This document shows positions 1 to 39,119 of a stretch of DNA of 39,119 nucleotides, one piece after another. Position 1 is the first letter of the stretch, and each line of letters starts with the position of its first letter. The notes beneath the pieces were generated by a model, which saw nothing but the letters and a program-made list of their open reading frames with translations, did not search any database and was not told the DNA's origin. A program made the position numbers and the translations under genes. The DNA comes from Porticoccaceae bacterium (GTDB taxonomy: Bacteria; Pseudomonadota; Gammaproteobacteria; Pseudomonadales; Porticoccaceae), in the NCBI GenBank assembly GCA_002689135.1, contig NZEU01000021.1:18553-57671 (forward strand), written 5' to 3'.

Positions 1-1
1 T

Positions 2-460
2 CAACCAATGACGGCCCAAGCAAAAGCGCTTTACCAATTGAGCGTAAACAACATTTATGACAGATTCATTACATTGGTCTCAAGTGGACGTGACCTTGAG
101 TCGGAGCATGTTTTAAATATTGCTCAAGGAAAAGTCTGGACCGGTAAAGATGCTATGGAATATGGGCTAGTTGATGAGTTGGGCGACCTTAAGGATGCCA
201 CCCAAATCGCTGCCAAGCTAGCAAAATTGGATCAGTACGAGATAGAATTTAAAGAATCGCCAAGCACCCTGTTTCAGAAACTTCTTAGAGGCTTAAATGT
301 ATATGTCTCCGAGGCTATAAAAGCGCTTTCATTTTATGAAGTGTTTACTCATCCGATGTCGGTTGCCGCATTGGACCCAACTTTTGACCATATGAGAACG
401 GTTTCCGTTCTAAATGATCCGCGAGGACTATACCTTTATTGTCATAATTGCCCAATTTGA
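2..460 (+). CDS. sppA: Signal peptide peptidase SppA (S49 family), C-terminal part; 5' end lies outside the window
   Basis: Open frame continues to the window edge; 'AQGKVWTGKDAMEYGLVDELGDLKDA' is a typical S49 C-terminal motif; C-terminus '...DPRGLYLYCHNCPI'. Confidence 0.85.
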   Translation, partial: QPMTAQAKALYQLSVNNIYDRFITLVSSGRDLESEHVLNIAQGKVWTGKDAMEYGLVDELGDLKDATQIAAKLAKLDQYEIEFKESPSTLFQKLLRGLNVYVSEAIKALSFYEVFTHPMSVAALDPTFDHMRTVSVLNDPRGLYLYCHNCPI

Positions 461-477
461 GCGAACTTGACAAATGA

Positions 478-1155
478 TCATAGGTCCAGCGCAGACTTGA
501 TCAGAGGTTGTGTAATCGGTCGCTTTTCACTTAAAGCTTTGAGATCAATTTTCTTCAAATCATCTACTACACTACCAGCACTTCGTTTAGTGCGATTAAA
601 CATGTAAACAGCCAAATCATGTGTGAAATTCAGTCCCATGCGTTTCGCTCTATATTTTATTAAGTTTAGAAGGTCAGCATCTCTGTAATCTTCGAAATGT
701 AACACCACTCCCGACTTCAGCCGAGTAATTAAATCAGGAAAACGAATATTCATTAAGTTTAATCGTTTATGAGAGGCGAAAACCAAACGAGTTCCGTTTT
801 CACAGCACCGATTAAAAAGATGGAAAACAGCTTTTTCCCAGTATTGGTTTAATAAAATAATATGAATATCATCCAAGCACACCAGCGACCCCTCTTCTAG
901 GCCCTCGAAGATTTTGTCTGTAGAGTTTGCATCCAATAGCCCTAAATTTATATACATCGAATCTCTTTCAAGTTTACAAGCGGCTTGTAATAAGTGAGAT
1001 AACCCAGTCCCCGCATTACCTGATAAAAAGATATATGGCTCAGATCGCTTTGACAAACATTGCATTGCAGTATGCTGAAGCGTTCCAAACGGGGCATAAA
1101 AATTTTCGAAAGTCGCTTCATCATCTAGCGTAATAGACAAACTAAGCTGACTCAC
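478..1155 (-). CDS. hda: DnaA regulatory inactivator Hda
   Basis: DnaA-like AAA+ protein of 225 aa; N-terminal clamp-binding-like 'QLSLSI'; 'GNAGTGLSHLLQAAC', 'VCLDDIHII', 'FPDLITRLKSG'. Confidence 0.9.
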   Translation of the reverse strand: MSQLSLSITLDDEATFENFYAPFGTLQHTAMQCLSKRSEPYIFLSGNAGTGLSHLLQAACKLERDSMYINLGLLDANSTDKIFEGLEEGSLVCLDDIHIILLNQYWEKAVFHLFNRCCENGTRLVFASHKRLNLMNIRFPDLITRLKSGVVLHFEDYRDADLLNLIKYRAKRMGLNFTHDLAVYMFNRTKRSAGSVVDDLKKIDLKALSEKRPITQPLIKSALDL

Positions 1156-2231
1156 TTTTTTACCCAGCGAAGCGCAATTTCACCCAACTCAAAAGATTGT
1201 TCGGCGACAACAGGAAGAAATTTGCCGCTCCTTAATAAGGACTTATATAGTCTGTGAGCTTCATCCTCAACGTTAACAACAATTTCAACTCTAGTCTCAT
1301 ATACTTCCGACGTTTGAATATTTTTAACCAACTCTAGCCGCTCAAGATTGATAATTAACTCTCTATATTGGGAATAGGAGTTAATTCCATCGATGATTAA
1401 CATTACTTTATTTTCTGCCGTCTGAGGAATAAAAACATAATGGTCAGCCACTCCATCTATGATTTTGTTTATTGAAACGTCCAAAAAATTTGAAATACTG
1501 GCAGATCGATAGTCACCTAATTTCCTTACATCTGCTACTTGATAGAGCCATGCACCACGAATTTCGCCCGTGGATGTTTTATAAAAACGTAGCATTAACC
1601 ATACATCACTCTCATATCTTTGGGATGCTTCAGCGATAATTTCAGCATCCATTCGCCAAGCGTTTTGTATAGGAAGAGAAAGTACGTCTTCAAGATCATA
1701 GTTGGGAGACACAAATGGAATACCCCGTTGATCTAGCATATTTTTCACTAGATTTACGATACCAGGCTGTGTCTGAATATTAACGAATTGGCGTCCTAGT
1801 TCCGCATCATCACTTAAAATCCAAATCAATACCAAAGGTCGATTAGATGGTAGAAGCGGAAATTTTTGCACACGCAAAAATCGCTCCATGGCAGTCGGAG
1901 AGAAACTTACTTTTAGACTAATTTTTTCTGGTTTATTCAAAGTTGTCTCAAGCGCATCGGAGTAACCCCAAACTTCGATGTAATCATCAAGATTATTAAG
2001 TGCTTCAACAAGTTCGTTTGCTGACGCCAGCTTGCTATTCCCCGTTAATTTGACCACCACCTTACGCAAAGCATCCCGTAACCCTTGCTCCATCGCCAGA
2101 CGACTTTGATTAGGAATTAAAACTTCTGTACTGTAAAGATCATTTACTTGTTTTCCCATACTTAATGGACTAAAAAACAAGGCCAAAGATAAAGAAACGA
2201 AATACGCGTAGAATTTCAAATTAATCTCCAT
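1152..2231 (-). CDS. DUF2066 domain-containing exported protein
   Basis: Located between hda and purM as in Pseudomonas-like genomes; internal Met (2231) starts a signal peptide 'MEINLKFYAYFVSLSLALFFSPLSMG'; 4 nt overlap with hda. Confidence 0.75.
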   Translation of the reverse strand: MEINLKFYAYFVSLSLALFFSPLSMGKQVNDLYSTEVLIPNQSRLAMEQGLRDALRKVVVKLTGNSKLASANELVEALNNLDDYIEVWGYSDALETTLNKPEKISLKVSFSPTAMERFLRVQKFPLLPSNRPLVLIWILSDDAELGRQFVNIQTQPGIVNLVKNMLDQRGIPFVSPNYDLEDVLSLPIQNAWRMDAEIIAEASQRYESDVWLMLRFYKTSTGEIRGAWLYQVADVRKLGDYRSASISNFLDVSINKIIDGVADHYVFIPQTAENKVMLIIDGINSYSQYRELIINLERLELVKNIQTSEVYETRVEIVVNVEDEAHRLYKSLLRSGKFLPVVAEQSFELGEIALRWVKK

Positions 2232-2315
2232 ATTAATAGGCTCAATATACCAGAGATTGATGAAAAATTTGGTCATTCACCTTAAAATAAAGAGTTTAAG
2301 ATTCTGTGAATTTAT

Positions 2316-3365
2316 ATGAGCGATAAAAACGAATCCGATAGTTACAAAAGTTCTGGAGTCGATATTGATGCCGGCGCGCAACTCGTAGAAGAAATTAAAG
2401 ATTCGGTAAGACGGACGAATAGATTCGGAGTTCTGTCCGGACTAGGCGGTTTTGGAGGGCTCTTCGAAATGCCAACCTCATTCCGTCAGCCTGTTCTCGT
2501 ATCCAGTACAGATGGCGTGGGCACAAAATTAAAGCTTGCAATAACGCACGATAAGTACCAAAACGTTGGCATAGACCTGGTAGCAATGTGCGTTAACGAT
2601 ATTATTTGCTCCGGGGCTGAACCTCTATTCTTTTTGGATTATTACGCAACAGGGAAATTAAATGTGCCAACTGCAACATCTGTTATCAAAAGTATCGCAA
2701 ATGGTTGTGAGCGGTCGGGTTGCGCGCTAATAGGAGGAGAAACAGCAGAAATGCCTGGCATGTACGGGGGAACTGATTTCGATCTCGCAGGATTTTGCGT
2801 TGGAATTGTAGAGAAAAGCAAAATTATAGATGGAAGCAAAGTGAGTGCAGGAGATTCCCTGCTTGCCCTACGCTCAAGCGGACCTCACTCTAATGGTTTT
2901 TCATTAATTCGGAAGGTAATAGAGGTGCGTGAAACGGCAATTGAAAATGCGTACATTAACAAAACACCTCTTATCGATTTATTGATGATGCCGACTAAAA
3001 TATATGTGAAATCTATATTAAATCTGCTTAAAGAGGTTTCCATTCATGGAATCGCTCATATTACTGGTGGAGGTCTCCTCGAGAATATACCGAGGTTTCT
3101 CCCACCTAATACCACAGCAAAAATAAATTGTTCCTCGTGGGAAATACCAAAGGTTTTTAATTGGATAAAACAAGAAGGTAACCTTGACTTAAGAGAGATG
3201 TATCGTACATTCAATTGCGGAATCGGCATGGTAATTTGTGTATCTCCCCGAGATATTGATCGAGCAATAATGGTACTAAAAAAATCAGGTGAGGAACCAT
3301 TCTTAATTGGACATGTCGAAACAAGCAATACAGTAGAAGCTAAAGTCTGTTTGGAGAGGTCTTAA
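2316..3365 (+). CDS. purM: Phosphoribosylformylglycinamidine cyclo-ligase (AIR synthetase)
   Basis: '[19 protein letters not shown]', '[15 protein letters not shown]', '[11 protein letters not shown]', '[16 protein letters not shown]'. Confidence 0.97.
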
Positions 3366-3367
3366 AT

Positions 3368-4048
3368 ATGGAAAAAAATAGTGCCACAAATCGAATCGTT
3401 ATCCTTATCTCGGGTAATGGCACTAATCTCCAATCAATAATCAATGCTCGTAGTGTGGGAGAACTAAATGCCGAAATTGTCGCAGTGATCAGTGATCGAA
3501 GGAATGTCTTTGGCTTAGAGCGTGCAAAACTCGCTGGCATCCCTACAATTACTCTTGAACATACCCAATTCGGTCATCGCGATGAGTTTGACCTCACACT
3601 TGCCAAGACCGTGGCAAAATTTAACCCAACTTTAATTCTTTTATCTGGATTTATGCGTGTTCTAGGTAATAAATTTTTGCGCCACTTCCAACGTAACATT
3701 ATTAATATCCATCCCTCACTCCTTCCAAAATATAAAGGGCTCAAGACTCATCAAAGAGCAATAGAAGCGGGCGATTCTTTCGCGGGGGCAACGGTGCACT
3801 TCGTCAATGAATACCTCGATGCAGGGCCTTGTATTTTACAAGCAAAAGTAAAGATTGGCCCCGATGAAAATTGTGAATCATTAGCAAAAAGAGTACTAAA
3901 AATGGAGCATATTATTTTTCCGTTGGCAGTCCAGTGGTTCTGCGATAGACGCTTGGCGCTGAAAAATGGAATCGCTATTTTTGACGGCATCCCGCTTCCT
4001 AAAATGGGGCAGCAATTTAAAAATAGTAGTTCTATCCTGTATAGTTGA
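3368..4048 (+). CDS. purN: Phosphoribosylglycinamide formyltransferase
   Basis: 'RIVILISGNGTNLQSII', 'LSGFMRVL', 'NIHPSLLPKYKGLKTHQRAIEAGDSFAGATVHFV'. Confidence 0.96.
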   Translation: MEKNSATNRIVILISGNGTNLQSIINARSVGELNAEIVAVISDRRNVFGLERAKLAGIPTITLEHTQFGHRDEFDLTLAKTVAKFNPTLILLSGFMRVLGNKFLRHFQRNIINIHPSLLPKYKGLKTHQRAIEAGDSFAGATVHFVNEYLDAGPCILQAKVKIGPDENCESLAKRVLKMEHIIFPLAVQWFCDRRLALKNGIAIFDGIPLPKMGQQFKNSSSILYS

Positions 4049-4089
4049 TTTGGCACTTAAAACGAATTAGCGTGACTTTAGAGTATAAA

Positions 4090-4827
4090 ATGAAAAAACA
4101 TGTATTACTCTTGGTACTAAGTTTTTCAGCCGCAACTCCTATCCTCTGTAATGTGACAACTTCGGACGCGGTTATAGTTGAATCAACTGCAGAATATGCG
4201 GCAACCTTTAATGGCATTCCAATAAAAGCAAAAAAAACCGTCACCCGAGCCGATCATAATATCTATGAAGATATTTTAAATGCATCATCTATCTTTGGCA
4301 CTTTAACTCAAATGTCGAGGTATCAATTTGATGATAATGGTAAATTGAGACCCTTATATTCATATGATAAACGTGCTTTTTTTGGTGCGATTCGTCACGA
4401 GGAACAAGAGTTCTTGTGGAACGAAAATAAAATTATATTCAAGAAAAAAGGGGGACAGTCGGAAGTCGTTCTGCCAGCACACGCTTATGACACTATCACT
4501 CATCGTTTGCAATTGCGGCGCGATTTGGTTGGAAAGTCAGTTGTATTCGAATACGTTGTCATCAGTGGAGGAAAAAAACAACTTTACAACTATCGGAAAG
4601 TTGGCGAAGAAACTATTGAAACTCCATTCGGCTCAATCGAAACTATCGTTTTATCTCGAGAACGGGACAACAAATTTCGTCAAACAACTTTGTGGCTAGC
4701 AAAAAACTGGACATATTTTCTAGTAAAATTGGAGCAAATAGAAAATAATGAAAAATATAGGATGTTAATTCAAAATGCAGTAATTAATGGCAAGCAAATG
4801 GTCGCTAAAAATTTAGGTGACAAATGA
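4090..4827 (+). CDS. DUF3108 domain-containing exported protein
   Basis: Signal peptide from ATG 4090; follows purN as in Pseudomonas-like genomes; 'HRLQLRRDL...GKKQLYNYRKVGEETIETPFGSIETI'. Confidence 0.75.
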   Translation: MKKHVLLLVLSFSAATPILCNVTTSDAVIVESTAEYAATFNGIPIKAKKTVTRADHNIYEDILNASSIFGTLTQMSRYQFDDNGKLRPLYSYDKRAFFGAIRHEEQEFLWNENKIIFKKKGGQSEVVLPAHAYDTITHRLQLRRDLVGKSVVFEYVVISGGKKQLYNYRKVGEETIETPFGSIETIVLSRERDNKFRQTTLWLAKNWTYFLVKLEQIENNEKYRMLIQNAVINGKQMVAKNLGDK

Positions 4828-5669
4828 AAATTTCTCATAGTTTCAAGAGATCGCATGTATATATTATTTTACTATGTGTCGTAATCGCTGGTTTGGTTTC
4901 AACTTTATTCCTTATTAATCACCAAAACGGGAAAATTGACTCTTCACTAGTTTCCACTAGCGAAACGGATAAGACCGCTGCCGAAAAACCTATCGATCCA
5001 ATAATTCCCGAAGCGATAATTCCCTCACTAACTCCGAAGCTAGTTACTCAGGAAGTCGACACAACGGTCGTAGAGCAAGTCACTCTACCAACATTGAATG
5101 AAAGTGATTCTTTCTTGAGAGATAATTTGTCTATTATCTCGTCAGACTCATCGTTTCTGCGGTGGATTACGAAAGATGACCTCTTCAGAAGAGTTGCAAG
5201 TTATTTTGATGGTTTGTCACGCGGCGTCATATTAAATAAAATTTTTCCTCTAAGTGCACCTGAGGGTGACTTTACTATACACAAGAGTGGTGATGAGCTT
5301 CTCCTAAACGCTGGAAATTACGAGCGTTATAGTAAAACCATAGATGTCATACTAAGCGTGGACATGGCATTGATAGCAGAAGTATTTCACAATACTCGTC
5401 CACTATTAGAAGCCGCTTTCGCAGAAATGGGCTATAACTCTCGACAAATGGATGGAATTATTTTGCAATCAATTGAGCAAATTTTATCAACACCTATAAT
5501 AGCGAGACCTATTGCGTTATCGCAGGAATCAGTTCTCTACCAATTTGCAGACCCAGATCTAGAACAATTATCTCCTATCCAAAAACAGTTGTTGCGCGCG
5601 GGACCCGAGAACACGCAAAAACTTCAATTTCAGGCTTTAGAGTTAAAGGATGCGCTTCTTAATCCTTAG
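4824..5669 (+). CDS. DUF3014 domain-containing membrane-anchored protein
   Basis: N-terminal TM helix, Pro/Thr-rich linker, then 'DSFLRDNLSIISSD..RWITKDDLFRRVASYFDGLSRGVI'; ATGA overlap with upstream gene. Confidence 0.65.
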   Translation: MKISHSFKRSHVYIILLCVVIAGLVSTLFLINHQNGKIDSSLVSTSETDKTAAEKPIDPIIPEAIIPSLTPKLVTQEVDTTVVEQVTLPTLNESDSFLRDNLSIISSDSSFLRWITKDDLFRRVASYFDGLSRGVILNKIFPLSAPEGDFTIHKSGDELLLNAGNYERYSKTIDVILSVDMALIAEVFHNTRPLLEAAFAEMGYNSRQMDGIILQSIEQILSTPIIARPIALSQESVLYQFADPDLEQLSPIQKQLLRAGPENTQKLQFQALELKDALLNP

Positions 5670-5683
5670 TAACTATTCTAAAC

Positions 5684-6250
5684 TCATGCTTTAGGGAGTG
5701 TCACTCCCCGCTGTTTCTGATACTTTCCGTCTCTATCCGCATAAGAAATTTCGCAGAGCTCATCTGATTCAAAAAATAACATTTGCGCTACACCCTCGTT
5801 GGCATATATTTTTGCAGGCAGATTGGTAGTATTCGAAAATTCCAACGTAACGTGCCCTTCCCATTCAGGCTCCAAAGGTGTCACATTTACAATAATACCG
5901 CATCTTGCGTACGTTGATTTTCCAACACAAACAGTTAACACTTTGCGGGGGATCCTGAAATATTCAATAGTCCTTGCCAGGGCAAAAGAATTTGGGGGAA
6001 TTAAACAAAAATCTCCTGAGATGTCTACAAAAGCGTCGGGATCAAAATACTTGGGATCAACAGTTTTGGAATGGACGTTAGTGAAAATCTTAAATTCATC
6101 AGCACAGCGAACATCATATCCGTAACTTGAAACTCCGTAGGATATAACTTTTTTACCGGAAACATCTTTTATTTGCCCTCCTTCGAATGGTTCGATCATA
6201 CCCATCTCTATAGCCATCTTACTGATCCACTTATCTGATTTGATACTCAT
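5684..6250 (-). CDS. dcd: dCTP deaminase
   Basis: '[22 protein letters not shown]', '[13 protein letters not shown]', '[33 protein letters not shown]'. Confidence 0.96.
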
Positions 6251-6342
6251 AAATTTGACTCCAAGCGTTATGCCCTCAAGCTTGCCACTATAGCTTAGAA
6301 TGGCTTACCATCGATCGCAGAAAATTTTATCTTTTAACAAAA

Positions 6343-7143
6343 TTAATCTATTACCAACTCAAGTTTATTTTCTTGTCGTCGAGAAAGAATTTTTCCGACT
6401 GAATCTGCCATGCTCTTACAAGCAAGGGCCGCTTTGCTTTTTGCATCCGCTACTATTACCGGTATTCCCTGATCACCGTATTCCCTGATACCCCTATCCA
6501 ATGCTAATTGCCCGAGTACAATAGTATTATATTCCAAAGCAATCGTTGCACCACCGCCAGTTCCAAAAATCTCTTGGTTTTGACCACAAAAGCTACACTC
6601 ATGCATCGCCATATTTTCAACCACTCCTAGAATGGGAACATGCATTTTACTGAACATCTCAATTCCGCGTTTTGCGTCCAACAAGGCTATATCCTGGGGC
6701 GTTGTTACGATAATTACGCCGGCAAGTGCTATTTGTTGCGCAAGCGTCAGTTGAATATCGCCAGTGCCGGGGGGCATATCTACTAAAAGAACATCCAGAG
6801 CACCCCAGTCGGTGAAATTTAACATCTGTTTTAGGGCCCCAGAGGCCATAGGCCCTCGCCACGCCATTGGCGTTGTTTCGGTTACAAGATACGACATTGA
6901 CATGGTACTTAACCCAAAACTTTTTACGGGTAAAAGTTTTTTTCCATCAATAGATTCTGGACGTGTCCCCTCGGTTACACCGAGCATCTTAGCAATACTT
7001 GGACCATATATATCCGCATCTAAAAGCCCTACTTCGTACCCGCCATGGGATAATCCTAGTGCTAAATTAACTGCAACCGTCGACTTCCCGACTCCTCCTT
7101 TACCCGACGCAACCGCAACAACACTTTTTACATCATTAATCAA
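6343..7143 (-). CDS. apbC: Mrp/ApbC-type Fe-S carrier P-loop NTPase (short form)
   Basis: 'VAVASGKGGVGKSTVAVNLAL', 'LLDADIYGPSI', 'DMPPGTGD', 'ECSFCGQNQEIFGTGGG' (CxxC). Confidence 0.92.
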   Translation of the reverse strand: MINDVKSVVAVASGKGGVGKSTVAVNLALGLSHGGYEVGLLDADIYGPSIAKMLGVTEGTRPESIDGKKLLPVKSFGLSTMSMSYLVTETTPMAWRGPMASGALKQMLNFTDWGALDVLLVDMPPGTGDIQLTLAQQIALAGVIIVTTPQDIALLDAKRGIEMFSKMHVPILGVVENMAMHECSFCGQNQEIFGTGGGATIALEYNTIVLGQLALDRGIREYGDQGIPVIVADAKSKAALACKSMADSVGKILSRRQENKLELVID

Positions 7144-7270
7144 AATTCACCCCGCAAAATAAAATGTTCCTTTAGTAAACTAACAACATTTACAAGAATA
7201 ACAAATGAAAAGTTAATTCAAACTATATATGATTAAATCTCTTATTATTTTATGCTGGACATGACTTCTA

Positions 7271-9289
7271 ATGTCTTCTGTTCGAAAAATACTTGTCACT
7301 AGCGCGCTCCCATACGCTAATGCCCCATTACATCTTGGGCACATACTTGAGTACACACAAACAGACATTTGGACCCGATTCCAAAAAATACGCGGTAATG
7401 ATTGTTACTACGTTTGCGCTGATGATGCACACGGGACTGCCATCATGCTTACAGCGGACGAACAACAGATTTCTCCGGAGGAACACATTAAGAAAATGCA
7501 AGCATCCCATGAGGCTGACTTTTCAGATTTCTTAATTGATGTTGACCACTTTCACTCCACCCACTCAGATGAGAACAAAATATTAGTCGAATTAATATAC
7601 AAACGTTTGGTCGATCGAGGCTTTATTGTCCAAAAAGCCATAGTACAGTCTTACGATTCCAAGAAAGAAATCTTTTTGGCAGACCGTTATATAAAAGGAC
7701 AATGTCCCAAGTGTAAAGCGTTTGATCAGTACGGAGATAATTGTGAAATTTGCGGTGCTACCTATCAAGCTACAGAATTGATTAATCCAATATCAGTTCT
7801 CTCTGGTACTACTCCCGTAACTAAAGAGTCGATACACTACTTTTTTAAACTCTCAGAATTTACTGATTACTTAAAATCCTGGACTTCGGGCAAACATTTG
7901 CAACCAGAAGTTTCGAATAAATTACGTGAATGGCTAAATGATGGCCTAAAAGATTGGGATATAAGTCGCGATGCACCCTACTTTGGTTTCAAAATTCCAG
8001 GCACATCGAAAAAATATTTTTACGTTTGGCTTGATGCACCAATTGGTTACATGGCTAGCTTTAAGGCTTTATGTAAAAAAAATGATATCAATTTCGATAC
8101 TTTTTGGAGTTCTGACAGTAAGGCGGAGCTCTATCATTTTATTGGTAAAGATATAGTGAACTTTCATGCTTTATTTTGGCCTGCCATTCTGGAGAGCACT
8201 GGTTTCCGCACACCGACCGAAATTGCGGTGCATGGCTTTGTAACAATAAATGGTTTGAAAATGTCCAAGTCTAGAGGCACCTTCATAAATGCTAGGGACT
8301 ATTTAGAACATTTAGATCCCGAATATCTTCGTTACTATTATGCAAGCAAGTTATCTCGGTCAATCGATGATGTAGATTTAAATTTCGATGACTTTGTCCA
8401 GAAAGTCAATAGTGATCTCGTTGGGAAAGTGGTGAACATTGCTAGTAGATGCGCAAAATTTGTAACCCATGGTAATGCTGGCGTTTTGTCGAAAACGATC
8501 CACAATTCTGAACTTTTGGGAAAGGTATCAGGTATCTCAGTTACCATTGCCAGACTTTACGAAAAACGAGATTTTAGTGGAGTGGTTCGATTAATTATGG
8601 CTGAGGCGGATTCGATAAATGAATATATCACCGCATCAGAGCCTTGGAAGCTAAACAAAGATGAGGAAAAAAAACAAGAGGTCCAGGATATCTGTTCATT
8701 GGGAATTAATTTGTTCCGTATCCTCATGATCTACCTAAAGCCGATCCTTCCTAAAACAGCAAAAGCCAGCGAAGTTTTTTTAAATGATGAGTTGAATTGG
8801 AGTGGTATAACTCGGCCACTGACAGATCACCAGATTGAAACTTTTTCACCAATGATCAAAAGAATTGACAAAAACTCAATCGAATCTATGCTTTCAGGAA
8901 ACAAGGCTTATTCAAATGAAAAAGTAACAGCAAAAATCAAGGCTGACGTTAATCTAAACGCAGTTGAGGAGGTAGAAATTGAAGAATTCCAAAAAATAGA
9001 TCTCCGAATCGCAAAAATCATCAAAGCTGAGACAGTTCAAGGGGCAGATAAGTTAGTGAAGCTAACTTTAGATATTGGGACGGAAACAAGACAAGTTTTG
9101 TCAGGAATAAAATCTGCTTATCTCCCTGAACAACTTGAAGGTAGGCTAACGTTAATGATAGCAAATATCGCTCCTCGCGAAATGCGATTTGGTACTTCTC
9201 ATGGAATGGTGCTTGCCGCAAGCTCAAAAAATGGTGTCTATCTGCTGGAACCTGACATCGGAGCGGCTCCAGGACAGAGAGTGACCTGA
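7271..9289 (+). CDS. metG: Methionyl-tRNA synthetase with C-terminal tRNA-binding domain
   Basis: '[23 protein letters not shown]', zinc motif '[18 protein letters not shown]', '[10 protein letters not shown]', C-terminal '[31 protein letters not shown]'. Confidence 0.98.
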
Positions 9290-9355
9290 AGCAATAAAAA
9301 AATCTAACCTTGGCAAAGTTGAGTGCTCAAATTTCTGGTTTATTGGGGATAACGG

Positions 9356-9940
9356 ATGCTCACAATAGAAGAATTCACTTACTTAATTATTGTGGCTAGC
9401 CTCAGTAATAACTATGTATTGGTGCAAACCTTAGGGGTTAGTCATTCCATCCGCCTTCCTTATAATACGGAAGTCGTTCACGCAATCGCGGTGGTAACAA
9501 CCTCAGTGATGATGATCAGTGCGGGAATTAGTCATTGTTTTGAAACGATAATTCTCGGACCTCTGCAACTAGTATATTTACGCACCCTCTCTTTCATGCT
9601 ATTAATTTTTACAGTCATCATGTTTCATAAATACTTTATAAAAAAATATAAGGTTCTCACCGATAAATTTTTTAATGTTTTCTTTCCACTGTTGTTTAGT
9701 AACTCAGCAATTTTGGGAATCGCTTTGCATAATTCTCAGAACGTAACATCAGTTTTTCAAGCGATGTCTCACGGCCTTGGCGCGGGAGTCGGTTTCTCCA
9801 TAGTTCTAATTTCATTTGCAAACATTCGGGAAAAGATAACTGGACCCCACATACCCCTTCACCTCCGAGGAGCGCCCATTGCCTTGATTACGATAGGACT
9901 AATTTCCATGGCCTTTTCAGGATTCCGTGGGATAGTGTGA
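9356..9940 (+). CDS. rnfA: RnfA-like membrane subunit (RnfA/NqrE family), lacking the cluster-ligand cysteines
   Basis: 'SNNYVLVQTLGVSHSI', 'LVYLRTLSFMLLIFTVI', 'FFPLLFSNSAILGIAL', 'LRGAPIALITIGLISMAFSGFRGIV' align collinearly with remembered RsxA/RnfA. Confidence 0.93.
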   Translation: MLTIEEFTYLIIVASLSNNYVLVQTLGVSHSIRLPYNTEVVHAIAVVTTSVMMISAGISHCFETIILGPLQLVYLRTLSFMLLIFTVIMFHKYFIKKYKVLTDKFFNVFFPLLFSNSAILGIALHNSQNVTSVFQAMSHGLGAGVGFSIVLISFANIREKITGPHIPLHLRGAPIALITIGLISMAFSGFRGIV

Positions 9941-10960
9941 ATGAGTAGTTTAATACGCAGAAACCCCAAACGAAGCGGTACCCAAACAATATTACTCGTG
10001 ATTTTAGCGTGCCTACCGGGTTTCGTTGCACTCTCTTGGTACTTTGGCTGGGGTGTTTTTTTAAACGTTTTCATCTGCGTTATCAGCTCAACAATCTTTG
10101 AGGCCATTGCAATAAGTTTTAAAAAAAAATTGCCATATTATTGTCTGAAAGACTTCAGTACATTGTTAACTGCTGTCTTGATTGGCTTATCATTACCACC
10201 TCTTTGCCCTTGGTGGTTACCCATCATAGGATGCATTGTGGCAATCCTAATAGGAAAGTATGCTTATGGCGGCTTTGGAGCCAGCCCTTTCAATCCTGCA
10301 ATGGTAGGCTATGTAACGTTATTGTTATGTTTCCCTTTTTTAATGAGCCAATGGGTAGCAGTGGACGCGCCTTACTCTAACAACATCCAGCACCCAACGC
10401 TGATTAAATCGATGGCGATAAAAATTGGCAATTTACAGCAATTCGACGGTATTACTGGCGCAACTCCTCTTGAGGTTTTTAGGCAAAATAATGGTCTTCT
10501 TGTCCACCAACTGTACTCAGAGAAAAAAATTTTTTCACAGAGTGGGTGGGCTGGAGTCGGCTGGGAATGGGTTAACCTAGGGTTTCTTTTAGGTGGTCTA
10601 TTCTTAGTTTTTTCCAAAATAATTTCTTGGCATGCACCCACTGGAATGCTGGGAAGCATTACAATTCTGTCACTCATTTTTTGGGATTCCGGAAGCTCTG
10701 CGAGTCTCGGGTCCCCAATCTTCCACCTTTTTAGCGGAGCGACTATGATAGGCGCTTTTTTTATAATTACTGACCCCGCATCCTCTACAACGAGTACGGA
10801 AGGTCGTCTTGCTTTTGGAGTTCTCATTGGTGCTTTAGTGTTCTTTCTACGTGGCTGGAGTGACTATCCAGATGGCTTAGCCTTCGCAGTCCTTATAGCC
10901 AACTTCCTAGCCCCGACGATAGATAAGTATGTCGTTATAACCGCTGATAGCGATAAATGA
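9941..10960 (+). CDS. rnfD: RnfD-like membrane flavoprotein subunit (RnfD/NqrB family)
   Basis: 'GGFGASPFNPAMVGYV', flavinylation motif 'DGITGATPLEVF', 'LFSGATMIGAFFIITDPASSTT', 'DYPDGLAFAVLIANFLAPTID'. Confidence 0.95.
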   Translation: MSSLIRRNPKRSGTQTILLVILACLPGFVALSWYFGWGVFLNVFICVISSTIFEAIAISFKKKLPYYCLKDFSTLLTAVLIGLSLPPLCPWWLPIIGCIVAILIGKYAYGGFGASPFNPAMVGYVTLLLCFPFLMSQWVAVDAPYSNNIQHPTLIKSMAIKIGNLQQFDGITGATPLEVFRQNNGLLVHQLYSEKKIFSQSGWAGVGWEWVNLGFLLGGLFLVFSKIISWHAPTGMLGSITILSLIFWDSGSSASLGSPIFHLFSGATMIGAFFIITDPASSTTSTEGRLAFGVLIGALVFFLRGWSDYPDGLAFAVLIANFLAPTIDKYVVITADSDK

Positions 10961-11598
10961 TAAGTCAGGCAAGTCAGCGAAGTATTGTGGTCATCAGTGT
11001 AACTGCGGCTCTATTAATGCTGGTGTTAGTGCTTGTGCATTCCCTTACTCGAGAAATTATCTACTCAAATACACTTTCTTCCAAAAAGGAAAAGTTACTA
11101 GAACTCATACCAAAGCGCTATCGTACTGGAGACATCCACATTGAGTCATTATCAGTGCCCAAAGCGCATTGGACTTCACTTGGGCTTGAAAATAGCATAA
11201 ATTATCACGTTGTTAATAACTTCGGTATTCCTGTAGCAGTAATAATCCCAGCGATTGGAAAAGGATACAGTGGCAATATCAAAATACTAGTTAGTATTGA
11301 TATGAGGGGAAGTATTATTTTTGTCCGCGTAACTTCCCATCAAGAAACACCAGGATTAGGAGACCAAATAGAAATCACCAAGAGCCAGTGGATAAGTCAA
11401 TTTTCTGGAAGATCTCTCTCCAATACAACTGAGGCCGACTGGGGTTTAATCTCTGATGAAGGAGCTTTTGACTCATTTACAGGAGCAACAATAACGCCTC
11501 GAACAGTTGTGCGACAAGTCTTCGCTGCTCTAAATTTTGGCTACACTATCTTAAATAGAGGCCATGATAGCCTCAAAAAAGTTGAAGGAATGAATTGA
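10957..11598 (+). CDS. rnfG: RnfG-like periplasmic flavoprotein subunit (RnfG/NqrC family)
   Basis: 'GKGYSGNIKILVSIDMRGSI', 'HQETPGLGDQIE', flavinylation motif 'DSFTGATITPRTVV'. Confidence 0.94.
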   Translation: MISQASQRSIVVISVTAALLMLVLVLVHSLTREIIYSNTLSSKKEKLLELIPKRYRTGDIHIESLSVPKAHWTSLGLENSINYHVVNNFGIPVAVIIPAIGKGYSGNIKILVSIDMRGSIIFVRVTSHQETPGLGDQIEITKSQWISQFSGRSLSNTTEADWGLISDEGAFDSFTGATITPRTVVRQVFAALNFGYTILNRGHDSLKKVEGMN

Positions 11599-12251
11599 TG
11601 AACGATTCTTCATTCTTTAAAAATAATAAGAAACAACTCTGGACCAACAACTTAACGCTGATCAAACTTATGGGTATAACGCCAGTACTGGCAATTACTA
11701 CTACTCTGTGCAGTGCACTTGCTTTAGGACTCGCAACACTGCTCATTCTAATAAGTTCTAACGTTCTAATTTCAGTGTTGCGTAAAAACTTAACTGAAAA
11801 AACGCAGATTCCATTTACCATCCTAGTGGTCGCCACTTTAGTATCTATTACTGATCTCTTGATGCAAGCTTTCGCTTACGAGCTATCTAGTTCAATTGGG
11901 ATCTTCGTCCCGCTCATTGCAACTAACGGCATCGTATGGGACCGAGTAAGAGAAATTGCATACCACAAGACCGTTGCACACGCAGCATATGACGGATTAG
12001 TTTGCGGCACCGCTTTTTTAATCGTTCTATCGGTTGTAGGAGTGTCACGCGAACTTTTAGGCGCAGGCACAATTTTTAAGAATATGCACCTAATATTCGG
12101 TCCAGCCGCAAAAAACTGGGTAGTCCACCCTTTCAGTGAAAACTTTGAAGTGCTGATTTTCAATTTTCCTTGTGGCGCATTTTTTATCTTAGCGGCTCTT
12201 CTAGCTGTAAAAAATACCATCGACCTTTATTCGCACGAACACACCAAATAA
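11598..12251 (+). CDS. rnfE: RnfE-like membrane subunit (RnfE/NqrD family), lacking the cluster-ligand cysteines
   Basis: 'LWTNNLTLIKLMGITPVLAITTT', 'SSIGIFVPLIATNGIVWDRV', 'AAYDGLVCGTAF', 'SRELLGAGTIF'; ATG 11598 overlaps the rnfG stop (TGATG). Confidence 0.93.
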   Translation: MNDSSFFKNNKKQLWTNNLTLIKLMGITPVLAITTTLCSALALGLATLLILISSNVLISVLRKNLTEKTQIPFTILVVATLVSITDLLMQAFAYELSSSIGIFVPLIATNGIVWDRVREIAYHKTVAHAAYDGLVCGTAFLIVLSVVGVSRELLGAGTIFKNMHLIFGPAAKNWVVHPFSENFEVLIFNFPCGAFFILAALLAVKNTIDLYSHEHTK

Positions 12252-12426
12252 ATTGCACACATCGCTACAACTGAAGACTTACCAAGTTAAATATTAGCAA
12301 GACATTAATTTTGACATAAGGAATTTTTTATTCATCAATATAAAAAAAGAGAATGCACCATTGCAATTACGAGGCTATGATTAACTCAAAGCTTGGAACT
12401 ATAATTATGGTTCAATAACCTAGCCA

Positions 12427-13461
12427 ATGGACAGAATTTCAATAATAAAGCCTGATGACTGGCACGTGCACCTTCGAGATAAAGACGCGTTAGAAACAAC
12501 GGTTCCTGCAGCGATACGTTGCTTTGAACGTTGCATAATAATGCCTAACTTATCGCCGCCCGTCACGTCAGCGGAGTTAATCAAAAGGTATCGTGACTCA
12601 ATACTTAAATACAAACCATCTAATAGCAAATGGACTCCCCTGATGGTTATGTATCTGACCGATCATACATCAATAAAATGTATAAGAACCGCATTTGATC
12701 AAGGCCTGATCTTTGGTTGCAAATACTACCCAGCTGGCGCAACAACTAACTCAGCATCTGGTGTCACAAATCTTAATGGGTTAGACGCGGTATTTAACGT
12801 TATGCAAGAACTGGGAATAACACTACAAATCCACGGCGAGGTGACTGATAGCTCGGTAGATATTTTCGACCGTGAGAAAATATTTATTGATCGTCACTTG
12901 ACACAAATAAAACATAGGTTTCCTGAATTGAAGATCGTGTTTGAGCATGTCACGACAAAACAAGGTGTAGAGTTTGTAAGAGACAGTGATAAATACATCG
13001 CTGCCACTATCACACCGCAACACCTGCTTTTTAACAGAAACGATATGCTTGTCGGTGGTATAAGACCACATCTCTTTTGTCTACCAATTTTAAAGCGAGA
13101 CCTACATCAAAATGCTCTGATTAAGGCCGCAACCAGTGGAGAAAAGAAGTTTTTTTTAGGGACAGATTCAGCGCCCCACTCTCGCGAAGACAAAGAGAAT
13201 ATCTGCGGATGCGCCGGTTGCTTTAGTCATCATGCAGCCATCGAGTTGTATGCTGAAGCTTTTGAGAGAGCAGGCGCGTTGCATCGGTTAGAACAATTTG
13301 CGAGTAAAAATGGCGCCGAATTTTATGGTTTAAAAACAAATTCCGAGTTTATTTCATTACTACGTGACCCATGGCGAGTGCCGGATCAGATAGATTACCG
13401 AGATTCCTATTTAGTGCCGTTAGGGGCAGGGCTCACTCTAAATTGGCGGCTTGAAACCTAA
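12427..13461 (+). CDS. pyrC: Dihydroorotase (E. coli type)
   Basis: 'ISIIKPDDWHVHLRDKDAL', 'MPNLSPPVTS', 'FLGTDSAPHSREDKENICGCAGCFS'. Confidence 0.97.
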   Translation: MDRISIIKPDDWHVHLRDKDALETTVPAAIRCFERCIIMPNLSPPVTSAELIKRYRDSILKYKPSNSKWTPLMVMYLTDHTSIKCIRTAFDQGLIFGCKYYPAGATTNSASGVTNLNGLDAVFNVMQELGITLQIHGEVTDSSVDIFDREKIFIDRHLTQIKHRFPELKIVFEHVTTKQGVEFVRDSDKYIAATITPQHLLFNRNDMLVGGIRPHLFCLPILKRDLHQNALIKAATSGEKKFFLGTDSAPHSREDKENICGCAGCFSHHAAIELYAEAFERAGALHRLEQFASKNGAEFYGLKTNSEFISLLRDPWRVPDQIDYRDSYLVPLGAGLTLNWRLET

Positions 13462-13467
13462 ATAAAT

Positions 13468-14112
13468 ATGAAGCATCAAGAAAATTTATACCCTATATCA
13501 CAGCGTTTCAGAGGTTTTTTGCCAGTAGTCGTAGATATCGAAAGTGGCGGCTTCAACGCCCAGACCGATGCTCTTCTCGAAATAGCAATCGTAATTTTAG
13601 AAATGGATGACAAATTCAAACTATCAATTAAGAGTAGTATTAATAAGAATATTACTCCATTCGTTGGCTCAGTGATTGAACCCTCATCTCTGGAATTTAC
13701 AGGAATAAACCCACATGACTCTCGTCGTATAGCAATTGATGAAGTAGATGCTTTAAGAAAAATATTTTTACCAATCCGTCGTGAAATTAGCAGGACCAAA
13801 TGCACTCGGGCTATTTTAGTCGGACATAACGCTCATTTTGACTTAGCCTTCATGAACGCTGCAATCAAGCGCACAAACATCAAACGCAGTCCTTTTCATC
13901 CTTTTTCATGTTTCGATACTTCATCGCTAGCTGGTCTGGCGTACGGACAAACCGTTCTTGCGAAAGCGTGCCGAGTGGCTGGCATAGGCTTTAGTAACGA
14001 AGAAGCGCACAGTGCACTTTATGATGCAATAAAAACTGCTGAATTATTTTGCCAAATAGTTAATTTGTGGCGAGACGTTGGAGGATGGAAAGATCAAAAA
14101 TTTTTGGATTAG
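13468..14112 (+). CDS. rnt: Ribonuclease T
   Basis: DEDDh exonuclease motifs 'VVVDIESGGFNAQTDALLEIA', 'LVGHNAHFDLAFMNAA', 'FSNEEAHSALYDAIKTAELF'; follows pyrC. Confidence 0.95.
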   Translation: MKHQENLYPISQRFRGFLPVVVDIESGGFNAQTDALLEIAIVILEMDDKFKLSIKSSINKNITPFVGSVIEPSSLEFTGINPHDSRRIAIDEVDALRKIFLPIRREISRTKCTRAILVGHNAHFDLAFMNAAIKRTNIKRSPFHPFSCFDTSSLAGLAYGQTVLAKACRVAGIGFSNEEAHSALYDAIKTAELFCQIVNLWRDVGGWKDQKFLD

Positions 14113-14136
14113 TGGACAGAATCTAATGTGAATTCT

Positions 14137-14191
14137 ACAAAACATTGGATAAGCAATTTCACACAATGTGATTAATAGTGTTTTGTTTTTT
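14137..14191 (+). terminator. Candidate terminator between convergent rnt and rsmI
   Basis: ACAAAACA (14137-14144) pairs with TGTTTTGT (14179-14186), followed by a T-run; the loop is long. Confidence 0.35.
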
Positions 14192-14203
14192 AAAAAAGTT
14201 AGC

Positions 14204-15064
14204 TTAAAAGACCCTTTTCTTAGCTTGAACTGCCAACGCTTTTTTATATAACATCTGCTTGTGAAACCCAGTAATCTTTGAAGCTAGGGCGGCCGCTTTA
14301 CTCGGAGATAGTTCCTCCATCAAAAGATTCAATATTCTCTCGGACTCAATTTCTGAACCCTCTGCTTTTTCTTGTTTACCTGCAACAACTAATACAATTT
14401 CACCGCGTCGTTGATTCGGATCAGACTTAATAAATGCATAAAGTTCTCCAAGTAAAGCACGATGATATGTTTCAAATTTTTTACTAATTTCACGCGCTAA
14501 AAAAGCAGTACGATCCGCGCCAAAGATCTGACATGCATCCTGCAAAGTACCTAGTATACGATGGGGCGCTTCATAAAATATTAGAGTCTCTTTACAGTTA
14601 CATAAAGACTTCATCGAAGATCTCCTTTGAGAGGCCTTGGCTGATAGAAATCCTATAAATCTAAATTGATTGGGCGGTAACCCAGATACACTGATTGCCG
14701 CAATTAGTGCAGAACAACCGGGTACAGGGATTACATTATGACCAGCATCACGTGCACGAGACACCAAACGATATCCGGGATCTGAAATAAGTGGAGTTCC
14801 GGCATCTGAAATAAATGCCACGGACTCTCCGCATGACAGATAGTACATAATTTTTTTCAAAACCTGTTGGTCGTTTTGCTCTTGATAGCTTATTGTTTGG
14901 CAGTGTATGCAATAATGATCTAAAAGTAGTTTGCTATGTCGAACACTCTCGCAGGCGACAATAGCAACATCTTTCAGAATTTGGATACCACGAATGGTCA
15001 TATCTCCTAAATTTCCAATAGGTGTTGCTACAATGTACAAAGTCCCAGTTAACTCGATATTCAT
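14204..15064 (-). CDS. rsmI: 16S rRNA (cytidine-2'-O)-methyltransferase RsmI
   Basis: 'GTLYIVATPIGNLGDMTIRGIQIL', 'ISDAGTPLISDPGYRLV', 'VPVPGCSALIAAISVSGLP'. Confidence 0.96.
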   Translation of the reverse strand: MNIELTGTLYIVATPIGNLGDMTIRGIQILKDVAIVACESVRHSKLLLDHYCIHCQTISYQEQNDQQVLKKIMYYLSCGESVAFISDAGTPLISDPGYRLVSRARDAGHNVIPVPGCSALIAAISVSGLPPNQFRFIGFLSAKASQRRSSMKSLCNCKETLIFYEAPHRILGTLQDACQIFGADRTAFLAREISKKFETYHRALLGELYAFIKSDPNQRRGEIVLVVAGKQEKAEGSEIESERILNLLMEELSPSKAAALASKITGFHKQMLYKKALAVQAKKRVF

Positions 15065-15065
15065 T

Positions 15066-16967
15066 ATGAAATTTTGGATTCGCCGCGGTTCAATGTTAGT
15101 GACTATCTTAGCCTTTATGTGTTCGTGCGCGCCATCTACACCTCTGAAAACTTTCCCAGATCAAATATCAACGAATGAAGAATCCACACTTTATGAGCTT
15201 AAAAAGCGGCCTTCAGCGCTCGAATTATTTGAGCTTGCAGAAATAGCCGATGTAACTATCCAAAACAAACTATTTCTTGAGAGCGCAGTGCTTTATGAAA
15301 ACGAGGGTGATTATTTGGTATGTAGTGAAGTGTTAAAAAAAATTAATGGTGCACTACTCTCGGACGCCAACTACCTAGTATATGGCCTCCTAAAAGCCGA
15401 GATATTGAATCGTTATCGTGATTATTTAACTTTGCACACTTGGATCTCAGACGCGCGTCTTAAAACACTTGTTAAAGACCAAACTCATGAACAAAGAGTG
15501 ACTTGGATAAGTCTAATCATTGATTTAAATATCTCGATTGGAAATAACGAGTCGGTGTTTCACCAAGCTTATGAGCTAGCGAAACCACTCCCCGAGCATA
15601 AGCTTCAGAAGGTCCACAATAAAATTTGGGATGTGCTCAATCGCATTCCATTGAATAGGCTAATCAAACTAGACGAAAATACTGACGAAAGAAACCTATC
15701 TGGCTGGCTACAATTGGCAATAAAACATAGATTTCTACCGAATGATCAGATTAGTCGCTTAGAAAAAAGAACTATTTGGCGAACCAAATGGCCTCGACAC
15801 CCAGCGGCTATTATGCCTCCAGAGCAACTGACGAAGTCGTATGGCGAGGAGGCTAGTTCTATAGCATTACTCTTGCCAATGAGTAACTCGCATCTCACGG
15901 CAAGCAAAACTTTATTAGACGGTTTCTTAACTGCGTATTATCAAACTTGGGAACACGGCAACAGTGTGCCTTTGATAAAAATTTATGACACTACCAAGTC
16001 ACCTATTGAAAAACTTTATCCCAAGCTAATAAATGATGGAGCTGAGATGATTGTGGGACCAGCACGAAGCGAAAATGTACAGAATTTGTTGAAATTCCCG
16101 GATTTTCCTATCCCCGTTGTGACTTTGAATCGGGGTGACTTCAATATTGAAAAAAAACCAAAAAATTTCTTTCAATTTGGATTATCGCCGCTGGATGAAA
16201 TGAATCAGATTGCGAAACGAGCGTGGCTCTCAGGGAAAAGGAATGTCCTAATTATAGCACCAGAGGCTGGCTGGGGAAGGCGAGCGAGCGACTACTTTGA
16301 ACAAAAATGGCTTAAACAGGGAGGTGTTATCACGAATTCAGTGCGATACTCCACGCAAATAAAAGATTTTATAACTATATTAAAAAAACCACTAAATATA
16401 GATGCTAGTGAGAAACGTGGACTGGAGTTGCTTCGATACGTCAACAGTCGATTAAAATTAAGTTCTCGCCGTCGGCAGGACATTGATCTTGTAATTATCA
16501 TAAGCTTTCCATCAATAGGTAGACAAATAAAACCCTCTCTAGATTTTTTGTATGCCGCCGATCTTCCCATATATGCCACTTCTCACATATATAACGGTAC
16601 ACAACAAATTTCTCTTGATAATGACCTAGCAGATATAGAATTCTGCGCAATGCCATGGACTCTAGCTAACCAACTACCTGACGGGGTCTCTCCCAAAAAA
16701 GAGATGCACACAGCTTTGAAACACTTTTACGTACTCGGTTATGATGCTTTTATGATGTCACGGCAATTTTCTCAAATGCAACAAAAAGACCTGCCGAATC
16801 CCATGTTTTCGGCCACGGGAATCTTGGATTTAATAGATGGCAAGGTAAAACGAAAAACTGGATGGGCTAAGTTTAAGAACGGCAAAGTGATTCCAATTAA
16901 TTTCCCTTACAAGTCAGAAGAACTCAATTTGGTACCGTCTAAATTAAACATTAAACAAAGTAAATAA
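15066..16967 (+). CDS. lpoA: Penicillin-binding protein activator LpoA (LppC family lipoprotein)
   Basis: Lipoprotein-type signal '...ILAFMCSCAPS', TPR-like N-terminal region and periplasmic-binding-like C-terminal region ('SSIALLLPMSNSHLTASKTLLDGFLTAYYQ'); divergent from rsmI. Confidence 0.88.
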   Translation: MKFWIRRGSMLVTILAFMCSCAPSTPLKTFPDQISTNEESTLYELKKRPSALELFELAEIADVTIQNKLFLESAVLYENEGDYLVCSEVLKKINGALLSDANYLVYGLLKAEILNRYRDYLTLHTWISDARLKTLVKDQTHEQRVTWISLIIDLNISIGNNESVFHQAYELAKPLPEHKLQKVHNKIWDVLNRIPLNRLIKLDENTDERNLSGWLQLAIKHRFLPNDQISRLEKRTIWRTKWPRHPAAIMPPEQLTKSYGEEASSIALLLPMSNSHLTASKTLLDGFLTAYYQTWEHGNSVPLIKIYDTTKSPIEKLYPKLINDGAEMIVGPARSENVQNLLKFPDFPIPVVTLNRGDFNIEKKPKNFFQFGLSPLDEMNQIAKRAWLSGKRNVLIIAPEAGWGRRASDYFEQKWLKQGGVITNSVRYSTQIKDFITILKKPLNIDASEKRGLELLRYVNSRLKLSSRRRQDIDLVIIISFPSIGRQIKPSLDFLYAADLPIYATSHIYNGTQQISLDNDLADIEFCAMPWTLANQLPDGVSPKKEMHTALKHFYVLGYDAFMMSRQFSQMQQKDLPNPMFSATGILDLIDGKVKRKTGWAKFKNGKVIPINFPYKSEELNLVPSKLNIKQSK

Positions 16968-17109
16968 ATTTTGTCTTCAAAACAAAAAGATACATTGCCC
17001 TGATCAGAAAAACCCATACAGCGGTAAAAAAAGTTTTAAAATCTTAAATAGCTATCGAAGGGACCACAACTAGGAGATATAATTTAGCTTTGGACGCACC
17101 CTTACAAAG

Positions 17110-17685
17110 GTGTTTAGAGTGAATCAAAGAATTTTCAATTTCCACCAGCGGCTCGTAGAAGCAACAACTTCAATGGGTGACTCATTCACATCTGAAATTG
17201 TAAAAGCCGCAGAAATGATCTCATCTTCCCTTTTGCATGGCTGCACAATCTTTGCCTGCGGACACGATGGTCCTGCTAGTCAATTAGGGCAGCTTTTCAG
17301 TGAAAATTTAGCTGTAGGCACGCAAATTGAACGACCAGGCTTTCCAGCTCTAAGTCTTAACCAATTAAGTCAAAATCGATTAGGTGAGAATCGCTTTGCT
17401 CATGCACTATTTACTCATGGTAACCAATCCGATTTAGTACTTATTATAAGCAGAGGTGGCAGTCAGCCAGCGCTTCTAAAAACTGCGGATGCAGCTTTAG
17501 AAAGAGACATTAAGATCATACTAATCAGTCACAAAGATGATACCATATTGACAGAGAAGTTGGGTTACGAAGATCTTTGCATAGATATGAGCGATTACGA
17601 GTATTCTTTAATTAGTGCATTGCACCTTCAGGTACTGGAATGCCTCACAGAGCTTGTTGATTCGATGATATTAGGTAGTGAGTAA
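17110..17685 (+). CDS. diaA: SIS-domain protein, DiaA/GmhA family
   Basis: 'AAEMISSSLLHGCTIFACGHDGPASQLGQLFSENL', 'SDLVLIISRGGSQPALLKTADAA'; locus context lpoA-dolP. Start may be GTG 17119. Confidence 0.85.
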   Translation: MFRVNQRIFNFHQRLVEATTSMGDSFTSEIVKAAEMISSSLLHGCTIFACGHDGPASQLGQLFSENLAVGTQIERPGFPALSLNQLSQNRLGENRFAHALFTHGNQSDLVLIISRGGSQPALLKTADAALERDIKIILISHKDDTILTEKLGYEDLCIDMSDYEYSLISALHLQVLECLTELVDSMILGSE

Positions 17686-18252
17686 TTGAAAAGACTATTT
17701 ACTTTTTTTATTGTGAACATTTTTCTCACTAGTTGCACATCTGTTATGCATAACCTCACTGAAGATCCGATTGGTGAAGATAAAGCCGATACTGGACCGG
17801 GGTCTTTTTTAAATGATGTACATATGGCCACCGGAATAGGCGTAAACATAAAAAAAGCCGAACCCGAACTAGAAAAATCTCACATAAATGTCAATGTATA
17901 TAACTCAGTAGTCCTTCTCACTGGCGAAGTACCCAATGCGAAACTTAAAAAACTAGCTGGCGAAACAGCAAGAAAATTCAATCGAGTTAGGATTGTTCAT
18001 AATGAACTGCAAGAGCGAAATAACACATCTCTTATTTCTAGAGCCAACGATACCCTGATTACCAAAAAAATTCAGCTTAAGCTGAGGGTAGATGAGGGAG
18101 TTAAGGGTAGAGATTTTAAAATAATAACTGAAGACAGCGTGGTATACATGATGGCAATTATCTCAAAGTCAGAAGGTGATAAAGCAGTGAATATAGCGCG
18201 TGAAACTAGTGGCGTTAGACGAGTAGTTAAGGTATTTGAATACATAGATTGA
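17686..18252 (+). CDS. dolP: BON-domain lipoprotein DolP (YraP family)
   Basis: Lipobox 'FLTSC', two BON-like repeats ('INVNVYNSVVLLTGEVPNAKLKKLA'); TTG start. Confidence 0.85.
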   Translation: MKRLFTFFIVNIFLTSCTSVMHNLTEDPIGEDKADTGPGSFLNDVHMATGIGVNIKKAEPELEKSHINVNVYNSVVLLTGEVPNAKLKKLAGETARKFNRVRIVHNELQERNNTSLISRANDTLITKKIQLKLRVDEGVKGRDFKIITEDSVVYMMAIISKSEGDKAVNIARETSGVRRVVKVFEYID

Positions 18253-18305
18253 CTACAATCTACACAACTCCAGTAATTACACTTAAGATCAGTGCAAATA
18301 TGCTG

Positions 18306-18725
18306 TCACTTGATAACACGTAGAGATGGCTTGCCCTTTAAAGGATCCCGAGGCTTAGTTTTTGGTAACGATGACAAAACCTTTGGAGTCCGCGTTTGGG
18401 GCGGTGGCTCATTATCGGGGTCTGGCTCAAACATCATTCCCTGACCATTTTCCTGGGCATATATACCAAGTATTGACCCCATCGGACAAAAAATGTCTAT
18501 GGGAATCCCTCCAAACCTAGTTGAAAGTTTAATGTAGTCGTTATTCATTTCAAAATTTGTTACCGCTCGCGGAGCTATGTTTAAGATGATTTGCCCATTA
18601 GTCACGAAGTTCTGAGGCACCTCAACGTCATCATGATGAGCATCGACAACCACATATGGGGTGCACTCGTTATCCACGATCCATTCATAAAAAGCACGAA
18701 TAAGATATGGACGGTTGGATTTCAT
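18306..18725 (-). CDS. sspB: ClpXP protease specificity-enhancing factor SspB
   Basis: 'MKSNRPYLIRAFYEWIVDNECTPYVVVDA', 'GGIPIDIFCPMGSILGIYAQENGQGMMF'. Confidence 0.96.
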   Translation of the reverse strand: MKSNRPYLIRAFYEWIVDNECTPYVVVDAHHDDVEVPQNFVTNGQIILNIAPRAVTNFEMNNDYIKLSTRFGGIPIDIFCPMGSILGIYAQENGQGMMFEPDPDNEPPPQTRTPKVLSSLPKTKPRDPLKGKPSLRVIK

Positions 18726-18738
18726 GCTTCTGTCCTTC

Positions 18739-19359
18739 TTACATTTTAAATTCGCGTTCCAAGTCAGTCAGACTCTCATCAAACGCGCTTCTTCCGAACA
18801 CTCGTTTCATATAATCAAACAATGGCTGTGTTTGCGACGATTCAGGGATTTCGATTCCAAGATGCGACAACCTCCACAGTAACGGAGCCAAGCAACAGTC
18901 AACAAGAGTGTAATCCTCACTCATAAAAAATGGAAGATCCGAAAATATCGATGAAACGCCAATCAAAGATTCTCTGAGCTCTTTTCGAGCAATCAGTGCG
19001 GAATCTCCATTTGGATCTGATAAAATGGTGTTTGAAAGTCGACACCAGTCTTTTTCAATTCGAAAAATCCAAAGCCTGCTTTGGGCTCGTGCAACTGGGT
19101 AAACTGGTAGAAGCGGAGGATGTGGAAAACGTTCGTCTAAATACTCCATTACAACCTTAGACTCATAGAGAGCTAAGTCTCTGTCTACTAACGTGGGAAG
19201 AGTTCCGTAAGGGTTGGCCTCAAAGATTTCCTCAGCAACTAAGTTAGAACTCACGTCTTCGATTTCTACCGTCACTCCTTTTTCTGCCAACACTATGCGA
19301 ACTCGATGGCTGTACTGACAGACCGGATCAGAGAATAACGTCATTGAAGAACGTCTCAC
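18739..19359 (-). CDS. sspA: Stringent starvation protein A (GST-like)
   Basis: 'MTLFSDPVCQYSHRVRIVLAEKGV', 'NPYGTLPTLVDRDLALYESKVVMEYLDERFPHPPLLP'. Confidence 0.95.
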   Translation of the reverse strand: MRRSSMTLFSDPVCQYSHRVRIVLAEKGVTVEIEDVSSNLVAEEIFEANPYGTLPTLVDRDLALYESKVVMEYLDERFPHPPLLPVYPVARAQSRLWIFRIEKDWCRLSNTILSDPNGDSALIARKELRESLIGVSSIFSDLPFFMSEDYTLVDCCLAPLLWRLSHLGIEIPESSQTQPLFDYMKRVFGRSAFDESLTDLEREFKM

Positions 19360-19438
19360 ATTAACCTCTCAAATAATAAAATATCACTATACTCAGGTGT
19401 AGATTGCTAGCATAAAAATCTGGGATTGCTCAGGCTCT

Positions 19439-21475
19439 CTAATGAATACCCTTCCAATACTCTCGATTTAGAAGATATACAAATACAAGCAATATAGCCA
19501 AGAAAAAAAGCACCAACTTTCCGATGTGCTGGCGCTGTTGTGCCATCGGCTCCGCAATGTAAGTAAGGAAGTTTACCAAATTATATACTGCATTATCGAA
19601 CTCAGATGGAGAGAGAATTCCGTTGGAAACTTGTTCAAAACGACCACAGGGATCATCCAGCAGATCCTCACCAGTGAGCAAATCTCTTTTTATGCCTCCA
19701 TTGCTTGCTAATATGGGTCCTGGAGCGCATCTGGTTAGCCCTTGAAGGTTTAACAACGCGTGAGGCATACCTACATCTTTATACACTCTATTATTGACTC
19801 CTAAAGGACGAGTATCATCGGCATAGAAGTTTCTGAGATAAGTATATAGCCATTCCGGCGACCTAGATCGTGCGATGAGAGTTAAATCGGGAGGCGCCGC
19901 ACCAAACCAAGACGTGGACTGCTCCTCCCTCATACCGATCCGCATCAAATCTCCAATTTTCTGATCTGCAAATACCAAGTTTTCCATCATCAAATCATGA
20001 GGTATCGTCAAATCGTCTGCCACTCGCTCCCAGCGCGAGTATTTAAAAGAATGGCACCCCATACAATAATTGACAGCCAGTTGAGCCCCTTTTTGTAAAG
20101 ACGCCTCATCCCACAAACTGGACTGGAAGTTGTCACAATTAATCGTACCACAATCCTTTCCTTCTGCACCCACAACTCGCAGTGGCACAAAGACTAAAAA
20201 CGCCACCAGCCCGAATCCGCAAAACGTTTTGAATGTCCCGATTCCACCATCCATTGTTATTCTATCTGGTTCAGTGCGAGTTGTCTCATACCGCGTCCAA
20301 AAGTAAATGCCAATAAAATATGAGAAATAAATTATCGTGCATATTTGAGCCAATACTGTGCGAGCTGGCGTTGGAGCTTTAACGCCAAGAAATCCTAAAA
20401 TGATGAAACTGGTAACGAATAATAGGATCATCACTCGGCTCACATTTCCTTTATACCGCATTGATCTTACTGGGCTCCGATCAAGCCACGGGAGAACAAA
20501 CAATATTGCAATCGCTGCTGCCATCGTGACAAAGCCTCCCAACTTATCGGGTACTGCTCTCAACATAGAGTAATAAGGTGTGAAGTACCAAACTGGCGCA
20601 ATATGTTCTGGGGTTTTCAACGAGTTTGCTATCTCAAAATTTGCATGCTCGAGAAAATACCCTCCCATTTCTGGCATAAAAAATAAGACCGAGCAAAACG
20701 CGAATAAAAAGACGGTGATTGGTATTAAGTCGTGGATTACAAAGTATGGATAAAACGGAATTCCGTCAATGGGCTTGCCAGAGGAGTCTCTGTGCTTCTT
20801 AATCGACACTCCATCTGGATTATTAGATCCGACATCATGCAACGCTATTATGTGCATAGCAACGAGTGCTATCAAAATTAAAGGCATAGCGACTACATGT
20901 AGTGACATAAAACGGTTAAGAGTTATACCTGAGATCAAGTAATCGCCTCTAATCCATTGCACTAAATCCTCTCCAACAATCGGAATTGCTCCAAATAGCG
21001 AAATTATTACCTGAGCGCCCCAGTAAGACATTTGACCCCAAGGGAGCACATAACCAAGAAACGCTTCTGCCATCAGCACGACATAAATCGACATCCCAAA
21101 AACCCAAACCAATTCTCTTGGGGCTTTATATGAACCGTAAACTAAACCGCGGAACATATGCATATACACCACAATAAAAAATGCCGACGCACCAGTTGAA
21201 TGTGCATATCGTATTATCCAACCGTACTCCACATCTCGCATTATATACTCAACTGATGCGAATGCCTGCTCTGCGGAACCTTGATAGCTCATGAGTAACC
21301 AGACACCCGTGACCAACTGAATTAACAACACAACGATTGATAACACACCAAAATAATACATCCAGTTAAAGTTTTTTGGGGCATAATATTCAGCCATATG
21401 CCGATTCCACTCTCTTTTAAGAGTGGGAAGCCTGGCATCTAGCCAGCTCGCAAAATCCGGATGCTTATCCATCAT
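19439..21475 (-). CDS. Fused cytochrome b / cytochrome c1 (PetB-PetC, FbcH-like polyprotein) of the bc1 complex
   Basis: One 678-aa frame: cytochrome b (residues ~1-405, 'YAHSTGASAFFIVVYMHMFRGL', 'GYVLPWGQMSYWGA', 'HIAPVWYFTPYYSMLRA'), then internal hydrophobic segment + 'VVGAEGKDC', then cytochrome c1 ('YCMGCHSFKYSRW', 'AAPPDLTLIARSR', 'DVGMPHALL'). Confidence 0.95.
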   Translation of the reverse strand: MMDKHPDFASWLDARLPTLKREWNRHMAEYYAPKNFNWMYYFGVLSIVVLLIQLVTGVWLLMSYQGSAEQAFASVEYIMRDVEYGWIIRYAHSTGASAFFIVVYMHMFRGLVYGSYKAPRELVWVFGMSIYVVLMAEAFLGYVLPWGQMSYWGAQVIISLFGAIPIVGEDLVQWIRGDYLISGITLNRFMSLHVVAMPLILIALVAMHIIALHDVGSNNPDGVSIKKHRDSSGKPIDGIPFYPYFVIHDLIPITVFLFAFCSVLFFMPEMGGYFLEHANFEIANSLKTPEHIAPVWYFTPYYSMLRAVPDKLGGFVTMAAAIAILFVLPWLDRSPVRSMRYKGNVSRVMILLFVTSFIILGFLGVKAPTPARTVLAQICTIIYFSYFIGIYFWTRYETTRTEPDRITMDGGIGTFKTFCGFGLVAFLVFVPLRVVGAEGKDCGTINCDNFQSSLWDEASLQKGAQLAVNYCMGCHSFKYSRWERVADDLTIPHDLMMENLVFADQKIGDLMRIGMREEQSTSWFGAAPPDLTLIARSRSPEWLYTYLRNFYADDTRPLGVNNRVYKDVGMPHALLNLQGLTRCAPGPILASNGGIKRDLLTGEDLLDDPCGRFEQVSNGILSPSEFDNAVYNLVNFLTYIAEPMAQQRQHIGKLVLFFLAILLVFVYLLNREYWKGIH

Positions 21476-22107
21476 GCAGTCTCCGCATCGATTCCAATTA
21501 CAATGATTGAGTCTGTTTCATACGAATGGGGCGGAATTTCTAGATTAGTTGGAGCAGGAACTCCCGCAAAAACTCGTCCAGACAAATCGAATTTAGATCC
21601 GTGGCAGGGACAAAAGAAGCCCCCAAGCCAAGAATCACCACCAAGATCCTTAGCTCCAACGTCGGGGCGGTATATGGGCGCGCAACCAAGATGAGTGCAC
21701 AACCCGACTAACACCAGATATTCTTCCTTGCCGGGTTGTGTTCGCGCAAAACCACTAACATAACTAGGCTGATTGGCGGCTGTAGAGTCTGAGTCTTTTA
21801 GTGCTTCTTGCGGGAAGTTGGCAACTGCATCCAGCGCCTCTTTGGTTCTTCGGATAACATAAACCGGTTTCCCGCGCCACTCCACCACAAGCCTCCCACC
21901 GGGCTCAAGCTTTTCTACGTCAATCCTAATAGGTGCTCCCGCTGCTTTTGCTTTAGCACTTGGTTTCCAGGACGCAACAAAAGGAACGGAAGCTCCTATC
22001 ATACCTATTCCGCCAAGAACCGATGTAGCACCGGCTAAAAATTTTCGCCGAGTTGTGTTAACAACACTGGTGGAATTATCAGAAATACTTCCTTGCTTAA
22101 TATCCAC
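21472..22107 (-). CDS. petA: Ubiquinol-cytochrome c reductase Rieske iron-sulfur subunit
   Basis: Tat-like 'TTRRKFLAGATSVLGG', Rieske motifs 'CTHLGCAP' and 'CPCHGSKFD'; ATGA overlap with the downstream petBC; GTG 22107 chosen as start. Confidence 0.95.
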   Translation of the reverse strand: MDIKQGSISDNSTSVVNTTRRKFLAGATSVLGGIGMIGASVPFVASWKPSAKAKAAGAPIRIDVEKLEPGGRLVVEWRGKPVYVIRRTKEALDAVANFPQEALKDSDSTAANQPSYVSGFARTQPGKEEYLVLVGLCTHLGCAPIYRPDVGAKDLGGDSWLGGFFCPCHGSKFDLSGRVFAGVPAPTNLEIPPHSYETDSIIVIGIDAETA

Positions 22108-22289
22108 TGGAGTAATACCTCCCAATTTTGTGATGACACAAAGCAGATGATAGTGCACTTTGTTCCTGTAATATGATAATTGAATTATCCCGCCAACGCA
22201 ATAAATCACGGTACACACAGAGACTGCAAATATATGAATTTAAAAGAAATTAAAGTCAGAGTGTAGTTAAAAACATCAAGTCAATCAGC

Positions 22290-22682
22290 TTATCTTTTTG
22301 AAAATTGAGGTCGCTTTCGCGCTTTATGAAGGCCCACTTTTTTCCGCTCTACTTGCCTTGCATCCCTTGTAAGAAATCCAGCCCCCCGGAGGGGTGCACG
22401 AAAACTTTCATCATATTGCACTAGAGCACGGGCAATGCCGTGTCTGATTGCACCAGCTTGTCCAAAATTCCCACCACCATTTACAGTAATTTTGATATCA
22501 AAAGTCTGAGGCATCTCAACAACGTCCAGGGGTTGTCTGACGATCATACGAGCCACTTCTCTGCCAAAATAGGTCTCAATTGATCGCTCGTTGATTGTGA
22601 TGTCACCACCACCTAACATCATGAAAACCCGTGCAGAGGATGTTTTTCGTCTACCCGTTCCATAATAATGCTTATCCGACAT
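22290..22682 (-). CDS. rpsI: 30S ribosomal protein S9
   Basis: '[16 protein letters not shown]', '[28 protein letters not shown]'. Confidence 0.98.
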
Positions 22683-23121
22683 TACTGATTCCTTTAAACT
22701 CTAACATCTGCGGCTGTTGCGCGGCATGAGGATGGACGCCTCCAGCGTAAACTTTCAACTTTTTGAACATTTCCCTTCCCAGCGGCCCACGAGGCAACAT
22801 ACCTTTCACCGCTAAACGAATAGCTTTCTCTGGTGACCTTTTATTGAGATCGCCAAAATTAATCTCTTTAATACCCCCTGGGTATCCGCTATGAGAGTAA
22901 TAAATTTTATTTTTTTCCTTATTGCCTGTGACAATAATTTTCTCAGCGTTAATCACTATAATGTAATCACCGGTATCAACATGGGGGGTATATTCAGGCT
23001 TGTGCTTCCCCCTCAAGTAAGAAGCTATTTTCACTGCGAGTCTTCCAAGTTTCAGTGAACTAGCATCTACAGTGTACCAACAGCGTTGGATGTTCTCATT
23101 TTTAGCGACATAAGTTTTCAT
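22672..23121 (-). CDS. rplM: 50S ribosomal protein L13
   Basis: '[62 protein letters not shown]', '[21 protein letters not shown]'. Confidence 0.98.
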
Positions 23122-23238
23122 GGGGTGGCCCAATGCCGTACTAGTTATGTTGGGATTGGGATTGTAACGATTTGATAATTTTTTACAAGTCCCACTGTTG
23201 CCGAGTTAATCAGCTTGTCAATAAACGAAATCACGAAA

Positions 23239-24339
23239 CTAACAGCAATGTCCTCTGGATAGATATTTATGACTTTGCATCTCAATCAACCGACTTTTAG
23301 TCCGCTGAAATTCTCTAGATAAGCTACCTCCGCAATTAAATCTTTTAAGAGGCAATTCCGCTGATATGATTAGCTTCACCCCTTGGTCATAGAATTCATC
23401 AACCATGCTAATGAACCGACGAGTTATATCTTGTTTCGTCTCATCCATCTCTGGCACTCCTGACACAAAAATAGTGTGAAAAAGGCGCGCGATTTCAATA
23501 TAGTCTAGCTGACTTCTAGGTCCTTCACACAAGTTGGTAAATTTAAACCAGACTTGTTTGTCGCAAAGTTTATGTGCCTCAATCTCTCTCTGCTCAATTT
23601 GAATCATAGTAGTCTCTAAAACTTGGCAGTTTTCATGCAGTAAAGTGCAAAATAAAGTGCTCAACGCAAGATCCGAACTTGGACTCAAAGGGCTATAAAA
23701 CATCGGTGCTTGCCTTAGGGCTCTTCGTCGATAATCAGTGGTTCCCTTAAGGTTAAAAACAGTGCAATTCAGTTTTATTAGTTGAATCGCTGGCACGAAG
23801 CGTTTTCGTTGGAGACCATTTTTATAAAGATTGTCGGGACAGCTATTTGATGTAAATACCATACATACATTCCTAGAGAATAAAGCATCTAATAGCAAAC
23901 TCAATATCATTGCATCAGTGATATCATTTACAAAAAATTCATCGAGGCACACTACCTTTACCTTTTCAGCTAATCGACTTGCTACCAAATCTATTGGGTT
24001 AGGACTCCCTTTACAAAGCCTTAATTCATCATGTACCAATCGCATAAAACGATAAAAATGTGTCCGCATTTTATTTTGAAAAGGGAGCGCTTCAAAAAAA
24101 ATATCCATCAAATATGTCTTTCCGCGGCCAACACCACCCCATAGATACAGTCCCTTTTCCCGTTCCAACAATCCACACCAATGGAGAAAGCGTTTAGCCA
24201 CTTTGAAATTCGGCAATACTGGGGATTCTAAATTATAGTAGACATCGTCAAGACCGTTGATTGCCTCCAATTGAGCATGGTCCAGCGAAACATTGTTAAG
24301 TCTTATATCTTCGTGATAGAGTTCTTTAGGACTTGGCAT
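23239..24339 (-). CDS. zapE: Cell division protein ZapE (AFG1-like ATPase)
   Basis: 'GLYLWGGVGRGKTYLMDIFFEALP', 'THFYRFMRLVHDEL', 'VVCLDEFFVNDITDAMIL', 'TDYRRRAL'. Confidence 0.95.
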   Translation of the reverse strand: MPSPKELYHEDIRLNNVSLDHAQLEAINGLDDVYYNLESPVLPNFKVAKRFLHWCGLLEREKGLYLWGGVGRGKTYLMDIFFEALPFQNKMRTHFYRFMRLVHDELRLCKGSPNPIDLVASRLAEKVKVVCLDEFFVNDITDAMILSLLLDALFSRNVCMVFTSNSCPDNLYKNGLQRKRFVPAIQLIKLNCTVFNLKGTTDYRRRALRQAPMFYSPLSPSSDLALSTLFCTLLHENCQVLETTMIQIEQREIEAHKLCDKQVWFKFTNLCEGPRSQLDYIEIARLFHTIFVSGVPEMDETKQDITRRFISMVDEFYDQGVKLIISAELPLKRFNCGGSLSREFQRTKSRLIEMQSHKYLSRGHCC

Positions 24340-24533
24340 ATTTAACTTTTAGGCATCCCTCTGAAATTTATATAATATAACCCCAACCACATAATATACT
24401 CAATTAGACGAGAGCATTTTGAGCTCTGACAATAACGTTCGAAAGCAAATTAACTTGGTGTATTTTAAAAATCTATTGCCAAATCGAGTGTTTTTGAACG
24501 AAACTAAAATAAAATATTTGTGAGGCTCTGTGA

Positions 24534-25070
24534 ATGTTAGATACAGATACCATTTTAATTTCAGCGATAACCTTTTTCACCGGCACCATTCTCGGATATG
24601 TTGCCAGAAGAAGATTTTCAAAAAGCATTGAAATTAGCAGAGACACGTCTGATGAATTGACGCGAATCCAAAAAGAATACGCAGATTATCAAAATTTGGT
24701 CAATCAGCACATGATTCAATTGTCCCAACAAACTCGCAAGGTAGCGAGAAATTATCAAGAAATTCATGAACAACTTGCCCTCAGCTCTACACGCCTTGCA
24801 AGCCAGGAAATAAGCAACCAAATTCTGCAACATCACAGCTCAAACTTCTTTTTAGACAACTTAAGAGAAGCCTCAAGCTCTCCCACAGTAACAGTCGAGC
24901 CCCCCAAGGACTATGCGCCAAAAGTTCCTGGAGGAATTCTCAGCGAAGAATATGGCCTCCAAGAGAGTGAACGAAATCTTAGAATTAATGAACCGAATGA
25001 TGGTAGTAAGGAAGAAAATGGGATTCATACACCGTCTAAGACAGCTCTTAATTATGAAAGTGCCACTTAG
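24534..25070 (+). CDS. zapG: YhcB/ZapG family protein (DUF1043)
   Basis: Single N-terminal TM 'ISAITFFTGTILGYVARRRF' followed by coiled coil 'ELTRIQKEYADYQNLVNQH'; divergent from zapE. Confidence 0.8.
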   Translation: MLDTDTILISAITFFTGTILGYVARRRFSKSIEISRDTSDELTRIQKEYADYQNLVNQHMIQLSQQTRKVARNYQEIHEQLALSSTRLASQEISNQILQHHSSNFFLDNLREASSSPTVTVEPPKDYAPKVPGGILSEEYGLQESERNLRINEPNDGSKEENGIHTPSKTALNYESAT

Positions 25071-25245
25071 TATCAGACTAGATTGACCGAACCTTTTTTT
25101 AAAACTGTTGGTAGTCTCGTAATTTATCAAATGAGATAATGGTGAAACATACTAGTGACTAAAGCCGTTCAACGTAAATTCTCATTTAAGAAACTACGAA
25201 ACAACAAAAAACGGATAAACAAACAATTTTGGCCAGTCATCGATA

Positions 25246-26037
25246 ATGAGATCTAAATCATCGAATTTTGTGGAAGAAGTATGGCGAAATATAACCGCCG
25301 AAGCGAAAGCAGTAGTTAAAAATGAACCTTTACTTGAAATTTTTCTAAACAAAGCAGTTTTAAGCCATAAAAGTTTCAAAGCGGCTCTTGAGTGCCGTTT
25401 ATTGAATGCACTAATCAATGATTATTTAACTAAGGATATTTTGAGCTATCACTTTGCTCGAAACCAAAAGGCACACAGAATAGAATCAGCAACTTTGGAC
25501 TTATTGGCTATCAACAATAGAGATTCTGCTTGTAATTCGAATTTAGAGGCGTTTCTTTTTTACAAAGGTTTTTTAGCTCTGCAGGCCCACCGATTGGCAC
25601 ACAACTTGTGGTGCGACGGATATCAAATACTTGCACTTTTGATTCAATCAACTACTTCAAGATTTTATGGGGTGGACATTCATCCAGCAGCTAAAATCGG
25701 TTCCTCTGTGATGCTAGATCATGCCACCGGGTTAGTGATAGGGGAAACTGCAGTTGTAGAAGATTATGTTTCTATTATGCAAGGTGTAACTCTTGGAGGA
25801 ACAGGTAAAGAGGAGGGAGAAAGACATCCCAAAATTCGGCGCGGAGTGCTGATTGGCGCTGGTGCAAAAATTCTCGGAAACATCGAAATAGGTGCAGGCT
25901 CCATGATTGGAGCCTGCAGTGTCGTTTTAAAAGCCGTAAGCCCCCACTCGTTAGTCGCTGGTGTGCCCGGTCAAGTGATAGGCAACACTCTGACAGATAA
26001 ACCCGCTTTGGTAATGAATCATTATTTTGAGATATAG
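25246..26037 (+). CDS. cysE: Serine O-acetyltransferase, paralog 1
   Basis: 'FYGVDIHPAAKIGSSVMLDHATGLVIGETAVV', 'VTLGGTGKEEGERHPKIRRGVLIGAGAKILGNIEIG'. Confidence 0.93.
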   Translation: MRSKSSNFVEEVWRNITAEAKAVVKNEPLLEIFLNKAVLSHKSFKAALECRLLNALINDYLTKDILSYHFARNQKAHRIESATLDLLAINNRDSACNSNLEAFLFYKGFLALQAHRLAHNLWCDGYQILALLIQSTTSRFYGVDIHPAAKIGSSVMLDHATGLVIGETAVVEDYVSIMQGVTLGGTGKEEGERHPKIRRGVLIGAGAKILGNIEIGAGSMIGACSVVLKAVSPHSLVAGVPGQVIGNTLTDKPALVMNHYFEI

Positions 26038-26069
26038 TAAATATTTGAGAATTTACGTTATAAAATTAT

Positions 26070-27038
26070 TTATCGTTGGGTCCAGCCGAATGCCATTATT
26101 TGTTGAATACAATTTTTATCAAGAAGTTGCATGATCAATCGGTCAACTCCCAAGGCGACGCCCGCGCAACTGGGTAGTCCAGCATTTAAAGCTGCCAAAG
26201 CGCGTATGTCTTCCTTAAAAATTTTCTTATTCATCGCAACTCTCGCCTGCTTATCCTTGTCAAACCTTCGATGTTGCTCTCTCGGATCAGTTAATTCGAA
26301 ATAACCATTGGCCAACTCCAAGCGATTCAAATAAACCTCAAAACGCCTACTTACAACCTGACCCTCTCGATTGCAATACAACTGAGCAAAAGCGGCATGA
26401 CATTCGGGATAGTCATACAAAAATACTAGGCCTTCCGGTAGCTTGGGTTCAACACCGTTTGTGAAGAGATAGTTTAAGCAATTAAAACGTGATTCTGACT
26501 TCCATTTATCTCCTGCGCTTGAGGAAACATATTTTTGCAAATCCGATAAACATATGTCGTGCGGATCTAACCCTAAGTGTTGCATAAATGCATCTCGATA
26601 ACTCATTGTCAAACAGCCTATGCTTGGCCTTAGTGTAGACACAAGCTCAGCAATCTCAGCCATTAGTTCGTGCTCGTTCCATCCCACCCTATACCATTCC
26701 AGCATGGTGAATTCTGGGTTATGTTTAATTCCAATTTCTCCTGCGCGAAAAGCCTTGCCTAGAGCAAATATATCTCCACTCCCAGCCGCCAGTAAACGTT
26801 TCATATATGACTCTGGTGAAGTTTGCAAAAACCCCTCAATACTCTCACTAAAGACTTCAAAACTGTCGATGTAAGGGTCACTGACCGAGCAACCCCCTAG
26901 AATTGGAATTTCTACTTCTAACACACCCCTCTCAACCAAAAAAGCTCTCATTATGGCAACAATACGACTTCTCTCGACCAACGTAGCAATTCCGGCTGTG
27001 GGCTCCCACTTTGGGCCAACCTCAATAGTCATCAACAA
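26070..27038 (-). CDS. epmA: Elongation factor P--(R)-beta-lysine ligase EpmA (GenX/PoxA)
   Basis: Class II LysRS-like catalytic core without anticodon-binding domain: 'FLQTSPESYMKRLLAAGSGDIFALGKAFRAGEIGIKHNPEFTMLEWYR', 'GVALGVDRLIM'. Confidence 0.95.
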   Translation of the reverse strand: MLMTIEVGPKWEPTAGIATLVERSRIVAIMRAFLVERGVLEVEIPILGGCSVSDPYIDSFEVFSESIEGFLQTSPESYMKRLLAAGSGDIFALGKAFRAGEIGIKHNPEFTMLEWYRVGWNEHELMAEIAELVSTLRPSIGCLTMSYRDAFMQHLGLDPHDICLSDLQKYVSSSAGDKWKSESRFNCLNYLFTNGVEPKLPEGLVFLYDYPECHAAFAQLYCNREGQVVSRRFEVYLNRLELANGYFELTDPREQHRRFDKDKQARVAMNKKIFKEDIRALAALNAGLPSCAGVALGVDRLIMQLLDKNCIQQIMAFGWTQR

Positions 27039-27066
27039 ATCCCTTAGCAGTTCTATTGATATTTCT

Positions 27067-27636
27067 CTAGTCTCTCACTCGACCAAGATACTCTCCCGAC
27101 CTTGTATCAACACGAATTCGCTCGCCACATTCTAAGAATAATGGTACTTTTATTACCGCTCCGGTTGTCAACGTAGCTGTTTTTGTCCCACCTGTTGCAG
27201 TATCTCCGCGCAATCCCGGTGCAGTCTCTTTAATTTCTAATTCAACATGATTTGGAGGTGTTATCGTCAGTGGGACCGAATTATAGAGTGTTACCACACA
27301 CAAATCCTGCTCACTCAGCCAATTACAAGCGTTCCTCACCGCTTTCCTATCAGCCTGATATTGTTCAAAGGTATTTGGTTCCATGAAGTACCAAAATTCT
27401 CCATCCTCATACAAAAATTGCATTTCTCTGTCAATTACATCCGCAGACTCGAGGGATTCCCCCGACTTAAGGGTTTTCTCGAGCACTCTCCCTGTTTTGA
27501 GATTTCTGATTTTAATACGACTAAAAGCTTGTCCTTTCCCTGGTTTCACGAACTCATTTTCAAGTATTAAACACGGTTCTCGCTCAAACATAACTTTTAA
27601 CCCAGAACGAAAATCACTTGTTGAGTAAACAGTCAC
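27067..27636 (-). CDS. efp: Elongation factor P
   Basis: '[38 protein letters not shown]' with conserved modifiable Lys loop, '[30 protein letters not shown]'. Confidence 0.97.
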
Positions 27637-27704
27637 AGTCTGAAGTCTCCTTTCATTAAAAATATGTAGTATCTGATATAAGAACCGTTAAAGCCAGATT
27701 TTGC

Positions 27705-28928
27705 TCAGTCATCCAAATACTTGATCTCTCGATCACTATATCCGAGTAAATATAAGATTCCGTCCAGACCAAGATTAGAGATAGATTGTCGCGCAGTAGC
27801 TTTGACAATCGGCTTCGCCCGAAATGCAATACCTAACCCAGCGATCGCAAGCATTGGTAGGTCATTGGCGCCGTCACCAACAGCAATTACTTGCTCCAAT
27901 CGGAGTCCTTCTCTATGAGCCAATTCTCGCAGCAATTTGGCCTTTCGCTGACCATCAATGATAGGGCCTTTTATCCTGCCAGTAACCAACCCTTTTTCAA
28001 TCTCTAATTCATTAGCAAAAATATAATCGACTCCTAAAATCGATTGTAAATACCGCGCAAAGTAATCGAAGCCGCCAGATACTATTGCAGTTTTAAATCC
28101 CAATTGATTCAATCGTCTGAGTAGGTATTGAGCCCCCTCATTCAGCTTTAAACGCTTAGCAACAGATTTTAAAGCGGTAGAATCCAAACCTCTGATGAGC
28201 GCTAAACGCTGGCGAAAACTTTCCTCAAAATCCATGTCCCCTCGCATCGCCGCGGCTGTAATCATTGTAACCTGACGGCCCACGCCCATTTCATGAGCCA
28301 ACTCATCAATTACTTCACCATCAATGAGGGTTGAATCCATATCAAAAACGATTAACTGTCTGTTCCGACGATAAATATTGTCCTCTTGGTGAGCAAGATC
28401 AATGTTATATGAAGCTGCAAGTTCTAATAACGACCGACGAAAGTAATCCAAGTTATTCGGCACACCTCGCGCCGAAAATTCAATACAAGCGCATCCCAAC
28501 ACCTTATCTTGTTCTAACGGGACCCGACCAGATAGCCGCGTAATCTTATCGATATTCAAACCAACACCAGCCATAACTTGAGTAATAACTGCCAAATGCT
28601 GACTTTCCAGTTTTCGAGCTAGTAAGGTAACGACATGTCTCGGCTTGCCTTGCTGATCAACCCAATTTGAATAGCGTTCAGGTGGAATCGATATAAATTT
28701 TACTCGCATTTCCAATAAACTCATACTTTCCGAAATTGTCTTTATAACGATCGACTCAGTAGGACCGTCAACCAAAGAGGCGAGAATACCCAGATTCAAT
28801 TGATCATGAATGACTGCTTGTCCGATATCTAAAATATCTGCACCGAATCGCGCCAGCAAAGCAACTACTTCACTCGTGATTCCTGGTTTATCTACACCAA
28901 TGACGTTAAGTAATAATATTTTTTTCAC
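27705..28928 (-). CDS. serB: Phosphoserine phosphatase with N-terminal ACT-like region
   Basis: HAD motif 'VFDMDSTLIDGEVIDELA', 'AIVSGGFDYFA', 'GDGANDLPMLAIAGLGIAFRAKP'; N-terminal 'VIGVDKPGITSEVVALLARFGADILDIGQ'. Confidence 0.96.
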   Translation of the reverse strand: MKKILLLNVIGVDKPGITSEVVALLARFGADILDIGQAVIHDQLNLGILASLVDGPTESIVIKTISESMSLLEMRVKFISIPPERYSNWVDQQGKPRHVVTLLARKLESQHLAVITQVMAGVGLNIDKITRLSGRVPLEQDKVLGCACIEFSARGVPNNLDYFRRSLLELAASYNIDLAHQEDNIYRRNRQLIVFDMDSTLIDGEVIDELAHEMGVGRQVTMITAAAMRGDMDFEESFRQRLALIRGLDSTALKSVAKRLKLNEGAQYLLRRLNQLGFKTAIVSGGFDYFARYLQSILGVDYIFANELEIEKGLVTGRIKGPIIDGQRKAKLLRELAHREGLRLEQVIAVGDGANDLPMLAIAGLGIAFRAKPIVKATARQSISNLGLDGILYLLGYSDREIKYLDD

Positions 28929-29025
28929 TTATACCAATTCCTTCAAAATTGTAAGAGTATTTTATAAACGGAAGGATAATAGGATAGAATAATGGTTGAG
29001 AGTTTATTCCGGATAAAAACAAAAA

Positions 29026-30252
29026 ATGCTTTACAGCCCTTTGACGAGGAAAATTACCGCCTTTTTGGTATCAACATGTCTTATTTTCGGATTAACCAAC
29101 TTAAGTTTTTTATCGCACTTTTCCCATCAGCACGCAACTGAAACCTTGACGTCAAAAGGAAATTTACTACTCAAAAATTTTGAAGAACGAATTTCCACTG
29201 CAATGGACCACGGGGATAATATTAGTATACAAGTTTCATTGAATCAAATCACAGAGGATCCCCTTGTTTACAGTGCAAGTTTATATAATCGCATAAATGA
29301 TATGAGGGTCCGCAGTCAACGTGGCGGACATATCCCATCTCAGTTGCAAGTTTTAAGGTTACCGGTAAAGTCAAAGAAGAATCCGTCAGGGTTTGTTGAA
29401 TTATCTCTAGATCAAGAGAGAGCGCTATTGCCTTATCGCTGGATAATAATCACGTGCTTATCGCTTTGGACAATATTCACCGCCACAATAGCTATCATAT
29501 GCTTAAAGTTCACCAGAAAAATATCTAGTCGTCTTACCCTATTAAGTAATCAGTTGCCAAACAAAAAGGCATTTTATGGCGATGAATTAAGAATTCTTGA
29601 ACAACAACTTGAAACTTTGATAACACCATCCGATGAACTTGATGGTCTTGGGAGACAAGCTAGATATTGTTCTCTTGTGAGAGTCACACTCTTTAACCGA
29701 AGATGTGTTGGAAGCCAACTTAATAAGGAAAATCAAGAGTTACTCTTTGAAAAATTGGACTTATGCATAAGTCGCACAATAGAGCTGTACGGAGCGAGGC
29801 GTTTGGAGGGCGAGGAGGGGGTACTATATTTCGAAATCCAATCCGCCGAGTTCTCAAAAAAACACCTCCTGGCGTGTATGATGTGCATGTATGCCATGAG
29901 ACAACTTCTTTACAACCTTGCAAGCAAGATGGGTATTGAGCTGAGAGTTGGTTTTACTGCATGCGGTAACACAATTGCCACGGCACCAACTTTTCATTAC
30001 CAAGAGCAAGTATACGATCTCAAGAAATTATCCACGCGGTTATCTAAAAAGCTAGAGTCAGGAGCAATCTCGATTTTTACGGACGGTTTTTCCTGCGACC
30101 AGCTATCAACCATCGCTGTGCTCTCTCAGAGTGACGATAATTTTTTCATTTTCAAAGCTTTTCCACCCAACCGTCAGGATCTTATGGAAAAACAAATACA
30201 GTACCTAGAAGATGTGTGCTTGAGCCATACTGCTGTAACGCACTCAAGTTGA
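29026..30252 (+). CDS. AhpA/YtjB (Smp) family membrane protein
   Basis: Divergent from serB as in E. coli and Pseudomonas; two TM helices flanking a periplasmic loop. Confidence 0.65.
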   Translation: MLYSPLTRKITAFLVSTCLIFGLTNLSFLSHFSHQHATETLTSKGNLLLKNFEERISTAMDHGDNISIQVSLNQITEDPLVYSASLYNRINDMRVRSQRGGHIPSQLQVLRLPVKSKKNPSGFVELSLDQERALLPYRWIIITCLSLWTIFTATIAIICLKFTRKISSRLTLLSNQLPNKKAFYGDELRILEQQLETLITPSDELDGLGRQARYCSLVRVTLFNRRCVGSQLNKENQELLFEKLDLCISRTIELYGARRLEGEEGVLYFEIQSAEFSKKHLLACMMCMYAMRQLLYNLASKMGIELRVGFTACGNTIATAPTFHYQEQVYDLKKLSTRLSKKLESGAISIFTDGFSCDQLSTIAVLSQSDDNFFIFKAFPPNRQDLMEKQIQYLEDVCLSHTAVTHSS

Positions 30253-30284
30253 AAAAAAATGACCGGCAAATTAATTCAAACCAA

Positions 30285-31076
30285 TCAATTCCCTTCTTTA
30301 GTTATTTGCTGATCCATATGAAAAGCGGCCATTCCAGGGGTAGAGCCTCCAATTATCTTTGCCGGAACTCCCGCAACAGTAACAAATGCCGGCACTGATT
30401 CTAGCACCAGGCTTCCTGCACCAATTTTAACGCCCTCTCCTACAGTAATGTTCCCCAGCACTTTTGCACCAGCCGCAATTAGAACACCATTAGCAATTTT
30501 TGGATGTCGATCACCCGATTGTAGCCCACTACCTCCAAGTGTCACTGAGTGAAGAATGGACACATCATCACCAACAACCGCAGTTTCTCCAATGACAAGA
30601 GAAGTTGCATGATCTAACATAACTCCAGCACCAATAATTGCTCCGGGATGAATATCCACGCCATAATTCTCAGACATCTTACTTTGTAAATATCTAGCTA
30701 AATAACGTTGGCCTCGAATCCACAAGCTATGACAAATTCGTTGTAATTGTAGAGCTTGAAATCCCTTATAAAAGAGAAGTGGAGTGACGTAATGCTCACA
30801 TGCTGGATCGCGATCAACATATGCTTGCAAGTCCCGACAGGCGCATTGCAAAATCTCGTTATCCAGATCTAACGATTTCGCAAATATTTTTTCAAGATTA
30901 ATCTCATACTTAGTGATACCAAAAAAGTTTGAACTTAAGTTGTCCGCCAAAGCATTACCAAGATCAGGCTTCTTAAAAATTTGTACCTCTAAAAAGTCCC
31001 GCAATGCTGGTTCTTGCGCTTGCATGATTCTTGCCTCTTCCAACATTGTCTTCCATAAGTCTTTGGCACTAATCAA
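30285..31076 (-). CDS. cysE: Serine O-acetyltransferase, paralog 2
   Basis: 'RDPACEHYVTPLLFYKGFQALQLQRI', 'YGVDIHPGAIIGAGVMLDHATSLVIGETAVVGDDVSILHSVTLGG'. Confidence 0.93.
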   Translation of the reverse strand: MISAKDLWKTMLEEARIMQAQEPALRDFLEVQIFKKPDLGNALADNLSSNFFGITKYEINLEKIFAKSLDLDNEILQCACRDLQAYVDRDPACEHYVTPLLFYKGFQALQLQRICHSLWIRGQRYLARYLQSKMSENYGVDIHPGAIIGAGVMLDHATSLVIGETAVVGDDVSILHSVTLGGSGLQSGDRHPKIANGVLIAAGAKVLGNITVGEGVKIGAGSLVLESVPAFVTVAGVPAKIIGGSTPGMAAFHMDQQITKEGN

Positions 31077-31092
31077 AACTTAGCTCCCAAAA

Positions 31093-31842
31093 TTAGCTAA
31101 TTTCGTTAAGAACGAAGCGTCGATAAATCTCTTGGAAATTATCAATCACAGCATCGTGAAGGCTAATTTTATGGGCAATTAAACAATTTTTTATTAGTTC
31201 TGGCGTCAACAAGTGAGCAAAATGTTTAGCTATCGGAGCATAGCTAAGATGCCATCTTTCTGGCGCTAATCCACCATTGTCGGAGCCATATGGTCTAAAA
31301 AATCCATTATTAGAATCCAATTTTTTATCCAACCAAGTATGCATGGGCGCAAACATCCCACCTTCCATGGTTTCCTCAGGAACCAATCTTAATTGATAGT
31401 TATTTGGGATAGAAGCGCCATCAAAAACATCAACGTCCGAACCCCAATGGTGACGAGATGCTCCGGGAAGAGCAGACCATCTTAAAATTGCCTCAATTTT
31501 CTGGTAATCGGATAGCCCCTTGAGATTTAAAGCCTTACCGTTACTATTTAACACATCTCTTCGGCCCGATAGCTTCTCACTCCATATTGAGGCCTGCTGG
31601 GCAAATGACCTGTAACCACTGCAAACACACAGATCAAACCCATTCTTCGCGGCTTCCAATTTTAACTCATTCAACGGGTTAACTAGTTGATGATGAATGA
31701 AAATTTTTTTGCAAACTTCGCGCGATCCATTAGCTGTCCACTCTACAACATGTCGATCCGTTACACCCGTGACAATATCACTGTCATCTATACTAGGATT
31801 CTTACAGCTTATTTCAAATTCAATCATTATAAATTTTTCCAA
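31093..31842 (-). CDS. M15-family (VanY-like) metallopeptidase / D-alanyl-D-alanine carboxypeptidase-like protein
   Basis: 'VCSGYRSFAQQASIW', 'SRHHWGSDVDVFD', 'PERWHLSYAP' zinc-ligand motifs; start possibly ATG 31827. Confidence 0.82.
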   Translation of the reverse strand: MEKFIMIEFEISCKNPSIDDSDIVTGVTDRHVVEWTANGSREVCKKIFIHHQLVNPLNELKLEAAKNGFDLCVCSGYRSFAQQASIWSEKLSGRRDVLNSNGKALNLKGLSDYQKIEAILRWSALPGASRHHWGSDVDVFDGASIPNNYQLRLVPEETMEGGMFAPMHTWLDKKLDSNNGFFRPYGSDNGGLAPERWHLSYAPIAKHFAHLLTPELIKNCLIAHKISLHDAVIDNFQEIYRRFVLNEIS

Positions 31843-31926
31843 GGATCAGGAGCAAAACACTTTCCACGTAGATAGTTCTGTTTATGACCTCTTCACTAAC
31901 CACTAATAACAACAATTTATACAAAT

Positions 31927-32640
31927 TTAGATTAACAAATCGACTGCCCGCGTCAGATTAATTCCATATTTCGTCAAACTACAACTCATGGCTAAAATTT
32001 CAACACCGCCTTTTAAAGAGGCCTTTAAAGTTGACAGATACTCGGGATCTATTCTTTTAGCAAAGCCTAAACGATTTACGGAGCTCAGTTGTACACAAAA
32101 AAAGAGCATAGCTCGGTGTCCCAAAGAGGCGACATGTGCGAGCTCTCGTAAATGCTTTCTCCCCCTTGAAGTCTGAGCATCAGGAAAAAGAGCAAGGTGG
32201 TTACCCATGTCAAATGAAACACTCTTCACCTCAACAAAACAATTTTGGTCTCCCCTTTTTAACAAAAAATCGATTTTACTATTTTCTAATCCAAATCTTA
32301 CTTCCCGTGAAATTGTTCTATAATTCGTTAGTTGTCCAATCCGGTCATCTTTCAATGCCTCAAAAACTATTGTGTTTGCTGATGCCGAGTTGATTCCAGC
32401 CAAATTGCCAGAAGATGTGGTGACTTGCTCAAGCGTTCCCGAGAGTTTTCGACGCGGATTATCAGACAAAGAGTACCAGCAATCAGATCCTTCGACCAAA
32501 CAATTTTGCAACGCACCTGTATTTGGGCAATGTAGAGTGACAATACCTTTGTCGAGGGTTTCAACCTCAGCAAAAAAACGTTTATAGCGTCTCAAAAATA
32601 CACCTTTTTGTAATGGAGTCTTATAGCGCAAAAATTTCAA
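31927..32640 (-). CDS. sfsA: SfsA family DNA/RNA nuclease
   Basis: 'FLRRYKRFFAEVE', 'LHCPNTGALQNCLVEGSDCWYSLS', 'KIDFLLK...CFVEVKSVSF', 'FPDAQTSRGRKHLREL'. Confidence 0.96.
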   Translation of the reverse strand: MKFLRYKTPLQKGVFLRRYKRFFAEVETLDKGIVTLHCPNTGALQNCLVEGSDCWYSLSDNPRRKLSGTLEQVTTSSGNLAGINSASANTIVFEALKDDRIGQLTNYRTISREVRFGLENSKIDFLLKRGDQNCFVEVKSVSFDMGNHLALFPDAQTSRGRKHLRELAHVASLGHRAMLFFCVQLSSVNRLGFAKRIDPEYLSTLKASLKGGVEILAMSCSLTKYGINLTRAVDLLI

Positions 32641-32832
32641 ATCTCCACATTTATTCTTAAGCGCTGTCGAAAAGAGACGCTTTAAATTAATTTGGCTTCA
32701 CCAAACACACGAGGCACTTACGGAAAGATAAAGGAACACACAGAAAATTTCCATGTTTTATAAATTCTTCTTGATAATTATCTCCAAGCAATCTATAACG
32801 CTGGCGGTAAGATTAAGTGTTTATAAACAAGG

Positions 32833-33342
32833 ATGGGTTCAGTAATGGCACTATCAGGACATTCGAAAGAGTCAAAGACAACAACAAAAAATGCGGCTAA
32901 TACAAACGAGAAAAAGACTGCAATCTTGACAATTCATGGTTTACCTCGGTACGAGGAAAAAATTGGTGAAGAATACATGAATGAGTCTCAACGAAATCAC
33001 TTCCGCGCTGTTCTAAAAGCGTGGCGTCAAGAACTGATGGAAGAAGTAGATCGAACGGTAAATCACATGCAAGATGAAGCTGCAAATTTTCCAGACCCGG
33101 CAGACCGAGCTACACAAGAAGAAGAGTTTAGCATAGAACTAAGAACGCGGGATCGAGAGCGTAAGCTGATTAAAAAAATTGATAAGACTCTTATAAGAGT
33201 TGACGATAATGATTATGGATTTTGCGATCAGTGCGGAGTGGATATTGGTGTGAGGCGGCTTGAAGCGAGGCCAACGGCAAATTTATGCGTCGACTGCAAG
33301 ACTCTTGATGAAATAAAAGAAAAACAAATTACTGGTGGTTGA
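32833..33342 (+). CDS. dksA: RNA polymerase-binding transcription factor DksA
   Basis: 'HFRAVLKAWRQELMEEVDRTVNHMQDEAANFPDPADRATQEEEF', zinc finger 'CDQCGVDIGVRRLEARPTANLCVDC'. Confidence 0.97.
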   Translation: MGSVMALSGHSKESKTTTKNAANTNEKKTAILTIHGLPRYEEKIGEEYMNESQRNHFRAVLKAWRQELMEEVDRTVNHMQDEAANFPDPADRATQEEEFSIELRTRDRERKLIKKIDKTLIRVDDNDYGFCDQCGVDIGVRRLEARPTANLCVDCKTLDEIKEKQITGG

Positions 33343-33360
33343 TTTGTCAGGCATAGTCAC

Positions 33361-34272
33361 ATGTCGCTCCTTAAATATATCGGACGTTTTGCTCCATCCC
33401 CCTCTGGACCTTTGCATTTAGGCTCTTTAGTTTGTGCATTAGCTAGTTATCTTGACGCAAAAAAATCTAATGGTGTTTGGTTGTTACGAATTGAAGATTT
33501 GGACCCACCCCGCGAAGACGCTAGATACATTTCAACGATTCAGAGACAACTTGATATGCATGGCTTGCATTGGGATGGGGAAATCTTTCATCAAAGTAAT
33601 CGTTTAGCGCATTATCAAGATATTCTTGAGGAGTTAAAACAAAAAAATCTCGCATATGACTGCGAGTGTCATCGAAAAAGAATTAAAGAAATAGGTGGAA
33701 TATATGATGGTCGATGTCGGAGAAAGACAAAGTTTCAAGGAGATATCTCCACTCGTTTGCTTATTGCCAAGAACGACGAAACAAAAATTTTAGTAACCGA
33801 TAGAGTCTTTGGTGATATTCATCAAGATATATATGAGTGTGTAGGGGATTTCATTTTGAAGAGGCGAGACGGTTTTTTTTCATATCAGCTAGCTTCAGTT
33901 GTTGACGACGAGCAACAACAAATTACCCATGTTGTTCGAGGCAATGATCTTCTTCCAGTAACACCAAGGCAAAAATACCTACAAAAATGTTTAAATTACC
34001 GAAGCCTCAAATATGCGCATATACCTCTTATAGTTAATCAAAATAATCAAAAACTTAGTAAGCAAAGACAAGCACCTGCCGTGCGCAATGAAGATGCCAA
34101 TAAAACAATATGGTATGCACTCAAAATACTCAATCAGAAGCCACCAAGCTATCTATTCGGTGCTTCTTTAAATCAAATACTTTCATGGGCAGTGTCGAAT
34201 TGGGATATGTCATCAGTACCTAGACAAAACCAATCTGTTTTAAATGGTCAGAGCCTGAAAAATTTTCACTGA
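33361..34272 (+). CDS. gluQ: Glutamyl-Q tRNA(Asp) synthetase
   Basis: 'GRFAPSPSGPLHLGSLVCALASYLDAK', 'CECHRKRIKEIGGIYDGRCR', 'NQKLSKQ'; no anticodon-binding domain; follows dksA. Confidence 0.95.
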   Translation: MSLLKYIGRFAPSPSGPLHLGSLVCALASYLDAKKSNGVWLLRIEDLDPPREDARYISTIQRQLDMHGLHWDGEIFHQSNRLAHYQDILEELKQKNLAYDCECHRKRIKEIGGIYDGRCRRKTKFQGDISTRLLIAKNDETKILVTDRVFGDIHQDIYECVGDFILKRRDGFFSYQLASVVDDEQQQITHVVRGNDLLPVTPRQKYLQKCLNYRSLKYAHIPLIVNQNNQKLSKQRQAPAVRNEDANKTIWYALKILNQKPPSYLFGASLNQILSWAVSNWDMSSVPRQNQSVLNGQSLKNFH

Positions 34273-34379
34273 AATGAATGTACCAGAGATATACAGAAAT
34301 ATAATGCAATTCATTCCAATATAAATTCCATTTTGAATTCATATTTAACTCGCAATATTGCTATTGTAATCGATTGATT

Positions 34380-34580
34380 TTCTGTTACCATTATCAATGT
34401 GGATATTTTCTAGCGAAAATAGAAGCACAAAATAACAATAAATAATAATAAAAATTTATTGCGAAAGAGTGGTCGTGGACTAGAAGGCTAGTGTATGTCC
34501 TTTGGGAGGGGTCAATTTTTGGCCCCTCATTACCTAATAGATAATTGAAACACAGCGCCTCCTGGCGCTCTTTATGTTTT
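34380..34580 (+). ncRNA. Candidate structured intergenic RNA / 5' leader upstream of pcnB
   Basis: Within a 332-nt gap: hairpin 34404-34421 (TATTTTC-tagc-GAAAATA), A-rich AAYAAYAA repeats 34431-34451, hairpin 34506-34528 (GAGGGGTC/GGCCCCTC), hairpin 34554-34569 (AGCGCC-tcct-GGCGCT) followed by CTTTATGTTTT. Confidence 0.35.
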
Positions 34581-34604
34581 ACATACTAAAAGTTAGACGT
34601 AGTC

Positions 34605-35948
34605 ATGCTTTACAGCGTCCAAAAAAAACCCAAACACAGTATTGTGGTGAAGAAAAATACGTTAGGAATGGTCATACCGGACGGTAATCACGCCCTCTCA
34701 CCAATGCATATGAGCCCAGAGTCATGTGCAATCGTCACTAAATTACAAAAATCCGGTTTTGATGCGTTCTTTGTGGGAGGATGCGTCCGCGATGCTCTGC
34801 TGGGATTCAAACCGAAAGATTTTGATGTCGCTACCAACGCAAATCCAAAAGAAATAAAATTATTATTTAATCGAGCTAGAATAATTGGTCGTCGATTTCA
34901 AATAGTGCATGTTCAAATAAATAGAGCAATCGTTGAAGTCACTACGTTTAGATCAAATCAAAAATGTCACAGCTCTGACAATTTGCGTCACCAGAGTAAA
35001 ACCGGAATGCTTACTCGAGACAATCTTTTTGGAAGCATTAAAGATGACGCCAACCGTCGAGATCTCTCAATCAATGCACTGTATTATAATCCCACCGACA
35101 ACACGATACACGATTTTCTGGGTAGTTTGAGCGATATAAAAAAAAATCTTATAAGAATAGTTGGAGATCCAACCATTCGATTTAAAGAGGATCCTGTGCG
35201 ACTCCTCAGAGTCGTTAGATTTTCCACAAAGTTGGACTTTGAAATAGCTACAAAAACTGCCGCACCTATGTGTAGGCTCGCTAAAACCTTGCAGCAAATA
35301 TCTGCTCCCCGTCTGTTCGAGGAATGCTTAAAACTTTTTCTTAATGGCCATGCCAGTGAAAACTATAAACTCTTAGACAAATATAATTTTATGTCATACT
35401 TAATGCCGTGTATAGCAAAGCATGCAGTCGGAGAAGATCGCGCTAAACGATTGATTTCAAAACTTTTAAGCAACACAGATCAAAGAGTTCGCTATGGTAA
35501 ACCAGTAACTCCAGCGTTTACTTTCGCGACCATGTTGTGGCCCGCAGTACAAAAAGAATCAATCAAACACATACAAAGCGGTAAGTCTGCCTACATGGCA
35601 CAAAGGCATGCAGCTGATGCAGTCATCTCTAAACAGATAAAGATTATCGCGATTCCTCGGCGCTACACTGTTGCGATGAAAGAAATTTGGCAATTACAGT
35701 CCTTCCTACAAAAAAAAGATAGGGCAGCGCGCTTAATAGGCAACCTGCGGTTCCGAGCGGCTTATGATTTGTTGCTTTTACGAGAGGACTCCGGTGAGTC
35801 TCTAGGTGGGGCAGGAATGTGGTGGACAAAATATCAGGAACTACATCCACAGGATCGCCAAACCAAGTTCAAGACCAAAAAGGTTATCTCCTCGAGTATA
35901 TCGAGGCGACGGAAGTACGTTTTACCAAAAATAGAGAGTGACTTTTAA
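34605..35948 (+). CDS. pcnB: Poly(A) polymerase I
   Basis: 'FFVGGCVRDALLGFKPKDFDVATNANPKEIKLLF..RIIGRRFQIVHV', 'FKEDPVRLLRVVRF', basic C-terminus. Confidence 0.95.
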   Translation: MLYSVQKKPKHSIVVKKNTLGMVIPDGNHALSPMHMSPESCAIVTKLQKSGFDAFFVGGCVRDALLGFKPKDFDVATNANPKEIKLLFNRARIIGRRFQIVHVQINRAIVEVTTFRSNQKCHSSDNLRHQSKTGMLTRDNLFGSIKDDANRRDLSINALYYNPTDNTIHDFLGSLSDIKKNLIRIVGDPTIRFKEDPVRLLRVVRFSTKLDFEIATKTAAPMCRLAKTLQQISAPRLFEECLKLFLNGHASENYKLLDKYNFMSYLMPCIAKHAVGEDRAKRLISKLLSNTDQRVRYGKPVTPAFTFATMLWPAVQKESIKHIQSGKSAYMAQRHAADAVISKQIKIIAIPRRYTVAMKEIWQLQSFLQKKDRAARLIGNLRFRAAYDLLLLREDSGESLGGAGMWWTKYQELHPQDRQTKFKTKKVISSSISRRRKYVLPKIESDF

Positions 35949-36460
35949 TGTCAACAGCTTTTATTGCTCTTGGCAGTAATCTCTGCAATCCCGTTTCGCA
36001 AGTCGAAAAGGCGTTATGTGCGATCGACAATCACAATTTTATAAAACTTGAAAAAGTATCCGCATTTTATAACAGTCCAGCGATCGGCCCGGGCGTCCAA
36101 CCCACATATTGTAATGCAGTTGCACAAATATCCACATTTCTCACCTCTGAAAAACTTCTGAAGACACTTCAGGAAGTAGAGAAACATCAAGGGCGGCAGC
36201 GGGGGAGGAAATGGGCTCCAAGGACACTAGACTTAGACATATTAATGTATGACCAATTAACGATAACATGCGGACAATTGCTACTTCCGCACCCAAGAAT
36301 GCACCAAAGAGCTTTCGTGCTAAAACCGCTTAGTGATCTATTAACGAAAAATTTTGTTATAAGTAATGAATCTATCTCGTCACTATTGGACAAATGTCAA
36401 GACGAGAGTAAAGTAAAACGTATTCGTTGTTATGACTTAAAGGCCCGGAGATCTTTTTGA
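35948..36460 (+). CDS. folK: 2-amino-4-hydroxy-6-hydroxymethyldihydropteridine diphosphokinase
   Basis: 'AFIALGSNLCNPVSQVEKAL', 'GRQRGRKWAPRTLDLDILMYDQ', 'LPHPRMHQRAFVLKPL'. Confidence 0.97.
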   Translation: MSTAFIALGSNLCNPVSQVEKALCAIDNHNFIKLEKVSAFYNSPAIGPGVQPTYCNAVAQISTFLTSEKLLKTLQEVEKHQGRQRGRKWAPRTLDLDILMYDQLTITCGQLLLPHPRMHQRAFVLKPLSDLLTKNFVISNESISSLLDKCQDESKVKRIRCYDLKARRSF

Positions 36461-37143
36461 ATTCCAACATCGAACAATTAAAGCAAATTAACTCCACCAA
36501 AGGTTCTTTCCCCAACTATATTGTCATCGAGGGCCCTATAGGTATCGGCAAAACTACATTGACCTTAGAACTAGCCAGAAACTTTGGTGCTGAAACTTTG
36601 TTAGAAGATGCTAGTGTCAATCCGTTTCTTGAGGACTTTTATAAAGATAGGGTGGGCGCTGCATTACCAACTCAACTCTATTTTCTTTTTCAACGTATCC
36701 AACAGCTCCAAGAAGTGCGTCAAGTAGATATTTTTAAAAAAATATTTATCAGCGATTTTTTTATTCAAAAAGATCCTTTATTTGCTGGGGTGAATTTAAA
36801 CGATGATGAGTATAGCCTCTATCGAAAAGTTTTCGCGCATGTAATCAAAGATTTACCAAAACCCGATTTAGTGGTTTATTTGCAAGCATCTACAAAAGCA
36901 CTTTTTGATAGAGTAAAAAAACGCGGAAGAGTTATTGAAAAAGAAATCGAATTTGATTACTTAGCGGAAATCAATGATGCTTATACCCAATATTTTTATC
37001 ATTATTCTGAAACACCGCTTCTAATAGTGAATACTAATCAGGTAAATTTTTCGGAAAACAAATCCGATTTTTTTAGTCTTGCTCAACGAATTAGCACAGT
37101 AAAAAAAGGTCGCCACTACTATAATCCGGTACCACTTGATTAA
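36457..37143 (+). CDS. Deoxynucleoside kinase family protein (dGK/dAK-like)
   Basis: P-loop 'IVIEGPIGIGKTTLTLELA', 'FLFQRIQQLQEV', 'PDLVVYLQASTKALFDRVKKRGR'; located between folK and panB. Confidence 0.9.
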   Translation: MNSNIEQLKQINSTKGSFPNYIVIEGPIGIGKTTLTLELARNFGAETLLEDASVNPFLEDFYKDRVGAALPTQLYFLFQRIQQLQEVRQVDIFKKIFISDFFIQKDPLFAGVNLNDDEYSLYRKVFAHVIKDLPKPDLVVYLQASTKALFDRVKKRGRVIEKEIEFDYLAEINDAYTQYFYHYSETPLLIVNTNQVNFSENKSDFFSLAQRISTVKKGRHYYNPVPLD

Positions 37144-37233
37144 CATTTTAACTGTGGAATTTATACCAACCTTGTGATTTTAATATAAACTGATTATCTT
37201 AAAACCATACAACTAAAAGCTAGGTTGCTACAG

Positions 37234-38019
37234 ATGGTTAGAATCACCGATTTAAAAAAAATGAAAACGCAGGGAGACAAATTTACCGCGCTTACTGCGT
37301 ATGATTATAGTTTTGCTAAAGTAATAGAGAAAGCGGGTATTGAAATAATATTGATTGGCGATTCGTTAGGCAATGTATGTCAGGGACACAAAACAACAAT
37401 TCCTGTATCGATCGATGATATGGTTTATCACACTGCTTGCGTATCTCGGGGAGCAAAGGAAGTTGTCCTAATAGCTGACATGCCATTCATGTCCTACGAG
37501 ACCACCCAGAATGCTCTGAGAAATTCTGGTATGTTAATGCAAAATGGGGCAAAAATGGTAAAGCTTGAAGGCGGCCAGTGGTTATCTGAAACAGTCTATC
37601 AAATGTCTGAGCGCGGTATTCCAGTATGCGGTCACTTGGGATTAACGCCGCAATCAGTCCACCAACTTGGAGGATATGCAATACAAGGAGCTAATTCAAA
37701 AGCTGCTGACAAAATTGTTAACGACGCAAAAACTTTGGAGCAAGCTGGTGCACAGCTGTTAGTCGTGGAATGCATACCTTCAAGCCTAAGTGCGTTGATC
37801 ACAAAAAAACTGAAAATACCTGTGATCGGAATCGGTGCCGGACCCGCTACGGACGCACAAATACTGGTTCTCTATGATGTTCTTGGAATATCGGACCAAA
37901 TACCAAGCTTTTCTAAAAATTTTTTGCTCAGTAACAACTCTATTCTATCTGCAATAAAAAGTTATGCATCGGCTGTCCGCAACTCGACATTTCCAACTTC
38001 AGAGCACTTTGTGCAGTGA
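37234..38019 (+). CDS. panB: 3-methyl-2-oxobutanoate hydroxymethyltransferase
   Basis: 'TALTAYDYSFAKVIEKAGIEIILIGDSLGNV.QGHKTTIPVSIDDMVYH', 'GGYAIQG', 'PVIGIGAGPATDAQILVLYDVLG'. Confidence 0.97.
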   Translation: MVRITDLKKMKTQGDKFTALTAYDYSFAKVIEKAGIEIILIGDSLGNVCQGHKTTIPVSIDDMVYHTACVSRGAKEVVLIADMPFMSYETTQNALRNSGMLMQNGAKMVKLEGGQWLSETVYQMSERGIPVCGHLGLTPQSVHQLGGYAIQGANSKAADKIVNDAKTLEQAGAQLLVVECIPSSLSALITKKLKIPVIGIGAGPATDAQILVLYDVLGISDQIPSFSKNFLLSNNSILSAIKSYASAVRNSTFPTSEHFVQ

Positions 38020-38130
38020 CATTGTTATAAATAATTGATCTAAATCATAAAAGACAGGTCTATCTTCGCTAATCAATTATACTCTTAGAGGTTTGGATTT
38101 GTGAAATCCGAGTTTTGAAAGGATAACAAC

Positions 38131-38196
38131 ATGCTTGAAGCCAACACTTCAAGAAAGATTAGTCAATTTTTTTCGTTCTCTAACGAACAACACTAA
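38131..38196 (+). CDS. Putative 21-aa small ORF overlapping the 3' end of fur antisense
   Basis: ATG preceded by 'GAAAGGATAACAAC' (Shine-Dalgarno-like); encodes MLEANTSRKISQFFSFSNEQH; no homology evidence. Confidence 0.2.
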   Translation: MLEANTSRKISQFFSFSNEQH

Positions 38197-38571
38197 ACTG
38201 TGGTCTATTAACTCATAACCATGCTTTTCAGCGATTTTTTTCTGTAGTTTCTCTATCTCAGAATCGTGAAACTCTATAACTTTTCCCGTTTCCGAGCAGA
38301 CCATATGATCATGGTGGTCACCTCGATCCAATTCGTAGACGGCTGGACCACTATCAAAATTATGTCTATTTACCAAACGAGCACTCTCGAATTGAGCCAA
38401 GACTCTATATACAGTAGCAATTCCGACATCCTCTTCAGCATCAATTAGCTTGAGATATATATCTTCCGCAGTCATATGAAGCTCTGATTGCTCAAGGATA
38501 TGAAGTATCTTTACTCTAGGCAAAGTCACTTTAAGTCCCGCTTTCTTTAACTCTTTATCGCCTCTTTTCAT
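38149..38571 (-). CDS. fur: Ferric uptake regulator Fur
   Basis: 'LKKAGLKVTLPRVKILHILEQSELHMTAEDIYLKLIDAEEDVGIATVYRVLAQFESARLVNRHNFDSGPAVYEL..GDHHDHMVCSETGKVIEF'. Confidence 0.97.
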   Translation of the reverse strand: MKRGDKELKKAGLKVTLPRVKILHILEQSELHMTAEDIYLKLIDAEEDVGIATVYRVLAQFESARLVNRHNFDSGPAVYELDRGDHHDHMVCSETGKVIEFHDSEIEKLQKKIAEKHGYELIDHSLVLFVRERKKLTNLS

Positions 38572-38622
38572 TTTCTCAGCTTCAAATAATGATTAAATTA
38601 ATTTATAATACAGTATTTAGAT

Positions 38623-39003
38623 GTGTCGAAAAGACCTATTTTAATGCCGATACTTGTAACAATAATTGCAATATGCATGTCTCTTGCATTGCCTGCATGT
38701 AGTACACCACAATTTCCCAGCGTTCACAAAGTTTCGATTCAACAAGGTAATATTGTGACACAAGAGATGGTAAACCAGCTCGAGCCGGGGATGACAAAAG
38801 TACAAGTAAAGTTCGTCTTAGGTACACCCCTAATAAAAGATAGCTTTAACCAGAATCATTGGGTATATCTATTCAACGTTACAGACGCTCGTTTACAAAA
38901 AAAAGAAAAGCGATTAGAGGTGTACTTTAGCGAACAGGATAGACTGAGTGGGCTTCGAGGAGATTACCATCCCATTGATGCCAAACTCACAACTGCTCGG
39001 TGA
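38623..39003 (+). CDS. bamE: Outer membrane protein assembly factor BamE (SmpA/OmlA)
   Basis: Lipobox 'LALPAC', 'QGNIVTQEMVNQLEPGMTKVQVKFVLGTPLIKDSFNQNHWVYLF'; divergent from fur; GTG 38623 or ATG 38644 start. Confidence 0.95.
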   Translation: MSKRPILMPILVTIIAICMSLALPACSTPQFPSVHKVSIQQGNIVTQEMVNQLEPGMTKVQVKFVLGTPLIKDSFNQNHWVYLFNVTDARLQKKEKRLEVYFSEQDRLSGLRGDYHPIDAKLTTAR

Positions 39004-39119
39004 TTCTTAATGAGAAACTGAGGGTCACCAAAACATTGGGCTAGCAGATCCTAAAAGCGTCGCTGGCCAACACCGACTAGGTATACTCAATGTTTGCTGA
39101 TGGTTCTTACGGTGGCAAA

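Follow-up and report, generated by a model that had tools for sequence, protein, structure and literature searches.

Can the flavin-carrying half of an Rnf complex outlive its iron-sulfur half? Descriptions of Rnf and Nqr treat the intramembrane [2Fe-2S] cluster as the strictly conserved gate of electron transfer. The locus considered here, from a small group of ocean bacteria, has four of the six Rnf parts, keeps its predicted flavin sites, and has lost every Fe-S site. It lies in the window (the whole stretch of DNA that was analyzed, 39,119 nt), which is part of contig C14 of a draft genome (G000; 1.86 Mb, 82% complete).

Gene content and ligand columns

In this part of the window, dcd and an Mrp/ApbC-type gene on the minus strand are followed on the plus strand by metG, rnfA, rnfD, rnfG, rnfE, pyrC, and rnt. 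The conserved neighbors are metG upstream (7271..9289, +; TIGR00398 and synteny in relatives), the source of our species tree, and pyrC downstream (12427..13461, +; TIGR00856 and synteny). Between them, all on the plus strand, rnfA (9356..9940; 194 aa; PF02508, 103.5 bits) scores 137 bits against TIGR01943, well under the cut-off of 229, and therefore encodes a diverged RnfA; rnfD (9941..10960; 339 aa; PF03116, 290 bits) and rnfG (10957..11598; 213 aa; PF04205, 58 bits; aligned with solved RnfG) score above the cut-offs of TIGR01946 (341 bits) and TIGR01947 (141.5 bits), respectively; and rnfE (11595..12251; PF02508, 141 bits) exceeds the cut-off of NF009070 (RsxE) with 210 bits. RnfE has 218 aa if read from TTG 11595 and 217 if read from ATG 11598. 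The rnfA and rnfD genes abut (TGA then ATG, 9938..9943), and rnfD/rnfG and rnfG/rnfE overlap, an arrangement as in one putative operon. By profile search and alignment, RnfA and RnfE both belong to PF02508 and are the predicted inverted-topology pair. The AlphaFold model of RnfA has six predicted helices and its best PDB match is 9eri_A (TM 0.70), but the model is weak (pLDDT 68, falling below 50 at residues 19 to 33, around S29) and supports an RnfA-like fold only.

Elsewhere in the window, cytochrome b and cytochrome c1 appear as one 678-residue fusion (19439-21475, -) beside a Rieske [2Fe-2S] protein gene (21472-22218); Fe-S respiration is therefore used elsewhere in the genome. Two serine acetyltransferase genes lie on opposite strands within 6 kb of each other (25246-26037, +; 30285-31076, -).

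The rnfA/rnfD junction is the site of rnfB and rnfC in relatives, where the order metG-A-B-C-D-G-E is seen in G214, G161, and others. A reading of the sequence alone had reported both genes missing, and the wider search bears this out: RnfB (PF04060) was found nowhere in G000 or in four sister genomes, three of which are 96 to 97% complete, and RnfC_N gave just two matches in G000, both under the cut-off and one lying within NqrA. A location elsewhere in the genome is thereby ruled out for both subunits.

That same reading held that all four Cys ligands of the intramembrane cluster are replaced, which is confirmed, codons and coordinates included. Ligand columns were defined by the solved Rnf and Nqr chains (9eri, 7zc6, 8ahx, and 7xk3) and 59 loci of the family; in Vibrio cholerae Nqr, the ligands are NqrD C29 and C112 and NqrE C26 and C120 (PMC9325719). 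Aligned to the solved chains, with no gaps nearby, the window proteins have none of the four Cys: the columns hold RnfA S29 (AGT, 9440-9442) and S117 (TCA, 9704-9706) and RnfE T29 (ACG, 11679-11681) and G112 (GGC, 11928-11930; T28 and G111 if numbered from ATG 11598). Nor do other Cys take their place, since RnfA C61 is ~30 residues off and RnfE C38 is unconserved in the nearest relatives; gapless alignments and the positions of the other Cys rule out both a misalignment and a site filled by another Cys. Genome-wide Cys avoidance is likewise ruled out, with NqrD and NqrE of G000, an internal control, keeping all four.

Whether the Cys columns are otherwise invariant has a divided answer. Cys stands at both RnfA columns, and at both RnfE columns where readable, in 44 of the 59 family loci, and the remaining 15 differ. 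Among the matches listed in a class-wide search, the second RnfA Cys is present in 29/29 of the best and 20/20 of the weakest loci, and the first is also present in these 49 wherever it is shown.

The same locus occurs in four further public genomes (Porticoccaceae NP1052, Cellvibrionales UBA1854, AG-907-E05, and SP293; loci L076 to L079), which rules out an assembly error or frameshift. Gene order in all four is metG-rnfA-rnfD-rnfG-rnfE-pyrC-rnt, rnfD following rnfA immediately; their ligand columns read Ser, Ser, Thr, and Gly as in the window, and RnfA identity is 72 to 81%. The evidence supports a clade (hereafter, the window clade), comprising five or more genomes, whose Rnf locus is conserved and intact in frame and has no Fe-S ligands.

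Order and recurrence of the losses

Relatives within the genus fall into a graded series. In G161 and G207, RnfB and RnfC are still encoded, each with two 4Fe-4S motifs, and three of the four ligands are gone (Ser and Thr in RnfA; Ser and Cys in RnfE); G183, whose contig ends in rnfB, has the same RnfA residues. G152 has no RnfB, two ligands left, and, in the place of rnfC, a 215-residue open reading frame that matches the RnfC tail over its final 84 residues (E=3e-8) and, weakly, the RnfC start at its own start (E=0.005). The window clade has zero ligands and neither RnfB nor RnfC. Three congeners (G192, G195, and G210; loci L227, L228, and L229) have no rnf genes between metG and pyrC, and at that locus rnf is therefore dispensable. 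In L227, the metG-pyrC interval holds genes for amidohydrolases, a short-chain dehydrogenase, the alpha subunit of a Rieske/ring-hydroxylating oxygenase, and SnoaL-like and glyoxalase proteins.

On the MetG tree, a single-gene stand-in for the species tree, the window clade and G152 are sisters, with G161, G183, and G207 next. By parsimony, the first Cys of RnfA and the first Cys of RnfE were lost before rnfB and rnfC, and the last ligands after them. The genus and its relatives thus supply a natural series in which the ligands number four, two, one, and zero, RnfB and RnfC are present together, singly, or not at all, and finally Rnf itself is absent.

Comparable losses occur outside the genus. 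RnfB and RnfC are absent and ligands lost in genus g101 (G155 and G165) and in G235, and G197 has no RnfC and two ligands. In genus g100, RnfB and RnfC are kept while G164 has zero ligands, as has the RnfA of G172 and G179 (only RnfA was read in these two). Mapped on the MetG tree, the ligand state has switched five times or more and RnfB has gone, with RnfC lost or reduced, three times or more, and the AU test rejects a single clade both for the ligand-poor rows (p-AU 4e-9) and for the B-less rows (p-AU 4e-10).

Several metG-linked loci from other gammaproteobacterial families also have a Cys-less RnfA, often with RnfB and RnfC kept and RnfE unrecognizable (G357, G567, and L043); among the loci from these families, the most diverged (L199 to L201, L204, and L208) have uncertain alignments. 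The RnfA Cys are lost in L043, L198, L203, and L211, and one of the two in L044; these five loci keep RnfD and RnfG and often RnfB and RnfC, and rnfE was not recognizable within the stretch read. In locus L242 (G450), both Cys are present in RnfA, and RnfB, RnfD, RnfG, and RnfE follow; RnfC was not found there, making G450 a case of RnfC loss without RnfA ligand loss.

The sequence-only reading had taken the loss of the ligands and of RnfB/RnfC to be one coordinated event and had asked whether Cys-less RnfA and RnfE are monophyletic. Neither idea survives: G161, G207, and G164 keep both subunits, and one clade is rejected. It had also counted ordinary RnfB/RnfC-bearing complexes without these Cys as evidence against its interpretation, and such complexes exist to a degree, in G161, G207, G164, and other gammaproteobacterial families. 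By parsimony, ligand loss was stepwise and recurrent and preceded the loss of RnfB and RnfC. The same wearing-away took place independently in related lineages, and nature has thereby provided a test of the purpose of the iron-sulfur half. The Fe-S loss may have been driven by iron saving in the open ocean.

Flavin sites and the remaining complex

The FMN-Thr motifs are present in the window proteins, with T175 of RnfD (in DGITGAT) and T178 of RnfG (in DSFTGAT) as predicted covalent FMN sites. The RnfD FMN-Thr is kept in every readable family locus and that of RnfG in all but one, and the flavin-pocket motif HxETPGLGD is kept in the window RnfG. The exception is L135 (G155, genus g101), where the RnfG FMN-Thr is Ser; no other family locus that was read shows this. 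Riboflavin is bound in NqrB by T162, G198, N200, N203, A205, F342, and D346 (PMC9325719, PMC10643135); by correspondences counted off the alignment, RnfD keeps T77, G113, N118, A120, F274, and D278, the counterparts of T162, G198, N203, A205, F342, and D346. The counterpart of N200, canonically Asn, is S115 in the window RnfD, with Ser in two of the five clade genomes. ApbE is encoded in all five, adjoining nqr in G000. As judged from these sequences, the persisting part is the flavin arm, consisting of the predicted FMN-Thr motifs of RnfD and RnfG, the residues of the putative riboflavin pocket, and ApbE.

Electrons in Rnf are described as passing from RnfB to the RnfA/RnfE cluster, then to RnfG-FMN, RnfD-FMN, RnfD-riboflavin, and RnfC (PMC12174285), and a V. 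cholerae NqrD-C29A variant without the cluster is on record (PMC10643135). Once the cluster, RnfB, and RnfC are gone, all that can remain of this path is RnfG-FMN, RnfD-FMN, and RnfD-riboflavin. The reading that we prefer, giving it about an even chance of being right, is that a vertically inherited Rnf locus has been stripped of its Fe-S parts and now works as a linear flavin wire. From an ancestral metG-rnfABCDGE, cluster ligands in RnfA and RnfE would have been lost first, with RnfB and RnfC still there, then rnfB and rnfC, and then the remaining ligands. The leftover complex could hold three flavins (RnfG FMN, RnfD FMN, and RnfD riboflavin). We infer that electrons would enter or leave at the membrane-side RnfD riboflavin, with a quinol or another reductase replacing RnfC, and would pass between there and a periplasmic partner by way of RnfD-FMN and RnfG-FMN. 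RnfA and RnfE would be a scaffold holding RnfD and RnfG, the complex no longer being a ferredoxin/NAD pump; as mere scaffold, their cluster site would be free to drift. In relatives that keep RnfC, the same idea would have electrons run from NADH through RnfC and RnfD to RnfG without RnfA/RnfE. For such a wire count the published path, which places the RnfG and RnfD flavins after the RnfA/RnfE cluster (PMC12174285), the recurrence of the locus and its substitutions in L076 to L079, the intermediates in the genus, the kept FMN-Thr and riboflavin-pocket residues, ApbE, the higher retention of canonical invariant columns in RnfD and RnfG than in RnfE and RnfA, and the intact frames with low RnfA dN/dS; relaxed constraint, the rnf-less congeners, the Ser in RnfG of G155, and the N115-to-Ser change in two of five genomes count against it. 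No partner gene was found linked to the rnf locus.

The main rival is slow decay, in which the breaking of the electron path left the complex without a function, and what remains is a relic under only weak or structural selection, on its way to total loss. Rates of substitution bear on it from both sides. Pairwise dN/dS in the window clade is 0.16 to 0.32 for RnfA, 0.18 to 0.33 for RnfD, 0.19 to 0.48 for RnfG (the top value in one pair), and 0.16 to 0.33 for RnfE, compared with 0.08 to 0.16 for metG in the same pairs and 0.00 to 0.02 for canonical RnfA, making the RnfA value ~10 times that of its canonical counterpart. These ratios are below 1 yet above those of metG and canonical RnfA, and the proteins are therefore under purifying selection with relaxed constraint, RnfA most of all; values so far below 1 rule out full neutrality. 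The difference between rnf (~0.2 to 0.3) and flanking genes (~0.1) is what decay would lead one to expect, as are the RnfC relic in G152, the absence of rnf between metG and pyrC in G192, G195, and G210, and the retention by RnfA of just 48% of the columns invariant in canonical relatives (RnfE, 63%; RnfG, 71%; RnfD, 82%). However, all four frames are intact in five genomes over a dS of ~0.7, with no stop and no frameshift, dN/dS stays far under 1, and the FMN-Thr motifs are unchanged, and we consider decay unlikely.

Alternatively, RnfADGE might be an additional module for docking or exchange that serves the Nqr complex of G000, with NqrF or NqrA standing in for RnfB and RnfC. Contig C33 of G000 does carry a full nqrABCDEF set, its four Cys intact, together with apbE, but without the RnfA/RnfE cluster NqrF could not reach RnfG by the known path, and canonical relatives also have a second Rnf-Nqr pair in addition to Rnf (PF02508 is matched four times in each); the co-occurrence is therefore unspecific and such a module improbable.

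Three Cys are specific to the window clade: RnfA C61 (9536-9538), RnfE C137 (12003-12005), and RnfE C193 (12171-12173). They are conserved in its readable sequences and absent from canonical relatives, and C61 is also present in G152, as would be the case if they carried another metal or redox centre in place of the cluster; none of the three, however, is at or beside a ligand column (their distance in sequence from the ligand positions is ~25 to 80 residues), the Ser, Thr, and Gly in those columns are not usual [2Fe-2S] ligands, and we regard a replacement as very improbable. A single coordinated origin of an Fe-S-free Rnf, with ligands and RnfB/RnfC lost together, would account for the loss of ligands in each of the nine family loci that have neither RnfB nor an intact RnfC, but this association runs one way only, and the losses with RnfB/RnfC kept (G161, G207, G164, and the RnfA of G172 and G179), their number, and the rejected one-clade tree leave it scarcely credible.

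The wider form of the flavin-wire reading, that RnfADGE is a working iron-free, flavin-only redox complex acting through RnfD and RnfG and that similar conversions took place several times independently in Gammaproteobacteria, is put forward tentatively, as somewhat short of an even chance. The graded series shows that an Rnf can keep its flavin half after the iron-sulfur half has gone, and it makes the role of RnfD and RnfG alone directly testable.

Comparison with known systems

In open-access text, no publication came up on an Rnf lacking RnfB/RnfC or the four Cys, or on Rnf in Porticoccaceae/SAR92; to that extent, the suggestion of a previously undescribed variant stands. One large survey (PMC8238504) took the presence of RnfB as its criterion for Rnf, so the window locus would have gone uncounted; surveys of this kind miss such systems. 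Conversely, proteins annotated as "RnfA/RnfE" need not be capable of holding a cluster.

Compared with Rnf/Rsx (RnfABCDGE; Azotobacter vinelandii Rnf1, 8ahx, and Acetobacterium woodii, 9eri), the window locus has orthologous RnfA, RnfD, RnfG, and RnfE, the ancestral gene order and place after metG, the FMN-Thr motifs, and the riboflavin-pocket residues. Unlike Rnf/Rsx, it is without the RnfA/RnfE Cys ligands and without the defining RnfB ([4Fe-4S] ferredoxin motifs) and RnfC (NAD/FMN and two [4Fe-4S]), leaving no known Fe-S site. The input and output subunits known for ferredoxin:NAD oxidoreductase or SoxR-reducing Rnf activity thus appear, from gene content, to be missing. The locus would work like part of Rnf; three of the features that define a complete Rnf were looked for and none was found, so it does not count as one.

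Na+-NQR (NqrABCDEF of V. cholerae) shares a homologous four-subunit membrane core (NqrB, NqrC, NqrD, and NqrE). It differs in that its NqrD and NqrE keep the four Cys, in G000 also, and in having NqrA and NqrF, which are not in the window locus but in the separate nqr operon.

Two-subunit Nqr/Rnf-like systems, for which one-way electron transfer to an extracytosolic flavin has been proposed (Meheust 2021, PMC8238504; PMC10979944), likewise combine RnfD-like and RnfG-like subunits without RnfB. Their RnfD-like subunit, however, is fused to an NAD-binding domain (PF00175) and its own FMN-Thr is unconserved, whereas the window RnfD consists of PF03116 only, keeps its FMN-Thr, and is accompanied by RnfA and RnfE.
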